Shown in pieces: positions 1 through 64,000 of a DNA stretch of 64,000 bases; the stretch's first letter is position 1; the number at the start of each line of letters is the position of its first letter. The stretch is taken from NCBI GenBank assembly GCA_003144015.1, contig QFWS01000002.1, forward strand, positions 310,001-374,000, written 5' to 3'. Under the pieces are notes generated by a model. That model worked only from the letters and a program-made list of their open reading frames with translations. It had not been told where the DNA came from and did not search any database. Position numbers and translations under genes: made by a program. The stretch is from Flavobacteriaceae bacterium LYZ1037. GTDB lineage: Bacteria; Bacteroidota; Bacteroidia; Flavobacteriales; Flavobacteriaceae.

Positions 1-293
1 GTGCTAGAAGTGGTTTTTTCGAATTACCAAAACCCCTATCAAGTTTAGGAATTGGAGTGGATAATTTCCCTGAGGAAGTTAAAAATAGCATGATTTTAAC
101 CGGAAACGATATTGGCATGTTGGCAAATGTAGATGCGCTACCAACGGATAAAGAAGTAAGTGCGTTTTTAGAATCTGTAAGCGTCCGCTATCCGGATATT
201 AAAACAGCTTCTCATAGAGAAAAACATAAATTAGCTCATAATTATTTGAGTTTTGGCGACATTCAAAGCGCCTGGAAAATATTATTATCATAA
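1..293 (+). CDS. C-terminal part of a probable flavin reductase family protein (5' end outside window)
   Basis: The frame is open from base 3 to the stop at 291-293, so only the last ~96 residues are visible. A GTG at 57 could serve as a start, but the upstream frame (ending LPKPLSSLGIGVD) reads like coding sequence, so the gene is cut by the window edge. The tail resembles the C-terminal extension of Bacteroidota flavin reductases (FMN-binding split-barrel proteins that reduce flavins with NAD(P)H), which I recall as neighbours of DUF3127 and aat. No catalytic part is visible, so the family call rests on the tail and on context. Confidence 0.5.
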   Translation, partial: ARSGFFELPKPLSSLGIGVDNFPEEVKNSMILTGNDIGMLANVDALPTDKEVSAFLESVSVRYPDIKTASHREKHKLAHNYLSFGDIQSAWKILLS

Positions 294-348
294 AGTAAAA
301 TTTCAAATTCCTATTTAAGGAATATTAAAAGTTAAATTAAATTAAGTA

Positions 349-723
349 ATGGAAGTACAAGGAAGAATTAAATTAGTAGGAGATACGCAAACCTTTGGAA
401 ACAATGGGTTTAGAAAGCGTGAAGTGGTTGTAACTACAGAAGAGCAATATCCACAACATATCATGATTGAGTTTGTTCAGGATAAAACCGATTTATTAAA
501 TAATTTTCAAGTTGGTCAGCAAGTAAAAATAAGTATTAATTTACGTGGTAGAGAGTGGACAAACCCACAAGGAGAAGTAAAATATTTCAACTCAATACAA
601 GGTTGGAGAATTGAAGCAGCTCAACCAGAAGCTTCTGGAGACATGCCTCCTATGCCACCAGCTGAAGCTTTTGAACCAGCTAATGATTTAAATGAAGACG
701 ATCATGACGATTTACCATTTTAA
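349..723 (+). CDS. DUF3127 OB-fold-like protein with SSB-like acidic C-terminal tip
   Basis: A 124-residue protein matching the Bacteroidota DUF3127 family. The first ~90 residues are rich in beta strands (GREWTNPQGEVKYF, then a terminal QGWRIE strand) and read like a single-stranded-DNA-binding OB fold. A Pro/Met/Glu-rich linker follows, and the protein ends in DDHDDLPF, very like the acidic DDIPF tip with which SSB recruits partner proteins. Its biochemical function is unknown to me. It lies 55 bp after the reductase tail and is followed by a strong terminator, so it probably ends a transcript. Confidence 0.85.
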   Translation: MEVQGRIKLVGDTQTFGNNGFRKREVVVTTEEQYPQHIMIEFVQDKTDLLNNFQVGQQVKISINLRGREWTNPQGEVKYFNSIQGWRIEAAQPEASGDMPPMPPAEAFEPANDLNEDDHDDLPF

Positions 724-764
724 GTAATTGTTGATTACATTTAAAAGTAAAATCTTATATATTT

Positions 765-797
765 AACCTCAATGTGTAAACGTTGAGGTTTTTTATT
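765..797 (+). terminator. Rho-independent terminator after the DUF3127 gene
   Basis: AACCTCAA (765-772) pairs with TTGAGGTT (783-790) around a 10-nt loop and runs into TTTTATT. It separates the DUF3127 gene from aat. Confidence 0.8.
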
Positions 798-805
798 CTC
801 TTAAT

Positions 806-1432
806 ATGATTACTTATTTAACAGCAGAAATTAATTTTCCTGAGGTGCATCTAGCAGATGCAGATGGTTTGTTAGCACTTGGTGGAGACCTTTCTGTAGA
901 ACGTCTCGTTCTTGCTTATAATACAGGCATTTTTCCTTGGTTTGAAAAAGATCAACCTATTTTGTGGTGGTCTCCAAATCCTAGATTTATACTATTCCCG
1001 GAAAAATTAAAAGTGTCCAAAAGCATGAAACAGGTTTTAAGAAATAGAGATTTTACGGTCACAATTAATCAAGACTTTAAAGCAGTAATCACACAATGTG
1101 CTCTTACCAAAAGAGAAGGACAACATAGCACTTGGATTACTAAGAATATGATAGATGCTTATGTAAAATTACATGATCAAGGATTGGCAAAATCTGTTGA
1201 GGTGTGGCAAGACAAAAAACTTGTGGCTGGTTTTTATGGCGTCGATTTAAACAATGGCGTGTTTTGTGGAGAAAGCATGTTTACTACAGTTAGTAACGGG
1301 AGTAAAGTTGGTTTTATTAGCTTTATTCAAAATACCAATTACAAATTAATAGATTGCCAAGTCTATACAAATCACCTAGCAAGTTTAGGTGCCGAAGAGA
1401 TTTCTAGAGAAGCTTTTTTGACGTATTTATAA
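806..1432 (+). CDS. aat: Leucyl/phenylalanyl-tRNA--protein transferase
   Basis: This cytoplasmic enzyme transfers Leu or Phe from charged tRNA to the N-terminus of proteins with basic N-terminal residues, marking them for ClpAP-type degradation (N-end rule). The family core is clear: GLLALGGDLS, then GIFPWF, ILWWSPNPRFILFP, and later HSTWIT and GVFCGESMF. At 208 residues it is near the usual length. It starts 8 bp after the terminator of the previous gene, so its promoter probably overlaps the upstream hairpin region. Confidence 0.95.
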   Translation: MITYLTAEINFPEVHLADADGLLALGGDLSVERLVLAYNTGIFPWFEKDQPILWWSPNPRFILFPEKLKVSKSMKQVLRNRDFTVTINQDFKAVITQCALTKREGQHSTWITKNMIDAYVKLHDQGLAKSVEVWQDKKLVAGFYGVDLNNGVFCGESMFTTVSNGSKVGFISFIQNTNYKLIDCQVYTNHLASLGAEEISREAFLTYL

Positions 1433-1507
1433 TTTATTTATTATTTTTAGAACACATTATCAGTTAATTGATTGAATTTATTAATGAAACTTTTAAACCA
1501 TAAAATA

Positions 1508-2011
1508 ATGAGACCAAAATATATTCTATCATTTATAATCATTTTTATAGTTGTTTTATTTTCATGTAACCAAACACCTGATAATAAAAAGGAAACTAAA
1601 AATCAAGTTCAACAAAGTGAACAGAAATTTATAAACACTATTGAAACACATTTAAATGCTGTTACCAATCGAGACCTTGAAACGTTAAAGCGTACCATGT
1701 CTCCAAAAGGCAACATGCAGTTAATATTGCCAGGCACAGAAATTATTAATACAGTCGATGGATTTATGGATTACCACAAAGAGTGGTTTAGCGATGATTC
1801 TTGGACTTTCGAAACAAAGATTCTTAATACAGAAATAGGTGAAACTATGGGTATGGTAATTACCGAAATAATATACAGAGAACCCGAAAGAAATGGTGGA
1901 CCCTATTTTAACCGAATGATTGTGAGTTACGATCTTAAAAAAATTGAAGGGGAATGGTATATAATTAAAGACCATGCGAGTTCTATTGAAAAATCAACAG
2001 ATAAGAACTAA
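1508..2011 (+). CDS. Putative lipoprotein with an NTF2/SnoaL-like domain
   Basis: I place the start at the ATG at 1508, because the next residues form a compact lipoprotein signal (MRPKYILSF, hydrophobic stretch, lipobox LFSC); in-frame alternatives are ATG 1484 and TTG 1472. The lipidated Cys is followed by a polar linker. Then comes a ~110-residue alpha+beta domain (INTIETHLNAVTNRDLETLK, a central DGFMDYHKEWF, a terminal EGEWYIIKDHAS strand) typical of DUF4440/SnoaL-like proteins. Ligand and role are unknown. It is an envelope protein by its signal. Confidence 0.7.
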   Translation: MRPKYILSFIIIFIVVLFSCNQTPDNKKETKNQVQQSEQKFINTIETHLNAVTNRDLETLKRTMSPKGNMQLILPGTEIINTVDGFMDYHKEWFSDDSWTFETKILNTEIGETMGMVITEIIYREPERNGGPYFNRMIVSYDLKKIEGEWYIIKDHASSIEKSTDKN

Positions 2012-2021
2012 TTTTTTGATT

Positions 2022-2585
2022 ATGAAGAACAATAGTGAAATATCGGTTTCTGAACATGAAGCACTTATTAAAGTATTAAAAGAACGTTTTGAAAAAAACA
2101 AGCATCGTCATGAAGGTCTTGATTGGTCTAAAATTCAGACAAAGATAGAAGCTCATCCAAAAAAAATGTGGTCGCTTAACGAAATGGAACAAACAGGAGG
2201 AGAACCAGATGTGGTTGCTTATAATAAACAGACTGATGAATATATTTTTTACGATTGTTCTAAAGAAAGTCCAAATGGTCGTAGAAGTCTTTGCTACGAT
2301 AAAAAAGCTCTTGAATCCAGAAAAAAGTTTAAACCAAAAAATAATGCGATAGATGTTGCAACAGCTATGGGAATTACACTTTTAACAATTGAGCAATACC
2401 AAGAACTACAAAAATTAGAAGCCATCGATTTAAAAACTTCCAGTTGGGTAAAATCACCTAAAGATGTTAGGGAATTAGGTGGAGCTCTTTTTGGTGATAA
2501 TCGATTTGGGAAAGTGTTTATTTACCATAATGGTGCAGAATCCTATTATGCTGCCAGAGGATTTCGTGGGTGTCTAAAAGTTTAA
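2022..2585 (+). CDS. DUF4256 domain-containing protein
   Basis: The frame is open upstream to 1974 and overlaps the lipoprotein gene, but the conserved family N-terminus begins at the ATG at 2022 (187 residues). Highly conserved blocks are visible: RHEGLDW, MWSLNEMEQTGGEPDVV, SPNGRRSLCYDKKALESRKK, NNAIDVATAMGI and the ending HNGAESYYAARGFRG. The function of DUF4256 is not established. It converges on tag with only 2 bp between the stop codons. Confidence 0.88.
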   Translation: MKNNSEISVSEHEALIKVLKERFEKNKHRHEGLDWSKIQTKIEAHPKKMWSLNEMEQTGGEPDVVAYNKQTDEYIFYDCSKESPNGRRSLCYDKKALESRKKFKPKNNAIDVATAMGITLLTIEQYQELQKLEAIDLKTSSWVKSPKDVRELGGALFGDNRFGKVFIYHNGAESYYAARGFRGCLKV

Positions 2586-2587
2586 TT

Positions 2588-3151
2588 TTAAACGTCATCG
2601 TATCTAAAACATCCAACCTCATGATCGTTTACCAAGCCTGTAGCTTGCATAAACGCATACATAACCGTAGAACCAACAAACTTAAAACCACGTTTTTTTA
2701 AATCCTTGCTCAAAGTATCAGATTCTTTTGTTGTTGCTGGAGCATCTTGGTAGTTTTTGTATTTACTTTTAATAGGTTTCCCATTCACAAACGTCCAAAT
2801 GTAATTATTAAAACTTCCAAATTCTTTCTGGATTTCTATAAATAATTTAGCGTTTGTAATAGCTGAGTTTACCTTTAATTTGTTTCTTATAATGCCAGCA
2901 TCTAACAACAAACTATCAATTTTATCTTGTTTGTAATTGGCAATTTTCTTGTAATTAAAATTATCAAAAGCTTTTCTAAAGTTGTCTCGTTTTCGCAAAA
3001 TGGTAATCCAACTTAAGCCAGCCTGAAAAGTCTCTAAAATTAAAAACTCAAAGAAAATATCATCATCTTTTATTGGAACACCCCATTCCTGGTCGTGATA
3101 CGCTTCGTATAAATCGTCTCCAACACACCAGCCACATTTATGCTTTGCCAT
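2588..3151 (-). CDS. tag: DNA-3-methyladenine glycosylase I
   Basis: A base-excision repair glycosylase that removes 3-methyladenine from alkylated DNA. Family signatures run along the 187 residues: CGWCVGDDLYEAYHDQEWG at the N-terminus (zinc-snap Cys/His and YHD.EWG), FEFLILETFQAGLSW containing the active-site Glu, KRGFKFVGSTVMYAFMQA, and the C-terminal GLVNDHEVGCF that completes the zinc site. It is a stand-alone gene facing DUF4256. Confidence 0.95.
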   Translation of the reverse strand: MAKHKCGWCVGDDLYEAYHDQEWGVPIKDDDIFFEFLILETFQAGLSWITILRKRDNFRKAFDNFNYKKIANYKQDKIDSLLLDAGIIRNKLKVNSAITNAKLFIEIQKEFGSFNNYIWTFVNGKPIKSKYKNYQDAPATTKESDTLSKDLKKRGFKFVGSTVMYAFMQATGLVNDHEVGCFRYDDV

Positions 3152-3232
3152 AAGTTTTTACAATTGTAAGTTTCTACCATAAAGATAGACATAGATATGA
3201 CATAAATCATAAAACAAGAAAGATTAACCCCT

Positions 3233-3240
3233 TATTTTTG
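3233..3240 (+). promoter_or_regulatory. Bacteroidota -7 element (TATTTTTG)
   Basis: TATTTTTG fits TAnnTTTG and lies 20 bp before the ATG at 3260. I see no clear -33 TTG at the right distance. Confidence 0.45.
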
Positions 3241-3259
3241 TAAGAACAATACAATACCT

Positions 3260-3862
3260 ATGGAACAAATAATCAAAGATGGTTTGGCAAAAAGCATGTC
3301 TTACCAAGCATATAGAGAATTAATGGCAAAAATGGTTGAAAACGAATCGACCACAGGAAACGATAAAAGTGAAGACATGGTAAATTATACCAAGTTGAAC
3401 GAACAGCGAATGAAGCGTTGGGATAAAACCTTAAAAGTTTCAGATAGCGCAAAAGAAGAATTAGCTAATATAGATAGTAAACAAACCTGGTTAGTTCTTA
3501 CTGAAAGCTGGTGTGGAGATGCAGCTCATGTAGTTCCTGTATTTAATAAGCTAGCAGAATTAAACAATAACATTAACTTAAGATTAGTACTTCGTGATGA
3601 CAACGATGTTTTAATGAACCAGTTTTTAACCAATGGAGGAAAATCTATTCCAAAATTGATACTGATTGATGAGGCTTCTAACAAAGTTATTAATTCCTTT
3701 GGCCCAAGACCTGCTGAAGCAACAAAGTTGGTTGTAGATTACAAAGCAAAACATGGTGAGATAACTCCTGAAATAAAGGAGCAATTACAGCAATGGTATA
3801 ATAAAGACAAAGGTCAAAGTGTGATTAATGATTTAATGAATCTATTAACCGTTTCTGTTTAG
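3260..3862 (+). CDS. Thioredoxin-family protein with a single-cysteine active site
   Basis: A 200-residue protein with an N-terminal helical segment (1-~70) and a thioredoxin-like fold whose active-site region reads ESWCGDAAHVVP. The second redox Cys of WCxxC is replaced by Ala, so ordinary dithiol exchange is not possible; a monothiol or structural role is more likely. The cis-Pro region (GGKSIPKLILID) is kept. Proteins of this type are common in Flavobacteriaceae and unassigned. The gene ends overlapping by 4 bp the stop of the convergent TonB-like gene. Confidence 0.75.
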   Translation: MEQIIKDGLAKSMSYQAYRELMAKMVENESTTGNDKSEDMVNYTKLNEQRMKRWDKTLKVSDSAKEELANIDSKQTWLVLTESWCGDAAHVVPVFNKLAELNNNINLRLVLRDDNDVLMNQFLTNGGKSIPKLILIDEASNKVINSFGPRPAEATKLVVDYKAKHGEITPEIKEQLQQWYNKDKGQSVINDLMNLLTVSV

Positions 3863-4584
3863 TTTTTACCTTCAAAATAAAAGGTAATAGTGCCAATTTG
3901 AGAGGGTTTAGAAACATCTGTACTAAATCTAGCGTCCTTAGCATAAGCCATAGCGTGCTCTTCTAAACAATCGTTATCAGATGTTGAAGATGCATTTACA
4001 TAGGCGTCTGTAACCAAACCAGAAGCATTTACAGTAATATTGATAACTATTTTTCCACCTTCTTCACACAAGTAAATAGGTGTTGGTAAATATTCATGTG
4101 TTCTGTTAACCAAAGAGTAGTGCATGCTACTTTTTTTGTTTACAGATTGCACACTATTGCTTGGTTTTCTTTTGTTTAAGACATCATTTACGCTACTATA
4201 AGAAGACAAAACATCCTCATCAATTTCAGAAACGCTATTTGTAGAACCAGATTCTGAAGCGTCATTTTCAGTCATACTTTCTGAAGGTGTAGGAACATAA
4301 TCTTTTGGGGGTGCAATTGGCTGATATGCTTGTGCAAACTTCTTATATTCTTGAGTTTCGTTAAAAGCTTTATTAGTTTCAGTAGTTTGATTTTCTTCAG
4401 CCTCGGCTAATTTTTCAGCTTCAAGTTCATCAGGAGTTTTTGGTTCTTCAGGCTCCAGCAAGTAGTAGCTTTCTGCTATTAATTCGTTTTGTTTTTTAAT
4501 ATGAAAACTGAATAAGCCAAGCACGATGGTTCCAGAAACCAATAGGGTAATTAAAAGCGATTTATGTTTGTTCGTTAAATTCAA
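3859..4584 (-). CDS. TonB-like envelope protein
   Basis: A 241-residue protein with one membrane segment near residues 10-30, a long low-complexity periplasmic linker rich in Glu, Pro, Ser and Thr (PEEPKTPDELEAEKLAEAEE), and a C-terminal ~75-residue domain with the TonB-type pattern (GGKIVINITVNASGLVTDAYV, then AKDARFS). It may couple the inner membrane to outer-membrane transporters, or be a structural relative; no ExbBD genes are nearby. It is the last gene of the ftsX-DUF3098-uppP-truB operon, 59 bp after truB. Confidence 0.7.
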   Translation of the reverse strand: MNLTNKHKSLLITLLVSGTIVLGLFSFHIKKQNELIAESYYLLEPEEPKTPDELEAEKLAEAEENQTTETNKAFNETQEYKKFAQAYQPIAPPKDYVPTPSESMTENDASESGSTNSVSEIDEDVLSSYSSVNDVLNKRKPSNSVQSVNKKSSMHYSLVNRTHEYLPTPIYLCEEGGKIVINITVNASGLVTDAYVNASSTSDNDCLEEHAMAYAKDARFSTDVSKPSQIGTITFYFEGKN

Positions 4585-4643
4585 AAGTCAAATGTTGGGT
4601 ACAAAACCTTGATGGGCTTCAATCTAATATACGAAAAATAGGG

Positions 4644-5339
4644 CTATTTGGTTGTTAAGTTTTCTATAAAGGCTTCTGGAGTCAATGCATTATCAACATT
4701 AAAATCGCCAATTTTAGTGCGTCTTAAAACAGATAAATGAGAGCCTGAGTTTAGAGCTTTTCCAAAATCGTTTGCTAAAGAGCGTATGTAAGTGCCTTTA
4801 CTACAAACCACTCTAAAACCCACTTGATTATTTTCAATTCGAGTAATTTCAAATTCTGAAACAGTCACTTTTCTAGATTTTATTTCAACGTCTTCTCCAG
4901 CTCTGGCAAATTCATACAAGCGTTTTCCATCTTTTTTTATAGCTGAAAAAACAGGAGGAAATTGATTAATTTCGCCGATAAATTGCTTGGTGGCTTCGAG
5001 GATTGCTTTTTCTGTAATATGATCTGTTGGAAAAGTCTCGTTGATTTCTGTTTCTAAATCAAATGAGGGTGTCGTGCTTCCTAAAATTAAAGTTCCAGTG
5101 TATTCTTTAATTTGTCCTTGAAATGTGTCTATTTGTTTGGTCATTTTTCCAGTACAAATAACCAATAAACCCGTAGCCAATGGGTCTAATGTTCCAGCAT
5201 GACCAACTTTTATTTTTTTTATATTAAAGGCATGACGAATTTCCCAACGAAGTTTATTAACAGCTTGAAACGATGTCCAATGCAAAGGTTTATCTATTAA
5301 TAAAACCTGTCCGGAAAGATAATCTTCGGCTGTTTTCAT
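4644..5339 (-). CDS. truB: tRNA pseudouridine(55) synthase TruB
   Basis: It makes pseudouridine 55 in the T-loop of tRNAs. The TruB core is clear: LLIDKPLHWTS, KVGHAGTLDPLATG with the nucleophile Asp at residue 52, then PPVFSAIKKDGKRLYEFAR and CSKGTYIRSLANDFG. At 231 residues it lacks a long C-terminal PUA domain, as usual for Bacteroidota. It starts 1 bp after the uppP stop, indicating translational coupling. Confidence 0.96.
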   Translation of the reverse strand: MKTAEDYLSGQVLLIDKPLHWTSFQAVNKLRWEIRHAFNIKKIKVGHAGTLDPLATGLLVICTGKMTKQIDTFQGQIKEYTGTLILGSTTPSFDLETEINETFPTDHITEKAILEATKQFIGEINQFPPVFSAIKKDGKRLYEFARAGEDVEIKSRKVTVSEFEITRIENNQVGFRVVCSKGTYIRSLANDFGKALNSGSHLSVLRRTKIGDFNVDNALTPEAFIENLTTK

Positions 5340-5340
5340 A

Positions 5341-6135
5341 TTAATTTAAAGATGCGAATATAATTGCGATAATTCCAACAACGGCACAGTAAATAGCAAA
5401 ATAGGTTAGTTTACTTTTCTTTACCAGTGCTATCATCCAAGTACATGCAAATAAGCCTGCAACAAATGCTGCAATAAATCCTGCGCTTAAGGATATGAAA
5501 TTAGAACTTTCATAAGTTAAATCACCACTTACAAGGTCTTTGGCAATTTTACCAAAGATTAAAGGCACGACCATTAAAAATGAAAATCGTGCAGCACGTG
5601 TTTTGTCATTACCTAATAAAACGGAAGTCGATATCGTTGCTCCAGATCTTGAAATCCCAGGAAGCATAGCTATCGCTTGCGAAATCCCAATAATTAAGGC
5701 GTTTCCGAAACTTACTTTTTTATGAGTGTTTTTAGCTTTATCTGCAAAGAATAATAAGACAGCTGTAATTAGAAGCATAAAGCCAACAAGCATGATATTG
5801 CCATTAAATAATTGTTCTAATTCTTTTTCAAAAAGCAAGCCTACAATGATGGCTGGAATCATGGATAAAGCAATTTTAGAAACAAATTGCAAATCGTCAT
5901 TCCATTCAAGTTTTAAGACGCCTTTTAATATAAGCAAGATATCTTTTCTAAAAATAACCATGGTACTTAAAGCCGTAGCAAAATGAAGTACAACCGTAAA
6001 CATTAAACTTTCTTTGGGAATAGAATGGTCGCCTAGAATAGCTTTACCTAATTCTAAATGTCCACTGGATGAAACTGGTAAAAATTCTGTGAGACCTTGA
6101 ATAATCCCTAAAACAATCGAATCAAAAATATCCAT
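5341..6135 (-). CDS. uppP: Undecaprenyl-diphosphatase (BacA family)
   Basis: This integral membrane phosphatase recycles undecaprenyl pyrophosphate to the monophosphate carrier used for peptidoglycan and other envelope glycans. Both signature loops are intact: GLTEFLPVSSSGH (residues 14-26, with the catalytic Glu) and PGISRSGAT (159-167). At 264 residues with about eight hydrophobic segments it has the usual length. It sits in an operon with ftsX, DUF3098 and truB, a cell-wall and division grouping. Confidence 0.96.
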   Translation of the reverse strand: MDIFDSIVLGIIQGLTEFLPVSSSGHLELGKAILGDHSIPKESLMFTVVLHFATALSTMVIFRKDILLILKGVLKLEWNDDLQFVSKIALSMIPAIIVGLLFEKELEQLFNGNIMLVGFMLLITAVLLFFADKAKNTHKKVSFGNALIIGISQAIAMLPGISRSGATISTSVLLGNDKTRAARFSFLMVVPLIFGKIAKDLVSGDLTYESSNFISLSAGFIAAFVAGLFACTWMIALVKKSKLTYFAIYCAVVGIIAIIFASLN

Positions 6136-6191
6136 GAGGCAAAAATATCAATTTCAAATGATGAAATGATGAAAAAAAAAGGTTTTGGAAT

Positions 6192-6449
6192 TTATTTTTT
6201 TGAATTAGGATTTAAAAGTATTGCATACACCTGAATACCAAAACCAATTAATACAAGTGTTGGAGCTAGTCTAATTCTTCTAAAACTAAAAATATCTGGA
6301 TTAAAAACATTCGGGTCGTTACTTCCTCCACCAGACATTAAAGCAAAACCTACTGCTATACAAGCTAAACCAATGAGCATAAACTTATAGTTTTTCTTTC
6401 CAAAGATAAAGTCGTTTTTGGTTTGTTCCTTACGTTTTTGTTCTCCCAT
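6192..6449 (-). CDS. DUF3098 small membrane protein
   Basis: An 85-residue protein with two predicted membrane helices (FMLIGLACIAVGFALMSGGG, and another near the C-terminus) separated by a short loop with FNPDIFSFRRIRLAP, a pattern typical of DUF3098. Function is unknown; its constant place between ftsX and uppP in Flavobacteriia suggests an accessory role in division or envelope work. It lies 72 bp after ftsX and 56 bp before uppP. Confidence 0.88.
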   Translation of the reverse strand: MGEQKRKEQTKNDFIFGKKNYKFMLIGLACIAVGFALMSGGGSNDPNVFNPDIFSFRRIRLAPTLVLIGFGIQVYAILLNPNSKK

Positions 6450-6521
6450 AATCTTAATATAAATAAAGATACAAATTAACGGATTTAATTAAAAAAGAAC
6501 GTTAAAGAGGTTATAAATTAT

Positions 6522-7400
6522 CTAATAATATAATTGATCTGTTTTTAAGTTTAAGAATCGCTGTGTTGCTATAAAGGTACTTATCCATGTAATAACAATT
6601 CCTAAAATAAAAACAGTCGCAAATAAAGCGCCAATTAAAATTGGACTTTGTAACAAGTTGAGCTCTGGGAATGTTTGGTTTAAATAGTATAAAACAACAG
6701 CCATTCCAGCTAAGGCTACCAGTGCTCCAACAATTCCTAAACGCACACTTTTCCAAACAAAAGGTCTTCTAATAAAATGCTTTGTAGCGCCAACCATTTG
6801 CATGGTTTTTATGGTAAATCGTTTGGAGTAAACCGATAATCTAATTGAGCTATTAATTAATAACACAGCAATAACAGTAAAAATGCCACTAATTACTAAT
6901 ACCCAAAAACTAATTTTTTTTACGTTGTTATTCATTAAAGTCACTAAGTCATTATCATAGCGTACTTCGTCTACAAAGTTTTTAGAAAGTGCTTCGTCTT
7001 TAATGGTTTCCAAATGTTCAGAAGTTACATAATCGGCTTTTAAATGCACATCTATAGAATTCTGTAACGGATTATAGCCAAGAAACTCCATAAAATCTTC
7101 TCCATTCTCAGCTTTCATAGATTCGGCAGCTTGCTCTTTAGATACATATTCTGTCGATTTCACATAATCAGACATCGCCAGACTTTTTTCAAGTTGCTTA
7201 ATCTCTACGTCTTTAGCAGCTTCCTTTAAATAGATGGTAACAACTACCTGCTCTTTAAAATGATCGGACACTTTTTTTGCATTCAAAACCAGTAAGCCTA
7301 AGAGACCTAAAAGGAATAAAACCAATGCAATACTTAAAACTACCGAAAAATAGGAAGATATTAATCTGCGTTTTTGATACTTATCAAAAGATGAACTCAT
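6522..7400 (-). CDS. ftsX: Cell division protein FtsX
   Basis: The FtsX permease-like protein works with the ATPase FtsE to control peptidoglycan hydrolases at the septum. This 292-residue protein has the expected plan: a cytoplasmic N-terminus (SSSFDKYQKRRL), one membrane helix (~18-40), an extracytoplasmic domain (~45-165), then three C-terminal helices with a cytoplasmic loop containing KRFTIKTMQMVGATKHFIRRPF, the conserved contact region for FtsE. No ftsE is in this window. It is the first gene of the minus-strand operon. Confidence 0.93.
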   Translation of the reverse strand: MSSSFDKYQKRRLISSYFSVVLSIALVLFLLGLLGLLVLNAKKVSDHFKEQVVVTIYLKEAAKDVEIKQLEKSLAMSDYVKSTEYVSKEQAAESMKAENGEDFMEFLGYNPLQNSIDVHLKADYVTSEHLETIKDEALSKNFVDEVRYDNDLVTLMNNNVKKISFWVLVISGIFTVIAVLLINSSIRLSVYSKRFTIKTMQMVGATKHFIRRPFVWKSVRLGIVGALVALAGMAVVLYYLNQTFPELNLLQSPILIGALFATVFILGIVITWISTFIATQRFLNLKTDQLYY

Positions 7401-7443
7401 AAATGTTTAGTTAATGATGTAAAAATATAAAAGAATTCTTATC

Positions 7444-7460
7444 CGTTGTGGTTTACAACG
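7444..7460. promoter_or_regulatory. 17-bp inverted repeat between divergent ftsX and UbiA genes
   Basis: CGTTGT (7444-7449) and ACAACG (7455-7460) flank a 5-bp spacer. Its place in the 118-bp divergent promoter region fits an operator for a dimeric regulator; no regulator is known. Confidence 0.3.
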
Positions 7461-7518
7461 TTTAAACTTTCAACATTGTTATAATAAGTTTAAATTTGAT
7501 GCAAAACACTTATAACAT

Positions 7519-8379
7519 TTGCTCCACGATTTAAAAATATCTCGTCCAGGTTTATATTTTCCAACTCTATGGATTTATTTAGTGCCTTTTAGCTTGCAAA
7601 TCCAGTATTGGTTAGAAATCAATTTTTGGATTGGTTTACTTTTTGTCACCTTTCCTCTTAATTATTTAGTTTATGGATTGAATGATTATAACGATTTTAA
7701 TGCCGATGAACTAAATGAAAGAAAAGGAAATTTTCTTTTTGGAGCCAAATCTACTCCTAAGCAATTAGCATCCATTCCTAGAAAAGTTGCATTAGTAGTG
7801 CTTCCATTTATTATTTATTTTACAGTTGTTTCTGGTTGGAGAATGTTGTGTTTACTAATGTTTATGGTGTTTATTAATATTATTTATAACTTCAAGCCTT
7901 TTAGAATTAAAGAACGACCTCCTTTTGAAATTTGTATTCAAATGGGATATGTGTTCACAGCCTTTTTTAGTGTGCAACTAAATAATTTAGATATGTTACC
8001 TTGGCAAACCATACTATACTTAACTTTGTTTGCATTTCAGGCACATATAGCTGGAGAGATTATGGATATAGAACCCGATTTAAAAGCAGGTAAAAGAACC
8101 ACAGCAACACTTATTGGAAGAAAAAACACCAAACTACTAATGCTGTTTTTACTAGTGTTAGAAACTTTTATTCTTGCATATTGGTTTCAGGATTATGTGC
8201 TTGCAGGTTTTTTAGGCATATTTTCGTTATGGTTAATTGCAGATGTGTTTTTCATTTTTAAAGAAAAGCCATATACTTTAAATCAAATGAAATTATTTGG
8301 AATTGCTATGAATCTTAGTGCCATACTTTCAATGATTTGGGTCTTATATTCTGGTAAACTTTTGCAACCTATTTTTTGA
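7519..8379 (+). CDS. UbiA-family prenyltransferase
   Basis: A polytopic membrane protein (286 residues, 8-9 hydrophobic segments) with the two Asp-rich metal/prenyl-diphosphate motifs of UbiA enzymes: NDYNDFNADELN near residue 55 and GEIMDIEPDLKAGKRTTA near 180. The acceptor cannot be read from sequence; menaquinone, heme or carotenoid-type prenylation are all possible. The frame has only a TTG start at 7519, because an in-frame stop lies at 7513 and later ATGs would remove the first helix. It is divergent from ftsX. Confidence 0.85.
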   Translation: MLHDLKISRPGLYFPTLWIYLVPFSLQIQYWLEINFWIGLLFVTFPLNYLVYGLNDYNDFNADELNERKGNFLFGAKSTPKQLASIPRKVALVVLPFIIYFTVVSGWRMLCLLMFMVFINIIYNFKPFRIKERPPFEICIQMGYVFTAFFSVQLNNLDMLPWQTILYLTLFAFQAHIAGEIMDIEPDLKAGKRTTATLIGRKNTKLLMLFLLVLETFILAYWFQDYVLAGFLGIFSLWLIADVFFIFKEKPYTLNQMKLFGIAMNLSAILSMIWVLYSGKLLQPIF

Positions 8380-8412
8380 TCACTCTTCCTTTTACAATCA
8401 TATAATAAACCG

Positions 8413-8420
8413 TAAATTTG
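8413..8420 (+). promoter_or_regulatory. Bacteroidota -7 element (TAAATTTG) for leuS
   Basis: TAAATTTG fits TAnnTTTG and lies 27 bp before the leuS ATG. A well-spaced TTG upstream is not evident. Confidence 0.5.
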
Positions 8421-8446
8421 CGCTTTTACAAGCGAAAACCAAGACA

Positions 8447-11400
8447 ATGCAATACCATTTCAACGAGATAGAAGCCAAATGGCAAAAATATTGGGCTGAG
8501 AACAAAACGTTTCAAGCCGTAAACCAGAGTAATAAGCCTAAATATTACGTGTTAGATATGTTTCCTTATCCAAGTGGAGCAGGACTGCATGTTGGACATC
8601 CACTAGGTTATATTGCTAGTGATATTTATGCGCGTTACAAACGGCATAAAGGTTTTAATGTGTTGCATCCTCAAGGTTATGATAGTTTTGGATTACCTGC
8701 TGAACAGTATGCCATCCAAACGGGTCAGCACCCAGCAATTACTACAGAAACAAATATTAAAACATACAGACGTCAGCTAGACCAGATTGGTTTTTCATTC
8801 GATTGGTCTCGCGAAGTGCGAACGTCTGATCCAAGTTATTACAAATGGACCCAATGGATTTTTATCCAGTTATTTGAGTCTTGGTATAATAACGATTCAA
8901 ATAAAGCGGAAGCTATAGAAACCTTGGTTTCAAAATTTGCTTCGGAAGGAAACACCCATGTGAATGCAGTTTGCGATGATAACATCGAAGCCTTTACAGC
9001 CGAACAGTGGAATAGTTTTTCATCTGAAAAACAACAAGACATCTTATTACAATACAGATTAACGTATTTAGCTGAAACCGAAGTCAACTGGTGTCCTGCT
9101 TTAGGAACTGTTTTAGCAAACGATGAAATAGTCAATGGCGTTTCAGAACGTGGTGGGCACCCAGTAATTAGAAAAAAAATGACCCAATGGTCTATGCGAA
9201 TTTCAGCTTATGCTGAACGTTTGCTTCAAGGTTTGGATACTATCGATTGGACAGATTCTTTAAAGGAAAGTCAGAGAAACTGGATTGGGAAATCGGTTGG
9301 AGCATCAGTCACTTTTAAAGTGCTTTCAAATGAAGAGTGTCATGCTGAGCTTGTCGAAGCATCTCATAAAATCGAAGTATTTACAACACGTCCTGACACC
9401 ATTTTTGGAGTGAGTTTTATGACGCTAGCCCCAGAACACGAATTGGTTTCAGAAATCACGACTCCAGAACAAAAAGCTGAAGTTGAAGCTTACATTCAAG
9501 CCACTGCAAAACGTAGCGAACGCGATAGAATGGCAGATGTAAAAACCATTTCTGGTGTGTTTACAGGCGCGTATGCCGAACATCCATTTAGCAAAGAACC
9601 TATTCCAATCTGGATTGGCGATTATGTATTAGCTGGTTATGGAACAGGAGCCGTTATGTCGGTGCCTTGTGGCGACCAACGTGATTACGATTTTGCAAAA
9701 CACTTCAATATTCCAATTCCTAATATTTTTGAAGGTGTAGATATTTCTGAAGAAGCACATGCTGATAAAGACCATACCATTATTGCTAATTCCGATTTCT
9801 TAAACGGAATGAACTACAAAAAAGCGACCAAACGTGCTATTTTCGAATTAGAGCAATTAGGTCAAGGCGAAGGTAAAACCAATTACAGATTGCGTGATGC
9901 TGTGTTTTCTCGTCAAAGATATTGGGGAGAACCATTTCCAGTTTATTATGTTAATGGCAAACCACAAATGATTGATAAAGCCCACTTACCAATCCGTTTG
10001 CCAGACGTTGAAAAATATTTGCCTACCGAAACAGGCGAACCACCTTTAGGTCGTGCCGATGTTTGGGCTTGGTGTACAGAAACCCATTTGGTAGTTTCAA
10101 ACGATAAGATAAATAATACAACAGTGTTTCCACTAGAACTAAACACCATGCCTGGTTGGGCTGGAAGTTCCTGGTATTTCTTTAGATACATGGATGCACA
10201 TAATGATCAGAAATTTGCAAGCGAAGATGCCTTGAATTACTGGGAAAATGTCGATTTATACATTGGAGGAAGCGAGCATGCTACAGGACATTTATTATAC
10301 TCTCGTTTTTGGGTAAAATTCATGAAAGATAGAGGCTTTGTAAATGTAGAAGAACCTTTTAAAAAGCTCATTAACCAAGGGATGATTTTGGGGACGAGTG
10401 CTATCGTTTATAGAATTAATATCAAAACTGTAGATGCTTCAAAAAATAGAATTATTTCTGATGGAGCATTTAAGTATATTTCTGTTAAATCAAACATTTT
10501 TGCTTCCTATAATTATTTAGTATCTATTTCTAATAATGAGATAAAACCTTCAAGTACAAATTCTGGATTATTTTTTGAAGCAAAAAATAAAGAATTGATT
10601 TTTTCTTTAATGAAGTTGTTTGAAGTTGAAAACGAATATCTTGAACAAGTTTTAGATGGAAATTGTGTTTTAGAGATTACTTATGACCCAATTAGAATCG
10701 ATGTAAACAATATTAATAATTCAGATGAAATTATTGATTTTGATAAAATGAAGCTTTGGAATGAATTTGAAAATGCCCTTTTTATAAATGATAGTGGACA
10801 CATAGAAGATGAAGGAGGAGTTTTTACAGTTGGTAGAGAAGTTGAAAAGATGTCTAAACGTTGGTTAAACGTGGTCAATCCAGACAGTATTTGCGAGCAA
10901 TATGGCGCAGACAGTTTACGTTTGTACGAAATGTTTTTAGGACCTCTTGAACAAGCAAAACCTTGGAATACAGCAGGAATTACAGGGGTTCATGGCTTTC
11001 TTAAAAAACTATGGAAATTGTATGTTGGAGAAAACGGACTTCATGTCAATGATTCAGAACCAACAAAAGACAATCTAAAAACGCTTCATAAAACCATTAA
11101 AAAAGTAGAAGAAGATATTGAGAATTTTTCTTTCAATACCTCAGTCTCTACCTTTATGATTGCCGTTAATGAGTTAACAACTCAAAAATGTACAAGCAAA
11201 AAAGTCTTAGAACCTTTATTGGTTTTACTGTCGCCTTATGCGCCACATATTGCTGAAGAATTATACAGTCAGTTAGGTTATAACGAGTCTATTTCAACTG
11301 CACCTTTTCCTAAGTTTGACGCCAGTCATTTAGTAGAAAGCTCTAAGAATTACCCCATTTCTTTTAATGGTAAAATGCGTTTTACTCTAGAATTACCAAT

Positions 11401-11527
11401 GGATATGAGTAAAGACGAGATAGAAGCAGCAGTTATGTCTCACGAAAAAACCAAAGCACAATTACAAGGTCGCGAACCTAAAAAAGTAATTATTGTTCCT
11501 GGAAAGATTGTGAATATTGTTGAGTAA
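8447..11527 (+). CDS. leuS: Leucine--tRNA ligase with two unusual insertions
   Basis: This class I synthetase charges tRNA-Leu. It shows HVGH (48-51) as the HIGH motif, a CP1 editing domain (TTRPDTIFG, then GTGAVMSVP), and the second signature as KMSKR (801-805) instead of KMSKS. At 1026 residues it seems long for the family. One extra stretch, CHAELVEAS (298-306), is encoded by a dispersed palindromic repeat. The other is an enlarged leucine-specific segment between INQGMILGTSA and VGREVEKMSK (about residues 645-795), whose DNA is very AT-rich. The frame is intact throughout. Confidence 0.96.
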   Translation: MQYHFNEIEAKWQKYWAENKTFQAVNQSNKPKYYVLDMFPYPSGAGLHVGHPLGYIASDIYARYKRHKGFNVLHPQGYDSFGLPAEQYAIQTGQHPAITTETNIKTYRRQLDQIGFSFDWSREVRTSDPSYYKWTQWIFIQLFESWYNNDSNKAEAIETLVSKFASEGNTHVNAVCDDNIEAFTAEQWNSFSSEKQQDILLQYRLTYLAETEVNWCPALGTVLANDEIVNGVSERGGHPVIRKKMTQWSMRISAYAERLLQGLDTIDWTDSLKESQRNWIGKSVGASVTFKVLSNEECHAELVEASHKIEVFTTRPDTIFGVSFMTLAPEHELVSEITTPEQKAEVEAYIQATAKRSERDRMADVKTISGVFTGAYAEHPFSKEPIPIWIGDYVLAGYGTGAVMSVPCGDQRDYDFAKHFNIPIPNIFEGVDISEEAHADKDHTIIANSDFLNGMNYKKATKRAIFELEQLGQGEGKTNYRLRDAVFSRQRYWGEPFPVYYVNGKPQMIDKAHLPIRLPDVEKYLPTETGEPPLGRADVWAWCTETHLVVSNDKINNTTVFPLELNTMPGWAGSSWYFFRYMDAHNDQKFASEDALNYWENVDLYIGGSEHATGHLLYSRFWVKFMKDRGFVNVEEPFKKLINQGMILGTSAIVYRINIKTVDASKNRIISDGAFKYISVKSNIFASYNYLVSISNNEIKPSSTNSGLFFEAKNKELIFSLMKLFEVENEYLEQVLDGNCVLEITYDPIRIDVNNINNSDEIIDFDKMKLWNEFENALFINDSGHIEDEGGVFTVGREVEKMSKRWLNVVNPDSICEQYGADSLRLYEMFLGPLEQAKPWNTAGITGVHGFLKKLWKLYVGENGLHVNDSEPTKDNLKTLHKTIKKVEEDIENFSFNTSVSTFMIAVNELTTQKCTSKKVLEPLLVLLSPYAPHIAEELYSQLGYNESISTAPFPKFDASHLVESSKNYPISFNGKMRFTLELPMDMSKDEIEAAVMSHEKTKAQLQGREPKKVIIVPGKIVNIVE
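9338..9364. repeat. Dispersed palindromic repeat inserted in frame in leuS
   Basis: The core TGCTGAGCTTGTCGAAGCAT is flanked by TGTCA and CT. It is translated as CHAELVEAS inside leuS. Related or degenerate palindromes occur at 57328 and 63016. Confidence 0.75.
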
Positions 11528-11528
11528 C

Positions 11529-11649
11529 TTCTCGATACAATTTTTTCGTTCCTCAAAAATCACTCGAAGTATTGTAGATTGATATATAAAAAAGTCTTAC
11601 CTAACTTCGAGTGATTTTCAGTTTTTAAAACTGAAAATTGTATCGAGAA
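11529..11649. repeat. 121-bp MITE-like inverted repeat after leuS
   Basis: Left arm TTCTCGATACAATTTT...AATCACTCGAAG (from 11529) is mirrored by right arm CTTCGAGTGATTTT...AAAATTGTATCGAGAA (ending 11649) around an AT-rich centre. The right arm also holds its own dyad (TTTTCAGTTTTTAAAACTGAAAA region). It begins 2 bp after the leuS stop, contains no ORF, and could fold at RNA level and end the leuS transcript. Confidence 0.8.
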
Positions 11650-11694
11650 CATCCAAAACATAATATTTCGTATTTTAGAGGCTAAACACATATT

Positions 11695-12219
11695 ATGAAA
11701 TCTCTCTGGTTATTCATGTTTCTTGTTGCAAGCTTTGCAACAAATGCTCAAACCGATTCCTTGCAATTCCCACAAGATTTTTATGGCATCTATAAAGGCG
11801 ATTTGCACATTGTAAATACGCGTGGCAGACAAACCATTCAAATGGAATTTCATTTAAATAAAACAGATACCATTGGCAAACACCAATACATGTTGGTTTA
11901 TACCATGAATGGCGAACGCCAAGAACGCAAATACAACCTCATTGAAAAAGATGTTTCAAAAGGCGAATATATTGTAGACGAAAACAATGGCATTTTATTA
12001 GATGCAAAACTTATCGATAACACCATTTACAGCATGTTTGAAGTGCAAGACAATATTTTAACTACAACCGAACGTTTCTATAAAGAAGCAATGGATTTTG
12101 AAATAACAGTCACCAACAAAACACAAAAAGTAACTACAGGTACTACAGGAGAAGATGCTTCAGAGGTGGTTTCTTACCCTGTTTTTGCAGTCCAAAAAGC
12201 CCATCTTATAAAACAATAA
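11695..12219 (+). CDS. Secreted protein of unknown function
   Basis: A 174-residue protein with a clear Sec signal peptide (MKSLWLFMFLVASFATNAQ, cleavage after NAQ). The mature part is a beta-rich single domain (YGIYKGDLHIVNTRG, then a QTIQMEFHL strand and MNGERQERKYNLIEK) that could be a lipocalin-like or barrel fold. It has no lipobox and no T9SS sorting domain, so it is probably periplasmic. I do not recognise the family. It sits alone between the leuS repeat and yugP. Confidence 0.6.
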   Translation: MKSLWLFMFLVASFATNAQTDSLQFPQDFYGIYKGDLHIVNTRGRQTIQMEFHLNKTDTIGKHQYMLVYTMNGERQERKYNLIEKDVSKGEYIVDENNGILLDAKLIDNTIYSMFEVQDNILTTTERFYKEAMDFEITVTNKTQKVTTGTTGEDASEVVSYPVFAVQKAHLIKQ

Positions 12220-12300
12220 ACTGACAAAATTTCTTAACGAAAATTTGGCTTAGAATTTGCTATATTACAAGTAATTTTATCTTTTAAAACAAAATAAAAA

Positions 12301-12999
12301 ATGATTGGATATTATATATTAATTGGAGCCATTGGGCTTGTAAGTTGGTTGGTAAGCAATAAGCTTAAAAAGAAATTTGCTTTCTACTCGAAAGTGCAAT
12401 TACGTAATGGCATGAGTGGGAAAGAAATTGCCGAAAAAATGTTGGCAGATAATGGCATTACAGATGTTGAGGTTATTTCAACTCCTGGGCAACTTACAGA
12501 CCATTACAATCCGAAAAACAAAACGGTAAACTTAAGTGAGTCTGTTTATAATCAACGAAATGCAGCTTCTGCAGCAGTAGCAGCTCACGAATGTGGTCAT
12601 GCTGTACAACATGCCCAAGCTTATAGCTGGTTACAAATGCGTTCTACTTTAGTGCCTATGGTTAGTGTGACATCTGGAATGTCTCAATGGTTAATTATTG
12701 GAGGCTTGATTTTAGGTGGAGCAGCAGGTATTGGCCTAGGTTGGTATGTAGCCGTTTTAGGTGTTATTTTCATGGGAATGGCAACTGTATTTAGTTTTAT
12801 TACACTCCCAGTAGAATATGATGCTAGTAATAGAGCTTTAGCATGGTTAAAAGCAAAGAATATGGTAACTCCTGAAGAATATAAAGGCTCAGAAGATGCG
12901 CTTAAATGGGCAGCAAGAACCTATTTAGTAGCTGCAATTGGAGCTTTAGCTTCATTATTATATTGGGCTTTGCAAGTTTTTGGTGGTAGTAGAGACTAA
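12301..12999 (+). CDS. YugP-type membrane zinc metallopeptidase
   Basis: A neutral zinc metallopeptidase family protein (232 residues). An N-terminal membrane helix precedes the zinc motif HECGH at 96-100 (context AAVAAHECGHAVQHAQ), followed by two or three further helices and EYDASNRALAWL, a conserved segment of the family with the likely third zinc ligand. Substrates are unknown; a membrane quality-control role is usual speculation. It is followed by a good terminator, so it is probably monocistronic. Confidence 0.9.
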   Translation: MIGYYILIGAIGLVSWLVSNKLKKKFAFYSKVQLRNGMSGKEIAEKMLADNGITDVEVISTPGQLTDHYNPKNKTVNLSESVYNQRNAASAAVAAHECGHAVQHAQAYSWLQMRSTLVPMVSVTSGMSQWLIIGGLILGGAAGIGLGWYVAVLGVIFMGMATVFSFITLPVEYDASNRALAWLKAKNMVTPEEYKGSEDALKWAARTYLVAAIGALASLLYWALQVFGGSRD

Positions 13000-13019
13000 T
13001 TAAAAGAATACATATTTTT

Positions 13020-13060
13020 AAACCGAATGCTTTTTATAAGGTGTTCGGTTTATTTTTTTT
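13020..13060 (+). terminator. Terminator after the YugP-type gene
   Basis: AAACCGAA (13020-13027) pairs with TTCGGTTT (13044-13051) and is followed by ATTTTTTTT. Confidence 0.85.
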
Positions 13061-13102
13061 ATTACATTTATCCAACTAAAAATACTACTTAATTAACTAC
13101 TT

Positions 13103-13828
13103 ATGGAAAATCAACCTCAAAATCCTTTTGAACCTACAGAAACAAAAGTCTTACTAGCGACACTATCTGAAACAGATAGAGTGGCCTTCTATAAAAAAAC
13201 CTATTCACATGTGGCTGGAGGTGTTCTAGTTTTTATTTTATTTGAATATCTATTGCTTCAAAGTGAAGCTATTGTGGATTTTGCATTATCGATGACGGAA
13301 GGATACAGATGGCTCATTATGTTAGGAGGTTTTATGTTTATAACCAACTATGCTGAAAGAATGACTATGAAATCGCCAGACAAGAACAAACAATACCTTG
13401 CTTTTGGTTTATACATTCTAGCCGAAGCATTTATTTTTGTACCACTAATTTATATTGCCGCTTATTATATGGAAGCTGGTCCAGACATGTTAAATCAGGC
13501 AGCTATTGTAACCTTAGCTTTGTTTACCGGTTTATCTGCCGTGGTGTTTGTAACTAAAAAAGACTTTTCGTTTTTAAAAACAGGCTTGACTATTGGATTC
13601 TTTATTGCTATAGGTTTGATTATAGCCGGAACTATTTTTGGATTCAATATGGGACTTTGGTTTTCTGTAGGCATGTGTTTATTAGCAGGAGGTTCTATCT
13701 TGTACCAAACATCTAACTTGGTGAATAAATATACAACAGAAGATTATATTCCAGCCGCTTTAGGTTTATTTGCATCTTTAATGCTCTTATTTTGGTATAT
13801 CTTGAGCATTTTTATGTCTAGAGATTAA
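13103..13828 (+). CDS. Bax inhibitor-1/YccA family membrane protein
   Basis: A 241-residue protein with seven hydrophobic segments. It has a short N-terminal cytoplasmic tail, YKKTYSHVAGGVLVF opening the first helix, a conserved central LFTGLSAVVFVTKKDFSFLKTG region, and a C-terminal GLFASLMLLFWYILSIF. This is the plan of BI-1/YccA (UPF0005) proteins, proposed pH-sensitive calcium leak or protease-modulating proteins. Role here is unknown. It shares a bidirectional terminator with the convergent Lrp gene. Confidence 0.85.
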   Translation: MENQPQNPFEPTETKVLLATLSETDRVAFYKKTYSHVAGGVLVFILFEYLLLQSEAIVDFALSMTEGYRWLIMLGGFMFITNYAERMTMKSPDKNKQYLAFGLYILAEAFIFVPLIYIAAYYMEAGPDMLNQAAIVTLALFTGLSAVVFVTKKDFSFLKTGLTIGFFIAIGLIIAGTIFGFNMGLWFSVGMCLLAGGSILYQTSNLVNKYTTEDYIPAALGLFASLMLLFWYILSIFMSRD

Positions 13829-13852
13829 ATAATAGAAAATTATATAATTAAG

Positions 13853-13880
13853 AAACTCCTGATTTCTCAGGAGTTTTTTT
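13853..13880. terminator. Bidirectional terminator between the Bax1-like and Lrp genes
   Basis: AACTCCTGA (13854-13862) pairs with TCAGGAGTT (13867-13875), with a T-run on the plus side. It reaches the stop codon of the minus-strand Lrp gene. Confidence 0.85.
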
Positions 13881-14349
13881 ATATTTTAATCTGTCTATCT
13901 ATTTGCTGATTTAAAGAGATAAAGGTTTCTGTTCTTGAAACTCCTTCTATAGATTGAATTTCTTTATTTAACAAGTGCATTAAATGCTCGTTGTCTTTAC
14001 ATAGTATTTTAATAAAAATACTCCAGTTTCCTGTGGTATAATGGCATTCCAAAACCTCAGGTATCTTTTTAAGTTGCTTAACAGCTTCTGGGTTGCTCAT
14101 AGCTTTATCTAAATAGATACCTATAAACGCCATGGTAGTATAACCTAAAACTTTCGGATTAATAACAAATTTAGAACCAGAAATAATACCAGATTTTTCA
14201 AGCTTTCTCAAACGTTGATGTATAGCTGCTCCAGAAATACCCACTTGTCTAGCAATTTCTAAAATAGGTGTTCTGGCATCGCTCATTAAAGCACGAAGTA
14301 TGGCTTTATCGATACCATCAATTTCAATATTTTGATTGACAACTTTCAA
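13879..14349 (-). CDS. Lrp/AsnC family transcriptional regulator
   Basis: A 156-residue regulator with an N-terminal helix-turn-helix (DKAILRALMSDARTPILEIA, then GISGAAIHQRLRKLEKSGII) and a C-terminal ligand-binding RAM domain (~70-150, YTTMAFIGIYLD ... ECHYTTGNWSIFIKI). Members usually sense an amino acid and act as octamers. It lies 9 bp after the saccharopine dehydrogenase-like gene on the same strand, so it probably responds to lysine or a related amino acid; that is inference from position. Confidence 0.93.
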   Translation of the reverse strand: MKVVNQNIEIDGIDKAILRALMSDARTPILEIARQVGISGAAIHQRLRKLEKSGIISGSKFVINPKVLGYTTMAFIGIYLDKAMSNPEAVKQLKKIPEVLECHYTTGNWSIFIKILCKDNEHLMHLLNKEIQSIEGVSRTETFISLNQQIDRQIKI

Positions 14350-14358
14350 GTAATATGT

Positions 14359-15723
14359 TTATAAATTTAATGGATTATAACCTAAATAAGGCACCTCAGT
14401 TTCTTTAAACGTTATGCCATATGTTTCTAGTTCTTTTAAAATTGGGTCGTAAACCTCTTTAGTTATTGGCATTTGCACTCCAGGAGTCGTTATTTTTTCA
14501 TTTAAAATAGCTAGAGTTGCAATTGCAACAGGCAAACCAACTGTTTTAGCCATAGCTGTATAAACCCTGTCTTCTCCCAATGTTACCATGGTAGCATCTA
14601 TTTGATGCATCTTGCCATCTAGTTCATATCCAAACTTATGATACATAACTATCATGTCTTTTTCATGGTCATTAAGTGTCCAGCTTTCTTCTAAAATTTT
14701 CTGAAGTATTTGTGCAGGCGTTGCTTTTTTAAGTTCAACCATTTTTTTATTATTGAAAAGGTCGATTTCTAATAGCTTGTCCCAAACAATATCGTCTTGA
14801 TCAATTTTTAAAGCATGTCTAAATTTAAGCTCCACAGAATCCGTTGGGCTGTAAGGTAAAAAGGCATTTACAAAATCACGATAGCTCATGTTTTCACTAT
14901 CGTCAATGGTATATTCATCATCAGTCATTCCTAATTGAACAAACATATTCCAAGCACGAGAAAAGCCAACACGTCGCATAGTTCCACGATAAAGTGTTTT
15001 TACATTATCTAAACCATAAGCCGATTGATATTTTAATGAATCTCTATTAGCATATCCTTCAAATCTCCCATACCCTTCAACATCTAGAAATTCTGTTCTT
15101 CTAAAAAGGCGGTTATAAGGAATGTATTTATAAGTCCCTTCTTGTAAAAACTTTGCTGCACCACCTTGGCCAGCAACTACTACATTTCTTGGATTCCAAG
15201 TAAATTTATAATTCCATAAGTTGTTATCATCTTCAGGTGCTACGAGACCTCCTGTAAAAGACTCAAAGAGAATAATTTGGCCGCCTTTTTCACGAATTCT
15301 ATCAATGACCTGCATGGCACTCATATGGTCAATTCCAGGATCGACACCAATTTCGTTCATAAAAATTAAGCCTTTATCTGTAGCCGCTTTATCAAGCTTT
15401 TGCATCTCTTCACTGATATAAGATGCCGTAACCATGTTTTTATTAAAACTAATACAGTCTTTTGCTACTTCAATATGAAATCTAGCAGGAAGCATAGAAA
15501 TAACTATGTCTGAATTTTGGATTGCGTTTTGACGAGATTTTTTATCGAATACATCAAGCATAATAGCCTGAGCATTTTCGTGATCTCCTATAAGTTTTTT
15601 AGCATGAGTAAAATTGACATCGCCAACGATAATGAGTAAATCTTCTTGTTCTGATTTGTCTAATAAATATTTTATGAGGTATGATGCAGATTTTCCAGCA
15701 CCTATTACTAAAATCTTTCGCAT
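14359..15723 (-). CDS. Saccharopine dehydrogenase family protein
   Basis: A 454-residue NAD(P)-dependent oxidoreductase. The N-terminal Rossmann motif is VIGAGKSASYLIKYLLD, followed by MLPARFH and the conserved NEIGVDPGIDHMSAMQVID, and a long C-terminal saccharopine dehydrogenase-type domain (SFTGGLVAPEDDNNLWNYKFTWNPRN region onward). Members link lysine with 2-oxoglutarate or glutamate via saccharopine; direction here is not shown by sequence. It heads an operon with the Lrp gene. A glutaryl-CoA dehydrogenase-like gene at 46357 would fit a lysine degradation route, but it is far away. Confidence 0.88.
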   Translation of the reverse strand: MRKILVIGAGKSASYLIKYLLDKSEQEDLLIIVGDVNFTHAKKLIGDHENAQAIMLDVFDKKSRQNAIQNSDIVISMLPARFHIEVAKDCISFNKNMVTASYISEEMQKLDKAATDKGLIFMNEIGVDPGIDHMSAMQVIDRIREKGGQIILFESFTGGLVAPEDDNNLWNYKFTWNPRNVVVAGQGGAAKFLQEGTYKYIPYNRLFRRTEFLDVEGYGRFEGYANRDSLKYQSAYGLDNVKTLYRGTMRRVGFSRAWNMFVQLGMTDDEYTIDDSENMSYRDFVNAFLPYSPTDSVELKFRHALKIDQDDIVWDKLLEIDLFNNKKMVELKKATPAQILQKILEESWTLNDHEKDMIVMYHKFGYELDGKMHQIDATMVTLGEDRVYTAMAKTVGLPVAIATLAILNEKITTPGVQMPITKEVYDPILKELETYGITFKETEVPYLGYNPLNL

Positions 15724-15802
15724 ATTGAGAATTGTTGAGTATTTTTGTAGCTACGAATGTAATAAATACTAAGTGCATTCGAAACTCTAAAAGTATTTTT
15801 AT

Positions 15803-16198
15803 ATGAACAAAAAAATATTAATCACTGCAACCATTCTAGGCATATTGAGTATTGTTTTAGGGGCATTTGCTGCTCATGGTTTAAAGGAGTTAATTTCTGA
15901 AGAAGCGCAACATACTTTTGAAACCGGAGTAAGATATCAAATGTATCACGCTATTTTCTTATTGTTTGTTGGCAGTACGTCTTTAATTAGCTTAAAAGCA
16001 AAAACGCGTATTTTTTATTTGGTTCTTATAGGGATATTGTTTTTCTCTGGATCTATTTACGGTTTGGCAACCAACCAACTTACTGGTTTCAATTTTAAAA
16101 GTATTGGATTTATAACACCAATAGGTGGTTTACTTTTAATTATTTCATGGATAATATTGTTAATAAACTTTTTAAAAATGAAGACTGATATTTCATAA
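15803..16198 (+). CDS. DUF423 membrane protein
   Basis: A 131-residue protein with four hydrophobic helices. The family signature is near the N-terminus (GAFAAHGLK, then ETGVRYQMYHAIFLL) and in the third helix (FSGSIYGLA). Function is unknown. It is divergent from the saccharopine dehydrogenase-like gene, with 79 bp between them, and 61 bp before pckA, which has its own promoter. Confidence 0.9.
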   Translation: MNKKILITATILGILSIVLGAFAAHGLKELISEEAQHTFETGVRYQMYHAIFLLFVGSTSLISLKAKTRIFYLVLIGILFFSGSIYGLATNQLTGFNFKSIGFITPIGGLLLIISWIILLINFLKMKTDIS

Positions 16199-16200
16199 AA

Positions 16201-16234
16201 TTGATGCTTACTTTAAAATAAAATTATAATTTTG
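16201..16234 (+). promoter_or_regulatory. Bacteroidota promoter for pckA
   Basis: TTG at 16201-16203 and TAATTTTG at 16227-16234 are separated by 23 bp, at the upper limit of the TTG/TAnnTTTG spacing. The ATG follows 25 bp later. Confidence 0.6.
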
Positions 16235-16259
16235 CACTATAAACAACACAAAAACAATT

Positions 16260-17870
16260 ATGATAGATCATACTCAAGCATCTAATAAGATTTCACTAGA
16301 ACCTTATGGAATAAAAAATGCCAAAGTACAATATCAATTATCCCCAAAACAACTTCATGACATTACGATTGCTAAAGGACAAGGTGTTGAAGCATCTTCT
16401 GGAGCCTTAGCTGTAAACACTGGAGAATTTACTGGAAGATCACCTAAAGATAGATTTATTGTAAAGGATTCTGTTACAGAAGATAAAGTATGGTGGGGAA
16501 ATATAAACATCCCTTTTGAATCCGATAAATTTCAAAAATTATACGACAAGGTAACTGCTTACTTATCTGAAAAAGAAGTCTTTGTAAGAGATAGTTATGC
16601 TTGTGCAGACGAAAAATACAAACTAAATATTCGTGTAATTAATGAATATCCTTGGAGTAACATGTTTGCTTCAAACATGTTTTTAAGACCAACTGAAGCT
16701 GAGTTAAAAGACTTTACTCCAGAGTGGACGATAGTCAATGCACCAGGATTTATGGCAGATCCTGATGTTGACGGAACAAGGCAGCACAATTTTGCTATTT
16801 TAGATTTTAGTAGAAAGATTGCCTTAATTGGAGGAACTGGATATACAGGAGAAATTAAAAAAGGTATTTTTTCTGCTTTAAACTTTATTTTACCTGTTTT
16901 TAAAAACACCTTACCAATGCACTGTAGTGCTAATGTTGGAGAAAAGGGAGATACAGCTATTTTCTTTGGTCTTTCAGGTACTGGAAAAACAACGCTTTCA
17001 GCAGATCCAGAACGTAGGTTAATTGGAGATGATGAACATGGTTGGACAAACGAAAACACCGTTTTTAATTTTGAAGGTGGGTGTTATGCGAAAGTTATTA
17101 ATCTTTCTGAAGAAAATGAACCAGATATTTATAATGCCATTAAACCAGGAGCAATTCTTGAGAATGTGATTATGAATGATAAAGGAGAGGTTCAATTTGA
17201 GGACACTTCAATTACTCAAAACACAAGAGTAAGTTACCCAATAGAACATATTAACAACATACAAGTCCCTTCTATAGGCAAAAACCCTAAGAATATTTTC
17301 TTTTTAACGGCAGATGCTTTTGGTGTGTTGCCTCCTATTTCTAGATTATCTCCTGGACAAGCAGCCTATCATTTTATTTCTGGTTATACAGCTAAAGTAG
17401 CTGGAACTGAAGCAGGAATAGATGAGCCGTTACCAAGTTTTTCGGCTTGTTTTGGAGCGCCATTTATGCCGTTGCATCCAACAAAGTATGCTGAAATGTT
17501 AAGCGCTAAAATGAAAGCTTCAGGGGTGAATGTTTGGTTGATTAATACAGGTTGGACTGGTGGTCCTTATGGAGTAGGAAGTAGAATAAAATTAAAATAT
17601 ACTAGAGCCATGATTAGTGCTGCTCTTAATGGTGATTTAGATGAAGTTACCGATGAAACATATAGAACACATTCTGTTTTTGGTTTAAAACAACCTAGAA
17701 CTTGTCCTGGGGTTCCAGACGACGTATTAAGTTCTAGATTAACATGGAATGACGATGAAGGATACTATAAAGCAGCTTATAAATTATCGGATTCTTTTAG
17801 AGAAAACTTTAAAAAATTTGAAGAGTATGCCAACGAAGAAATTCTAGCTGGCGCTCCAAACGTTAAATAA
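16260..17870 (+). CDS. pckA: Phosphoenolpyruvate carboxykinase (ATP)
   Basis: It converts oxaloacetate and ATP to phosphoenolpyruvate and CO2, the entry to gluconeogenesis. The 536-residue sequence has the normal family length. It holds NTGEFTGRSPKDRFIV, the ATP-binding P-loop GLSGTGKTT (237-245), the metal-binding LIGDDEHGW, and NTGWTGGPYGVGSRI. It stands alone with its own promoter and terminator. Confidence 0.97.
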   Translation: MIDHTQASNKISLEPYGIKNAKVQYQLSPKQLHDITIAKGQGVEASSGALAVNTGEFTGRSPKDRFIVKDSVTEDKVWWGNINIPFESDKFQKLYDKVTAYLSEKEVFVRDSYACADEKYKLNIRVINEYPWSNMFASNMFLRPTEAELKDFTPEWTIVNAPGFMADPDVDGTRQHNFAILDFSRKIALIGGTGYTGEIKKGIFSALNFILPVFKNTLPMHCSANVGEKGDTAIFFGLSGTGKTTLSADPERRLIGDDEHGWTNENTVFNFEGGCYAKVINLSEENEPDIYNAIKPGAILENVIMNDKGEVQFEDTSITQNTRVSYPIEHINNIQVPSIGKNPKNIFFLTADAFGVLPPISRLSPGQAAYHFISGYTAKVAGTEAGIDEPLPSFSACFGAPFMPLHPTKYAEMLSAKMKASGVNVWLINTGWTGGPYGVGSRIKLKYTRAMISAALNGDLDEVTDETYRTHSVFGLKQPRTCPGVPDDVLSSRLTWNDDEGYYKAAYKLSDSFRENFKKFEEYANEEILAGAPNVK

Positions 17871-17890
17871 GGTATTATTTAAAGTATTTT

Positions 17891-17920
17891 AAAGTCTGCT
17901 ATATAGCTGACTTTTTTTTT
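17891..17920 (+). terminator. Terminator after pckA
   Basis: AAAGTCTGCTA pairs with TAGCTGACTTT (one internal mismatch) and runs into nine or more T residues. Confidence 0.8.
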
Positions 17921-17973
17921 GGTTTTAATTTAATTATAGCGTAATTTTATAGCCATAACTCAAAAAATATATT

Positions 17974-18774
17974 ATGAAAAAAACTACTTATATTCTAGCA
18001 ATTTTTATTGCTTCTTTTATCAACCTTCAGTCTCAAACTGTTGTGTTAAACCCTGTTTCTGCAACAACAACTTTTACGCCCGTTGCAGGCACACAATTGG
18101 TTAACACATACAACGGAGTAGGGTTAGTGACATTTCCAAGTATGACATCAGATCATACTGCAACAGATAATGCAGGAAATTGTTTAGTTGCTAATTCAAT
18201 TACTGGGACTATTGACTTTGATTTAGGAGGAACCTTTCCTGTTAATGGAATTTATTTCTGGAATCAAAATGCAGGAGGACCATCAACCGATACAGGTGTG
18301 AATGGCGTGAATTTTTATGCATCTACAGATGGAGTAAATTATACTCTTATACCTGGAGCACCAACATCCATACAAGAAGTTGTTACTTTTTTATCTCCAC
18401 CAGAGACATTTACTTTTAGTAACGTTTTTGCAGCATTTATTCGTATGGAGGTATTATCAAATCATGGTGATGCATCCGAATCAGGTTTTGCGGAAATAGC
18501 ATTCTCTTACGATTCTTCTACATTAGGGATAGAAACAACCCAGACTGTAGATTTTACAATGTATCCAAACCCTGCTTCAAATAGAGTTGTTGTGTCTTCT
18601 AATTTAGAAAATGCAACTGTTGAAATTTACAATATTACAGGGAAGCGTATAATGGATAGAAAACTAAATTTTGGTGAGAATCGAATCAATGTTTCTGAAT
18701 TAGCTTCAGGTGTTTATATTGCAAGGTTTGTAACTGAAAACAAAGTAGACACTAAGAAATTAATTATTAAATAA
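17974..18774 (+). CDS. T9SS-sorted secreted protein with an F5/8-type-C-like domain
   Basis: A 266-residue secreted protein with a signal peptide (MKKTTYILAIFIASFINLQSQ). A central beta-sandwich with NGIYFWNQNAGG, VNFYASTDGVNYTLI and a late FIRMEVLSNHG strand recalls discoidin-like carbohydrate-binding domains. The last ~75 residues are a type A T9SS sorting domain (MYPNPASNRV, YNITGKRI, LASGVYIARF, KKLIIK), which directs export across the outer membrane and cell-surface anchoring. The ligand is unknown. Confidence 0.82.
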   Translation: MKKTTYILAIFIASFINLQSQTVVLNPVSATTTFTPVAGTQLVNTYNGVGLVTFPSMTSDHTATDNAGNCLVANSITGTIDFDLGGTFPVNGIYFWNQNAGGPSTDTGVNGVNFYASTDGVNYTLIPGAPTSIQEVVTFLSPPETFTFSNVFAAFIRMEVLSNHGDASESGFAEIAFSYDSSTLGIETTQTVDFTMYPNPASNRVVVSSNLENATVEIYNITGKRIMDRKLNFGENRINVSELASGVYIARFVTENKVDTKKLIIK

Positions 18775-18797
18775 TTAATTTTAGAACAAGTATAAAA

Positions 18798-18831
18798 AAA
18801 AGAGCGACTTAATTAAGTCGCTCTTTTTTTA
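18798..18831. terminator. Bidirectional terminator between a T9SS gene and hemD
   Basis: A perfect 24-bp palindrome at 18801-18824 (half-site AGAGCGACTTAA) has an A-run before it and a T-run after it. It can end both the plus-strand T9SS gene and the minus-strand hemD. Confidence 0.9.
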
Positions 18832-18853
18832 TGAATATATGTCAAAGAAAATA

Positions 18854-19603
18854 TTATTTCTTTTTATTAGTATCGTTAATATATTTCTGTAAAGCCATCG
18901 TCATGGAAGGTGTTTCAGGAGTTGGTGCTGCTATATCAACACGTAAACCTTTTGCTTCAGCTGCCTTTATAGTGGTGTTTCCAAAAACAGCGATACGTGT
19001 ATCGTTTTGTTTGAAATCTGGAAAATTATGGAATAAAGAGTCTATTCCAGAAGGACTGAAAAACACTAGAATGTCATAATATACATTAGCCAAATCAGAT
19101 AAATCACTTATGACAGTTCTGTAAAACACGGCTTTTTTCCAATTAACATTTAAGTCGTTTAAAATAGCTGGAACTTCAGGTTTTAGTTTGTCAGTTGTAG
19201 GTAATAAAAAGGTTTCGTCTTTATATTTTTTAATTAATGGAGATAGCTCGGCAAAGTTTCTTTTGCCAACATAAATTTTACGTTTTCTATAAACAACATA
19301 TTTTTGTAAGTAATATGCAACAGCCTCCGATTGGCAAAAATATTTCATAGAATCAGGAACCTTAAAGCGCATTTCTTCTGCTACTCTAAAAAAATGATCT
19401 ACAGCATTTCTGCTAGTTAAAACAATAGCAGAATAATTTTTTAAATCTACTTTTTGTAATCTAATTTCTTTAGCATCAACTCCCTCAACATGAATAAATG
19501 GTCTAAAGTCTATTTTAACTTTTTGCTTCTCTTGAAGATCAAAGTAAGGCGAATTTTCTATTTTAGGTTCTGGTTGAGACACTAAAATTGTTTTCACTTT
19601 CAT
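18854..19603 (-). CDS. hemD: Uroporphyrinogen-III synthase
   Basis: HemD cyclises hydroxymethylbilane to uroporphyrinogen III in heme synthesis. The 249-residue protein has the typical two-lobed pattern: first lobe with AIVLTSRNAVDHFF, an interlobe region with FLLPTTDK, and second lobe with DILVFFSPSGIDSLF and RIAVFGNTTIKAAEAKGL followed by a PTPETPSM loop. It lies 14 bp downstream of the DUF4271 gene. Heme genes other than hemD are not in the window. Confidence 0.9.
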   Translation of the reverse strand: MKVKTILVSQPEPKIENSPYFDLQEKQKVKIDFRPFIHVEGVDAKEIRLQKVDLKNYSAIVLTSRNAVDHFFRVAEEMRFKVPDSMKYFCQSEAVAYYLQKYVVYRKRKIYVGKRNFAELSPLIKKYKDETFLLPTTDKLKPEVPAILNDLNVNWKKAVFYRTVISDLSDLANVYYDILVFFSPSGIDSLFHNFPDFKQNDTRIAVFGNTTIKAAEAKGLRVDIAAPTPETPSMTMALQKYINDTNKKK

Positions 19604-19617
19604 AGGCTAAGAATGTT

Positions 19618-20271
19618 TTAAACTTTATTTTCAACAATAACCTTATATAATATAATGTAAGGTCCAATTTCAAGAGCGCAAAGATATAAAATAAAATAGA
19701 AAAACTCTCTTTTTATCAAATTAACATTTGATTTAAAAGACGTTACCAAACCTATAACGTTTATTGTTAAAAGTAGAAAAATAACACTGACTATTATATA
19801 TTTATTTGGTGTGATACTATATAAAAGAAAAACATTTATTGGTGTTAAAACAATTCCTAAAAAATTCTTATAACTTGTTTTCTGAAAAAGATATTTGTCT
19901 ATTAAATTATCTATATTAAATACACTTCCAATAAGCCTTTCTATTAGGACTTTAATTAAAACAAAAACACCTATTCCAACAACTAAATTAATTATAAAGA
20001 TACTAGAAATACTTACATCTTCATGAAATGTATTGTACCCTATAAAGCTAAAAATAGAGACTGAAAAAATTAAATTTAAAAACAATAGCCCATCAAACAA
20101 ATCTAAAAACTTTTGGTCTCTAGAATAAATTTTTAAATAACTAGAATTAATTAATATAGAGGCAAAATGATTGAATCTTTTTTCAAATAACAATTTTGCT
20201 ATTGCAACAAAAATTAAGCTTATTACAATTAATATAACAAATAAATCGTTTGAAGTTTCTGGACGTAACAT
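19618..20271 (-). CDS. DUF4271 membrane protein
   Basis: A 217-residue polytopic membrane protein with about six hydrophobic helices. A soluble segment with KRFNHFASILINSSYLKIY and the family motif FQKTSYKNFLG are visible. Its function is unknown; in Flavobacteriia it regularly precedes hemD, as here. Very AT-rich DNA in the region is typical for membrane proteins of this group. Confidence 0.85.
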   Translation of the reverse strand: MLRPETSNDLFVILIVISLIFVAIAKLLFEKRFNHFASILINSSYLKIYSRDQKFLDLFDGLLFLNLIFSVSIFSFIGYNTFHEDVSISSIFIINLVVGIGVFVLIKVLIERLIGSVFNIDNLIDKYLFQKTSYKNFLGIVLTPINVFLLYSITPNKYIIVSVIFLLLTINVIGLVTSFKSNVNLIKREFFYFILYLCALEIGPYIILYKVIVENKV

Positions 20272-20351
20272 GATGTAAAATTATCATAAAAAATATTACT
20301 TATTTCATATTTTTTAAGGAATATTTAAAAAACTATCTCTTTTAAATAGTT

Positions 20352-20359
20352 TACATTTG
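20352..20359 (+). promoter_or_regulatory. Bacteroidota -7 element (TACATTTG)
   Basis: TACATTTG fits TAnnTTTG and ends 10 bp before the ATG at 20370. Transcription would start very close to the start codon, so the mRNA may be almost leaderless, or the ATG at 20379 may be used. Confidence 0.4.
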
Positions 20360-20369
20360 TTAAAATTAA

Positions 20370-21104
20370 ATGCTTTTAATGAAGGATGCCATTGTCATTA
20401 TTCCAACCTATAATGAAATAGAAAATATTGAAGCTATTATTAAAGCTGTATTTTCTCAAAAAAAAGCATTTCATGTTTTAGTGGTTGACGATAATTCTCC
20501 AGATTTAACAGCATTAAAAGTTAAGGAGTTGCAAGATAGTTTTCCAAGTAAATTATTTTTGTTACAACGTGAGTTAAAAACAGGATTAGGTTCTGCATAT
20601 ATTGATGCCTTCAAGTGGTGCTTACAAAAAGATTATGAATATATTTTTGAGATGGATGCCGATTTTTCGCATGATCCAAACGATTTAATAAAACTCTATA
20701 ACGCTTGTTATATAGACCAAGCAGATATAGCTATTGGGTCTAGATATATTAAAGGAGTGAATGTTGTTAATTGGCCTATGAGTCGAATTTTACTCTCTTA
20801 TTTTGCATCGAAGTATGTAAGATTTATTACCAGAATGAAAATTGAAGACACAACAGCTGGATTTATTTGTTACAAAAGAATTGTGCTAGAAACCATTAAT
20901 TTAGATAACATTGAATTTGTTGGTTATGCTTTTCAAATAGAAATGAAGTTTAAAGCCTATTTGAAAAAGTTTCATATTGTCGAAGTTCCGGTTATTTTTA
21001 CAGATAGAAAAAAAGGAAAATCTAAAATGAGTGGAGGCATTATTTCAGAAGCCATTTTTGGAGTTATTAAAATGAAGATAAAGAGTTTTTTCAATAGAAA
21101 ATAA
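20370..21104 (+). CDS. Polyprenol monophosphomannose synthase-like glycosyltransferase (GT2)
   Basis: A GT-A glycosyltransferase of 244 residues resembling dolichol/polyprenol-phosphate mannose synthases. It has VIIPTYNEIENI, VVDDNSPD, the metal-binding EMDADFSHDP, IGSRYIKG and EVPVIFTDRKKGKSKM. No C-terminal membrane domain is present, so it is a soluble or peripheral single-domain form. It would load a sugar on a polyprenyl phosphate for envelope glycans or protein glycosylation. pyrC follows 2 bp downstream. Confidence 0.88.
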   Translation: MLLMKDAIVIIPTYNEIENIEAIIKAVFSQKKAFHVLVVDDNSPDLTALKVKELQDSFPSKLFLLQRELKTGLGSAYIDAFKWCLQKDYEYIFEMDADFSHDPNDLIKLYNACYIDQADIAIGSRYIKGVNVVNWPMSRILLSYFASKYVRFITRMKIEDTTAGFICYKRIVLETINLDNIEFVGYAFQIEMKFKAYLKKFHIVEVPVIFTDRKKGKSKMSGGIISEAIFGVIKMKIKSFFNRK

Positions 21105-21106
21105 AT

Positions 21107-22447
21107 ATGAGCACACTACTTATAAAGAACGCTAAAATAGTAAATGAAGGTCATGTTTTTGAAGGCGATATTTTAGTTGAAAACGACATTATAAAAGAGA
21201 TTTCTAGCTCTATAAGTGCCAAAACATCGAGTGTACAAATCATTGATGCCGAAGGCAACTATGTCATCCCAGGAGTTATTGACGATCAAGTGCATTTTAG
21301 AGAGCCTGGATTGACACATAAAGCCAATATTGAATCTGAATCTAAAGCTGCAATTGCTGGTGGGATTACATCTTATATTGAGATGCCAAATACCAACCCA
21401 CAAACAACAACTATTGAGGCTTTAAACGATAAATTTAAAATTGCTTCTGAAACCTCTTTTGCTAATTATTCGTTTATGTTCGGTGGGACAAACGATAATC
21501 TAGATGAAATTTTAAAAGTGAATCCTAAAGAGGTTGCTGGTTTAAAATTATTTTTAGGCTCATCTACTGGAAATATGCTTGTGGATAATCCTGAAATTTT
21601 AGAAAAAATATTTTCGAGTACAGACATGATTATTTCTGTGCATTGTGAAGATGAAGCTACCATAAAAGCCAATTTAGAGACCTATAAAAAAGAATATGGC
21701 GATGATATTCCAATAAAGCTTCACCCACATATTAGAAGTGATAAATCGTGTTATATTTCATCATCTAAAGCCATAGAGTTAGCCAAAAAAACTGGAGCCA
21801 GATTGCATGTGTTTCATCTTTCAACTGGAATTGAAACCAAGCTATTTACCAATAAAATTCCTTTAAAAGATAAAAAAATAACAGCTGAAGTTTGTGTGCA
21901 TCATTTATGGTTTTCAGAAGAAGATTATGAGACAAAAGGCACTTTCATAAAATGGAATCCGGCTGTTAAAACAACAAAAGACAGAGAAGAGCTTTGGAAG
22001 GCACTTTTAGATGGACGAATCGACGTTTTAGCAACAGACCATGCACCACACACACTCGAAGAAAAAAAGCAAGTTTACACCAAAGCACCTTCTGGAGGGC
22101 CTTTAGTGCAACATGCCTTAGTGGCTATGTTAGAGACACACCATAAAGGAAAAATTTCTTTAGAAAAACTTGTCGAAAAAATGTGCCATAATCCAGCTAT
22201 TTTATTTCAAATTGAAAAAAGAGGATTTATTAAAGAAGGTTTTTTTGCAGATCTTGTTATTGTTAATTTAAATAAACCTTGGACAGTTAATAATCAAAAC
22301 ATCATGTATAAATGTGGTTGGTCGCCTTTCGAAGGAATGACATTTAAATCTAGAGTAACACACACCATACTAAATGGGCATGTAGTTTATGAAAATTCTA
22401 GGCTTAGTACTAGCAAACATGGAAAACGATTAACCTTTAATAGATGA
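21107..22447 (+). CDS. pyrC: Dihydroorotase
   Basis: It cyclises carbamoyl aspartate to dihydroorotate in pyrimidine synthesis. The 446-residue amidohydrolase has DDQVHFREPGLTH, GGITSYIEMPNTNP, HVFHLSTG and DHAPHTLEEK (catalytic Asp present). The usual first metal ligand of the HxH motif is Gln (QVH); I recall this form as standard in Bacteroidota. It overlaps the DUF4296 start by 4 bp (ATGA) and follows the glycosyltransferase by 2 bp, so the three are one operon. Confidence 0.93.
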   Translation: MSTLLIKNAKIVNEGHVFEGDILVENDIIKEISSSISAKTSSVQIIDAEGNYVIPGVIDDQVHFREPGLTHKANIESESKAAIAGGITSYIEMPNTNPQTTTIEALNDKFKIASETSFANYSFMFGGTNDNLDEILKVNPKEVAGLKLFLGSSTGNMLVDNPEILEKIFSSTDMIISVHCEDEATIKANLETYKKEYGDDIPIKLHPHIRSDKSCYISSSKAIELAKKTGARLHVFHLSTGIETKLFTNKIPLKDKKITAEVCVHHLWFSEEDYETKGTFIKWNPAVKTTKDREELWKALLDGRIDVLATDHAPHTLEEKKQVYTKAPSGGPLVQHALVAMLETHHKGKISLEKLVEKMCHNPAILFQIEKRGFIKEGFFADLVIVNLNKPWTVNNQNIMYKCGWSPFEGMTFKSRVTHTILNGHVVYENSRLSTSKHGKRLTFNR

Positions 22448-22893
22448 AATATAACTTAATCTACATAATTATTATTAGTTTTTTTATCTCTTGTACTAGC
22501 GTTAATAAGCCTAAAAAACCCAAAAACTTAATTTCTAAAGAGCAGATGGTAAACGTCTTATTAGATATGTCTTTATTATCTTCTGCAAAAGGAATTAATA
22601 AGTCGAAGCTTGAGAACAACGGCATATTTCCAGAGAGCTTTATCTTTAATAAGCACCAAATAGATAGCTTGCAATTTGCAGAAAGTAATAGATACTACAC
22701 CTATCATTTAAAGGAATATCAAGATATTATTACAAAGGTAGAAGACAGTCTAAAGAAATTAAGAGAAGACTATAGTAAACTTGTAGAAAAAGAAGAAAAA
22801 GAAACAAGGAAAAAAGACTCAATTAGAAGGGCAGAGCAAAAAAATAAAAGTAAAATATCAAAAAATATTAAATCTTTAAAAAATAAAGACTAG
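22444..22893 (+). CDS. DUF4296 lipoprotein
   Basis: A 149-residue lipoprotein. The signal is YNLIYIIIISFFISC with the lipobox Cys near 17, then a helical DUF4296-type region (LISKEQMVNVLLDMSLLSSA, SFIFNKHQIDSLQFAESN) and a long charged coiled-coil tail (YSKLVEKEEKETRKK). Function is unknown. It is translationally coupled to pyrC and converges on the epimerase with a 4-bp overlap at the stops. Confidence 0.87.
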   Translation: MKYNLIYIIIISFFISCTSVNKPKKPKNLISKEQMVNVLLDMSLLSSAKGINKSKLENNGIFPESFIFNKHQIDSLQFAESNRYYTYHLKEYQDIITKVEDSLKKLREDYSKLVEKEEKETRKKDSIRRAEQKNKSKISKNIKSLKNKD

Positions 22894-23903
22894 TATTTGT
22901 GTTCTTTTAAATAAACTTTTGAAACCTCTTTAATACTGCTTTCTATGGGCTTAAAATTAAAACTCAAAAATTGATTTATTTTACTATTATTATAAATAGA
23001 TTTCGTTTCTAAAGTATTTGCTAACTGCTTGCTTAAGCTTCTTCGTTTTCCAGTTATTTTACAATATAACCAATCAAGTCTCCAACCTATCTGCAATAAT
23101 AAGGAGTTGGCTTTTTTTGTTGGTGGTTCTACATCTAAGGCCTTAGCAATGCACTCTGTAAATTTTTTATATTCCCAGTTTTCTGAAACTAAAATAAAAC
23201 GTTCGTTTTGGATATTGCTTTCTAATAACTGAATCATACAGGTTACAACATCAAAAACATCAACACAACCAACTATTCCGGTTGTGTAATATGTTAACCC
23301 GTTTGCTACTTGCTTAAAAATATTTCCGCTACCATAACGCCAAATACCGGGGCCAACAATCACGCCAGGATTAACAATAACAGCGTCTAACCCCTCTTGT
23401 GTCCCTCTCCAAACCTCTAATTCTGCACCATATTTTGTAATGCCATATGCACTGTTGTCGGCTTCTGGATTCCAAAGTGTATCCTCGTCTATCTCCTTAT
23501 TATTACTTGCACGTCCCAATGCAGCAACAGAACTTACATAACACAATTTTTTAACTGCATGTGTAATGCATAGATTAACAATATTAGCGGTTCCTTCAAT
23601 ATTAGTTTTTCTAAGTAAATAATATTTGTTAGGTTCTAAAGAAACAAAAGCTGCACAATGATATACGTATGAGACATCTATAAAAGCTTCGGTGAGTAAA
23701 GGGATATCTAATAAATCGGCTTGAACCCATTCAATCTTATTGAAAAGAGCATCAGGATCATCACTATAATAAGCAAACACTTTTTTAACAATAGCTAGCT
23801 TTTTTTCATTCCTATAAATGGCTTTTACAGGTTTATTTTTTTTAACTAGTTCATACAATAAATGCGAGCCAACCAAACCAGTACCTCCAGTAACTAATAT
23901 CAT
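22890..23903 (-). CDS. NAD-dependent epimerase/dehydratase family protein
   Basis: An extended short-chain dehydrogenase of 337 residues. The NAD motif GGTGLVGSH is at residues 6-14, VYHCAAFVSL follows, then the catalytic SSVAALG and YGITK (Tyr-xxx-Lys). The C-terminal substrate domain ends in a basic, helical tail. The substrate cannot be read; family members act on nucleotide sugars, sterol-like compounds or dihydroflavonol-like compounds. It is divergent from tyrS. Confidence 0.88.
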   Translation of the reverse strand: MILVTGGTGLVGSHLLYELVKKNKPVKAIYRNEKKLAIVKKVFAYYSDDPDALFNKIEWVQADLLDIPLLTEAFIDVSYVYHCAAFVSLEPNKYYLLRKTNIEGTANIVNLCITHAVKKLCYVSSVAALGRASNNKEIDEDTLWNPEADNSAYGITKYGAELEVWRGTQEGLDAVIVNPGVIVGPGIWRYGSGNIFKQVANGLTYYTTGIVGCVDVFDVVTCMIQLLESNIQNERFILVSENWEYKKFTECIAKALDVEPPTKKANSLLLQIGWRLDWLYCKITGKRRSLSKQLANTLETKSIYNNSKINQFLSFNFKPIESSIKEVSKVYLKEHKY

Positions 23904-23956
23904 GAAACTAAGTTAAAGAATTATTAATAAAGAGACAGTAATCAATCATTGATTTT

Positions 23957-23964
23957 TATCTTTG
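23957..23964 (+). promoter_or_regulatory. Bacteroidota -7 element (TATCTTTG) for tyrS
   Basis: TATCTTTG fits TAnnTTTG and lies 10 bp before the ATG at 23975 and 28 bp before the preferred ATG at 23993. Confidence 0.5.
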
Positions 23965-23992
23965 CCCAAATTAAATGATTAAAACTGAAATA

Positions 23993-25300
23993 ATGGCCAA
24001 TAAATTTGTTGAAGATTTACGTTGGAGAGGTATGGTTCACGATATCATGCCCGGAACAGAAGACCAATTAAGTAAAGAGAGTACAACGGCGTATATAGGC
24101 TTCGATCCAACTTCAGATTCTTTACATATTGGAAGTTTGGTTCCTATTATACTCTTGGTACATCTTGAAAAAGCTGGACATAAGCCAATGGCTTTAGTTG
24201 GTGGAGCAACAGGAATGATTGGAGATCCTTCTGGAAAAAGTGATGAGCGAAACCTTTTAAATGAAGAAACCTTAAATAAAAATGTTGCAGGTATAAAAAG
24301 GGTGCTTTCTCGTTTTTTGGATTTTAATTCAAATGCAGCAAATGCACCTGTTTTAGTGAATAATTACGATTGGATGAAAAACTTTTCATTCATAGATTTC
24401 GCTAGAGATGTTGGGAAGCGAATAACCGTAAATTACATGATGTCCAAGGACTCGGTTAAAAAACGTTTTTCTGGAGACGAAGGAAGTGTTGGAATGTCTT
24501 TTACAGAATTTACATATCAATTAATTCAAGGTTACGATTTTTACTATTTACACAAAAACTACAATTGTTTATTGCAAATGGGAGGAAGTGATCAATGGGG
24601 AAACATTACCACTGGAACCGAATTGGTAAGACGCATGAATGTTGGAGAAGAAGCAAAAGCTTTTGCCATGACTTGCCCGTTAATTACTAAAGCAGATGGT
24701 TCTAAATTTGGTAAAAGTGAAGGAGGCAATATCTGGTTGGATACTGATAAAACCTCGGTCTATAAATTTTACCAGTTTTGGTTGAATACAAGTGATGAAG
24801 ATGCCGAGAAATACATTAAAATATTTACCTTTTTAGATAAAAAAATCATTACTGCTTTAATTGAAGAGCATAAAAACATGCCTCATTTACGTTTGTTACA
24901 AAAGCGCTTAGCTGAGGAAGTAACAACTTTTGTGCATTCTAAAGAAGATTTTGAAAATGCTGAGAAAGCATCAAATATTCTGTTTAGTAAATCGTTTAAA
25001 GAAGATATTAAAACGTTAGATGAAGCCACTTTTTTAGATGTTTTTGAAGGTGTTCCACAAGCTGAAATTTCGCAAGAAGACATACATGAAGGATTAGACA
25101 TGATTGCAGCACTTTCTGCTAAAACAAATTTCTTAGCATCAAATAGTGAGGCTAGAAGAGCTTTAAAAGAAAATGCTGTTTCAGTTAATAAAGAAAAAGT
25201 AACTGAAGATTACAAATTAACTTCTGAAGATTTAATTAATAACAAATATATCATCCTTAATAAAGGGAAGAAAAACACGTATATTGTTAAAGTAAGTTAA
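23993..25300 (+). CDS. tyrS: Tyrosine--tRNA ligase
   Basis: It charges tRNA-Tyr. I prefer ATG 23993 ([17 protein letters not shown] matches family N-termini); ATG 23975 adds six residues. The class I signatures are [13 protein letters not shown] (HIGH-like) and KFGKSEGG (KMSKS-like), and tyrosine-pocket segments such as [11 protein letters not shown] and [12 protein letters not shown] are present. The last ~65 residues form an S4-type RNA-binding domain ([21 protein letters not shown]). A terminator follows. Confidence 0.96.
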
Positions 25301-25304
25301 TAGA

Positions 25305-25336
25305 AGACGCCTGATTAAAAAATCAGGCGTTTTCTT
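25305..25336 (+). terminator. Terminator after tyrS
   Basis: ACGCCTGATT (25307-25316) and AATCAGGCGT (25321-25330) flank an AAAA loop, then TTTCTTT. Confidence 0.88.
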
Positions 25337-25403
25337 TAAAAATCAACTATAACCATTTTCTCTTTTTCAGAGTTTTAAAATAGTCGGTTAATAAATTAAA
25401 TAC

Positions 25404-26384
25404 TTACAAAGCCATTAAGTTACAACCTCGAATATCAGAGTTATCGAATCTTCCAATAATTTCAAAAGTTCCATTATTATAAACACGACCTAAATCTTGG
25501 GTTGCAATAAACGCACAAGAATTTACATTTGCTAAATCAATAATATTGATGCCTCCTGTTTTATTATTGTCTAGAATAGTTAAAGCATCTTCGGTATCTC
25601 GAACAAAAACCTTCATGGTTCTAGAACATTCAAAAACACCATTGCCTTTGGAGTACGCCTGACTTAATAATTCGGTCATACCATATTCACTATGGATTTG
25701 TTCTACACCAAAACCTTCTTTTAAAATGGAATGAAGTTCTTCTCTAACCAATTCTTTTCGTCTGCCTTTCATCCCACCAGTTTCCATAACAAGCGTGTTT
25801 CTTAATTGAAATTGATGGATTTCCACCAAATCTAAAAGTGCAAAACTGACACCAATTAACAGTGCTTTCTCATTGTTAGCTTCTAACTGAATTAAAGTCT
25901 CTTTTAAGTCGGAAAGGTTATCTAAATAAAACCCGCTTTTAGGTTTTTTGGATTGTTTTATTAATGAGTCAACCATATATATTAAAGAAGAGCCATCACG
26001 TTCTAAATAGCTTGGCAATAATGCTAAAATAGTGTAGTCTTCAATGTTTCCATAAAACTGTTTAAAACCATTGTTAAAACTCTTTTCATAGATGTTTAAA
26101 TCGGTTACATGATGTTTACTCGTTGTGCTTCCTGTTGTGCCGGAACTAGAAAATGTTTTTAGAATAGCATCATTTGTACTAATAATATGATGAGTTTTAA
26201 AAAACTGAATAGGAAGAAATGGAATGTCTTTTAAAGATTGAATATCACTCGGGTTTTTATAAAGTAAATCACAAAAAGAACGATAGACAGCATTATGTTC
26301 AAATTGAAATTTGAAGATGTTTAAAGCCAACTTTTCAAAGTCTTTTTCGTTATCTGTTTTAAAAATGTCTATTGAATCTATCAT
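25404..26384 (-). CDS. LuxE-like acyl-protein synthetase / adenylate-forming enzyme
   Basis: A 326-residue protein of the LuxE/PaaK-like adenylating group. It has LPIQFFKTHHI, the phosphate-binding SSGTTGSTTSKH, a central LLPSYLERDGSSLIYMVD, EYGMTELLSQAY (the A5-like motif), and TQDLGRVYNNGTFEIIGRFDNSDIRGCN (split as DLGRV then GRFDNSDIRG). It probably activates a fatty or aryl acid as an acyl-adenylate. No luciferase, reductase or acyl carrier gene is near, so its pathway is open. Confidence 0.8.
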   Translation of the reverse strand: MIDSIDIFKTDNEKDFEKLALNIFKFQFEHNAVYRSFCDLLYKNPSDIQSLKDIPFLPIQFFKTHHIISTNDAILKTFSSSGTTGSTTSKHHVTDLNIYEKSFNNGFKQFYGNIEDYTILALLPSYLERDGSSLIYMVDSLIKQSKKPKSGFYLDNLSDLKETLIQLEANNEKALLIGVSFALLDLVEIHQFQLRNTLVMETGGMKGRRKELVREELHSILKEGFGVEQIHSEYGMTELLSQAYSKGNGVFECSRTMKVFVRDTEDALTILDNNKTGGINIIDLANVNSCAFIATQDLGRVYNNGTFEIIGRFDNSDIRGCNLMAL

Positions 26385-26420
26385 TTAATATATGGTCTCA
26401 AACAAAAGTAAATAAAATAA

Positions 26421-26452
26421 AAAAAGCGTTACCAATTTTGATAACGCTTTTA
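26421..26452 (-). terminator. Terminator after the 26474 T9SS gene
   Basis: AAAAGCGTTA (26422-26431) pairs with TAACGCTTTT (26442-26451). The flanking A-run on the plus strand becomes a U-run in the minus transcript. Confidence 0.8.
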
Positions 26453-26473
26453 AAAAGTATTTAAAAAAGGAAC

Positions 26474-27364
26474 TTATCTAACTACTAATTTTTTAGTAAT
26501 AGAATTTCCATTTTGAGATATATTCATTATATAAACACCAGCAGTTAAAGTAGAAACATTAAGTCTGTTATTGTTTATAGTATTTTTTAAAACTTGCTTT
26601 CCAAGAATATCAAAAACAGCTACTTGAATAGTATCATTTGTTTTACTAGAAATGTTTACAAATCCTGTTGAAGTTGGATTAGGATATATTACAAATTCTG
26701 AAATGTTATTTTGAATAACTGAGAGTGTTGGGTTAAAACTACAGCTTGGTAAAGTAATAGCATTGTTGTCTCCTACCCAATTAGACGGATTTATTAAAGC
26801 AGTTCTAATCTGAGCTATAGTGCCAGTTGTTGTAGAGCAATCATAATAAGCATTATCAAACTCAGGATCGATAGCTAATGAAAAACCAATTAAGGATGTA
26901 GGTTGTGCAGAGGTGTTAGAGCTTGTTGCATCTGCTTCCCATGGACCATTCATTTGGATACCAGCATAAAATCCTGTTTCATTTCCTGCAGAAGGAACAT
27001 TGCTAGGATTGTATGCAAACAATTGATCTCCAGAAGTAGATAAAGCTAAGCCACTTGCAGTAATAGTTCCAATGTTAACTATTCCATTGGCATCTGTTAC
27101 AATAATTTCTGATCCAGCATTAACAATTGTTCCTGGAGAAGTCCAAGTTGCTGTGCCTTCATTAGCTCTAAATCCCCCAGCAGCTAACCAACCATTATCT
27201 GTAAATTCAATAGTTGTGTTTGCAGGAATATCTACTAATGCTACAAATGAAAAACTGTCAGGAGTATCTGATTGATATCCAGTAAAAGCGATGTCTCCAG
27301 TTGCTAATTGAGCATTCATTGTCAAGGTAAAAAGTGTAAATAATAAAAAGTAAATGTGTTTCAT
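26474..27364 (-). CDS. T9SS-sorted secreted protein with a lamin-tail-like domain
   Basis: A 296-residue secreted protein: signal peptide (MKHIYFLLFTLFTLTMNAQ), a beta-rich region (residues ~20-200) with FVALVDIPANTTIEFTDNGW, IVNAGSEIIVTDANG and DQLFAYNPSN that resembles lamin-tail-like domains of Bacteroidota secreted proteins, and a type A T9SS sorting domain (VIYPNPTSTGF, FDILGKQVL, LTAGVYIMNIS, KKLVVR). The sorting domain nearly duplicates that of the next upstream gene. No enzymatic motif is visible. Confidence 0.82.
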   Translation of the reverse strand: MKHIYFLLFTLFTLTMNAQLATGDIAFTGYQSDTPDSFSFVALVDIPANTTIEFTDNGWLAAGGFRANEGTATWTSPGTIVNAGSEIIVTDANGIVNIGTITASGLALSTSGDQLFAYNPSNVPSAGNETGFYAGIQMNGPWEADATSSNTSAQPTSLIGFSLAIDPEFDNAYYDCSTTTGTIAQIRTALINPSNWVGDNNAITLPSCSFNPTLSVIQNNISEFVIYPNPTSTGFVNISSKTNDTIQVAVFDILGKQVLKNTINNNRLNVSTLTAGVYIMNISQNGNSITKKLVVR

Positions 27365-27416
27365 AGAATAAGTTTTGGGTTAAAAATTTTAAAATTAGCA
27401 GCAAATATATTACAAA

Positions 27417-27446
27417 AAAAAAGACTAGCATGTTGCTAGTCTTTTT
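27417..27446 (-). terminator. Terminator after the 27468 T9SS gene
   Basis: GACTAGCA (27423-27430) pairs with TGCTAGTC (27434-27441), with A-run and T-run flanks, between two tandem minus-strand T9SS genes. Confidence 0.85.
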
Positions 27447-27467
27447 AAATTTTAAGAAAACATCTAA

Positions 27468-29117
27468 TTACCTAACCACTAATTTTTTAGTGATTGAATT
27501 TCCGTTTTGAGATATTTTCATAATATAAACACCAGTTGTTAATGTAGAAACATTAAGTCTGTTGTTGTTTAAAGTATTTGTTAATACTTGTTTTCCAAGA
27601 ATATCAAATACAGATACTTGGATCGTGTCATTTGTTTTACTAGAAATGTTTACAAAACCTGTTGAAGTTGGGTTTGGATATACACTAAACTCATTTAATT
27701 CAAAAGAAGATGTAGATAAAGTAACATCACTTAATGAACGAGCACTTACTTGTGGAGCTCCACCAAATTCAGCTACAATTGCTACCATAGAGATAGCTCC
27801 AGAAGGAATTGTTTCTCCAATATAATCAGTACCACTAAATGGTCTAAATACCATTGGTCCACCAGATGTATCGCTAATATCATAGTTTGTTACTGAAAAA
27901 GTTCCACCAGCATCAGCAAAAGTAGTGTTGTCAATTTGTACTAATTCAGACTCATATGGTTCCCAATCTGTAAGTAAATCATTAATAGTTACAACTTGTG
28001 GTGTTATTGTAGCACCTGTTGTAACAGAAGCATCAACAGAAGGAATAAATTGTAGAACACCTCCAAAGGCACCTAATTTTCCAACAAGACCACTCATTCC
28101 ATCACCAATTGCAAAGCTTGTTGATATTACTCCTGGAGCATCATCAATTAGGATTGCTGAATTACTGCTGTCTTGAATGTATTTTTGGTTTCTATTTGTT
28201 CTTGTAAAAGTAACCGTAGGAGTATTCATTATTTGATAAAATTCTCCAATAGTACCAGTTCTTAATTCTGTTAAATCTGCTACTTGAGTTGGTACAACTA
28301 CATCAAAAGTTACAGATGTAGAAACTGGGTCTGGTAAAGGTTGGTGACTGTTGTCTACCAATTCTAAAACTAAAGTATGAGTACCTGCACTTAAACCAGT
28401 TAAGTTAATAGGATCTGTATTGTATATCATAGTTGGGCTACCAGCACCATCTAAATAATAATGTAAGTGACCGTCAATTCCAGCGCCTGGATTCCCAACC
28501 ACAAAATTTTGAACACTAAAGTTTATATCAACATCAGCACTTGGAATAGTTTCACCATCAGTAGGAGATGTAATACTTAAAGTTGGAACAGCACCTGCTT
28601 CTTGGAAGAAAGATAAATCGTCCCAATAAACTACAGCACCTGAATATGTTCTAACTTCAAAATAAAATTCATTTGCAGTAGCTGGAGCAGTCACAGTAAC
28701 AGAATACTCTGTCCAAACGTTTCCGTTATTGTCAAAATATGCATTACCTGGGCCCTGTAATACTGCAGCATCAGTCGTGTGGTCTAAAGCACCATCCATA
28801 GCCCATTTAGACCAAATTCTAGCGTCATCACCATCTCCTGTGCCTGCTTCAACTTTATACCATAAAGATAAAGTATAAGATGTTCCAGGTACAATACCAG
28901 TAATAGTTTGACCTAAATCGCTAGTTCCACCTGTATGTTTAGCAGAATAAAGTCCCGTATGAAACTCTGAAGCTTCTTGATCAACCGACTCAATATGAGT
29001 AAAACCAGTTGGCGTATTTGCATCATCCCAAGAGTCAAAACTACCATTAACTAGTAATTCCTGCCCATAGGAAAGAGTTGCAATAAATGTAAATAATAAA
29101 AAGTAAATTTTTTTCAT
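27468..29117 (-). CDS. T9SS-sorted multidomain secreted protein (carbohydrate-binding-like and DUF5689-like)
   Basis: A 549-residue secreted protein. After the signal peptide (MKKIYFLLFTFIATLSYGQ) a CBM4/9-like jelly roll spans ~20-175 (LLVNGSFDSWDD, SLWYKVEAGTGDG, FYFEVRTYSGAVVYWDDLSF). An Ig-like segment follows (~178-275), then an OB-like DUF5689-type region (~280-465, LRTGTIGEFYQI, KYIQDSSNSAILIDD, VQIDNTTFADAGG). A type A sorting domain closes it. It probably binds a polysaccharide or other surface ligand; no catalytic residues are evident. Confidence 0.8.
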   Translation of the reverse strand: MKKIYFLLFTFIATLSYGQELLVNGSFDSWDDANTPTGFTHIESVDQEASEFHTGLYSAKHTGGTSDLGQTITGIVPGTSYTLSLWYKVEAGTGDGDDARIWSKWAMDGALDHTTDAAVLQGPGNAYFDNNGNVWTEYSVTVTAPATANEFYFEVRTYSGAVVYWDDLSFFQEAGAVPTLSITSPTDGETIPSADVDINFSVQNFVVGNPGAGIDGHLHYYLDGAGSPTMIYNTDPINLTGLSAGTHTLVLELVDNSHQPLPDPVSTSVTFDVVVPTQVADLTELRTGTIGEFYQIMNTPTVTFTRTNRNQKYIQDSSNSAILIDDAPGVISTSFAIGDGMSGLVGKLGAFGGVLQFIPSVDASVTTGATITPQVVTINDLLTDWEPYESELVQIDNTTFADAGGTFSVTNYDISDTSGGPMVFRPFSGTDYIGETIPSGAISMVAIVAEFGGAPQVSARSLSDVTLSTSSFELNEFSVYPNPTSTGFVNISSKTNDTIQVSVFDILGKQVLTNTLNNNRLNVSTLTTGVYIMKISQNGNSITKKLVVR

Positions 29118-29232
29118 GATTAATTGTTTATATATAAAAATTAGGATAACAAATATAAGGAGATTTTAGCGTTTTAGCTAAAAAATGAAATCAATTAAAT
29201 GTTTTTTTACAATTATATAACATTCATAACCA

Positions 29233-29565
29233 TTACTTAACAATAAGTTTCCTTGTAGCTGTTGTGTTATTCTCGGTGATTTTAATGATGTAAATTCCTG
29301 TTTTTAGTTTTGAAATATTTAACTCATTTTGATATAGCGAAACTGAAAGAATTTTTTTTCCTAAAACATTAAATATTTCAATTTTCTTTAAAGCATATTC
29401 TGAAGTGGTAATATAAATTTTACCTTGACTTACAGGATTTGGATATATGGTAAGGTTTTCAATGTTAGAATCTGCTGGTTTAACAACATCATTTGACTGA
29501 CTAAACCCTTTAAAACTTGCCAATCCCATTAAAAAAAATAATAGAAATATGTAATTCTTTTTCAT
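29233..29565 (-). CDS. Small secreted protein consisting mainly of a T9SS sorting domain
   Basis: Only 110 residues: a signal peptide (MKKNYIFLLFFLMGLASFKGFSQ), about 15 linker residues, and then a full type A sorting domain (LTIYPNPVSQGKIYI, FNVLGKKIL, LKTGIYIIKI, RKLIVK). There is no room for a passenger domain. It could be a surface peptide, a decoy or sensor of T9SS activity, or a remnant of a longer cargo. It lies divergent from a PhoB/PhoR-like pair, with 193 bp between them. Confidence 0.8.
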   Translation of the reverse strand: MKKNYIFLLFFLMGLASFKGFSQSNDVVKPADSNIENLTIYPNPVSQGKIYITTSEYALKKIEIFNVLGKKILSVSLYQNELNISKLKTGIYIIKITENNTTATRKLIVK

Positions 29566-29758
29566 AAAATGAAAGTTTAACTAAATTTAAAAAAAAAGAC
29601 AACATTTAAACCAAAAAAAGTGTTAAACATTTCAAATAAAAATAGCAATGTTAATTCTATGTCACTATCAAGTTACTTTAACGTTAATTGTTTTTGTTAT
29701 GAACTTCAATCTTTGCTAAAATGTTATATTTACGTTTTGAAAGTAAACCATATTGTAA

Positions 29759-30442
29759 ATGACTGAAAAGGATATTAAAATACTTCTGGTTGATGATGAA
29801 CCAGACATCTTAGAAATTATTGGATATAATTTATCTAATGAAGGGTATCAAGTTATCACTGCAGAAAATGGTGTAAAAGCTGTTAAAAAAGCCAAAAAAG
29901 AGAAACCACAATTGATTATTCTAGATGTGATGATGCCAGAAATGGATGGTATTGAAGCATGTGAGAATATTAGAAAAATTCCAGAATTAAAAGATACCAT
30001 TATCACTTTTCTTACTGCTAGAGGAGAAGATTATTCGCAAGTTGCTGGATTTGATGCAGGAGCAGACGATTATATTACAAAACCTATAAAACCAAAAGTT
30101 TTAATTAGTAAAGTGAAAGCTTTGTTAAGGCGTTTAAAAGAAACGGAACAAAACGACTCTATTGTGCAAATTGGAAATCTAATTATTAATAGAGAAGAAT
30201 ATAAAATAACTTTAAAAAACGAAGAAATTCTTTTGCCTAGAAAAGAATTTGAATTACTTTTTTTATTAGCATCTAAACCTGGTAAAGTTTTTAAAAGAGA
30301 AGAAATTCTTGATAAAGTCTGGGGAAATGAAGTTGTAGTAGGTGGGAGAACCATAGATGTTCATATTAGAAAACTTCGTGAAAAAATAGGAGACGACTCC
30401 TTTAAAACAGTCAAAGGGGTTGGGTATAAGTTTGTAGAATAA
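29759..30442 (+). CDS. OmpR/PhoB-type response regulator
   Basis: A 227-residue response regulator. The receiver domain has the acidic pair in LLVDDEPD, phospho-acceptor Asp56 (IILDVMMPEMDG), FLTARGE and the conserved Lys in DYITKPIKP. The C-terminal winged helix (~130-227) has LLPRKEFELLFLLAS, VWGNEVVVGGRTIDVHIRKLR and VKGVGYKFV. The kinase gene starts at its last base (TAATG), so the two are co-translated. The stimulus is not evident; PhoB-like by architecture. Confidence 0.92.
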   Translation: MTEKDIKILLVDDEPDILEIIGYNLSNEGYQVITAENGVKAVKKAKKEKPQLIILDVMMPEMDGIEACENIRKIPELKDTIITFLTARGEDYSQVAGFDAGADDYITKPIKPKVLISKVKALLRRLKETEQNDSIVQIGNLIINREEYKITLKNEEILLPRKEFELLFLLASKPGKVFKREEILDKVWGNEVVVGGRTIDVHIRKLREKIGDDSFKTVKGVGYKFVE

Positions 30443-31479
30443 TGCAAAAAATAAAAAAAACATACAAATTTGCTATTAAAACAGCATGCTACATTTCTAT
30501 AGTTCTTACACTCTTTTTGAGTGTTTTTTTATATGTAATAGAAAAACTGAATGTCTATGTACTTCTCTTTGGTATACTATGCTATATAATTTGTTTTTTT
30601 ATTATTCAATATCGGGTTGAGCGATTTATTTACAGACGTGTTAAAAAAATCTACGACGATTTAACTCTATTAGAATCTACTTCATTGACAAAACAGCCTA
30701 TAACTACAGACATGGCTACATTAACTAAAGAGATAGATAAATATGCTAAGGACAAAAAGTTAGAAATTGAAACCTTGAAAATTAGGGAAGAGTACCGGAA
30801 AGAATTTATTGGTAATGTCTCTCATGAATTAAAGACACCATTGTTTACGGTTCAAGGGTATTTGTTAACATTAATAGATGGAGCTATTCACGACGAAAAA
30901 ATAAGAGAAAAGTATTTAAACAGAGCTAATAAGGGCGTTGAAAGACTTATTTATATTGTAAAAGATTTAGATATGATCACCAAGTTTGAAGCTGGTGATT
31001 TAAGATTAAACATTACATCCTTCGATATTGTAGAATTGATTAAAAGTGTCTTCGATCTTCTTGAAATGAAAGCTTCCAAGAAAAAAATTACCTTAACATT
31101 CGATGTAAACTACAACAAACCTATTCTGGTAAATGCAGATATTGAGCGTATTCAACAAGTTTTAACAAACCTGATTGTAAACTCAATAAAATATGGTAGA
31201 GAAAAAGGAACAACTGAAATTAGTATAGAAAACCTGATTAAAAATAAAGTAATCGTAAGAATTACAGATAATGGGGAAGGCATTGATAAAGCAAATTTAG
31301 CCAGAGTATTTGAACGTTTTTATCGTGTTGATAAAAGTGGTTCTAGAAAAGAAGGTGGTTCTGGTTTAGGTTTATCCATTGTGAAGCATATTATTGAAGC
31401 ACACGACGAAAAAATATATATTGAAAGTGAATATGGTGTAGGTAGCGAATTTTCATTTAGTCTTGAAAAGACTGAATAG
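30442..31479 (+). CDS. Sensor histidine kinase (PhoR-like)
   Basis: A 345-residue kinase with two adjacent membrane helices (~11-55), a short linker without an obvious PAS domain, the H-box FIGNVSHELKTPLF (His128), and a HATPase domain with LTNLIVNSIKYGR (N-box), ITDNGEGID and GSGLGLSIVKHII. The periplasmic loop is only a few residues, so the signal is probably membrane-borne or cytoplasmic. It overlaps the convergent glycosyltransferase gene by 27 bp at the 3' end. Confidence 0.92.
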   Translation: MQKIKKTYKFAIKTACYISIVLTLFLSVFLYVIEKLNVYVLLFGILCYIICFFIIQYRVERFIYRRVKKIYDDLTLLESTSLTKQPITTDMATLTKEIDKYAKDKKLEIETLKIREEYRKEFIGNVSHELKTPLFTVQGYLLTLIDGAIHDEKIREKYLNRANKGVERLIYIVKDLDMITKFEAGDLRLNITSFDIVELIKSVFDLLEMKASKKKITLTFDVNYNKPILVNADIERIQQVLTNLIVNSIKYGREKGTTEISIENLIKNKVIVRITDNGEGIDKANLARVFERFYRVDKSGSRKEGGSGLGLSIVKHIIEAHDEKIYIESEYGVGSEFSFSLEKTE

Positions 31480-32508
31480 TTTGCTGTAGTTAGCATGATA
31501 TTCAAAATCACTTAATCCGTTATATTTAGAAGCTGTTTCTAGCTTAGATAAACTAAAATTTTCTTGCTTACAACTTGGAACTAATTTTTGATAATCTAAT
31601 CTTTTGGCTAGATATTCTTGTTCAAACTGTCCTGGAGTGGGAATAAAAAAGGCTTGTTTTCCTAATTTTGCTAAATCCATAATCGTTGTGTATCCAGATC
31701 TTGAAATAATGAGTTTGCTTTCGCTTAAAGAGGTCTCTAAAAGACTACTCGTCATAAAATTATAAAGAGTTAAATTGTCAATTTTCTCAATGGTTTGAAG
31801 CTCTTCAACAACCCCTCTTACAAATAAAACTGTACCTGAAAAGTGTTTTAGTTCTTCCAATAATTTCTCCTCAAGTAAGGTTCGCTGTGGTTCAGGACCA
31901 GAAAGCAATACCATAAGATCGTTCTTTATTGGAGTGTCTTTTCTTGAAAAGCGACTTAAAGGACCGATATATTTAATTAAAATATCTTCAGTATTTACAT
32001 GACTCAATTCTCCACTTAAATTTGGAGTTTCTTGAACATCTGGAACCCAACACTCATTAAATTTTTTTATAAATTCTAAATGCAACTTAGTGCTTATCCA
32101 TGTGGTAGAGCCGCTTAAAACTTGTAACTGATGTGTTATAAAAACACTAGGAATTGAACTATTATAAGCACCAAACCTGTTATCTGAAATAATTCCATGG
32201 ATGTTTTTGGATTCAATAAGTTGCTTTATCGCTTTTTTTTCGGCTCTTACAACTTTCAATAATTTTGGGGCATGTAGTAATAATTTCAGTTTGAATACAT
32301 GTCTGTTTTTTGCATAGGTTACATTGTAAGCAGGAAGTTCAAGATGTTCTAAATCTGGAAATTCTTTTTTCAAAAGCTCCAAAGCCATGCCATCGCTTGC
32401 AAGTACTGGAGTTAACTTGTTTTCAATTAAAGCATTAATAATTGGAATGCACCTAGTAGCATGACCCAATCCCCAATTCAAAGGCGCAACTAAAATTCGT
32501 TTGTTCAT
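31453..32508 (-). CDS. MurG-like (GT28-type) glycosyltransferase
   Basis: A 351-residue GT-B protein. The N-terminus APLNWGLGHATRCIPIINAL is the glycine loop found in MurG-like enzymes, and the C-terminal lobe holds ISRSGYTTIMDLAKLGKQ and FIPTPGQFEQEYLAKRL, the nucleotide-sugar binding region. I infer an NDP-sugar transferase acting on a lipid or surface glycan; donor and acceptor are unknown. Its stop lies inside the 3' end of the convergent histidine kinase gene. Confidence 0.82.
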   Translation of the reverse strand: MNKRILVAPLNWGLGHATRCIPIINALIENKLTPVLASDGMALELLKKEFPDLEHLELPAYNVTYAKNRHVFKLKLLLHAPKLLKVVRAEKKAIKQLIESKNIHGIISDNRFGAYNSSIPSVFITHQLQVLSGSTTWISTKLHLEFIKKFNECWVPDVQETPNLSGELSHVNTEDILIKYIGPLSRFSRKDTPIKNDLMVLLSGPEPQRTLLEEKLLEELKHFSGTVLFVRGVVEELQTIEKIDNLTLYNFMTSSLLETSLSESKLIISRSGYTTIMDLAKLGKQAFFIPTPGQFEQEYLAKRLDYQKLVPSCKQENFSLSKLETASKYNGLSDFEYHANYSKLFSLFKTK

Positions 32509-32595
32509 ATCTGTAAAAACAAAGATAAGGATATTAACACTTGCATATAATTGCTTAATTTTACCAAATTATATTTTAATTGTAAAAGTCATTCA

Positions 32596-33270
32596 GTGGG
32601 AAGTAAAAATAAATTAAAACGCTTTAAAGAAAACGAAACGTTTGCAAATGTATTTCAGCCATCAAGAGATGAGTTGGTTGCTAATCAATATGAATTAAAA
32701 GGGAATTGGAACACCTCTTTTTTTAAGAATAACAACCCTTTGGTTTTGGAATTAGGATGTGGTAAAGGTGAATATAGTGTCGCGTTAGCTAAAAAATTCC
32801 CAAACAAAAACTTTATCGGAATCGATATTAAAGGAGCTCGTTTCTGGAGAGGCGCCAAAACGGCCCTCGAAGAAAACCTTCCTAATGTCGCTTTTTTACG
32901 AACCCAAATTGAATTAATTGATTATGCTTTTGCTGAAGGTGAAGTGGATGAGATTTGGATTACTTTTCCAGATCCTCAAATAAAATATAAACGTACCAAG
33001 CATAGAATGACCAATTCTGACTTTTTAAAACGTTACAAAACCGTTTTAAAACCAGATGGTGTTATGAATTTGAAAACAGATAGCGAATTCATGCATGGTT
33101 ATACACTTGGATTGCTTCATGGTGCTGGACACGAAGTGCTTTACGCCAATCATAATGTGTATAAACAAGAAGGTAGTCCAGAGGAAGTAACTAGTATTCA
33201 GACGTATTATGAAAGTCAATATTTAGAACAAAACAAACCAATTACGTATATTCGGTTTAAAATTAAATAA
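32596..33270 (+). CDS. trmB: tRNA (guanine-N7-)-methyltransferase TrmB
   Basis: It methylates G46 of tRNAs. The frame opens with a TTG at 32551, but family proteins begin with the GSKNKLKRFKENETF block, so I place the start at GTG 32596 (225 residues). The SAM-binding motif LELGCGKGEYS, IGIDIKGAR, ITFPDPQIKYKRTKHRM and LKTDSEFMHGYTL match TrmB. The LysE-family gene follows 3 bp later. Confidence 0.93.
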   Translation: MGSKNKLKRFKENETFANVFQPSRDELVANQYELKGNWNTSFFKNNNPLVLELGCGKGEYSVALAKKFPNKNFIGIDIKGARFWRGAKTALEENLPNVAFLRTQIELIDYAFAEGEVDEIWITFPDPQIKYKRTKHRMTNSDFLKRYKTVLKPDGVMNLKTDSEFMHGYTLGLLHGAGHEVLYANHNVYKQEGSPEEVTSIQTYYESQYLEQNKPITYIRFKIK

Positions 33271-33273
33271 ACC

Positions 33274-33906
33274 TTGAGTTTAACAGCCATTTTTTTTATT
33301 GCGATGCTTGTCGCTTTTTTATCAGCAGTGCCTCCTGGGTTGTTGAATATGACTGCAGCAAAAATTAGCTTAAAAGAAGGTTCTACAAGAGGTGTTATGT
33401 TTTCTCTTGGTGCTTCTTTAGTTTTCATGTGTCAAACGCTTATTGCTACCGTTTTTGCTAGGTATCTAAGTATGCATCCAGATGTTATTGATATTTTACA
33501 ACAAGTCGCCTTTGTCATCTTTGTGTTAATTACAATCTATTTTTTATTGATAGCCAAAAAAGAAAACAAACCAGAAAAAGACTTGGAAACCAAAAGCAAA
33601 CGAAGTCGTTTTTTTCAAGGATTATTTTTGTCAAGTATTAATATGTTTCCTATTCCCTTTCAAGCTTATATGACTATTACTTTTGCTTCTTTTGGCTGGC
33701 TAATGTTAGATAAAGTTGGAATCGCAACGTACGTTTCAGGAGCTGCTATAGGATCTTTTATTAACTTATATGTGTATATTTTCTTTTTCGATAAAATTAA
33801 AAAGACTAAAGAAACTTCGCAAAAAAAGATGAATTATATCATTGGTATAATTACTGGAATTATTTCTATTATTACTTTAATAAGCATCCTTAGAAAATAT
33901 TATTAA
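33274..33906 (+). CDS. LysE family translocator
   Basis: A 210-residue membrane protein with six hydrophobic segments and the LysE/RhtB opening motif FLSAVPPGLLNMTAAKISLKEG (cut as SAVPPGLLNM then A.ISLKEG), followed by FSLGASLVFMCQ. Members export amino acids or related small molecules; the substrate is unknown. The only start is TTG at 33274, 3 bp after trmB, and the alkyltransferase-like gene begins 9 bp downstream, so trmB-lysE-atl look like one operon. Confidence 0.85.
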   Translation: MSLTAIFFIAMLVAFLSAVPPGLLNMTAAKISLKEGSTRGVMFSLGASLVFMCQTLIATVFARYLSMHPDVIDILQQVAFVIFVLITIYFLLIAKKENKPEKDLETKSKRSRFFQGLFLSSINMFPIPFQAYMTITFASFGWLMLDKVGIATYVSGAAIGSFINLYVYIFFFDKIKKTKETSQKKMNYIIGIITGIISIITLISILRKYY

Positions 33907-33915
33907 TACTTTAAT

Positions 33916-34245
33916 ATGCAGAAAGAAACGCTTAATTTTTTCGAAAAAGTTTATCAAGTAGCCAAGCTAATACCTTACGGTCGTGTTACAAGTTATGGAG
34001 CTATTGCAAAGTATCTAGGTGCAGCAAAAAGCGCTAGAATGGTTGGTTATGCCATGAATGGCTCGCATAATAAAGAGGTGCCTGCACATCGTGTAGTAAA
34101 TAGAAAAGGGTTACTTACTGGAAAGCATCATTTTGAAGGAACGAACTTGATGCAACAGCTACTAGAAAGCGAAGGGATTAAGGTTAAAGACTTACAAATT
34201 CAAGACTTTAACAAGATTTTTTGGGATCCTGCAAATGAATTGTAA
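33916..34245 (+). CDS. Alkyltransferase-like protein (MGMT family, no acceptor cysteine)
   Basis: A 109-residue protein with the DNA-binding fold of O6-alkylguanine-DNA alkyltransferase (QVAKLIPYGRVTSYGAIAKYLG with the helix-turn-helix, SARMVGYAMNGS). The active-site PCHRV is replaced by PAHRVV, so it cannot accept the alkyl group. Such ATL proteins bind O6-alkylguanine and hand it to nucleotide excision repair. It is the last gene of the probable trmB operon. Confidence 0.9.
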   Translation: MQKETLNFFEKVYQVAKLIPYGRVTSYGAIAKYLGAAKSARMVGYAMNGSHNKEVPAHRVVNRKGLLTGKHHFEGTNLMQQLLESEGIKVKDLQIQDFNKIFWDPANEL

Positions 34246-34362
34246 CTAGTTGTAAATTATTTGAAATTTGAAAATAATTATAAATATTACAATCAATAAC
34301 AAAACTAAATTCAAGCATCAATCATTTCAATTAATCTATTTCAAATTCTAAACATTTCGCTG

Positions 34363-34370
34363 TATATTTG
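34363..34370 (+). promoter_or_regulatory. Bacteroidota -7 element (TATATTTG) for the Mrp gene
   Basis: TATATTTG fits TAnnTTTG and lies 81 bp before the ATG at 34452. The predicted leader contains a weak hairpin (AAGACT ... AGTCTT). The 206-bp gap 34246-34451 shows nothing else. Confidence 0.45.
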
Positions 34371-34451
34371 CTGTTTAGAATTAATCTTAATAAAAAATCA
34401 AAAAATAGCGTCTAATCTAAAGACTCTATTTTATATAGTCTTACATAAATA

Positions 34452-35588
34452 ATGAAACTAAATAAACAAGACATACTTAAAGCACTTGAAACCATTTCAG
34501 CTCCTGGTGAAGGTAAAAATATGGTAGAAAGTGGCGCTGTAAATAATGTCGTAACTTTCGCCGATGAGGTAATTGTAGATATTACCATAAATAATCCTAG
34601 TTTACAAGCCAAAAAGAAAACCGAAGTCGAGATCTTGCAAACCATACACAAATTGGTGTATGAAAAGGCTAAAATAACAGTTAATGTAAAAGTAGACGCA
34701 CCTACAAAATCTGCGCCTAATGTTATAAAAGGGAAAAGTATTCCTGGTATTCAAAATATCATTGCAGTGGCTTCTGGAAAAGGAGGTGTTGGTAAATCTA
34801 CTGTAACTTCTAATTTGGCAGTTACCTTAGCGAAAATGGGTTTTAAAGTGGGTATTTTAGATGCAGATATATATGGACCTTCTATTCCAATTATGTTTCA
34901 AGTGGAAAACGAAAAGCCATTGGCTGTAAACATCGAAGGAAAATCTAAAATGAAACCAGTAGAAAATTATGGAGTTAAAATTTTATCCATAGGCTTTTTT
35001 ACTCAACCAGATCAAGCTGTTGTATGGAGAGGTCCTATGGCAGCAAAAGCTCTAAATCAAATGATTTTCGATGCTCATTGGGGAGAATTAGACTTTATGT
35101 TAATCGATTTACCTCCAGGAACTGGAGACATCCATTTAAGCATTATGCAGTCTTTACCTATTACAGGATCTGTAATAGTTAGTACACCACAAAATGTAGC
35201 TTTAGCAGACGCTAAAAAAGGTGTTGCTATGTTCCAGCAAGAAAGTATCAATGTGCCTGTTTTAGGGATTATTGAAAACATGGCCTATTTTACACCAGAA
35301 GAATTGCCAGAAAACAAGTATTATATTTTCGGAAAAGAAGGTGCTAAACATTTAGCAGAAGATTTAAAGGTGCCATTTTTGGGTGAATTACCGTTGGTAC
35401 AAAGTATTCGAGAAGCTGGAGATATTGGTAGACCAGCTGCTTTACAAATAGCAACTCCATTAGAAGAAGCTTTTGAAACATTAACACAACATGTGGTTCA
35501 AGAAGTGGTAAAACGAAATACAGATTTACCACCAACGGAAGCCATTAAAATTACAACTATGGCTGGATGTTCAGCAATAAAAAAATAA
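34452..35588 (+). CDS. Mrp/NBP35-type Fe-S carrier ATPase without the CxxC motif
   Basis: A 378-residue P-loop ATPase: an N-terminal DUF59/MIP18 domain (~1-85), GKGGVGKST (109-117, deviant Walker A), LDADIYGPSIP, and IDLPPGTGD. Mrp/ApbC proteins deliver Fe-S clusters. The region after ENMAYF, which usually carries the bridging CPxC, reads TPEELPENKYYIFG with no Cys; the only cysteine of the protein is near the C-terminus (AGCSAIKK). The nifU-like gene follows after 76 bp, supporting a role in Fe-S metabolism. Confidence 0.93.
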   Translation: MKLNKQDILKALETISAPGEGKNMVESGAVNNVVTFADEVIVDITINNPSLQAKKKTEVEILQTIHKLVYEKAKITVNVKVDAPTKSAPNVIKGKSIPGIQNIIAVASGKGGVGKSTVTSNLAVTLAKMGFKVGILDADIYGPSIPIMFQVENEKPLAVNIEGKSKMKPVENYGVKILSIGFFTQPDQAVVWRGPMAAKALNQMIFDAHWGELDFMLIDLPPGTGDIHLSIMQSLPITGSVIVSTPQNVALADAKKGVAMFQQESINVPVLGIIENMAYFTPEELPENKYYIFGKEGAKHLAEDLKVPFLGELPLVQSIREAGDIGRPAALQIATPLEEAFETLTQHVVQEVVKRNTDLPPTEAIKITTMAGCSAIKK

Positions 35589-35664
35589 ATTTAATTCCTA
35601 TTTACTCTTGAGTTTCATTAAATACAGTTGAACAAAGAGGGTTAAGGAGAGGCAAAATAAGGTT

Positions 35665-35907
35665 ATGACTACAGAAGAATTAAGAATCAATATTGAAAAA
35701 GCGCTTGACGAGATTCGTCCGTTTTTACAAAGTGATGGAGGCGATATTTCATTGCTATCCATAGAAAATGATACTCTTGTAAAAGTACAGTTAGAAGGAG
35801 CATGTGTGGGCTGTAGTGTCAACCAAATGACACTAAAATCTGGTGTAGAAATGACCATTAAAAAATACGCGCCTCAAATTGAACAAGTTATTAATGTGGA
35901 AGCTTAA
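35665..35907 (+). CDS. NifU C-terminal-domain Fe-S scaffold protein
   Basis: An 80-residue NfuA/NifU-C-type protein. It has FLQSDGGDISLLSIEND and the CxxC motif GACVGCSVNQMTLKSGVE (Cys47, Cys50), where a 4Fe-4S or 2Fe-2S cluster is held at the dimer interface for transfer to apoproteins. It sits between the Mrp gene and the ferredoxin reductase/ferredoxin pair, so the four genes form an Fe-S and electron-supply group. Confidence 0.93.
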   Translation: MTTEELRINIEKALDEIRPFLQSDGGDISLLSIENDTLVKVQLEGACVGCSVNQMTLKSGVEMTIKKYAPQIEQVINVEA

Positions 35908-35923
35908 TAAGTTAAAAAGCTTG

Positions 35924-35943
35924 AATGTGATTTTTGTCACATT
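35924..35943. promoter_or_regulatory. CRP/FNR-family operator upstream of the ferredoxin reductase gene
   Basis: AATGTGA and TCACATT are perfect inverted arms around a 6-bp spacer (TGTGA-N6-TCACA core at 35926-35941). The centre lies about 43 bp upstream of the start expected from the -7 element at 35963, a normal class II activator position. Confidence 0.65.
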
Positions 35944-35962
35944 TATTTCATAAAGTAAATAA

Positions 35963-35970
35963 TAACTTTG
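35963..35970 (+). promoter_or_regulatory. Bacteroidota -7 element (TAACTTTG)
   Basis: TAACTTTG fits TAnnTTTG and lies 20 bp before the ATG at 35991. The correctly spaced TTG is missing, as expected for an activator-dependent promoter. Confidence 0.55.
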
Positions 35971-35990
35971 TCTCTTGAAATTTACAATTC

Positions 35991-37052
35991 ATGATTAAAA
36001 CAGATATACTTATTATTGGAGCTGGTCCAACTGGCTTATTTACCGTTTTTGAGGCTGGACTTTTAAAATTAAAATGCCACCTAATTGATGCCTTGCCACA
36101 ACCTGGAGGACAATGCTCAGAGCTTTATCCTAAAAAACCTATCTATGATATTCCTGGTTTTCCAGAAATCTTAGCAGACGATTTAACTAAAAATCTCTTG
36201 GAACAATGTAAGCAATTTGAACCGGGTTTCACCCTTGGGGAACGTGCTGAAACTATTGAAAAACAAGAAGATGGAAGTTTTATTGTAACAACAAATAAAG
36301 GAACGAAACATCAAGCGCCAGTAGTTGCTATAGCAGGTGGCTTAGGAAGCTTCGAACCTCGAAAACCTTTAATTGATAACATTGCAAGTTTTGAGGATAA
36401 AGGAGTTGAGTACATGATTAAAGACCCAGAAATTTACAGAAACAAACGTGTTGTTATTGCTGGTGGTGGAGACTCAGCCTTAGATTGGAGTATCTTTTTA
36501 AGCGATGTTGCAAGTGAAGTAACTTTAATTCATAGAAGGAATGAATTTCGCGGCCATTTAGATTCTGTTGAAAAAGTTCAAGAATTAAAAAATAAAGGAA
36601 AAATAAATTTGGTAACACCTGCAGAGGTCATTAATATTGTAGGACATCATAAAGTGGAAGCTGTGGTTGTTAGTCAGGCTGAGCATATTGAAAGAGAATT
36701 TGAAATAGATTGTGATCATTTTATCCCATTATTCGGATTGTCTCCAAAACTTGGACCTATAGCTAATTGGGGTCTTGAAATTGAAAAGAATGCTATTAAG
36801 GTAAATAATGCCCTAGACTATCAAACCAATATTCCTGGAATTTTTGCCATTGGAGATGTCAATACGTATCCCGGGAAATTAAAATTGATTTTATGTGGTT
36901 TTCATGAAGCCACATTGATGTGCCAAGCAGCTTATCAAATTATTAATCCAGGAAAAAAATATGTAATGAAGTACACCACTGTAAGTGGCGTTGATGGTTT
37001 TGATGGTACAAGAAAAGAAGCGCCAAAAGCTGTTGTTAAAGCTATTAACTAA
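35991..37052 (+). CDS. Ferredoxin--NADP reductase (thioredoxin-reductase-like type)
   Basis: A 353-residue flavoprotein. FAD binding: IIGAGPTGLFT (residues 7-17) and the late IFAIGDVNTYPGKLKLI. NADP(H) binding: VVIAGGGDSALDWSIFL. It lacks the CxxC of thioredoxin reductase and has the conserved LPQPGGQCSELYPKKPIYDIPG segment (read as PQPGGQCSELYP), typical of TrxR-like ferredoxin reductases. Immediate coupling to a 2Fe-2S ferredoxin gene (20 bp) supports NADPH-ferredoxin electron transfer. It is probably activated by a CRP/FNR-family protein. Confidence 0.9.
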   Translation: MIKTDILIIGAGPTGLFTVFEAGLLKLKCHLIDALPQPGGQCSELYPKKPIYDIPGFPEILADDLTKNLLEQCKQFEPGFTLGERAETIEKQEDGSFIVTTNKGTKHQAPVVAIAGGLGSFEPRKPLIDNIASFEDKGVEYMIKDPEIYRNKRVVIAGGGDSALDWSIFLSDVASEVTLIHRRNEFRGHLDSVEKVQELKNKGKINLVTPAEVINIVGHHKVEAVVVSQAEHIEREFEIDCDHFIPLFGLSPKLGPIANWGLEIEKNAIKVNNALDYQTNIPGIFAIGDVNTYPGKLKLILCGFHEATLMCQAAYQIINPGKKYVMKYTTVSGVDGFDGTRKEAPKAVVKAIN

Positions 37053-37071
37053 TATTATAGCAACTTTTTCC

Positions 37072-37404
37072 ATGGAACAAGACATAAATATAAAAATTAC
37101 AGATAGAGAAGGCGTAACTCATAACATAGTTGCACCTACAGATATGGCTATGAATTTAATGGAAGTGGTTCGTAGTTACGAGCTGGCTCCAGAAGGAACC
37201 ATAGGAATCTGTGGAGGGATGGCAATGTGTGCTTCATGTCAATGTTATGTTTTAAGCAACACTGAATTGCCAGAAATGCAAGACGATGAAGAAGCTATGC
37301 TTAGCGAAGCATTTTATGTTAAAGATAATTCACGTTTAGGTTGTCAGATTCAGATGACTCCAGAGATGGAAGGTTTGGAAGTTGAGCTTGCTCCTGAAAG
37401 TTAA
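37072..37404 (+). CDS. 2Fe-2S ferredoxin
   Basis: A 110-residue ferredoxin. The open frame extends upstream into the reductase gene, but ATG 37072 gives the correct N-terminus (MEQDINIKITDREG). Cluster ligands are Cys47, Cys53, Cys56 (GICGGMAMCASCQCYV) and Cys91 (LGCQIQ), the adrenodoxin/putidaredoxin-type spacing. An extra Cys58 is present. Partner is very likely the reductase encoded 20 bp upstream; acceptors may include Fe-S assembly or oxygenases. Confidence 0.93.
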   Translation: MEQDINIKITDREGVTHNIVAPTDMAMNLMEVVRSYELAPEGTIGICGGMAMCASCQCYVLSNTELPEMQDDEEAMLSEAFYVKDNSRLGCQIQMTPEMEGLEVELAPES

Positions 37405-37516
37405 TGATTTTTGATTTTAACTTGGTTAACTAATGAAAAGAAAACTCATTACCTTTGTTGACAAGATGAATAATTAGAAATATAATTTTTATGTATAAAC
37501 AAAGGAGAATTAAAGT

Positions 37517-38992
37517 ATGAATATAACAATAGAAAACATACTGTTAATTGGTTCTCTTTTACTTTTTATAAGCATAATTGCTGGTAAATCTTCCTACAGA
37601 TTTGGTGTTCCAACTTTATTACTTTTTTTGGGTATTGGTATGTTGGCAGGAACAGACGGCATTGGAGGAATTTACTTTAACAATCCTAAAATTGCACAGT
37701 TCATTGGTATTGTTTCACTTAATTTTATTTTATTTTCTGGAGGACTCGATACTCATTGGAAAACAGTTAAACCTATTCTCAAAGAAGGCCTAGTATTATC
37801 TACTATAGGTGTTCTATTCACAGCTATATCCTTAGGAACATTTGTTTGGGCAGTTACCGATTTTACCATATACGAAAGTATGCTATTGGGCTCCATTGTC
37901 TCCTCTACAGATGCAGCTGCCGTGTTTTCAATTTTACGATCTAAGAGTTTGTCGCTCAAAAAAAATATTAGACCTACATTAGAGTTAGAAAGTGGAAGTA
38001 ACGATCCTATGGCCTATGTGTTAACTATTGCGTTTTTAACTTTAGTAGTGAACCAAGATCAAAATCTCACTTCCATAATCCCCTTGTTTTTTCAACAGAT
38101 GTTTGTAGGAGCTATTTTAGGTTTTGTTTTTGGAAAGCTTAGTAAACTAATCATTAATAAAATTAAACTTGGTATTGAAGGACTTTATCCTGTATTGGTT
38201 ATCGCTCTTATGTTTATTACATTCTCTGCAACAGATTTTCTAGGAGGAAATGGTTTTCTTGCTATTTATATTTGTGCAGTTTACTTAGGAAATCAAGATC
38301 TAATACATAAGAAAACCATATTGAAAATGTTTGATGGCTTGGCTTGGCTCATGCAAATAGTTTTATTCTTAACTTTAGGATTACTTGTGTTTCCTTCCCA
38401 AATCATTCCATATATGGGAATTGGTCTTCTTATCTCTTTGTTCCTAATTTTGATAGCCAGACCAATAGCTGTGTTTCTAAGTCTCATGTTTTTTAAAATG
38501 AAATTAAGACGACGTTTTTACATTTCATGGGTTGGTTTGCGTGGCGCCGTACCAATTGTTTTTGCCACTTATCCACTTTTAGCAGGAATTGATAAAGCAA
38601 ATATTATTTTCAATATTGTATTTTTTATTTCTGTAACTTCTGTCCTTATTCAAGGTACAACCTTATCTATTGTTGCAAAATGGTTACGTGTTGCTATGCC
38701 AGAAGAGAAAAAACGAATTACAGAAATAGATAAGCTTATATTAAATACTCCTAAAACAATTTTAAAGGAAATTGACATTTCACCTAATGCGTATGCCATC
38801 AATAAGCGAATTGTAGACTTAAATTTTCCTAGTTCTACTTTTATCGCAATGATAAAGAGAAACGGAGAATTTATCCGTCCAGGTGGTTCAACTGAAATTA
38901 AACTCAATGACGTTTTGGTGGTGCTTGCAGATAATCAAAAAGATTTAGCTAAAGTTAACGATTGTCTTATCATGCCAGATATTACAATTTAA
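37517..38992 (+). CDS. Potassium/proton antiporter (NhaP2-like, CPA1)
   Basis: A 491-residue transporter with 12-13 membrane helices (~5-400) and a cytoplasmic C-terminal TrkA_C-type domain (~405-490, ISPNAYAINKRIVDLNFPSS, then IKLNDVLVVLADNQ). The ion-binding region shows GSIVSSTDAAAVFSILR and LELESGSNDPMAYVLT, and the SWVGLRGAVPIVFATYPLL segment is typical of NhaP/CvrA. It would exchange cytoplasmic K+ or Na+ for protons. A universal stress protein gene follows after 11 bp. Confidence 0.9.
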   Translation: MNITIENILLIGSLLLFISIIAGKSSYRFGVPTLLLFLGIGMLAGTDGIGGIYFNNPKIAQFIGIVSLNFILFSGGLDTHWKTVKPILKEGLVLSTIGVLFTAISLGTFVWAVTDFTIYESMLLGSIVSSTDAAAVFSILRSKSLSLKKNIRPTLELESGSNDPMAYVLTIAFLTLVVNQDQNLTSIIPLFFQQMFVGAILGFVFGKLSKLIINKIKLGIEGLYPVLVIALMFITFSATDFLGGNGFLAIYICAVYLGNQDLIHKKTILKMFDGLAWLMQIVLFLTLGLLVFPSQIIPYMGIGLLISLFLILIARPIAVFLSLMFFKMKLRRRFYISWVGLRGAVPIVFATYPLLAGIDKANIIFNIVFFISVTSVLIQGTTLSIVAKWLRVAMPEEKKRITEIDKLILNTPKTILKEIDISPNAYAINKRIVDLNFPSSTFIAMIKRNGEFIRPGGSTEIKLNDVLVVLADNQKDLAKVNDCLIMPDITI

Positions 38993-39003
38993 TTTTTTAA
39001 GAA

Positions 39004-39822
39004 ATGAGAAAACGATTTATCTTACTTATTGACTTTTCGGAATATTCTAATAATCTGATAAAGTATGCTTCTGATTGGAGCAAAGAAGCAAACGCTGAAA
39101 TTCTTTTGGTTCATCAAACTATTGTGTTGTCTCCTACACTTGCCGATAGCGATGCTAAATTACAGATTGCTAAGGATGCTAATAATGTAGCGTTTCAAAA
39201 ATTAAAAGCACTTGCAAATAAATTTATTCCAGAAACAATTCATGTTTCATATTCAGTTTCAGAACACTCTTTCCAAAGTGTATTATCTAAGTTATTAGCC
39301 GAATCCTTTGAAAACTTAATTTTTGTTGGATTGAAAGGCACTGGGATGCTTAAAAAAATATTTCTTGGAAGCGTGGCTCTTCAAATTATTAGTAGTACAA
39401 ATAATGTTATTGTTGCAATGCCTAATGAAATTGATAGGTATTCGCATGAAAAAATATTTATTGCTGTAAATAAAAAGAAGCCATTAAATATGTTGGAGTT
39501 GAACAACTTTCTTAAATTTATAGATAATCAAAACACCAACATTACATTTTTCTATTTGGCTAACCTAGACGAAGAAACAATTAGTATAGAAAATCAGTTA
39601 CGCGAATTATCAGAAAAGTTTGCAGACAGATTTAACACGGATTTTGCTATTTATGAAGGACAAAATAGACTAGATGATATTAAGAAGGTCATCAACAATA
39701 AAATTGATGAAATTCTGATAGTTCAAAAAGGTTCACGGCTATTAACTAATCAGGTTTTTAGAAGATTCTTAATTAATGATTTAGTTTATGAGGGACAAAC
39801 ACCTTTAATAGTTTTGCCTTAA
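39004..39822 (+). CDS. Universal stress protein (tandem UspA-like)
   Basis: A 272-residue protein with two UspA-like halves. The first (1-~140) begins ILLIDFSEYSNNLIKYASDWS and has FVGLKGTGMLKKIFLGSVALQII, close to the ATP-binding G-x2-G-x9-G(S/T) pattern; the second half is degenerate. Cytoplasmic nucleotide-binding stress protein by family. Its 11-bp spacing from the antiporter suggests that it modulates cation transport, as USP domains do in other transporters; that is inference. Confidence 0.85.
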   Translation: MRKRFILLIDFSEYSNNLIKYASDWSKEANAEILLVHQTIVLSPTLADSDAKLQIAKDANNVAFQKLKALANKFIPETIHVSYSVSEHSFQSVLSKLLAESFENLIFVGLKGTGMLKKIFLGSVALQIISSTNNVIVAMPNEIDRYSHEKIFIAVNKKKPLNMLELNNFLKFIDNQNTNITFFYLANLDEETISIENQLRELSEKFADRFNTDFAIYEGQNRLDDIKKVINNKIDEILIVQKGSRLLTNQVFRRFLINDLVYEGQTPLIVLP

Positions 39823-39886
39823 AGATTGATTTTAAAACTATAGAATTGCGCTTTCTATAATAAGAACAAAAGGGTAGTCTTTTTGT

Positions 39887-40786
39887 TTACTCCGTTTTAT
39901 AATCTATTAATTTTCTTGGACCTTCTAGTAGAACTCTTACTATTTGTAAAGTGCCACTTTCAGTAGTGTCAATATACCATTTAATTAAAGAGATTTCGCC
40001 TTTTTCAATTTCTATACCAGTTATACTTCTAGGGTGAACGCAACTCCCATCATTAAAATAGGCTATCTCGCCAGGGTTTGGGAAGCGTGGTCTATGCGTA
40101 TGACCAGTTATAGTAATTAAATTATCATTTTCAATAATCCATTTCTTTGTTTTACGTTCTATTTTAATGAGCTCTTTATAGTTTTTTGCTGGACTTGTTG
40201 GGTCTGCAATTCCCATCACATTTAAAGGTTTCCATAAAACACGAACCATAAAACGGCTCAATTTCCAGAAGGTATAATTCCACCAATCTGCTTGATGACC
40301 ATGAGTTAAGAATAATTTTTGCTGGGTTTTCTTATGCTTTAAAATAATGCCTTCATGGTATTTAATATTACAAAAAAGATCTACATCTTTTTCTAATTTT
40401 GGATCGAAATAAGTCGATAAATTCTTTTCTAAATAATCAGGGTTTTGATATACCATATCATGATTACCCCATATTAAATGAAGTCTTTCTTGTTCGTGAA
40501 ACAACTTCATTTGTAAATAAATATTTTTATGGGCTTCAAAAAGTGGTTTAAAGGAAATGTTTTCCCAGAGTTCGTCTCCATCGCCTAATTCACAATACTG
40601 AAATCCTTCAGCATAATAGTGTTTTAATGCATGAAAATAGATGTTTCGGTTGTTGGCAAAATCGTCGGCAAAGCTGTTGTCACCTCGATGGCAATCGCTG
40701 AATAAAATGAATTTACTAGAATCATCAAAGTTGATGATTTTAGCATTTTTGTAAGCCCTATCTAACCGTTTTTTACTTGAAAGCAT
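39887..40786 (-). CDS. Calcineurin-like metallophosphoesterase
   Basis: A 299-residue phosphoesterase with the binuclear metal motifs: LFSDCHRGD near residue 28, LGDGDELWE, IWGNHDMVY, LTHGHQADWW and ITGHTHRPRF. Order and spacing match calcineurin-like enzymes related to LpxH-type and other UDP-sugar or nucleotide hydrolases. The substrate is not evident. It reads alone, separated from the upstream T9SS gene by a terminator. Confidence 0.9.
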   Translation of the reverse strand: MLSSKKRLDRAYKNAKIINFDDSSKFILFSDCHRGDNSFADDFANNRNIYFHALKHYYAEGFQYCELGDGDELWENISFKPLFEAHKNIYLQMKLFHEQERLHLIWGNHDMVYQNPDYLEKNLSTYFDPKLEKDVDLFCNIKYHEGIILKHKKTQQKLFLTHGHQADWWNYTFWKLSRFMVRVLWKPLNVMGIADPTSPAKNYKELIKIERKTKKWIIENDNLITITGHTHRPRFPNPGEIAYFNDGSCVHPRSITGIEIEKGEISLIKWYIDTTESGTLQIVRVLLEGPRKLIDYKTE

Positions 40787-40811
40787 AAAGTAAATGTAAG
40801 TAAAAAAGCAT

Positions 40812-40845
40812 AAAAAAAACTCAATTTTTACATTGAGCTTTTTTG
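40812..40845 (-). terminator. Terminator after the surface-protein operon
   Basis: CTCAAT (40820-40825) pairs with ATTGAG (40832-40837). The preceding A-run on the plus strand gives a U-run in the minus transcript that ends at 40871. Confidence 0.75.
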
Positions 40846-40870
40846 CTACTAAATAATTAAGGGGAGGTAA

Positions 40871-41695
40871 TTATTCAACAATAATTTTTTTAGTAATTTG
40901 TCCGTTGTCTGTAAATATTTTTACAAGATAGATTCCAGCTTGTAAGTGGTTGACATTAATTTTAGGACTGTCTGCAACTTGTTTTACCTTCTTTCCTAAA
41001 ATATCATAAATTTCTACCTGTTGAATTTTATAAGTTGTTGCAATATGTATATAGTCTGACGTTGGATTTGGATACACCGAAATAGATCCACCCTCTAACA
41101 CTTGACTAGGAACAGAAAGTGTTTCTAAATTAAAGCTTTCCAGTCCTGGAATATTTCCAGTATATAAGTTTAAAGTTCCATTGCCATTTCCTGGGCCATC
41201 AATATCCGAATTATAAAAACTCTCGAAGATATTTCCTGCTTGCACATTTAGGTCATGATCGTTTGGCATAATAAACAGGGTTTCAGCTCCTGGATTTGTT
41301 ACTTCAAAGCTCACTAAGTCTATTGGCACTCCAGCCGTATGCTGTAAGATAGTTTGTCCTGGTGGCATGTTAAATTGAAAGACATCTATATCAAATCCAA
41401 CATATCCTAAACCAGCTATAAAGGCTGCATCATAATCGTATAAATCAAATGTTCTGCTAGGAAAAAAACTTACCAGATTGGTAATATGCGATGGTCCTGC
41501 TGGCAGAACAAGTGTAAAACCAACATCTGATACATCTGTATTGGCATTAGGGCCATATTCGTCTGAATCGAAATCTGGAGTAGCAATCATTTTAAACTGA
41601 TTTCCCGATAGATGAACAATTCCAAATTGATAGCTTTGAGCCATGATAAATAGACTAGAAAATAATAATAGAATAACTGTAATATATGTTTTCAT
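40871..41695 (-). CDS. T9SS-sorted partner protein with a cohesin-like beta-sandwich
   Basis: I choose ATG at 41695 (MKTYITVILLLFSSLFIMAQ signal) over 41716. The mature ~180-residue domain begins YQFGIVHLSGNQFKMIATPDF and continues DVSDVGFTLVLPAG, then PIDLVSFEVTNPG, a strand order that recalls cohesin-type sandwiches. A type A sorting domain ends it (SVYPNPTSDYI, YDILGKKVK, LQAGIYLVKI, KKIIVE). It lies 37 bp after the giant repeat protein gene, in one operon, which suggests that the two work together on the cell surface. Confidence 0.78.
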   Translation of the reverse strand: MKTYITVILLLFSSLFIMAQSYQFGIVHLSGNQFKMIATPDFDSDEYGPNANTDVSDVGFTLVLPAGPSHITNLVSFFPSRTFDLYDYDAAFIAGLGYVGFDIDVFQFNMPPGQTILQHTAGVPIDLVSFEVTNPGAETLFIMPNDHDLNVQAGNIFESFYNSDIDGPGNGNGTLNLYTGNIPGLESFNLETLSVPSQVLEGGSISVYPNPTSDYIHIATTYKIQQVEIYDILGKKVKQVADSPKINVNHLQAGIYLVKIFTDNGQITKKIIVE

Positions 41696-41732
41696 AAGAT
41701 TTATTTTTTGTGTCAATATTTAATATTTTTTG

Positions 41733-44700
41733 TTAATCTTCAGGTACATAACTGTTAATGGTAAATGCCGGTGAGTTAAATCCATTTCCAGGATGAGACA
41801 GAATATTGTCTTTAACAATATTCCCATCGTTATTGGCGCCAGAGAATTTTCCGTTACCATCCATATTTAAATCATAATTTAAATATCCAGACGATGTAAA
41901 TGTCGCCGAGTTAAAGCCGTTAGCAGGATCGTCAAGGACGCCATCTTTTATGGCATTGGCATCATTATTAGAGCCAGAAAATTTAATTTGACTATCACCA
42001 CCAACATCACCAGTCCATAAAGCAAAGGTCCCGTTCAAATTAATTAGAGCATTCGCGCCTAAAACAGTCGTGCTTCCATTCATATAATTTTGTGTCTGAT
42101 TAAGCGGGAAAGGTTGCTTAAGACTTGTTATTACGCCAACATGATTACGGTGTTTTAGCACCACATTATAATGTTTGGCCTGTTGTGAAAATACTAATGG
42201 GCTCACACCATCTGGAGCGACTATATCGCCATCACGTTGTAAAAGAGCCGATTGCCCTTCTATGATTATGGTGTTATCTGTATCGTCACGTAACTCTACC
42301 CAAACCCAATCCACAATGGCATCTGTGCCAATTGTACTAAAAGGTGTGCCAATTACTGTAGCGTTATCTGCGTAAGGCGACGTTGTTGGTAAATAGCCAT
42401 TGGCGCGTAAATCATCACGCATAAAAGCTTCTTCACCAAGTCGTGGGTTTAAAAATGCCCCTTGTAAATAGGCCTTGGCTTCTATAACCACCTCACCACA
42501 ATTGGTGCTAAATTGGGTTTGATAATCTTTAAAAAAAATGCTCGGTAAAATATTATCATTATTCCAATTATCTGCTATGGATTGATTATCTACAGTCACA
42601 CACGTAAGACCTGGGTTGGTATTAACACGTAAGACACTAAAAAACAAATTATTACCATTTGCAAGATTTAAAACTGTTAAAGAGTTATTATCACATCCTA
42701 AAACTGACAAAGCAGTATTTGTAGATACATCCAACTCTGTCAAATTATTATAGCCACAACCTAAATTTGTCAATGCTATATTTTCAGATACATTTAATTC
42801 TGTTAAATTATTAAAATCACAAATTAAATTTGTCAAAGCCGTATTATTACTCACATCTAACTCAGTTAAATTATTTAAAGAACACATTAAGTCATTTAAT
42901 GCTGTAAACCCTTCTATGCCAGTAAGATCTGAAATGCTTAAATTTCCAACATTTAAACTTGTTACTGTATTAATTCTATTATTAAGTACAAAACCATCGT
43001 TAGCAATACCATTTCCCATACTTGTTGGGTCGCCTAGAGGTACAACCGTTCCTGAAGCATCATGTGTTTCTAAATAGTTTTCAAAATTATCATCTGGCAC
43101 ATAGGTGCTGATTGCAGGATTTCTATAGGCAGAAATTTTAAAGGTTCCTGTTTCATTATTTTGCCAAGACCAAGCCCTAATATATATAAGGTCATTAGGT
43201 GTTTGTCCAGTTAAAGTTATCATTGAAAAGAAATCGCCTCCACCAACATCTATATCATCATTACAAGCCATTTGGACAAGGCTTCCAGGAACACCAGAGT
43301 AAAGCGCTAATCCAGTATCTGTAATGGAGCCATCATTAACTTCAGTTTCTATAATAACACTACCATCATCTGGAATGCTAACCGCATACCAAACATCATC
43401 ACCATTATATTCAGCTGAATCAAAACCACCACCACAAGCTGTAGGCAAAGGTATAGAAGGGTCTATAAGCTCAGACGCTGTAGCAATGGTATTATCACCA
43501 ATTTGAACTTGATCTTCAAAATCATGACCTACATTTAAGGTATAGGCTTTTTCAGGAATGTCATTAAAGTTACAATCGATGCTGAAATAGGATTGCGAGT
43601 CGAAAAAGAAATTACCAGTAGCCCAATTTGTGTTCGAAAAAGAAACATCATCTACTTCTATACAATGCAGATTGGTATTGTTACTTACATTAACATGAGT
43701 CATGTTTGTATTATTGCTATTTGCAAGATTTAAAGCCGATAAGTTGTTATTATAACAGTGTAACTGTGTTAGATTAATGTTTTCAGAAACATCTAAGCTT
43801 GTTATATTGGTGCTGTGACAAACTAAATAAGATAAAGCAGTATGTTGAGAAACATCTAAATTGGAGATGGGGTTGCTACTACAGTCTATTTGAATTAAGG
43901 CAAGGTTAATGGAAACATCTAAATCCTCGAGATTATTATCATAACAATATAAACTTTCTAATAGTAGGTTGTTAGAAAGGTTTAAGTTTAAGAGACTATT
44001 GTCGGTACAGTTTAAATTTATTAAAGCTGTATTAGAAGACAAATTTAAATTTTCGAGATTATTATTATAACATTCTAGAGTAGTTAATGCACTAAAATCT
44101 TCTATTCCAGTTAAATCTGAAATATTTTTATTATTTACGTATAGAACTGTAACCGTATTTATATTAGCAGTAGGCACATAATTATCAAGAGGTCCGACGT
44201 CGTAAGTTAAATCAATTAGTGCTTGCTCAAAATTATCATCTGGGACATAGGTGCCACAATCTTCACTAAAAGAAGAAGCAGGATCTATATTAGTCCAATT
44301 TGTTGTTGAATAAGCTGCATCATCTACTTTTATACAGCTTAAATTAGGGTTGCTATGACTTCTAAAATCAACAAAGTTTGTATTATTACCATTAGCGACG
44401 TTTAAATAACTAAGTTGATTGCCAAAACACCCTAGGTTATTTAAAACGACATTATTGGTTAGATCTAGAAACTCCAAATTATTACTGCTACAATCTAAAT
44501 AAGTTAGACTAACATTGTTACTTACATCTAACTCACTAATATTAATTCCTTGAATATCTAAAGTTTCTAAAGCGCTATTATTAGTTACATTTAAAGTTCC
44601 AAAGTTATTAAATGAAAGCCATAAATATTTTAATTCTAAATTATGACTAAGGTTTAAGTTTGTTATGTTATTGAGACGAATGTCAAGTGTTTCTAAATTA

Positions 44701-45968
44701 ATATTAGTATCAACATTTATAGCAGTTAATGAATTTAGTGTTAAATGAAGATCTGTTAGATTAATATTATTCGATACGTTAATGGTTGTTAGATTATTTT
44801 CGTCACATTCTAAAACCGTTAATGCTGTAAAATCTTCTATACCTGTAAGGTCTGATATGCCTAGGACACTAACATTTAAATGTGTAACCGTATCAATTTT
44901 TGAAGTAGGCACAAAATTATCATTAACTGTACCATTTCCCATACTTGTTGGGTCGCCTAGAGGTACGACAGCTCCAGAAGCATCATGCGTTTCTAGGTAG
45001 TTTTCAAAATTATCATCTGGGACATAAGTGTCATTAGCGTAAGCAGAAATTTGAAAGTCACCAAAGTTGTTGTTATTGAATTCCCAGACTCTTACAATGT
45101 AAGGACTACCAGGGTTTAATCCGCCTATTTCAATTTTAGAAAAGAAATCTGAACCACTTTTATCATCATTACAAGCAATGAGGTTATTAGATGTGTCATA
45201 AATAGCGATGGCTGTATCTGTCACATCAGAACCAGGAACGGCAGCAGTTTCTATGGTTATGGTTCCGTTATTAGAAGCCCAAGATTCAAACCATAAATCA
45301 CCACCAAAATAACCACCATTATCAATGGTGCCACATCCTGTTGGAATATCTAAATTGGTCCAATCATTAATTTCAGAAGCTGTTGCTCCTGTATTATTAG
45401 CAGTAATAGGATCATCTGAAAATTGCTCACCAGGTACTATTAAATTAAGTGGTCCTATAAAATTATCATTTTCATTATAACCTGCAAACGTAATAGACCA
45501 AGAGTTAAGTGTACCTGTATCAAATTCATAAGCATCACAAACGGTTAAAGTCCATTCACTATTAGGGCTTAAGCCATTAAATGTACTTAAACTATTTTCA
45601 GGTAAAAATCCAGCTCTATATGGTGCTACACCAGCTGTAATACTTGTATTCGAGCCATCAGTAAAAACGGTGTTTGTATAATTGTCTCCATTATCTGTTG
45701 CATCAGGGTTAACTAAAACGACTGAAGTTCCAGAATTTACATGCGTTAGTGTTAATGAGATATCACCAATATAGGTATGTGTTATATCGATATCGATATG
45801 TGCCAGATTTGATGACGTTGCACCTGTAACTGTGGTTGAAAACGTATTAGGTGTAGTCGCACAATTGTTGTCAGTTATTGGCCCTGTTGTCCCATTAAAA
45901 GTTTGAGAAAATGAAAATATAGTTGTGAAGAACACTACAAAAATTGTGGAAATGTAATTTTTGGTCAT
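41733..45968 (-). CDS. Giant surface protein: P domain, three leucine-rich-repeat blocks, dockerin-like C-terminus
   Basis: A 1411-residue secreted protein. After a signal peptide (1-22) comes a proprotein-convertase P-like domain (~22-165), a PPC-like domain (~185-312), LRR block 1 (~315-573), LRR block 2 (~574-800), a second PPC-like domain (~805-955), and LRR block 3 (~956-1160). The LRR units follow L..LDVSNNTAL.. spacing. The last ~250 residues (from ~1161) end in two repeats with DVGGDSQIKFSG (1321) and DLNMDGNGKFSG (1366), 45 residues apart, like paired dockerin calcium loops. No type A sorting domain is visible. It is probably an adhesin. Confidence 0.85.
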   Translation of the reverse strand: MTKNYISTIFVVFFTTIFSFSQTFNGTTGPITDNNCATTPNTFSTTVTGATSSNLAHIDIDITHTYIGDISLTLTHVNSGTSVVLVNPDATDNGDNYTNTVFTDGSNTSITAGVAPYRAGFLPENSLSTFNGLSPNSEWTLTVCDAYEFDTGTLNSWSITFAGYNENDNFIGPLNLIVPGEQFSDDPITANNTGATASEINDWTNLDIPTGCGTIDNGGYFGGDLWFESWASNNGTITIETAAVPGSDVTDTAIAIYDTSNNLIACNDDKSGSDFFSKIEIGGLNPGSPYIVRVWEFNNNNFGDFQISAYANDTYVPDDNFENYLETHDASGAVVPLGDPTSMGNGTVNDNFVPTSKIDTVTHLNVSVLGISDLTGIEDFTALTVLECDENNLTTINVSNNINLTDLHLTLNSLTAINVDTNINLETLDIRLNNITNLNLSHNLELKYLWLSFNNFGTLNVTNNSALETLDIQGINISELDVSNNVSLTYLDCSSNNLEFLDLTNNVVLNNLGCFGNQLSYLNVANGNNTNFVDFRSHSNPNLSCIKVDDAAYSTTNWTNIDPASSFSEDCGTYVPDDNFEQALIDLTYDVGPLDNYVPTANINTVTVLYVNNKNISDLTGIEDFSALTTLECYNNNLENLNLSSNTALINLNCTDNSLLNLNLSNNLLLESLYCYDNNLEDLDVSINLALIQIDCSSNPISNLDVSQHTALSYLVCHSTNITSLDVSENINLTQLHCYNNNLSALNLANSNNTNMTHVNVSNNTNLHCIEVDDVSFSNTNWATGNFFFDSQSYFSIDCNFNDIPEKAYTLNVGHDFEDQVQIGDNTIATASELIDPSIPLPTACGGGFDSAEYNGDDVWYAVSIPDDGSVIIETEVNDGSITDTGLALYSGVPGSLVQMACNDDIDVGGGDFFSMITLTGQTPNDLIYIRAWSWQNNETGTFKISAYRNPAISTYVPDDNFENYLETHDASGTVVPLGDPTSMGNGIANDGFVLNNRINTVTSLNVGNLSISDLTGIEGFTALNDLMCSLNNLTELDVSNNTALTNLICDFNNLTELNVSENIALTNLGCGYNNLTELDVSTNTALSVLGCDNNSLTVLNLANGNNLFFSVLRVNTNPGLTCVTVDNQSIADNWNNDNILPSIFFKDYQTQFSTNCGEVVIEAKAYLQGAFLNPRLGEEAFMRDDLRANGYLPTTSPYADNATVIGTPFSTIGTDAIVDWVWVELRDDTDNTIIIEGQSALLQRDGDIVAPDGVSPLVFSQQAKHYNVVLKHRNHVGVITSLKQPFPLNQTQNYMNGSTTVLGANALINLNGTFALWTGDVGGDSQIKFSGSNNDANAIKDGVLDDPANGFNSATFTSSGYLNYDLNMDGNGKFSGANNDGNIVKDNILSHPGNGFNSPAFTINSYVPED

Positions 45969-46356
45969 TGTTAGTTGGTTTTAAAACTTGATATATATCT
46001 AGTTTATAACACCAATAGGTAGCTTAGTAGAAAAGGCAACTATAAAATCAAAAAAAAAGGAAAATAATTGTAAATAAATAAATATTTGGTTGATTAATAG
46101 CTTGACTAATTTAATAAAAAAAAATCGATAGATGCTTAAAAATTAATTAATTATAGATTTTTTCTCTGAGATTGGTGTTTTGAAAGTTGATAAATAAAAC
46201 TCATTGATTTAGAATAAAACAGAAAATCTTGTTGATTTTCTAAAGGAATATTAACAAAAAAATGCCTCTCTTAATTGAGACGCATTTTTATAAATTATAT
46301 TTTACATAGATTCCCTCAGAGTGAGATAATCAAATAAGTTTAAGGCTCTAAAGACT
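45969..46356. other. 388-bp AT-rich intergenic region
   Basis: This gap holds the promoter side of the giant surface protein gene and the 3' side of the acyl-CoA dehydrogenase gene. I see one small dyad (AGAAAATC/GATTTTCT at 46221-46241) and the terminator at 46257. No credible ORF or RNA gene is seen. Confidence 0.6.
46257..46289 (-). terminator. Terminator after the acyl-CoA dehydrogenase gene
   Basis: AAAAATGC-CTCTC pairs with GAGA-C-GCATTTTT around TTAATT. It lies 68 bp beyond the minus-strand stop, and its A-run gives a U-run in that transcript. Confidence 0.65.
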
Positions 46357-47535
46357 CTATTTAAAAGCGTTTAAACCAGTAACATCAAATCCGGTAATTA
46401 AAAGGTGAATATCATGAGTTCCTTCGTAAGTAATTACACTTTCTAGGTTCATAGAGTGACGCATTATACTGTATTCCCCAGTTATTCCCATACCTCCTAA
46501 CATTTGTCTTGCTTCTCTAGCGATATTAATTGCCATATCCACATTGTTACGTTTTGCCATAGATATTTGTGCTGAGGTTGCTGTACCATTTTCACGCATC
46601 ACACCAAGTCTCCATGCCAATAATTGAGCTTTGGTGATTTCTGTAATCATTTCAGCTAATTTTTTTTGTTGCAATTGGAATTGACCAATTGGTTTTCCAA
46701 ACTGGATACGTTCTTTACTATATCTTAAAGCTGTATCGTAACAATCCATTGCTGCTCCAATAGCTCCCCAAGCAATACCATATCTAGCAGAATCTAAACA
46801 TCCCAGTGGTGCGCCTAATCCAGATTTGTTTGGTAATAAGTTTTCTTTTGGGATTTTTACATTATCAAAAATAAGTTCTCCGGTTGCAGATGCTCTTAAA
46901 GACCATTTATTATGTGTTTCAGGCGTTGTAAAACCTTCCATACCTCGTTCTACAATTAATCCGTGAATTCGGCCTTCTTCATTTTTAGCCCAAACTACAG
47001 CTATCTGGCAAAATGGTGCATTGGAAATCCACATTTTAGCACCATTTAAAAGATAATGGTCTCCCATATCTTTAAAGTTTGTGGTCATACCACCAGGATT
47101 TGAGCCATGATCTGGTTCTGTTAATCCAAAAGAGCCTATCCATTCTCCAGATGCTAGTTTTGGCAAGTATTTATTACGTTGTTCTTCGTTTCCATATTTC
47201 CAGATAGGATACATGACTAAAGACGATTGTACCGAAGCTGTACTTCTAACGCCAGAATCTCCACGTTCAATTTCTTGCATGATGAGGCCATAAGAAATCT
47301 GATCTAATCCTGCTCCTCCATATTCGTGTGGGATGTAAGGTCCAAAAGCTCCAATTTCAGCCAAACCATTAATGATTTGTTTTGGAAATTCGGCTTTTTG
47401 AGCATATTCTTCTATTATAGGAGATACGTCGCGTTTAACCCATTCTCGGGCTGCATCACGTACTAATTTATGTTCGTCAGTTAATAGTTCGTCTAGATTG
47501 TAGTAATCAGGAGCTTCAAATAAATCAGGCTTCAT
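46357..47535 (-). CDS. Acyl-CoA dehydrogenase, glutaryl-CoA dehydrogenase-like
   Basis: A 392-residue flavoprotein. It has FGLTEPDHGSNPGGM (FAD contact), KMWISNAPFCQIAVVWA, and YSKERIQFGKPIGQFQLQQ. The catalytic Glu371 lies in VITYEGTHDIHLLI, the position and motif typical of glutaryl-CoA dehydrogenases, which oxidise and decarboxylate glutaryl-CoA to crotonyl-CoA in lysine and tryptophan breakdown. It is downstream of trmN6 by 40 bp, in the rpsP-rimM-trmN6 row. Confidence 0.88.
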   Translation of the reverse strand: MKPDLFEAPDYYNLDELLTDEHKLVRDAAREWVKRDVSPIIEEYAQKAEFPKQIINGLAEIGAFGPYIPHEYGGAGLDQISYGLIMQEIERGDSGVRSTASVQSSLVMYPIWKYGNEEQRNKYLPKLASGEWIGSFGLTEPDHGSNPGGMTTNFKDMGDHYLLNGAKMWISNAPFCQIAVVWAKNEEGRIHGLIVERGMEGFTTPETHNKWSLRASATGELIFDNVKIPKENLLPNKSGLGAPLGCLDSARYGIAWGAIGAAMDCYDTALRYSKERIQFGKPIGQFQLQQKKLAEMITEITKAQLLAWRLGVMRENGTATSAQISMAKRNNVDMAINIAREARQMLGGMGITGEYSIMRHSMNLESVITYEGTHDIHLLITGFDVTGLNAFK

Positions 47536-47575
47536 TTTTAAATCTTTTTGTTAGAAAAGCAAATGTAACAATTTG

Positions 47576-48289
47576 TTACATCTTAAGATAAAAATCTTTT
47601 GTCAAATTTATATAGTCTGAAGTGTATTGATGTCTTGAAGTTTCAATAATAAGTTGCTTGATGGTTGTCTTAGTTTTATAGAATGAAAACTCGATAAGAC
47701 TACGTTTTGTATCTGAAGAAGGTGAGCCTTTTATGTGTAGAATTCTAATTGGAAATAAGTTGGCTTTTGAAGCCAAACTCAAAAAACGTTTTTCTTCTTT
47801 AAACGGAATAACAGCTGTAAAAACGCCATCTTCCATTAATAATTTTGAAACACTATCAATTAAATGTTCAAAAGGCATGGCATCGGTAAAACGAGCTAAA
47901 TTACGTTGGTTGTCATCTGTTTTGTAGTCTTCAGAATAATAAGGTGGATTGGAAATAATTAGATCGTATTTGTCCTCTATTTCATCAGTGAATTCTTGAA
48001 GTGAAGCGTGATAACAAAAGAGTCTATCGCTCCAAGGCGCATTTTCGAAATTATCGACACATTGCTCGTAAGCTTCATCATCTATTTCAAGTGCATCAAT
48101 AATCTCTGCATCACTTCGTTGGGCTAACATTAAAGCAAGAACACCTGTTCCAGAACCAATATCTAAAATGGAAAAAGGTTTTTTTTCTATCGACGTCCAT
48201 GCTCCAAGCAAGACACCATCTGTTCCAATTTTCATGGCACATTTGTCTTGATTTATTGAGAATTGTTTGAATTTGAATGGCTTATTCAT
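47576..48289 (-). CDS. tRNA1(Val) (adenine(37)-N6)-methyltransferase
   Basis: A class I SAM methyltransferase (237 residues) of the TrmN6/YfiC group: FKQFSINQDKCAMKIGTDGVLLGAW (split as FKQFSINQ and MKIGTDGVLLGAW), SAM loop LDIGSGTGVLALMLAQ, and the N6-adenine motif ISNPPYY. I start it at ATG 48289, because the further upstream ATG at 48307 lies inside the palindromic repeat. It should modify A37 of tRNA-Val. It belongs to the rpsP-rimM row. Confidence 0.9.
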   Translation of the reverse strand: MNKPFKFKQFSINQDKCAMKIGTDGVLLGAWTSIEKKPFSILDIGSGTGVLALMLAQRSDAEIIDALEIDDEAYEQCVDNFENAPWSDRLFCYHASLQEFTDEIEDKYDLIISNPPYYSEDYKTDDNQRNLARFTDAMPFEHLIDSVSKLLMEDGVFTAVIPFKEEKRFLSLASKANLFPIRILHIKGSPSSDTKRSLIEFSFYKTKTTIKQLIIETSRHQYTSDYINLTKDFYLKM

Positions 48290-48303
48290 AATGTATTGTT
48301 TTG

Positions 48304-48376
48304 TCATTCAGATGAAGAAATCACTGAAGAATCTAGTTTGTAATCTTATAGATTCCTCACTTTTGTTTAGAATGAA
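48304..48376. repeat. Palindromic repeat between rimM and trmN6
   Basis: Outer arms TCATTCA (48304) and AGAATGA (ending 48376) enclose inner arms GAAGAATCTA (48326-48335) and TAGATTCCTC (48349-48358). It looks like a degenerate member of the dispersed repeats seen in flavobacterial genomes and would form a hairpin in the operon mRNA. Confidence 0.6.
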
Positions 48377-48381
48377 AAAAA

Positions 48382-48912
48382 CTATTCTTCTAGGTATAAA
48401 TCAATCAGTCCTACAGGAGTTTTAACAAAAACGGTTTTGTTAGGTCTATCTATTTTGTCTATAAACTCGTCATTCATCGGAATTAAAATTTCCACCCCAT
48501 CTTTTTCAATTTCAAAAAGAGCCTGTGCTGTAGAGTCGTTAATGGACACAATATCCCCAACAGAGCCATAATTAATATCTTCAACTTTGAATCCAATAAT
48601 TTCGTGAAAATAAAATTTGTTCCCTTCTAGTTTTGGTAAAAATTCTAAAGGTAAATATATATCGCATTTCATTAAGGCATCTGCATCAGCTTCCGTATCT
48701 ACATCTTCAAAACGCACTCGTAATAAATCAGATTTATGTAATTGTGAAGACTCGATAAAGAAAGGCACTAAGTTGTTACGTAAATCGACAAACATGGCGT
48801 CTAAGTTTTCATATAAATCTGGTTCATCTGTATCTAGTTTTATTAAAAGTTCTCCTTTAAAACTATATTTAGACACTATTTTTCCTAAATAAAAACAATC
48901 TTCCTTTTTCAT
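48382..48912 (-). CDS. rimM: Ribosome maturation factor RimM
   Basis: RimM helps 30S head assembly and binds S19. I start at ATG 48912 (MKKEDCFYLGKIVSKYSFKG), which matches family N-termini better than 48936. The N-terminal barrel has the G-K-I-V..YSFKGEL pattern and the C-terminal PRC-barrel has FYFHEIIGFKVED, YGSVGDIVSI and ILIPMNDEFI. At 176 residues it has the usual length. It follows rpsP after a 166-bp gap containing a terminator hairpin. Confidence 0.93.
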   Translation of the reverse strand: MKKEDCFYLGKIVSKYSFKGELLIKLDTDEPDLYENLDAMFVDLRNNLVPFFIESSQLHKSDLLRVRFEDVDTEADADALMKCDIYLPLEFLPKLEGNKFYFHEIIGFKVEDINYGSVGDIVSINDSTAQALFEIEKDGVEILIPMNDEFIDKIDRPNKTVFVKTPVGLIDLYLEE

Positions 48913-49025
48913 CGAAATTTTGATTTTTGTTTCCAAAACAACGGAAACCTTTGTATTAATCTTAAATTTATAAGATTCTCACTGTTGTGAGAATTATTAC
49001 ATAAAACGTTACTGAGTTTTAAATA

Positions 49026-49056
49026 ATAAAAAACCCAGACTATTATAGTCTGGGTT
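49026..49056 (-). terminator. Terminator between rpsP and rimM
   Basis: AACCCAGACTA (49032-49042) and TAGTCTGGGTT (49046-49056) form an 11-bp stem. In the minus transcript it is followed by a U-rich run, so rpsP is probably partly or fully terminated before rimM. Confidence 0.85.
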
Positions 49057-49078
49057 CAAAAGTATAAAAAAATTATTT

Positions 49079-49609
49079 TTATTCTTCTTCGTTTGAAGCT
49101 TCTTCTGAAGTAGCTGCTGCTTCAGTTGTTTCTTCAACAACCTCTTCTACAACCTCTTCTTCTGGAGCTGCAGCAGCAATACGTGCTTCATTTACAGCTT
49201 TTTCAGCTTCTAATGCTTTAGCTTTAGCATCTGCATTAGCTTTTGCTAATCCTTCTACTTTGGCACCAACTTTACCAGACTTCTCTTCTAACCAAGCATT
49301 AAATTTAGCTTCTGCTTGCTCTTCAGTTAAAGCTCCTTTTCTTACACCACCTACTAGATGATTTTTAAGTAAAGCGCCTTTGTATGATAAAATATTTTTG
49401 GCAGTATCAGTTGGTTGTGCACCATTCTGTAGCCATTTAACAGCACTATCAACATCTAATTCAATAGTTGCTGGGTTTGTGTTTGGATTGTAAGCACCTA
49501 ATTTTTCTAAGTATTTACCATCTCTTTTCGATCTTGCATCTGCTGCAATAATCCAGTAATAAGGTTTTCCTTTTTTACCGTGTCTTTGTAATCTAATTTT
49601 AACTGACAT
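49079..49609 (-). CDS. rpsP: 30S ribosomal protein S16 with a long acidic tail
   Basis: Residues 1-~85 are the S16 fold (VKIRLQRHGKKGKPYYWIIAADARSKRDG in parts, KYLEKLGAYNPNT, WLQNGAQPTDTAKNIL). The remaining ~90 residues are Ala/Glu/Lys-rich and end in a very acidic stretch (EEEVVEEVVEETTEAA), an extension typical of Bacteroidota S16 and absent in E. coli. It has its own promoter and leader hairpin upstream. Confidence 0.96.
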   Translation of the reverse strand: MSVKIRLQRHGKKGKPYYWIIAADARSKRDGKYLEKLGAYNPNTNPATIELDVDSAVKWLQNGAQPTDTAKNILSYKGALLKNHLVGGVRKGALTEEQAEAKFNAWLEEKSGKVGAKVEGLAKANADAKAKALEAEKAVNEARIAAAAPEEEVVEEVVEETTEAAATSEEASNEEE

Positions 49610-49623
49610 AAAAATTAATTAGT

Positions 49624-49638
49624 GAGGTTCGCGACCTC
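49624..49638 (-). promoter_or_regulatory. Leader hairpin before rpsP
   Basis: GAGGT (49624-49628) and ACCTC (49634-49638) flank TCGCG. The hairpin would sit 15 bases before the rpsP start codon, in the 5' leader, where it could affect initiation. Confidence 0.35.
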
Positions 49639-49655
49639 TATTATTAATAAGTGTG

Positions 49656-49684
49656 CAAAGATACTATATTTTTTTAAATTTCAA
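49656..49684 (-). promoter_or_regulatory. Bacteroidota promoter for rpsP
   Basis: On the minus strand, TTG (49684-49682) and TATCTTTG (49663-49656) are 18 bp apart, matching TTG-N17-23-TAnnTTTG. Transcription should start ~40 bp before the rpsP ATG. Confidence 0.75.
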
Positions 49685-49759
49685 CTTTTTATATAAAAAC
49701 TAATTGTTTGCTTTTTTTATTATATTTTTGAGTTCTTATTATAAATATGAATATTGATT

Positions 49760-50443
49760 ATGAAAAAATTATTTGTACTTACATTAACCTTGTTGACAGT
49801 TTTAAGTTGCGGTGATGATATAGAGTTTAATTCACCTGCAATGCAAGGGAAAAAAGATGGTGCAAACTGGAAAGCACTTTCTTATTCTGCCGATATAGAT
49901 TATGGTGGTTTTATTATTGAAGGAATAGATAATTTTGGAACAGTTCAATTAATAACGAGTAGCGACTCTCGTGGTACTTTTGAATTAGGCGAAGGAAATA
50001 GCAGTGAAGCCATTTATATTGATGATCAAGGATTGGTTTATTCAACAGCTAATAATCCAGATCCAAGTATTTCTTTATATCCAGCAGATGGACAAATAGT
50101 TGTAGATGATATAGATAATGGAGATCCAAAATCGATTTTAGGTACGTTTTGGTTTAATGCTTATACTGAAGATGGATTACAAGTCGTAAATTTTAGTAAA
50201 GGGATATTTTATAAAGTACCATTATTAGGTGGTTTGGTTTCAAACGGAAGTAACTGTTTAGAAGCAACGCAGGACGCAAACATTGCTGGACAAAACTATG
50301 CAGCTACAAACCCTACTATGCCAGAATATACAGATCTATGTAATGCTTATAAAGTAGCCTTAACGGCCCAGATAACTGCCTGTGGAGATGATACAGGTGG
50401 TTTACAAGCCATCATAGATTCTTTAGGAGATTGTATTCCATAA
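49760..50443 (+). CDS. Putative lipoprotein, DUF6252-like
   Basis: A 227-residue lipoprotein: signal MKKLFVLTLTLLTVLSC with the lipobox Cys at 17. The mature beta-rich region opens with MQGKKDGANWKALSYSADID and has DSRGTFELGEG, similar to DUF6252 lipoproteins of Flavobacteriia. The C-terminal ~50 residues hold four Cys (NCLEAT, DLCNAY, ITACGDD, DCIP), which could form two disulfides. Start at ATG 49760 rather than TTG 49754. Function is unknown. Confidence 0.7.
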   Translation: MKKLFVLTLTLLTVLSCGDDIEFNSPAMQGKKDGANWKALSYSADIDYGGFIIEGIDNFGTVQLITSSDSRGTFELGEGNSSEAIYIDDQGLVYSTANNPDPSISLYPADGQIVVDDIDNGDPKSILGTFWFNAYTEDGLQVVNFSKGIFYKVPLLGGLVSNGSNCLEATQDANIAGQNYAATNPTMPEYTDLCNAYKVALTAQITACGDDTGGLQAIIDSLGDCIP

Positions 50444-50468
50444 TCTTATACTATTAAAAAAATTAACA

Positions 50469-50496
50469 TAAGCGACCTCTAGGGTCGCTTTTTTGT
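50469..50496 (+). terminator. Terminator after the DUF6252-like gene
   Basis: AAGCGACC (50470-50477) pairs with GGTCGCTT (50483-50490), followed by TTTT. Confidence 0.85.
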
Positions 50497-50627
50497 TAAT
50501 ATATCCTAAAGTTTCTTAAGTTTCTCGCTGTATACTTGGTTATAGCCTATATAACTGTTATATTAAAATAGATGTGAAACAATAGGCATCTATAAAAAAA
50601 TTATTGAAATTTAAATGCAAAAGACAC

Positions 50628-51077
50628 ATGAAGTACACAGAAGAAATTTCAAACAAGTTAAACGAATTATTAGAAAAGAATTATGATGCAGAAAAAGGCT
50701 ATATCAATGCCATAAATAACGTGGCAAGTTCTGATTTAAAAATGTTTTTTAAGCGAAGAGCTACAGAGCGTAGTGAATTTGCAAAAGAATTAAGAACAGA
50801 AATCTTACAATATGGTGAAATTCCAACAGACTCAGGTAGTTTTAAAGGAACGATGCACCGAAATTGGATGACACTAAAATCTACTTTCACATCAAACGAT
50901 GAAGAGGCTATCTTAGAAGAGGCCATTAAAGGTGAAAAAGCAAGTTTGGAGGAATATAACGAGATTCTAAAAGAAAGAAACTTACCCCCAAGTATCGACT
51001 CGTTGTTGATAAAACATAAGAATGCTATTCAAGCAGCCATCAATACTGAAAAAGTGCATGAAGAATTAGTGTCTTAA
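50628..51077 (+). CDS. Four-helix-bundle protein, PA2169/DUF2383-like
   Basis: A 149-residue, wholly helical protein. I start it at ATG 50628 (MKYTEEISNKLNELLEKNYDAEKGY), because the upstream TTG at 50604 adds an unrelated segment. The pattern of Glu, His and Lys along four helices (RRATERSEFAKELR, EEAILEEAIKGEKASLEEY) resembles ferritin-like DUF2383 proteins, often stress-induced. Function is unknown. It is followed by a strong terminator. Confidence 0.8.
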   Translation: MKYTEEISNKLNELLEKNYDAEKGYINAINNVASSDLKMFFKRRATERSEFAKELRTEILQYGEIPTDSGSFKGTMHRNWMTLKSTFTSNDEEAILEEAIKGEKASLEEYNEILKERNLPPSIDSLLIKHKNAIQAAINTEKVHEELVS

Positions 51078-51096
51078 TAGACCCAAAATTGATAAT

Positions 51097-51128
51097 GAAA
51101 ACGCAACTCGAAAGGGTTGCGTTTTTTT
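51097..51128 (+). terminator. Terminator after the DUF2383-like gene
   Basis: AAACGCAAC pairs with GTTGCGTTT (51116-51124) around TCGAAAGG and is followed by TTTTTGTTT. Confidence 0.88.
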
Positions 51129-51289
51129 GTTTATAACTGTTTATAATTTTCTTTCCTGAAAGCGATAATTATCTGTATTTTTAAAAACTTTTCTTCTAAA
51201 GAAAATCAACCATAATTTTTTGGATATATATTTTAATATTCGTGGCTATAAACTAGCTTAACGACTAAACATAAACAATTTAACAATAG

Positions 51290-54200
51290 ATGTATTTAAT
51301 CTTCGATACCGAAACTACTGGATTACCAAAACGTTGGGATGCACCAATTACAGATACAGATAATTGGCCAAGATGTATCCAGATTGCTTGGCAGTTGCAT
51401 GACGATATGGGAAACTGTATCGAACATCAAGATTATTTAATTAAACCAGAAGGCTTTAATATTCCTTATGATGCTGAGAAAATTCATGGCATTTCTACCG
51501 AATTGGCTCAAGAGCAAGGAGCCTCTTTGGTTGAGGTATTAGAAAAATTTAATCATGCACTAGCTAAAACAAAGTTTGTTGTTGGGCAAAATGTCAAGTT
51601 CGATCTCAACATCATGGGAGCCGAATTTGTTAGAGAAAATATAGATAATCAATTACAAGAACTTCCGGTTTTAGATACTTGTACAGAACACACTGCATCG
51701 CTTTGTCAGTTACCTGGAGGACGTTATGGAAAATTCAAGCTTCCAACTTTAACCGAGTTACATCAGTTTTTGTTTAATAAACCTTTTGCCGAAGCCCATA
51801 ATGCTACTGCAGATGTGGAAGCAACAACGCGTTGTTTTTTAGAACTAATCCGACGTCAAGAATATACCAACGAAGAGTTGGATGTTCAACCAGATTATTT
51901 TAAGAACTTTTCTGAAGTCAATCCGAAGGAAATACAGCTTATTGGTTTAAAGCACATCAATCTCAAACAGGAAAGTGCTAAAATCAATAAACGCATTCAG
52001 GATAAACAATCGGTCGATTTATCTGAAGCTGAAATAAAAGAGAACATCACAGAATTAGCCGATGTAGAATTTGTTCATCTTCATAATCATTCGCAATTTT
52101 CAGTGTTGCAATCTACTATTAGTATACCAGATTTAGTGACTGCAGCAGCAGAACAAAACATGCCAGCCGTTGCTCTAACAGATCATGCGAATATGATGGG
52201 GGCATTTCACTTTGTAAAAGCTGTTAATAATCATAACAAAACCATTCAAGCCAAAAACAAACAGGCTATAGAAGAAGGTGTTAAACCTACTTTAAAGGAA
52301 ATAAAACCGATACTTGGTTGCGAGTTTTTTGTTTGCGAAGATCATTCAGATAAAAGCAGAAAAGACAATGGATATCAAATAGTACTTATCGCAAAAAATA
52401 AAAATGGGTATCATAATTTAGCAAAATTATCGTCTCATGCCTTTGTCGATGGTTTTTATTATTTACCAAGAATCGATAAAAAACTCATTCAACAATATAA
52501 AGAAGATTTAATAGTACTTACAGGGAATTTATATGGGGAAGTACCAAGTAAAGTGTTGAATATTGGCGAAAATCAGGCAGAAGAAGCTTTGCTTTGGTGG
52601 AAACAGGAGTTTGGCGAGGATTTGTATATTGAATTAATGCGCCATAATCAGGAAGATGAAAATCGTGTTAATCCTGTATTAATTGAATTCTCAAAAAAGC
52701 ATGACATCAAACTTGTGGCGACTAATAATACCTATTATTGTAAGCAAGAAGATGCAAATGCTCATGATATTTTACTTTGTGTAAAAGATGGAGAAAAACA
52801 AGCTACTCCAATAGGTAGAGGTCGTGGTTATCGTTATGGAATGCCAAATAAAGAGTATTATTTTAAATCATCTGAAGAGATGAAAAACCTCTTTAAAGAT
52901 ATTCCTGAAGCCATTTCAAACATACAAGAAGTGGTCGATAAAGTAGAAGCTTTTCAGTTAGCAAGAGATGTTTTATTGCCAGCTTTTGATATCCCTGAAG
53001 AATTTAAAAACGAAGAAGATATTATAGATGGTGGCAAACGTGGTGAAAATGCATATCTCAGACATTTAACCTATGAAGGTGCTAAGAAGCGTTATCCCGA
53101 ACTTACTGATGAAATTAAAGAACGCTTAGATTTTGAGTTAAGTGTTATTGAAAACACAGGATACCCAGGATATTTTTTAATTGTAGAAGATTTTATTCGT
53201 GAAGCTCGAAATATGGACGTGTCTGTAGGTCCAGGTCGTGGTTCTGCAGCAGGATCTGTTGTAGCATATTGTTTAAAAATAACTAATATCGATCCTCTTA
53301 AATACAATTTGCTTTTTGAGCGTTTTTTAAATCCAGATCGTGTAAGTATGCCAGATATCGATATCGATTTCGATGATGAAGGCCGTAGTCGTGTTATGGA
53401 TTATGTTATTGAAAAATATGGAAGCAATCAAGTAGCCCAAATAATTACTTATGGAACCATGGCTGCCAAGTCATCCATTAGAGATACAGCACGTGTATTA
53501 GATTTACCCTTATTTGATGCCGATAGAATCGCGAAATTAATTCCAACCATGTCTAAGCTTCATAAAATTTTTGGAGCAGATGAAAAGGGATTGAAAAACA
53601 TGTTTCGAGCTGAAGACTTAGAAAAAGTAAATCAGCTTTTAAATATTTCTGATGGTGACGATTTAGAAGCCGAAACGGTCAATCTTGCAAGAATGTTAGA
53701 AGGTTCTGTTAGAAACACTGGGATTCACGCTTGTGGTGTGATAATTACACCAGACGATATTACCAAGTTTGTTCCTGTAGCTACAGCTAAAGATTCAGAT
53801 TTGTATGTTACACAATTCGATAACTCGGTTGTAGAAGATGCTGGGTTGTTAAAGATGGATTTTTTAGGATTAAAGACACTAACTTTAATTAAAGACACAG
53901 TTAAAATTGTAAAAGCCAAACACAATATTTTACTGGATCCTGATACGTTTCCACTAGATGATGAAAAAACCTACGAACTCTTTCAAAAAGGAGAAACTGT
54001 AGGTGTGTTCCAATACGAATCTCCTGGAATGCAAAAACATTTAAAAGAGCTGAAACCTACCGTTTTTGAAGATTTAATTGCCATGAATGCCTTGTATCGT
54101 CCAGGGCCAATGGAATATATTCCAAGTTTTACAAGACGTAAACATGGCGATGAAGATATTGAATACGACCTTCCAGTTATGGAAGAATATCTTAAAGAAA

Positions 54201-55675
54201 CCTATGGTATTACAGTGTATCAAGAGCAAGTAATGTTACTATCTCAAAAATTGGCAGGATTTACTAAAGGTGAAGCCGATGTGCTACGTAAAGCCATGGG
54301 TAAAAAACAAATTGCTGTTCTAGATAAAATGAAACCTCAATTTATTGAACAAGCAGGAGAGAAGGGACATGATAAAGACAAGCTAGAAAAAATCTGGAAA
54401 GATTGGGAGGCGTTTGCTAGTTATGCATTTAACAAGTCGCATTCCACGTGTTATGCATGGATTGCATACCAAACAGCATATTTAAAAGCGCATTATCCAG
54501 CTGAATATATGGCAGCTGTACTTTCTAATAACATGAACGACATCAAACAGGTGACTTTCTTTATGGAAGAATGTAAGCGTATGAAATTAAACGTGCTTGG
54601 GCCAGATATTAATGAATCATATTATAAGTTTTCCGTAAATCAAGATTATGCTGTTCGTTTTGGTATGGGAGCTATTAAAGGTGTTGGACATGGTGCCGTT
54701 AAAACCATTGTTAAAAACAGGAAAGAAGATGGGAATTTTAAATCAATTTTCGATTTCTCTAAACGGATTGATTTAAGAGCAGCCAATAAAAAAGCATTTG
54801 AAAATTTAGCTTTAGCTGGAGGTTTTGATTGTTTTGAAAATACACATCGAGCACAGTATTTTCATGATGATGGCGATGGAATCACGTTTCTTGAAAAGGC
54901 CATTAAATATGGTGCCAAACACCAGGAAAACGAAAATTCTTCTCAAGTGAGCTTGTTTGGGGAAGCAAGTAATGTTCAGATAGCAGAACCCTTAGTTCCT
55001 CCTTGTGAAGAATGGGGGACCATGGAGAAATTAGCTCGGGAAAAAGAAGTGGTTGGGATTTATATTTCTGGTCACCCATTAGATGATTTTAGAATAGAAA
55101 TGAAAACATTTTGTAATGCCAATCTAGCGTTATTAAAAGATTTAGAGGTGTTTTTAAATAGAGAGCTAACTTTTGGCTGTGTTGTTTCAGATGTACAACA
55201 TCGCGTGAGTAAACAAGGCAAAGGCTGGGCAATATTTACGGTCGAAGATTATACAGACAGCTTTGAATTTAGAATTTTTGGAGAGGAGTATTTAAAATTC
55301 AGACATTTCTTATTGAAAAACTCGTTTATCTATGTCAAATTATTTGTTCGTGAAGGATGGATAAACAGAGAAACAGGTAAAAAGAGTGATCCAAGAATTC
55401 AGTTTAATAGTTTTCAATTGTTACATGATGTTATGGATACCTATGCCAAAAAATTGTCTATACAATTACAGGTGTCCGATTTGCAAGAAGAGCGTATAAG
55501 AAAGCTTAAAGAATTGATTACTATGCACGCTGGGGACAATCTGCTAAACTTTATTATATATGATACTGATGAGCAAATCAAATTAAATATGCCAAGTAGA
55601 AAACAAAAGGTCAAGATATCTCAAGAGTTGTTGGATGAATTAGAATCTAATGATATTTTTTATAAGCTGAATTGA
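51290..55675 (+). CDS. dnaE: DNA polymerase III alpha subunit with fused proofreading exonuclease
   Basis: The replicative polymerase subunit, 1461 residues. An N-terminal DEDDh exonuclease (~1-190) has FDTETTG (Asp6, Glu8), NVKFDLN (Asp105) and AHNATAD (His170, Asp175). The PHP domain starts at FVHLHNHSQF (261-270). The polymerase core has GPGRGSAAGS and PDIDIDFDD (688-696, catalytic Asp689 and Asp691), followed by YQEQVMLLSQKLAGF. A QVSLF motif (1219-1223) fits the beta-clamp site. The C-terminal OB fold and tail complete it. The proofreading activity supplied by a separate epsilon subunit in E. coli is thus built in. Confidence 0.96.
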   Translation: MYLIFDTETTGLPKRWDAPITDTDNWPRCIQIAWQLHDDMGNCIEHQDYLIKPEGFNIPYDAEKIHGISTELAQEQGASLVEVLEKFNHALAKTKFVVGQNVKFDLNIMGAEFVRENIDNQLQELPVLDTCTEHTASLCQLPGGRYGKFKLPTLTELHQFLFNKPFAEAHNATADVEATTRCFLELIRRQEYTNEELDVQPDYFKNFSEVNPKEIQLIGLKHINLKQESAKINKRIQDKQSVDLSEAEIKENITELADVEFVHLHNHSQFSVLQSTISIPDLVTAAAEQNMPAVALTDHANMMGAFHFVKAVNNHNKTIQAKNKQAIEEGVKPTLKEIKPILGCEFFVCEDHSDKSRKDNGYQIVLIAKNKNGYHNLAKLSSHAFVDGFYYLPRIDKKLIQQYKEDLIVLTGNLYGEVPSKVLNIGENQAEEALLWWKQEFGEDLYIELMRHNQEDENRVNPVLIEFSKKHDIKLVATNNTYYCKQEDANAHDILLCVKDGEKQATPIGRGRGYRYGMPNKEYYFKSSEEMKNLFKDIPEAISNIQEVVDKVEAFQLARDVLLPAFDIPEEFKNEEDIIDGGKRGENAYLRHLTYEGAKKRYPELTDEIKERLDFELSVIENTGYPGYFLIVEDFIREARNMDVSVGPGRGSAAGSVVAYCLKITNIDPLKYNLLFERFLNPDRVSMPDIDIDFDDEGRSRVMDYVIEKYGSNQVAQIITYGTMAAKSSIRDTARVLDLPLFDADRIAKLIPTMSKLHKIFGADEKGLKNMFRAEDLEKVNQLLNISDGDDLEAETVNLARMLEGSVRNTGIHACGVIITPDDITKFVPVATAKDSDLYVTQFDNSVVEDAGLLKMDFLGLKTLTLIKDTVKIVKAKHNILLDPDTFPLDDEKTYELFQKGETVGVFQYESPGMQKHLKELKPTVFEDLIAMNALYRPGPMEYIPSFTRRKHGDEDIEYDLPVMEEYLKETYGITVYQEQVMLLSQKLAGFTKGEADVLRKAMGKKQIAVLDKMKPQFIEQAGEKGHDKDKLEKIWKDWEAFASYAFNKSHSTCYAWIAYQTAYLKAHYPAEYMAAVLSNNMNDIKQVTFFMEECKRMKLNVLGPDINESYYKFSVNQDYAVRFGMGAIKGVGHGAVKTIVKNRKEDGNFKSIFDFSKRIDLRAANKKAFENLALAGGFDCFENTHRAQYFHDDGDGITFLEKAIKYGAKHQENENSSQVSLFGEASNVQIAEPLVPPCEEWGTMEKLAREKEVVGIYISGHPLDDFRIEMKTFCNANLALLKDLEVFLNRELTFGCVVSDVQHRVSKQGKGWAIFTVEDYTDSFEFRIFGEEYLKFRHFLLKNSFIYVKLFVREGWINRETGKKSDPRIQFNSFQLLHDVMDTYAKKLSIQLQVSDLQEERIRKLKELITMHAGDNLLNFIIYDTDEQIKLNMPSRKQKVKISQELLDELESNDIFYKLN

Positions 55676-55728
55676 TCACTTTTTGTAACTTTTTTAAATT
55701 TTGTCTACTTATATGTAAATAAATAATT

Positions 55729-55902
55729 ATGAAAAATACAAAATATGTCTTATTGTTTATAGGTATTATAGCTATTTCATTTACCATTTATAACCTCATT
55801 CAAGGAGAGTCATTCTCTGATCAAATAATTTCTTTAGTTTGTGGTTCAAGTTTGATTTATGGTTATTATCAGTTAGGGAAGTTTGATAAAAAGGATGTTT
55901 AA
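55729..55902 (+). CDS. Small two-helix membrane protein (57 residues)
   Basis: An ORF from ATG 55729 to TAA at 55900-55902 encodes MKNTKYVLLFIGIIAIS, then a polar loop (IQGESFSDQ), a second hydrophobic helix (IISLVCGSSLIYGYYQ) and a short basic/acidic tail (FDKKDV). Length and composition resemble real small membrane proteins of this group. It lies 53 bp after dnaE and is convergent with the ArsR gene, with 1 bp between them. The function is unknown. Confidence 0.6.
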   Translation: MKNTKYVLLFIGIIAISFTIYNLIQGESFSDQIISLVCGSSLIYGYYQLGKFDKKDV

Positions 55903-55903
55903 A

Positions 55904-56230
55904 TCATATAGCTTTGCTATCTAAGTAGTCTCCTAAATTGTCCAATTTATCGTCCCAGAATTGCTCGTAAAAACTAAACCATTTATGAAGTTCCTTAAGA
56001 GGTTTTATATTGGCATTGCAAAAACGTTCTCTACCTATTTCGTCTATATAAACTAAACCAGCTTCCTCCAAAGTTTTAATGTGTTTAGTAACTCCTTGTC
56101 TGCTCATCTCAAATTGATTTGAAATTTGCGAAATAGTTAATGCAGATGTAGCAATCACTAAGGCATGAAATATATCTCGCCTAGTAGGATCTGCAATGGC
56201 TTTAAAAAGTATCGTGCATCTATCCTGCAT
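55904..56230 (-). CDS. ArsR-type winged-helix regulator
   Basis: A 108-residue regulator with LFKAIADPTRRDIFHAL, a helix-turn-helix (ISQISNQFEMSRQGVTKHIKTLEE, in parts) and a beta wing with DEIGRERFCNANI. The lack of metal-binding Cys pairs puts it in the non-metal ArsR group often paired with SRPBCC proteins. It overlaps the upstream SRPBCC gene by 11 bp, so the two are co-translated. Confidence 0.92.
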   Translation of the reverse strand: MQDRCTILFKAIADPTRRDIFHALVIATSALTISQISNQFEMSRQGVTKHIKTLEEAGLVYIDEIGRERFCNANIKPLKELHKWFSFYEQFWDDKLDNLGDYLDSKAI

Positions 56231-56651
56231 TTATGTTTAGCTTTAAGTAATTTTCTAATTGATTGATACAACCGTTCCAGCCACCATTAAAACTTTCAAA
56301 CATTGTTATAGCAGTATCTCCTTTGTACTTGGAAATTCCTGAATGTTCTAAATATAATTTAGTGCCTTCAGTAACAGATTCTAATTTCCAGGTTATAGTA
56401 GTTTCTATATTTGTACCTGCTACCAACCAGGTGTAAATTAATGTATATGGGAATGCTTCAACAACTGTTCCAGTAATATCTGTACAGTCTTTTTTGTTAG
56501 ATTCAGATGAAAACCTATATTGATATCCTTTTTCTGCTTTAAAATCTGTTTTAATGAACCATTTTGAAATTTCTTCTTTTTTAGATATGGCATTCCATAC
56601 TATGTTTATGGAATGATTAAATATTTTTTCTTTAATAATGACATCTTTCAT
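56220..56651 (-). CDS. SRPBCC (AHSA1/START-like) domain protein
   Basis: A 143-residue helix-grip protein. The frame is open to 56738, but ATG 56651 (MKDVIIKEKIFNHSINIVWNA) gives the family N-terminus. Motifs include AISKKEEISKWFIK, YRFSSES, TGTVVEAFPYTLIYTWL and TTITWKLE, ending in FESFNGGWNGCINQLENYL. It should bind a hydrophobic ligand. Together with ArsR it forms a two-gene unit, repeatedly seen in bacteria, that may sense a small molecule. Confidence 0.88.
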   Translation of the reverse strand: MKDVIIKEKIFNHSINIVWNAISKKEEISKWFIKTDFKAEKGYQYRFSSESNKKDCTDITGTVVEAFPYTLIYTWLVAGTNIETTITWKLESVTEGTKLYLEHSGISKYKGDTAITMFESFNGGWNGCINQLENYLKLNINAG

Positions 56652-56917
56652 AATATTTGGATTTATTAACTTACCAATCATCAGGCAGGCATGCAACTTG
56701 TTGATTGCTAAAATATCATAAAAAATAACTATACGCAACTTTTGGGTTGCATATAATTATTACGCCTGTTTCTTTTTAGATTAAGATGCCAATATTGTCA
56801 GTATAGCTTCAAGTAATCTAAGGATAAATAAAACAAATTGTCAGGGTGTAAGCTTTGGCAAAATTTTTGACTAATATTGCATAATAAACAGAAGTAGAAC
56901 CTATTAAATTATAAATT

Positions 56918-57235
56918 ATGGCATTAGAGATAACAGATGCAACGTTTGAAGAAACAGTATTAAAGAGTGACAAGCCAGTTATGGTAGATTTTTGGGCAGC
57001 TTGGTGTGGACCATGTAGAATGGTTGGGCCAATTATTGACGAAATTAGTACAGAATATGATGGTAAAGCTGTTGTAGGAAAAGTAGATGTTGATGCAAAT
57101 CAAGAATTTGCTGCCAAATACGGTGTTCGTAATATTCCAACCGTTTTAGTATTTCAAAATGGAGAAGTAGTAGGAAGGCAAGTAGGTGTAGCACAAAAAA
57201 GTGCCTATACAGATGCTATCGATTCACTTTTATAA
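56918..57235 (+). CDS. trxA: Thioredoxin
   Basis: A classic 105-residue thioredoxin: VDFWAAWCGPCRMVGP with Cys30 and Cys33, GKVDVDANQEFAAKYGVRNIPT with the cis-Pro, and the C-terminal VGVAQKSAYTDAI helix. It supplies dithiol reducing power to ribonucleotide reductase and other proteins in the cytoplasm. It stands alone with its own terminator. Confidence 0.97.
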   Translation: MALEITDATFEETVLKSDKPVMVDFWAAWCGPCRMVGPIIDEISTEYDGKAVVGKVDVDANQEFAAKYGVRNIPTVLVFQNGEVVGRQVGVAQKSAYTDAIDSLL

Positions 57236-57257
57236 GATACTTACTAAAAGAAAAGAT

Positions 57258-57290
57258 AAAAGGTTTGCTTTAACGGCAAACCTTTTTTAG
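57258..57290 (+). terminator. Terminator after trxA
   Basis: AAAGGTTTGC (57259-57268) pairs with GCAAACCTTT (57276-57285), followed by TTT. Confidence 0.88.
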
Positions 57291-57327
57291 TTTAGAAGAT
57301 TGATATGTATTAATAGAAATGTTGAAT

Positions 57328-57359
57328 ACTTCCCAACTTGTGCTGAGCACAGTTGAAGT
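57328..57359. repeat. Dispersed palindromic repeat before the DUF58 gene
   Basis: ACTTCCCAACT and AGTTGAAGT enclose the near-perfect dyad TGTGCTGAGCACA. It shares the TGCTGAG core of the repeat in leuS and stands 29 bp before the DUF58 start codon. Confidence 0.6.
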
Positions 57360-57388
57360 GTGAAAAGTGACTCTTGCGACAAAAACTA

Positions 57389-58315
57389 ATGGATTTACAA
57401 AAAGAACTTAATAAAACAGGAGGGTTTAAAAACCTAGATTTACTAGCCAAACAGGTTGTTGAGGGATTTATTTCTGGGATGCATAAAAGTCCCTTTCATG
57501 GATTTTCTGCAGAATTTGCCGAACATAAAATCTATAATCAAGGAGAGAGTACCAAGCATATAGATTGGAAACTTTTTGCTAAAACAGATAGACTTTATAC
57601 AAAACGTTACGACGAAGAAACCAATTTAAGATGTCATTTAATTATCGACAATAGTAGCTCGATGCATTTTCCTAAAATGAAATCTTTTTCTATAGATAAT
57701 TTAAATAAAATAGCATTTACAGCATTAGCTTCTGCATCTTTAATGCATATATTAAAGAAACAAAGAGATGCAGTAGGATTAAGTGTTTATAGTGATTCGT
57801 ATAGTTTTTATTCACCAGAGAAAGGCAGCGAAAGACATCATCATATGTTATTGCATCAATTAAGCGAGTTAGTTATTTCCAAGCCAGAACAAAAACAGAC
57901 AAAAACCTATACCTATTTGCACCAAATTGCTGAGAAAATAAAAAGACGTTCGTTAGTCTTTTTATTTACTGATATGTTGCAAACAAATGTGGATCAAGAC
58001 AAACTGTTTGATGCTTTAAGGCATTTAAAACATAATAAACATGAAGTGGTTTTATTTCATGTATTTGATAAAGAAAAAGAGCTGTTATTCGATTTTGATA
58101 ACACTCCAAAACGCTATGTTGATGTTGAAACTGGTGAGCATATTAATTTATATGCAGAAAACATAAAAGACTCTTATAAAACAGCAGTTAATGATTATTT
58201 TAATGCAATTAGATTAAAATGTGGTCAATATAAAATAAAGTATGTTGAAGCAGATACTAATAAAAATTTCGATAATATATTGACCACCTACATGATAGAG
58301 CGTCAAAGATTTTAA
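57389..58315 (+). CDS. DUF58 / BatA-partner-like protein with a VWA-type domain
   Basis: A 308-residue protein. ATG 57389 (MDLQKELNKTGGFKNLDLLAKQVVEGF) is preferred to TTG 57374. The DUF58 block GMHKSPFHGFSAEFAEHKIY, then STKHIDWKLFAKTDRLY, is followed by a VWA-like domain with the MIDAS start LIIDNSSSM and LVFLFTDML. DUF58 proteins usually accompany MoxR ATPases and BatA-type proteins; none is in the window. It is located between a palindromic repeat and the tRNA-Asp. Confidence 0.88.
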   Translation: MDLQKELNKTGGFKNLDLLAKQVVEGFISGMHKSPFHGFSAEFAEHKIYNQGESTKHIDWKLFAKTDRLYTKRYDEETNLRCHLIIDNSSSMHFPKMKSFSIDNLNKIAFTALASASLMHILKKQRDAVGLSVYSDSYSFYSPEKGSERHHHMLLHQLSELVISKPEQKQTKTYTYLHQIAEKIKRRSLVFLFTDMLQTNVDQDKLFDALRHLKHNKHEVVLFHVFDKEKELLFDFDNTPKRYVDVETGEHINLYAENIKDSYKTAVNDYFNAIRLKCGQYKIKYVEADTNKNFDNILTTYMIERQRF

Positions 58316-58351
58316 TAAATGTAATTTTTTCAAAAAAAACTAAAAAAACAT

Positions 58352-58381
58352 TTGACATATTAAATAAGCAATGTATATTTG
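58352..58381 (+). promoter_or_regulatory. Bacteroidota promoter for tRNA-Asp
   Basis: TTG (58352-58354) and TATATTTG (58374-58381) are exactly 19 bp apart, an ideal TTG/TAnnTTTG match. The tRNA begins 18 bp later. Confidence 0.85.
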
Positions 58382-58399
58382 CCCTCGCAATAAAGCAAC

Positions 58400-58473
58400 G
58401 GTCTGGTAGTTCAGTTGGTTAGAATGTCGCCCTGTCACGGCGAAGGTCGCGGGTTCGAGTCCCGTCCAGACCG
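58400..58473 (+). tRNA. tRNA-Asp (anticodon GTC)
   Basis: The 74-nt cloverleaf has acceptor arms GGTCTGG and CCAGACC with discriminator G, a D-arm with AGTTCAGTTGGTTAGA, anticodon loop CTGTCAC (GTC), and the T-arm GCGGGTTCGAGTCCCGT. CCA is not encoded. It reads aspartate codons. It is the only tRNA in the window. Confidence 0.98.
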
Positions 58474-58479
58474 CTAAAA

Positions 58480-58517
58480 TTGCTAAAGCTCCGAGAGATT
58501 GGAGCTTTTTTTAGCAA
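58480..58517 (+). terminator. Terminator after tRNA-Asp
   Basis: TTGCTAAAGCTCC and GGAGCTTTTTTTAGCAA form a long stem with a T-run within its 3' arm. Confidence 0.85.
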
Positions 58518-58536
58518 TAAAATTTAGTTGTGTTGT

Positions 58537-58605
58537 TTTGATAGATGTAGTAGTCTATCAAAGGTTTAAGTAGTTAAACCAATGGAAAGCTTTCCTTTTT
58601 TCTTT
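58537..58605 (+). other. Three adjacent stem-loops ending in a T-run
   Basis: TTTGATAGA/TCTATCAAA (58537-58562), GGTTTAA/TTAAACC with a GTAG loop (58563-58580) and the palindrome GGAAAGCTTTCC (58584-58595) abut each other and end in TTTTTTCTTT. This looks like structured RNA or a folded repeat, not coding sequence. Confidence 0.45.
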
Positions 58606-58763
58606 GTTGAAAATTGGGATGCTTTTTTGTTTTAGACTGGTTTTGGTTTCTTTTTGAGTGTTATAAGATTTGTATTAGCATCTTTTTCAGCCAGTAACCA
58701 AGTTGATTTTTTCAAAATTTTATTAATAATGAATAGAAATTCTTAAATGAAAAGCAACATTTG

Positions 58764-58798
58764 TGCATTTTATCGATGTAATTATGCATTTTATCGAT
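58764..58798. repeat. Tandem 14-bp direct repeat, 21-bp period (operator-like)
   Basis: TGCATTTTATCGAT occurs at 58764-58777 and 58785-58798. A period of 21 bp equals two helical turns, so a protein could bind both on the same face of DNA. It lies ~265 bp before the peptide gene. Confidence 0.5.
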
Positions 58799-59060
58799 TA
58801 TTTATTAGTTAAGAGATGAGATTATTCTATATTAGCAATCCTTCTTAAGTCCCTAAATCGATTTATTCAACTTAAAAAGGTTAATTATTCCATTCAAGAC
58901 TAGTTAAGTCTTATTCCCTCATGTTGTTAAAATATGTTAGTAATTAGTTTATGCGCATATTTTAAAAAATTAATTATCCATTAATCCCTCAATTAAGGTT
59001 TTGCAAAATGCAAGGCTTGTTAAACATTAATTTAATTGTATAACTATAAATTGAGAATTT

Positions 59061-59249
59061 ATGAAATCCCTAACTATTACACTATTAGTAGCATTATTTT
59101 GTGTAACCGTATCTGGAGTTAACCTTAAAGATACTGTAGTTACTAACCCAACAAAAAAGCAAACTGTTTCAAGTACAGATAACTTTGAATATAACTTTGA
59201 AGTTAATAGACATGTTAAGAAAGGAAGAGGAGTTCCTTCTCAAGGATAA
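59061..59249 (+). CDS. Small secreted peptide (62 residues)
   Basis: MKSLTITLLVALFCVTVSG is a clear signal peptide with cleavage after residue ~19. The mature ~42 residues are polar and basic (NPTKKQTVSSTDNFEYNF, then a VNRHVKKGRGVPSQG tail) and have no Cys. I do not recognise a family. A strong hairpin terminator follows at once, so it can be made from its own mRNA, and a TPR sensor kinase/NarL regulator pair lies 153 bp downstream. A signal peptide or antimicrobial role is possible but unproven. Confidence 0.6.
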   Translation: MKSLTITLLVALFCVTVSGVNLKDTVVTNPTKKQTVSSTDNFEYNFEVNRHVKKGRGVPSQG

Positions 59250-59266
59250 AAAATATTTTATAATTT

Positions 59267-59325
59267 ATGCATATACACACCTCATAGCAATATAAAGGGT
59301 GTGTATGCATATTTATTATGTTTTT
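59267..59325 (+). terminator. Terminator between the peptide and kinase genes
   Basis: ATGCATATACACACC (59267-59281) pairs with GGTGTGTATGCAT (59298-59310) with a 2-nt bulge, followed by ATTTATTATGTTTTTTTT. It separates the peptide transcript from the kinase. Confidence 0.75.
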
Positions 59326-59402
59326 TTTATTCATTATATTCAATACATTACTCTCATGTCATAAAAAATTATAAATTTGAATGACTTTGAAATAAAATTG
59401 TA

Positions 59403-61421
59403 TTGTATAAAAAAATAATCTTCATATTCATATTATTTTTTTTCCTACCATTAAATGCGCAAAACACGTCTTTTAATAGGCAATTAGATAGTATATACTA
59501 TTACAGAGATTTAGCAGAAAAATCTTTAAATACTAAAGATAGAATTCAATATGCCAAATATGCTATTAAACTATCTGAAGCAACCAATCAAGATTCTACT
59601 ATTTTAAAAAGTAAACGTTTACTATCAACACTCTATCTTAGAGAAAGAGATGCTAATTCTTTATATAGCTTGAACCATGAAAATTTAAAACTTGCAAACA
59701 AGTTGCAAGATTCTATTGCTATCGCTAATATAACCAATGTTTTAGGCTGGTATCATGGACAAAAAGCCCAAATAGATAGCTCTTATTATTATTATTATAA
59801 AGCCTCTAAAGCATTTAACAAGATTCATGATGTAGAAAATGAGGCTTTTACGTTGTTTGAAATGTCAGATATTCAATTTAATCAACGCGATTATATTGGT
59901 TGTGAACAAAATGCCGTAGCTTCTATTAGATTATTTCAAAGCCTTCCTGAAACTGAAGGAACTTTAGATTACTTATGGTCATTACACAATTTAATTGCCA
60001 TTGCTTCAGATGAATTGGAATTATATGATAAAGCTATTGAATACCACCATAAAGCACTTACTTATAGCGACAAGATTGAAGATAATTTCATTTACACATT
60101 ATATTCTAATAGCAACATTGCTTTAATTTATAAAGAATTAAAACAGTATGATAAAGCTTTAAAAATATACGAAGATCTATTTCAAAACAAAGAAATTCTC
60201 CTTTTTGAACCTAAAAATTATGCCCTTATTTTAGCCGATTATGCTTTTGTTAAACATTTATCCAATAAATATAAATCAAATGAAATAGCCAGTATGTTTG
60301 ATGAAGCATATAAAATGAGCGACAGTCTACAAGATCCATATAGTATTATGTCTGTTAGTTTAAATGCATCAGAGTTTTATAACGATTTAAACAATAAAGA
60401 TTCTGCGCTTTTTTTTGCAAATAGAGCTTACAATCTTAGCAAAGAAAACAAAACAAACGATGTGATTTTACGATCTCTCATGCTAAAATCTAAAATTGAA
60501 GACGATGTTAAGGCAAAAACGTATTTAACAGAGTATGTGAATTTAAGCGATAGCTTACTAAATAATGAACGTGCTATTAGAAATAAATTTGCAAGAATAG
60601 AATTTGAAACAGATCAAATTGTAGAACGAAGCAAACAAATTGCAAAAGAAAGGCTTTGGTTGTTAATTTTATCTATTGGTTTAATACTAACCTTGTTATT
60701 ATTATATATTATAGTTAGTCAAAGAACTAAAAACAAGGAATTAAAATTTAACCAGCAACAACAAGAAACAAACGAAGAGATTTATAACTTAATGTTATCT
60801 CAGCAAGATAAAATAGATGAAGCAAGAGTTGCTGAAAAAAAGCGAATATCAGAAGAAATACACGATGGCATTTTAGGTCGTTTGTTTGGAATAAGATTGA
60901 GTTTAGATAGCTTGAATATGAGTACAAAACCAGAGGCTATTGAAACTAGAGAAAAATATTTAGAAGATTTAAAAGAGATAGAGCAAGACATTCGAAAAGT
61001 ATCTCATGAACTGAACACCGATTTTGTGTCTGGAACCAACTACATTAGTATTATAAAATCTCTTTTAGAGACACAAACTAAAGCCTATAAGTTAAAATAT
61101 GTTTTAAGAAACGATGATAAAATTGATTGGGATAGTATATCTAATAAAACAAAAATTCATTATTACCGAATTATCCAAGAATCACTTCAAAATATATATA
61201 AGCATGCTAATGCAGAAGAAATACATATTAGCTTTAACCAAAAAAATAATGTAATTTGCTTATCTATTTCAGACAATGGTACTGGTTTCGATGTCAATAA
61301 AGCTAGAAAAGGAATTGGATTAAAAAATATAAATTCTAGAGTAAAAGAAATTCATGGAGAACTAGACATCAAATCAACTATTAATACTGGAACAGAAATA
61401 ATAATTAAAGCCCCTATCTAA
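59403..61421 (+). CDS. TPR-containing sensor histidine kinase (HisKA_3 type)
   Basis: A 672-residue membrane kinase starting at TTG 59403. Signal peptide 1-19, a periplasmic helical region with TPR-like units (~40-380; ELYDKAIEYHHKALTYSDK and KQYDKALKIYEDLF are clear), one membrane helix at 418-438, a coiled coil, the HisKA_3 box ISEEIHDGILGRLFGIRLS (His487), and HATPase motifs QESLQNIYKHAN and DNGTGF. It autophosphorylates and passes phosphate to the NarL-type regulator encoded 15 bp downstream. Outer TPRs suggest a peptide or protein signal. Confidence 0.92.
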   Translation: MYKKIIFIFILFFFLPLNAQNTSFNRQLDSIYYYRDLAEKSLNTKDRIQYAKYAIKLSEATNQDSTILKSKRLLSTLYLRERDANSLYSLNHENLKLANKLQDSIAIANITNVLGWYHGQKAQIDSSYYYYYKASKAFNKIHDVENEAFTLFEMSDIQFNQRDYIGCEQNAVASIRLFQSLPETEGTLDYLWSLHNLIAIASDELELYDKAIEYHHKALTYSDKIEDNFIYTLYSNSNIALIYKELKQYDKALKIYEDLFQNKEILLFEPKNYALILADYAFVKHLSNKYKSNEIASMFDEAYKMSDSLQDPYSIMSVSLNASEFYNDLNNKDSALFFANRAYNLSKENKTNDVILRSLMLKSKIEDDVKAKTYLTEYVNLSDSLLNNERAIRNKFARIEFETDQIVERSKQIAKERLWLLILSIGLILTLLLLYIIVSQRTKNKELKFNQQQQETNEEIYNLMLSQQDKIDEARVAEKKRISEEIHDGILGRLFGIRLSLDSLNMSTKPEAIETREKYLEDLKEIEQDIRKVSHELNTDFVSGTNYISIIKSLLETQTKAYKLKYVLRNDDKIDWDSISNKTKIHYYRIIQESLQNIYKHANAEEIHISFNQKNNVICLSISDNGTGFDVNKARKGIGLKNINSRVKEIHGELDIKSTINTGTEIIIKAPI

Positions 61422-61436
61422 AACCTAAAAAACCTC

Positions 61437-62111
61437 ATGCAAGAAACCATACGCATATTAATGACAGACGATCATCCTATGATTATTGAAGGGTATCAAA
61501 ATACATTAATTGCTACAAAAAAAGAATCTCAAAACTTATTAATTAGTATAGCTAATAGTTGCGATGAATCTATAAGGTTTATGGATCAAGCAGTCGCTCA
61601 AGAAAATCCTTATGATATCCTATTTATGGATATTAGTTTACCTCCTTCAAGCGATGGAAAATATACTTCTGGTGAAGACCTAGCTATGTATGCTAGAAGC
61701 ATTATGCCAAAAGCAAAAATTGTAATTCTAACAATGTTTAATGAAACGTATCGTGTCCATAACATTGTAAAAACTATTAATCCAGAAGGCTTTTTAATTA
61801 AAAGCGATTTAACTTCTAAAGAATTAGCAAGTGCCTTTCAGGCGGTTATTAATAATCCACCATTCTATAGTGGAACTGTAAATAGTATTATTAGAAAAAC
61901 CATTTCTAATGATATTATAGTAGATGAGGTAAATAGAAAAATTCTTCATTTATTATCTCAAGGAGTTAAAACAAAAAGCTTAACAGATCATATCGATTTA
62001 TCTATGAGTGCTATAGAAAAAAGAAAAAAGCACCTAAAAGAAATATTTATGATTGAAGATGGAAGTGACGAAACTTTGCTTGAAAAAGCTAGAAAAAAAG
62101 GCTTTGTATAA
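61437..62111 (+). CDS. NarL/LuxR-type response regulator
   Basis: A 224-residue regulator. The receiver has MTDDHPMIIEGY, phospho-acceptor Asp65 (ILFMDISLPP), VILTMFNET and the conserved Lys in GFLIKSDLTSKE. The C-terminal ~55 residues hold a LuxR-type helix-turn-helix, somewhat divergent (LSQGVKTKSLTDHIDLSMSA, then IEKRKKHLKEIF). Cognate of the TPR kinase by position. Candidate operators TTACGG-N5-CCGTAA lie 81 bp after its stop codon. Confidence 0.93.
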   Translation: MQETIRILMTDDHPMIIEGYQNTLIATKKESQNLLISIANSCDESIRFMDQAVAQENPYDILFMDISLPPSSDGKYTSGEDLAMYARSIMPKAKIVILTMFNETYRVHNIVKTINPEGFLIKSDLTSKELASAFQAVINNPPFYSGTVNSIIRKTISNDIIVDEVNRKILHLLSQGVKTKSLTDHIDLSMSAIEKRKKHLKEIFMIEDGSDETLLEKARKKGFV

Positions 62112-62191
62112 AGCCTATACCAACAAAAAGTGTTAAAATTAAAATTTTATAGCTATCTAAAAACCTTATAAACCTTTGTATTCATTGAGTA

Positions 62192-62230
62192 TTACGGTTT
62201 TTCCGTAATTAATTTGTGGTTTTACCGTAA
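62192..62230. promoter_or_regulatory. Two tandem 17-bp operator-like palindromes
   Basis: TTACGGTTTTTCCGTAA (62192-62208) is a perfect 6-5-6 dyad. TTGTGGTTTTACCGTAA (62214-62230) is a degenerate copy, 22 bp away. Two sites two helical turns apart just upstream of a -7 element indicate an activator or repressor site. Confidence 0.55.
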
Positions 62231-62251
62231 CAAAAGTTTAAAAGTTCCATT

Positions 62252-62259
62252 TATATTTG
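62252..62259 (+). promoter_or_regulatory. Bacteroidota -7 element (TATATTTG) of a candidate ncRNA
   Basis: TATATTTG matches TAnnTTTG, with no TTG at -33. With a start near 62266 the two upstream palindromes are centred near -44 and -66, as for activator-dependent promoters. Confidence 0.5.
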
Positions 62260-62265
62260 AAGTAT

Positions 62266-62371
62266 CAACAGCAATTAATTAATCCCTCAAAAGATATTTC
62301 GTTGATAATAGCATTTACACTAACCTCGTGATTTTTATTTCTTAATAAAAGTCATGAGGTTTCTTCTTTTT
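62266..62371 (+). ncRNA. Candidate ~105-nt regulated non-coding RNA
   Basis: Between the predicted start (~62266) and the terminator (62322-62371) no ORF longer than 9 codons with a usual start exists, yet operators, promoter and terminator are aligned on the plus strand between two convergent genes. The 5' part carries ATTAATCCCTCAA, also found at 58980. The 5' end is predicted, not observed. Confidence 0.4.
62322..62371 (+). terminator. Terminator of the candidate ncRNA
   Basis: AACCTCGTGA (62322-62331) pairs with TCATGAGGTT (62352-62361, one G-U), with a further TTTTTATT/AATAAAA inner stem, then TTCTTCTTTTT. The orientation is plus only. Confidence 0.7.
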
Positions 62372-62879
62372 AGAAAGTGAAGATTTCACTTTTATATTCC
62401 CATACTTTCATAATAAAAAAACCAAAGTATATTATTGCAACTATAAACTTGATAAATGTTCCTGTTAAAAAACCAAGAAACGATCCGAAGGCTGCTTTTA
62501 CTGCTGTTTTAGAGTCGGTTTTATTTAATAATTCTCCAATATAAGCACCTACAAAAGGCCAAACAATAATTCCAAAAACACCTAAAACAGGAAAAAGAAT
62601 AGAAACTAATAACCCAAGTGTTGTACCAATAACACCATATTTACTACCTCCAAACTTTTTAGTCCCTAAAGCAGGAATTAAATAGTCTAACGTAAAAACT
62701 AATAACGCAATGGCTAGTGTAATACCTAGAAACAACCAGTTGTTTGGAATAGCATCAGTTAAATAAAGTAATAACAAGCCAACCCAACTTAAAGGAGGTC
62801 CTGGTAAAACAGGTAAGAAGCTTCCTATTATGCCAACAATCATAAATAGGAAACCCATAAGTGTTAATAAAATATCCAT
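62370..62879 (-). CDS. DUF456 membrane protein
   Basis: A 169-residue hydrophobic protein with four to five membrane helices. The family pattern is visible: GIIGSFLPVLPGPPLSWVGLLLL (in parts), the middle FGGSKYGVIGTTLGLLVS and the late GPFVGAYIGEL-like segment (WPFVGAYIGELL), then AAFGSFLGFLTGTFIK. Function is unknown. It is divergent from the BlaI gene, whose operators lie only 50-110 bp before its start, so both may be regulated together. Confidence 0.88.
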   Translation of the reverse strand: MDILLTLMGFLFMIVGIIGSFLPVLPGPPLSWVGLLLLYLTDAIPNNWLFLGITLAIALLVFTLDYLIPALGTKKFGGSKYGVIGTTLGLLVSILFPVLGVFGIIVWPFVGAYIGELLNKTDSKTAVKAAFGSFLGFLTGTFIKFIVAIIYFGFFIMKVWEYKSEIFTF

Positions 62880-62929
62880 AGATTTTTCTTTATAAGACGA
62901 AGATATGAAATGATTGTTACAAAATTTTA

Positions 62930-62991
62930 AACTAAAAAATTAGTTCAAACTAAATATTTAGTTATATTTGTATTCAACTAAGTGTTTAGTT
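62930..62991. promoter_or_regulatory. Three BlaI-type operator palindromes
   Basis: AACTAA-N4-TTAGTT occurs at 62930-62945, 62948-62963 (a perfect 16-bp palindrome) and 62976-62991. A TATATTTG -7 element (62963-62970) lies between sites 2 and 3, so binding would block RNA polymerase. Confidence 0.7.
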
Positions 62992-63015
62992 TCAGTTTTA
63001 AAAGTTAAAATGTTA

Positions 63016-63038
63016 CTCTGAGTTTGTTGAAGAGTCTC
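63016..63038. repeat. Degenerate copy of the dispersed palindromic repeat
   Basis: ACTCTGAGTTTGTTGAAGAGT resembles the leuS copy (ATGCTGAGCTTGTCGAAGCAT), with paired changes in both arms that keep the stem. It lies in the BlaI leader. Confidence 0.5.
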
Positions 63039-63071
63039 TAAAAAAAAATCAGTGTTTTAAGAAAATATATT

Positions 63072-63431
63072 ATGAAACAACTTACCAAAGCCGAAGAGGA
63101 AATCATGCACGTGTTATGGCAGCTTGAAAAAGCCAATGTCAAACAAATTATAGAGCTTTTACCAACGCCAAAACCAGCTTACAATACCGTTTCAACTATT
63201 GTTCGAATTTTAGAAAGTAAAGGCTTTGTAGATTACGAAAAACAAGGAAAAGGGCATGTTTATTTCCCTTTGGTTAAAAAACAGGATTATAGCAATCAAA
63301 GTTTAAACACTTTGGTGGATAATTACTTTCAAGGATCGTTTAAAAGTATGGTGTCTTTTTTTGTAAAGAAAAACGACATTAGCTTAAACGAGTTGGAATC
63401 AGTTTTAAAAGACATTAATAAAAAGGAGTAA
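63072..63431 (+). CDS. BlaI/MecI/CopY family transcriptional repressor
   Basis: A 119-residue winged-helix repressor: LTKAEEEIMHVLWQLEKANVKQIIELLP (in parts), PAYNTVSTIVRILESKGFVDYEKQGKGHVYFPLV, then a dimerisation helix. The family is released by proteolysis when the membrane partner senses its signal. The partner M56 gene begins 2 bp after the stop. Operators AACTAA-N4-TTAGTT upstream fit autoregulation. Confidence 0.93.
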   Translation: MKQLTKAEEEIMHVLWQLEKANVKQIIELLPTPKPAYNTVSTIVRILESKGFVDYEKQGKGHVYFPLVKKQDYSNQSLNTLVDNYFQGSFKSMVSFFVKKNDISLNELESVLKDINKKE

Positions 63432-63433
63432 TC

Positions 63434-64000
63434 ATGGCACACTATATTATTCAGGCAATTGCATTTCAGCTTTTCTTTTTAATAGTTTACGATGTATTCT
63501 TAAAAAAAGAAACCTTCTTTAATTGGAACAGAGCCTATCTTTTAATAACAGCAATCTTATCATTTGTCTTGCCGTTTATTAAAATTGAAATGTTTAAAAA
63601 TATTGTACCACAACAATTTATTATCACACTGCCAGACGTTATTATTGGGAAACAGAACCCAATTGTTTTAGACGAAGTTTTTATTGAAGGCGTCAACCAG
63701 GCATCTAGTTTTTCATGGTCTTGGATGTACCTGTTTTATCTGGGCTCAGCCATTGCTTTTTCGATTTTTGCGTATAAACTGATTAAAATTATCCAATTAA
63801 TATATGGTAATCCAAAACAACAGGAATCTAATTTGCAAATCGTGAGTTTAAAAAACAGTCGGGATGCTTTTTCATTTTTCAACTACATTTTTATTGGGAA
63901 GCAATTGGCAAACGAAGAACGAGAAACCATTTTAATGCATGAACTGGTTCATGTAAAACAAAAACACAGTTTCGATATGTTATTTTTCGAAATCCTTCGT
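63434..64000 (+). CDS. BlaR1/MecR1-like M56 metallopeptidase (3' end outside window)
   Basis: The visible 189 residues include several N-terminal membrane helices (IAFQLFFLIVYDVFL, LLITAILSFVLPFI, WMYLFYLGSAIAFSIF) and the M56 zinc motif in LMHELVHVKQKHSFD. It should cut or inactivate the BlaI-type repressor after sensing. The start has AAAGGAG 6 bp before ATG 63434, a strong Shine-Dalgarno that is unusual among the genes here. No beta-lactamase is visible; many Bacteroidota copies are TonB-linked and of unknown signal. Confidence 0.88.
   Translation, partial: MAHYIIQAIAFQLFFLIVYDVFLKKETFFNWNRAYLLITAILSFVLPFIKIEMFKNIVPQQFIITLPDVIIGKQNPIVLDEVFIEGVNQASSFSWSWMYLFYLGSAIAFSIFAYKLIKIIQLIYGNPKQQESNLQIVSLKNSRDAFSFFNYIFIGKQLANEERETILMHELVHVKQKHSFDMLFFEILR

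Follow-up and report, generated by a model that had tools for sequence, protein, structure and literature searches.

Candidate peptide-signaling locus with an exported peptide, a TPR sensor kinase, and an adjacent small RNA in a marine flavobacterium and its relatives

Genes for an exported peptide, for a receptor in the membrane with its partner regulator, and for a small RNA lie next to one another in the marine Flavobacteriaceae bacterium LYZ1037 and in many of its relatives. The window, which is the whole 64,000-nucleotide stretch of DNA that was analyzed, holds this locus at positions 58764-62371, and all of the parts that a first-pass annotation had named were found there; the module itself extends beyond the window. 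The features are listed below, with -7-type promoter boxes read against the TAnnTTTG consensus given in the passages of PMC9723704 that describe it.

58766-58777 and 58787-58798, + strand: tandem CATTTTATCGAT boxes, 5' of the peptide promoter and recognizable in aligned orthologs
58828-58835, + strand: TATATTAG, -7-type box of the peptide promoter (TAnnTTTG consensus)
58839-59060, + strand: leader of the peptide mRNA, structured and conserved, with an inferred start
59061-59249, + strand: ORF for P1, a 62-amino-acid exported peptide precursor whose C-terminal part is the proposed ligand
~59266-59329, + strand: hairpin with a late T-run, a partial terminator, between the peptide and kinase genes
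59403-61421, + strand: sensor histidine kinase of 672 amino acids, TTG start, start uncertain
61437-62111, + strand: response regulator, a distant NarL/RcsB relative by profile matches below the cut-off
62192-62208, + strand: predicted operator 1, palindrome TTACGGTTTTTCCGTAA
62214-62230, + strand: predicted operator 2, palindrome TTGTGGTTTTACCGTAA, beginning 22 bp after the start of operator 1
62252-62259, + strand: TATATTTG, -7-type box of the small RNA promoter, read in the sequence and conserved
62261-62369, + strand: conserved small RNA, from comparison of genomes (E 1.4e-13)
62278-62289, + strand: ATTAATCCCTCA, element common to the small RNA and both peptide leaders, from a pattern search
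62322-62361, + strand: terminator hairpin of the small RNA, from a terminator scan, with compensatory changes across relatives

The gene proposed earlier for a secreted peptide of 62 residues is real, because pN/pS was 0.19, 0.46, and 0.33 in three segments of P1 (6 of the 8 genus genomes) and because a qualifying ORF was present in 78/78 upstream regions, compared with 1/78 on the opposite strand and 19/1560 shuffles. P1 carries an N-terminal export signal, read by eye, and received no name in profile searches against NCBIfam and Pfam. An exported-peptide gene stands just upstream of the kinase-regulator pair in 29/29 orthologs and at 78/78 named loci (80 loci minus L177 and L185, whose contigs end inside the kinase), two sets that overlap by 11 loci; among more distant pairs, it was recognized by eye in 14 of the 18 that could be judged. 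The absence of the peptide from most genomes that keep the pair, which the first-pass annotation had named as grounds for abandoning its proposal, was thus not seen. The P1 precursor of a sister clade is a lipoprotein. One genome (G021) has the P1 tail three times, locus L180 has it twice, and a further genome (G398) has two peptide genes with an identical signal sequence, identical last 17 residues, and differing middles.

A conserved leader of ~220 nt, with its own tandem boxes and absent from the first-pass annotation, precedes P1. It contains two TTAATnATCCATT...CCCTCA copies (58881-58921 and 58970-58991) and folds with a z score of -3.0, 2/200 shuffles being equally good; the leader alignment comprises 18 of the 29 sequences. 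A pairing of CCCTCAATT with AATTGAG beside the P1 start codon could be read by eye in most of the genus and was not used because it did not hold in the wider set. The gap between the peptide and kinase genes folds better than mononucleotide shuffles (z of -5.6, and -1.7 to -7.7 across the 15 genomes tested, this one included). The terminator assigned to the peptide gene was recovered in part, in that a hairpin with a late T-run is present but the hairpin (59266-59329) was not among the entries of a simple terminator scan.

The kinase has a signal sequence and one membrane span, both read by eye, and its matches to TPR_12, HisKA_3 (28.8 bits; cut-off, 24), and HATPase_c (40.9 bits; cut-off, 26.4) exceed the Pfam cut-offs and place it among two-component kinases of the HisKA_3 type; comparison of its modeled structure points to DesK/VraS folds. 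By eye and in the model, the TPR region follows the N-terminal signal sequence and precedes the single span, beyond which comes the kinase domain; the TPR superhelix is predicted to stand outside the membrane, in agreement with the periplasmic TPR region described earlier. The sensor model, mostly with pLDDT above 90, resembles peptide-binding TPR superhelices of the LGN type. Helices A and B of the sensor are equally variable; variability therefore does not indicate the groove, and groove-side variability was dropped as an argument. The partner regulator had been called NarL-type, and it does give full-length matches to the NarL, RcsB, and MctR models, but the label rests on these sub-cut-off matches because Response_reg scored 24.9 bits, below the Pfam cut-off of 30.2, and the Pfam scan of the regulator gave no GerE match.

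The tail of the peptide and the sensor of the kinase vary together. In partial Mantel tests on 66 lipoprotein-clade loci, the last 12 residues of P1 were correlated with the sensor given the core, i.e., the rest of the kinase plus the regulator (r of 0.655, p of 0.0005), whereas the first 30 residues at the same loci gave an r of 0.04 (p of 0.25); relatedness is only partly accounted for by the Mantel permutation. Only 66 of the 103 rows were used because secreted-class tails do not align with those of the lipoprotein clade, and the one genome counted twice in the 103 rows (G035/L121) is not within the 66. Five hand-picked sister pairs with core values of 0.87-0.91 have sensor values of 0.44-0.55 and different tails, and L130/L144, also hand-picked, with near-identical tails, have a sensor value of 0.80 at a core value of 0.80. 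When tail class, defined after the data had been seen, was set against sensor class in an independent-pairs test on the same 66 loci, p reached only ~0.06, with 5.2/7 pairs pointing the same way and 0.0 the opposite way. The earlier suggestion that the mature peptide may be the ligand of the kinase gains support from this co-variation, from the repeated tails, and from the duplicate genes that keep the tail.

After the regulator, the tandem palindromes, the TATATTTG box, and a terminator hairpin were found as had been described. The small RNA has a TCAAC/GTTGA closing stem, a loop with TTAATTAATCCCTC, TAATAGCA, and the terminator hairpin, and its region folds with a z score of -5.47 (0/200 shuffles equally good). 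An Rfam search of 57000-64000 returned only a tRNA at gathering score and no match within the small RNA region. The RNA was matched in 118 of the 397 sampled genomes of the family, 110 of which have the regulator, and it adjoins the regulator in 109 of 116 ortholog genomes, the ortholog cut-off having been set after the data were seen, at a gap near E ~2e-82. Six of the 116 had no RNA match, and a diverged copy was visible by eye in five of these six. Beyond the gap, 16 regulators of greater distance (E 1.5e-81 to 3.5e-69), one of which (G022) is cut by a contig end, gave no RNA match. Seven of the eight matches in genomes lacking a regulator ortholog were discarded as near chance for 397 genomes (E 0.002-0.009), and the contig that carries the eighth (G330, E 1e-12) is 3 kb long and has no regulator.

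The exact palindrome was found in 19/29 genomes with the regulator and 9/90 without it (67 and 10 sites, compared with 10 and 25 sites for a reversed control). Only exact palindromes carry the argument, because sites with mismatches were not reliably above the reversed control: with up to one mismatch the palindrome did not exceed it in all genomes, several of which gave similar numbers for both, and with up to two the control (78 matches) outnumbered the palindrome (31). Both tandem sites are clear in the genus; in the lipoprotein clade the first of them is degenerate, and G021 lacks it. The same palindrome precedes an unlinked gene for a second exported peptide, P2, which is present in 28/29 genomes with the regulator and 1/90 without it. 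With a relaxed operator pattern, and for 27 of the 30 P2 loci (G055, G043, and G065 left out), the palindrome lies 116-129 nt before the P2 start in 25/27, 20 of them reading TACGG-N5-CCGTA. The operator also precedes some secreted-protease genes (C10, M4, M43), which have an oligopeptide-transporter ATPase gene next to them; 6 of the 10 palindrome neighbors scanned had no Pfam match, and 16/27 exact genus palindromes outside the small RNA and P2 had no nameable target. The linkage of the RNA to the regulator and the presence of the same operator at P2 favor the proposal that the RNA is an output of the regulator.

An element, likewise absent from the first-pass annotation, is shared by the small RNA, the P1 leader, and the P2 leader. 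The pattern drawn from its three copies has 6 matches in the genome, against 8 for its reversed control, and thus shows no enrichment; the argument from it is one of location only, in that all three of its extragenic copies in this genome lie within the peptide/RNA system. Base pairing between the small RNA and the P1 leader was rejected, since it was no better than in shuffled controls (mean z of +0.36 in 26 genomes). An anti-Shine-Dalgarno role was considered for the GGAGGTGA loop and set aside, because this loop is confined to the sister clade.

We hypothesize, with a probability of roughly 0.7, that the locus encodes a system of peptide pheromones, similar to agr-RNAIII in the way it works but built from unrelated parts. 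The 62-residue precursor would be exported, as a lipoprotein in the sister clade, and its C-terminal 10-17 residues would be the signal, which may sit in the groove of the kinase TPR superhelix outside the cytoplasmic membrane. From what is known of these families, phosphate would pass from the kinase to the regulator, which, judging from the operators, would bind TTACGG-N5-CCGTAA palindromes and activate the adjacent small RNA, P2, and some secreted proteases. The small RNA would act on the peptide genes via the shared element TTAATTAATCCCT, probably by binding a putative factor that also reads this element in the P1 and P2 leaders; this mode of action is the weakest step of the mechanism. 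The decoy step, in which the RNA would take up a factor reading the shared element, is offered tentatively, and it is rather doubtful that the whole is a Bacteroidota pheromone circuit with switching pherotypes, in which a peptide or lipopeptide acts through the TPR kinase on an RNA that competes with two pheromone leaders for a putative RNA-binding factor. The odds of both the pheromone reading and the decoy step are lowered by the reversed control of the shared element and by the lack of an RNA match at the 16 distant regulators; those of the full circuit fall as well, and those of a cell-bound peptide and of mRNA pairing, both taken up below, rise to match. Lipoprotein precursors would not obviously yield a diffusible signal, which also counts against the pheromone reading.

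It is possible, at somewhat less than even odds, that the small RNA pairs with target mRNAs (proteases, an adhesin, and the peptide leaders) and that a common 5' role in stability or translation explains the shared element. The core of the element, TTAATTAA, is self-complementary, and Rfp18 of Flavobacterium psychrophilum, as presented in the sections of PMC9723704 on protease mRNAs, provides a precedent; however, the RNA and the P1 leader gave no signal above shuffled controls, and the confinement of the three extragenic copies to this system speaks against such a common role. The region after the regulator could also be no more than the 3' untranslated region and terminator of the operon, with palindromes that are sites for a different factor or fold into hairpins in the transcript, as the scan gave no + strand terminator between the regulator stop codon and the palindromes and flagged the palindrome of operator 1 itself as terminator-like. 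We consider this very improbable, as the RNA body and its promoter box are kept downstream in 28/28 orthologs, the distance from stop codon to RNA varies from 108 to 295 nt in 76 matched loci, and P2, although unlinked, is preceded by the same palindrome.

For the peptide, the competing explanation is that P1 stays bound to the cell and assists or inhibits the kinase, in the manner of CpxP, as part of a co-evolving complex that senses the state of the envelope or proteolysis. This would account for the tight linkage of peptide and kinase as well as for the co-variation of tail and sensor, and the lipoprotein clade would hold its peptide on a membrane. An accessory is unlikely, however, because several features are typical of pheromone systems: the tail is repeated in some precursors and retained in duplicate genes, sensor and tail have changed jointly more than once between sisters, and the predicted regulon includes secreted proteases as well as another exported peptide.

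Flavobacteriaceae play a major part in the breakdown of polymers in the sea. A literature search found no gene-encoded peptide signal for the family and no description of this arrangement, which looks like an undescribed form of peptide-based mutual sensing among these bacteria. If the pheromone reading is correct, a peptide signal system would occur in ~30% of the sampled family genomes (118/397 with the RNA), its ligand, receptor, regulator, operator, RNA output, and some targets would be named and open to testing, the system would supply a naturally occurring collection of exchanged receptor-ligand pairs, and a possible RNA-binding factor would be indicated. If the RNA does compete with the leaders, one circuit would couple cell density, secreted proteases, and the supply of its own signal.

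Several known systems resemble parts of this arrangement. Rfp18 is a conserved flavobacterial small RNA that affects secreted-protease mRNAs and is predicted to pair with them, and the passages of PMC9723704 devoted to it describe at least three stem-loops, list a secreted adhesin among the predicted targets, and mention no linked kinase; compared by description only, the likeness lies in a conserved flavobacterial small RNA tied to secreted proteases. RbpB/FopS of Bacteroides, in the portions of PMC11697453 that present it, is a multicopy small RNA family acting on glycan transporters and bound by an RNA-binding protein, described there without a peptide, kinase, or shared element. The common ground is that these are Bacteroidota small RNAs, and a protein of this sort might read the shared element. 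RRNPP receptors work in the cytoplasm and depend on import of their peptides, which are cut from exported precursors, some with several pheromone copies. The sections of PMC11343458 on RRNPP(A) receptors, e.g., Rap-Phr, treat them as TPR receptors of short peptides. A TPR sensor, an exported precursor, and several copies of the putative pheromone in some precursors are found here as well, but the TPR domain is predicted, by eye and from the structure model, to lie outside the membrane on a histidine kinase; an assignment of the kinase to the RRNPP family, which the first-pass annotation had cited for peptide binding by TPR-like domains, was therefore rejected.

In GacS/GacA-RsmY/Z, a regulator of the NarL/FixJ group drives small RNAs carrying a motif of the target leaders, GGA. 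A regulator acting on a small RNA with a motif found in target leaders is likewise proposed here, whereas the motif is UUAAUUAAUCCCUC and the signal would be a gene-encoded peptide. ComX-ComP-ComA of Bacillus has a HisKA_3 kinase, a NarL-like regulator, and a polymorphic peptide and sensor region, all with counterparts, putative in the case of the regulator, at this locus, which differs in its TPR superhelix sensor and additional small RNA; no ComQ isoprenyl transferase or prenyltransferase was found among the seven neighboring proteins scanned. The agr-RNAIII system of Staphylococcus joins an exported peptide, a cognate polymorphic kinase, a regulator with tandem sites, an adjacent RNA, and control of exoproteases, and its receptor and ligand change together. 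None of the seven proteins scanned around the locus was an AgrB, AgrD, or LytTR part, and a putative regulatory RNA, consistent with agr-like logic, is adjacent in 28/28 orthologs, with tandem sites that are clear in the genus. The two systems would have in common a peptide, a cognate polymorphic sensor kinase, a regulator, tandem sites, an adjacent RNA, and exoproteases, the last predicted here, and would differ in that the present one uses a linear rather than cyclic peptide, a TPR sensor, a Gram-negative host, and an unrelated RNA.

Every part of the module that the first-pass annotation had claimed from the sequence (peptide, TPR kinase, regulator, tandem palindromes, promoter, and a terminator without an open reading frame) was confirmed at the locus, which lies in a draft genome of 3.19 Mb whose closest named relatives found were Xanthomarina and Formosa maritima.

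Features of the locus (window positions)
59061-59249, P1, exported peptide of 62 residues
Between P1 and the kinase, a hairpin
59403-61421, kinase with an N-terminal signal, a TPR region, one membrane span, and HisKA_3/HATPase_c domains
61437-62111, response regulator
Downstream of the regulator, tandem palindromes (TTACGG-N5-CCGTAA), then a TATATTTG promoter box, then a terminator, with no open reading frame

Tandem ATTTNATCGA boxes lie upstream of P1 (58766-58798), and such boxes also accompany many TTACGG palindromes at a distance of about 10 bp. A convergent gene for a DUF456 membrane protein (62370-62879, minus strand) ends at the terminator of the small RNA, and by eye the downstream sequences of many relatives resemble the same gene.

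Among 119 related genomes, this one included, 29 encode the regulator with an identity of at least 62%; in one of these (G022) a contig end interrupts the locus. All 29 carry an exported open reading frame of 46 to 79 residues that precedes the kinase frame on the same strand by no more than about 400 nt. A P1-type frame was likewise found at 78 of 80 named loci, 11 of which also belong to the 29-genome set, and the remaining two contigs end inside the kinase. Peptide and kinase-regulator pair are co-conserved in both sets, the comparison that the first-pass annotation had proposed as a check. Frames of this description occurred on the opposite strand at 1 of the 78 loci and in 19 of 1,560 shuffles, and the P1 codons are under constraint (pN/pS of 0.19, 0.46, and 0.33 for three segments across six genomes). 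P1 falls into two classes, secreted as in the window or lipoprotein (..SCTKQDLNEDDVL..TGG..). More distant pairs (42 to 57% identity) had a small lipoprotein frame upstream in 14 of 18 cases by eye, three more being impossible to judge; none was found by eye for the second copies in G067, G026, and G065 or for the G209 copy.

Co-variation between the C-terminal tail of P1 and the TPR sensor was analyzed in the sister clade with lipoprotein P1, using 66 of 103 tabulated rows. Kinase frames, read stop to stop, were short at 44 loci (609 to 633 residues) and long at 22 (670 to 692). By a rule defined after the data were seen, an acidic tail accompanied a short kinase at 42 loci and a basic tail a long one at 19, or 61 of 66 (exceptions, 3 and 2). 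Sensor class changed 13 times on a tree built from the kinase core and the regulator, 7 of the changes being forced by well-supported branches; across independent pairs the tail moved in the same direction in 5.2 of 7 and in the opposite direction in 0.0 (median p of 0.06). A label-free partial Mantel test over the 66 loci linked the last 12 residues to the sensor given the core (r = 0.655, p = 0.0005, 2,000 permutations), whereas the first 30 P1 residues gave r = 0.04 (p = 0.25), and tail against core given the sensor showed no positive link (r = -0.16). In hand-picked pairs, the tails of loci L135 and L136 differ, with 0.90 of the core but 0.53 of the sensor shared, and loci L130 and L144 share 0.80 of both, with tails ending TLIVGDGTIETR and TLIVGDGTIELR. 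Such a pattern would be expected if receptor-ligand pairs had been exchanged repeatedly.

The tail also recurs within precursors: TGGGVDERD is present three times in the G021 peptide and TGGDIDE twice in that of locus L180. Two peptide genes in G398 share an identical signal sequence and last 17 residues with differing middles, and G348 has two near-copies of its peptide gene. Precursors with multiple pheromone copies are known from Rap-Phr systems (PMC11343458). The AlphaFold model of the kinase (mean pLDDT of 84, sensor mostly above 90) has a TPR superhelix spanning roughly residues 23 to 365, after which a long helix leads into the membrane-spanning segment. The top PDB matches were LGN/Pins TPR domains complexed with Inscuteable, NuMA, and Frmpd4 for the TPR part and DesK/VraS for the catalytic part; at about 15% identity, the predicted structure indicates only a fold suited to peptide binding. 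We conclude that the P1 tail is probably the ligand of the linked kinase (probability about 0.8). Whether the peptide would pass between cells or serve as a cell-bound accessory is a closer matter, and we lean toward cell-to-cell signalling.

Downstream of the regulator, 28 of 28 orthologs carry an RNA that ends in a terminator and has, with minor differences, the sequence TCAAC...TTAATTAATCCCTC...GTTGA..TAATAGCA; G022, with no sequence there, stands outside this count. Its TAnnTTTG box is exact in most orthologs and altered in some, and the tandem palindromes before it are clear in the genus (eight close genomes including this one); the lipoprotein clade has a degenerate first copy, and G021 lacks that copy. 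The pattern matched at 76 of 80 named loci, the other four being variants by eye. Both-sided changes affect 8 of 15 consensus pairs, all within the terminator stem; the closing stem is nearly invariant and therefore uninformative for covariation. Of 397 genomes of the family, 118 have the RNA according to a covariance model. With regulator orthologs taken at E of about 2e-82 or better (116 genomes), RNA and regulator occur together in 110 (adjacent in 109), the RNA alone in 8, and the regulator alone in 6. A diverged copy is visible by eye in five of these six, none being seen beside the regulator of G348, and the next 16 regulators beyond the cutoff had no match to the model. The RNA had no match in Rfam. 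Extra tandem copies number three in G191 (C55:20943-21752, plus a weak match on another contig) and two in G162 (C13:182871-183541); G344 (C3:43998-44444) has a second, weak copy and a regulator gene with internal stops. In the lipoprotein clade (L123-L193) the terminator of the small RNA combines a variable stem with a loop, GGAGGTGAGAGA, that hardly changes. The loop resembles a strong Shine-Dalgarno sequence, which is odd for this family, as it hardly uses such sequences.

Exact copies of the palindrome are present in 19 of the 29 regulator-bearing genomes (67 sites) versus 9 of the 90 that lack the regulator (10 sites), and the reversed control gave 10 and 25 sites; outside the genus the figures are 11 of 21 versus 9 of 90. 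The genus has 43 exact palindromes, 8 at the RNA, 8 at P2 (a second exported peptide, of 46 to 50 residues in the genus), and 27 elsewhere: 4 flanked by a gene for an exported protease-like protein and one for an oligopeptide-transporter ATPase, 2 upstream of C10-type protease genes, 5 between lepA and a receptor-like gene, and 16 without a nameable target. A Pfam scan, which also took in one ATPase gene, identified three proteases (C10 with a Spi propeptide, M4 thermolysin, and M43 with a T9SS tail) and matched none of six further neighbors; neighbors outside the scan were named from their N termini. P2, unlinked to the kinase locus, is present in 28 of the 29 regulator-bearing genomes versus 1 of the other 90 (E of 3e-6), with weak matches in G065 (with regulator) and in G019, G070, and G115 (without). 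A palindrome lies 116 to 129 nt upstream of its start codon at 25 of 27 loci read (20 as TACGG-N5-CCGTA), none being found by the pattern used in G013 and G057. P2 may be a second signal; certain P2 tails are similar to secreted P1 tails (..LPTGEQ and ..VPSGEQ in G031). A 179-residue membrane protein without a Pfam match (L110:2783-3319, minus strand) begins where the P2 gene ends, and a similar frame of 178 to 188 residues follows P2 in all eight genus genomes. It is highly likely that the regulator works through the TTACGG palindromes and that the small RNA is one of its direct outputs.

The RNA shares a sequence element with the leaders of both peptides. In the P1 leader, which is about 220 nt long (fold z of -3.0), TTAATnATCCATT..CCCTCA is present twice, and the P2 leader ends TTAATTAATTAAATCCCTTAAATT-ATG, recognizable in all 27 read (AACCCT instead of ATCCCT in G020). 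The pattern ATTAAn?TCCCTYA, derived from the copies themselves, occurs six times in the window's own genome (once each in the P1 leader, the small RNA, and the P2 leader, the remaining three inside other frames) and its reversed control eight times, so its number shows no enrichment. The RNA was predicted to pair directly with the P1 leader no better than by chance. The RNA might tentatively be seen as a decoy for a factor that binds the leaders; titration of such a shared factor is favored slightly less than, or about equally with, pairing with targets. A P1-like leader (AATCCATT, hairpin, CTTCCCTCA) also lies in G000 at C34:5092-5129, minus strand (L102; L111:3-4988), upstream of a 170-residue exported frame and a 1,481-residue protein that carries SprB and HYR_4C domains and may be an adhesin controlled in a related way; this leader may be a chance match, since the reversed control also had one.

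A literature search, thin on subscription journals and bioRxiv, found no description of such a module. The Bacteroidetes RNA motifs of PMC2864571 are partly in Rfam. The F. psychrophilum RNA Rfp18, reported to affect proteases (PMC9723704), may be related to the small RNA. The module is not an RRNPP system, because its TPR receptor is predicted to lie outside the cytoplasmic membrane. It would work similarly to agr-RNAIII and to ComX-ComP-ComA, but the seven proteins scanned around the locus include no part characteristic of agr.
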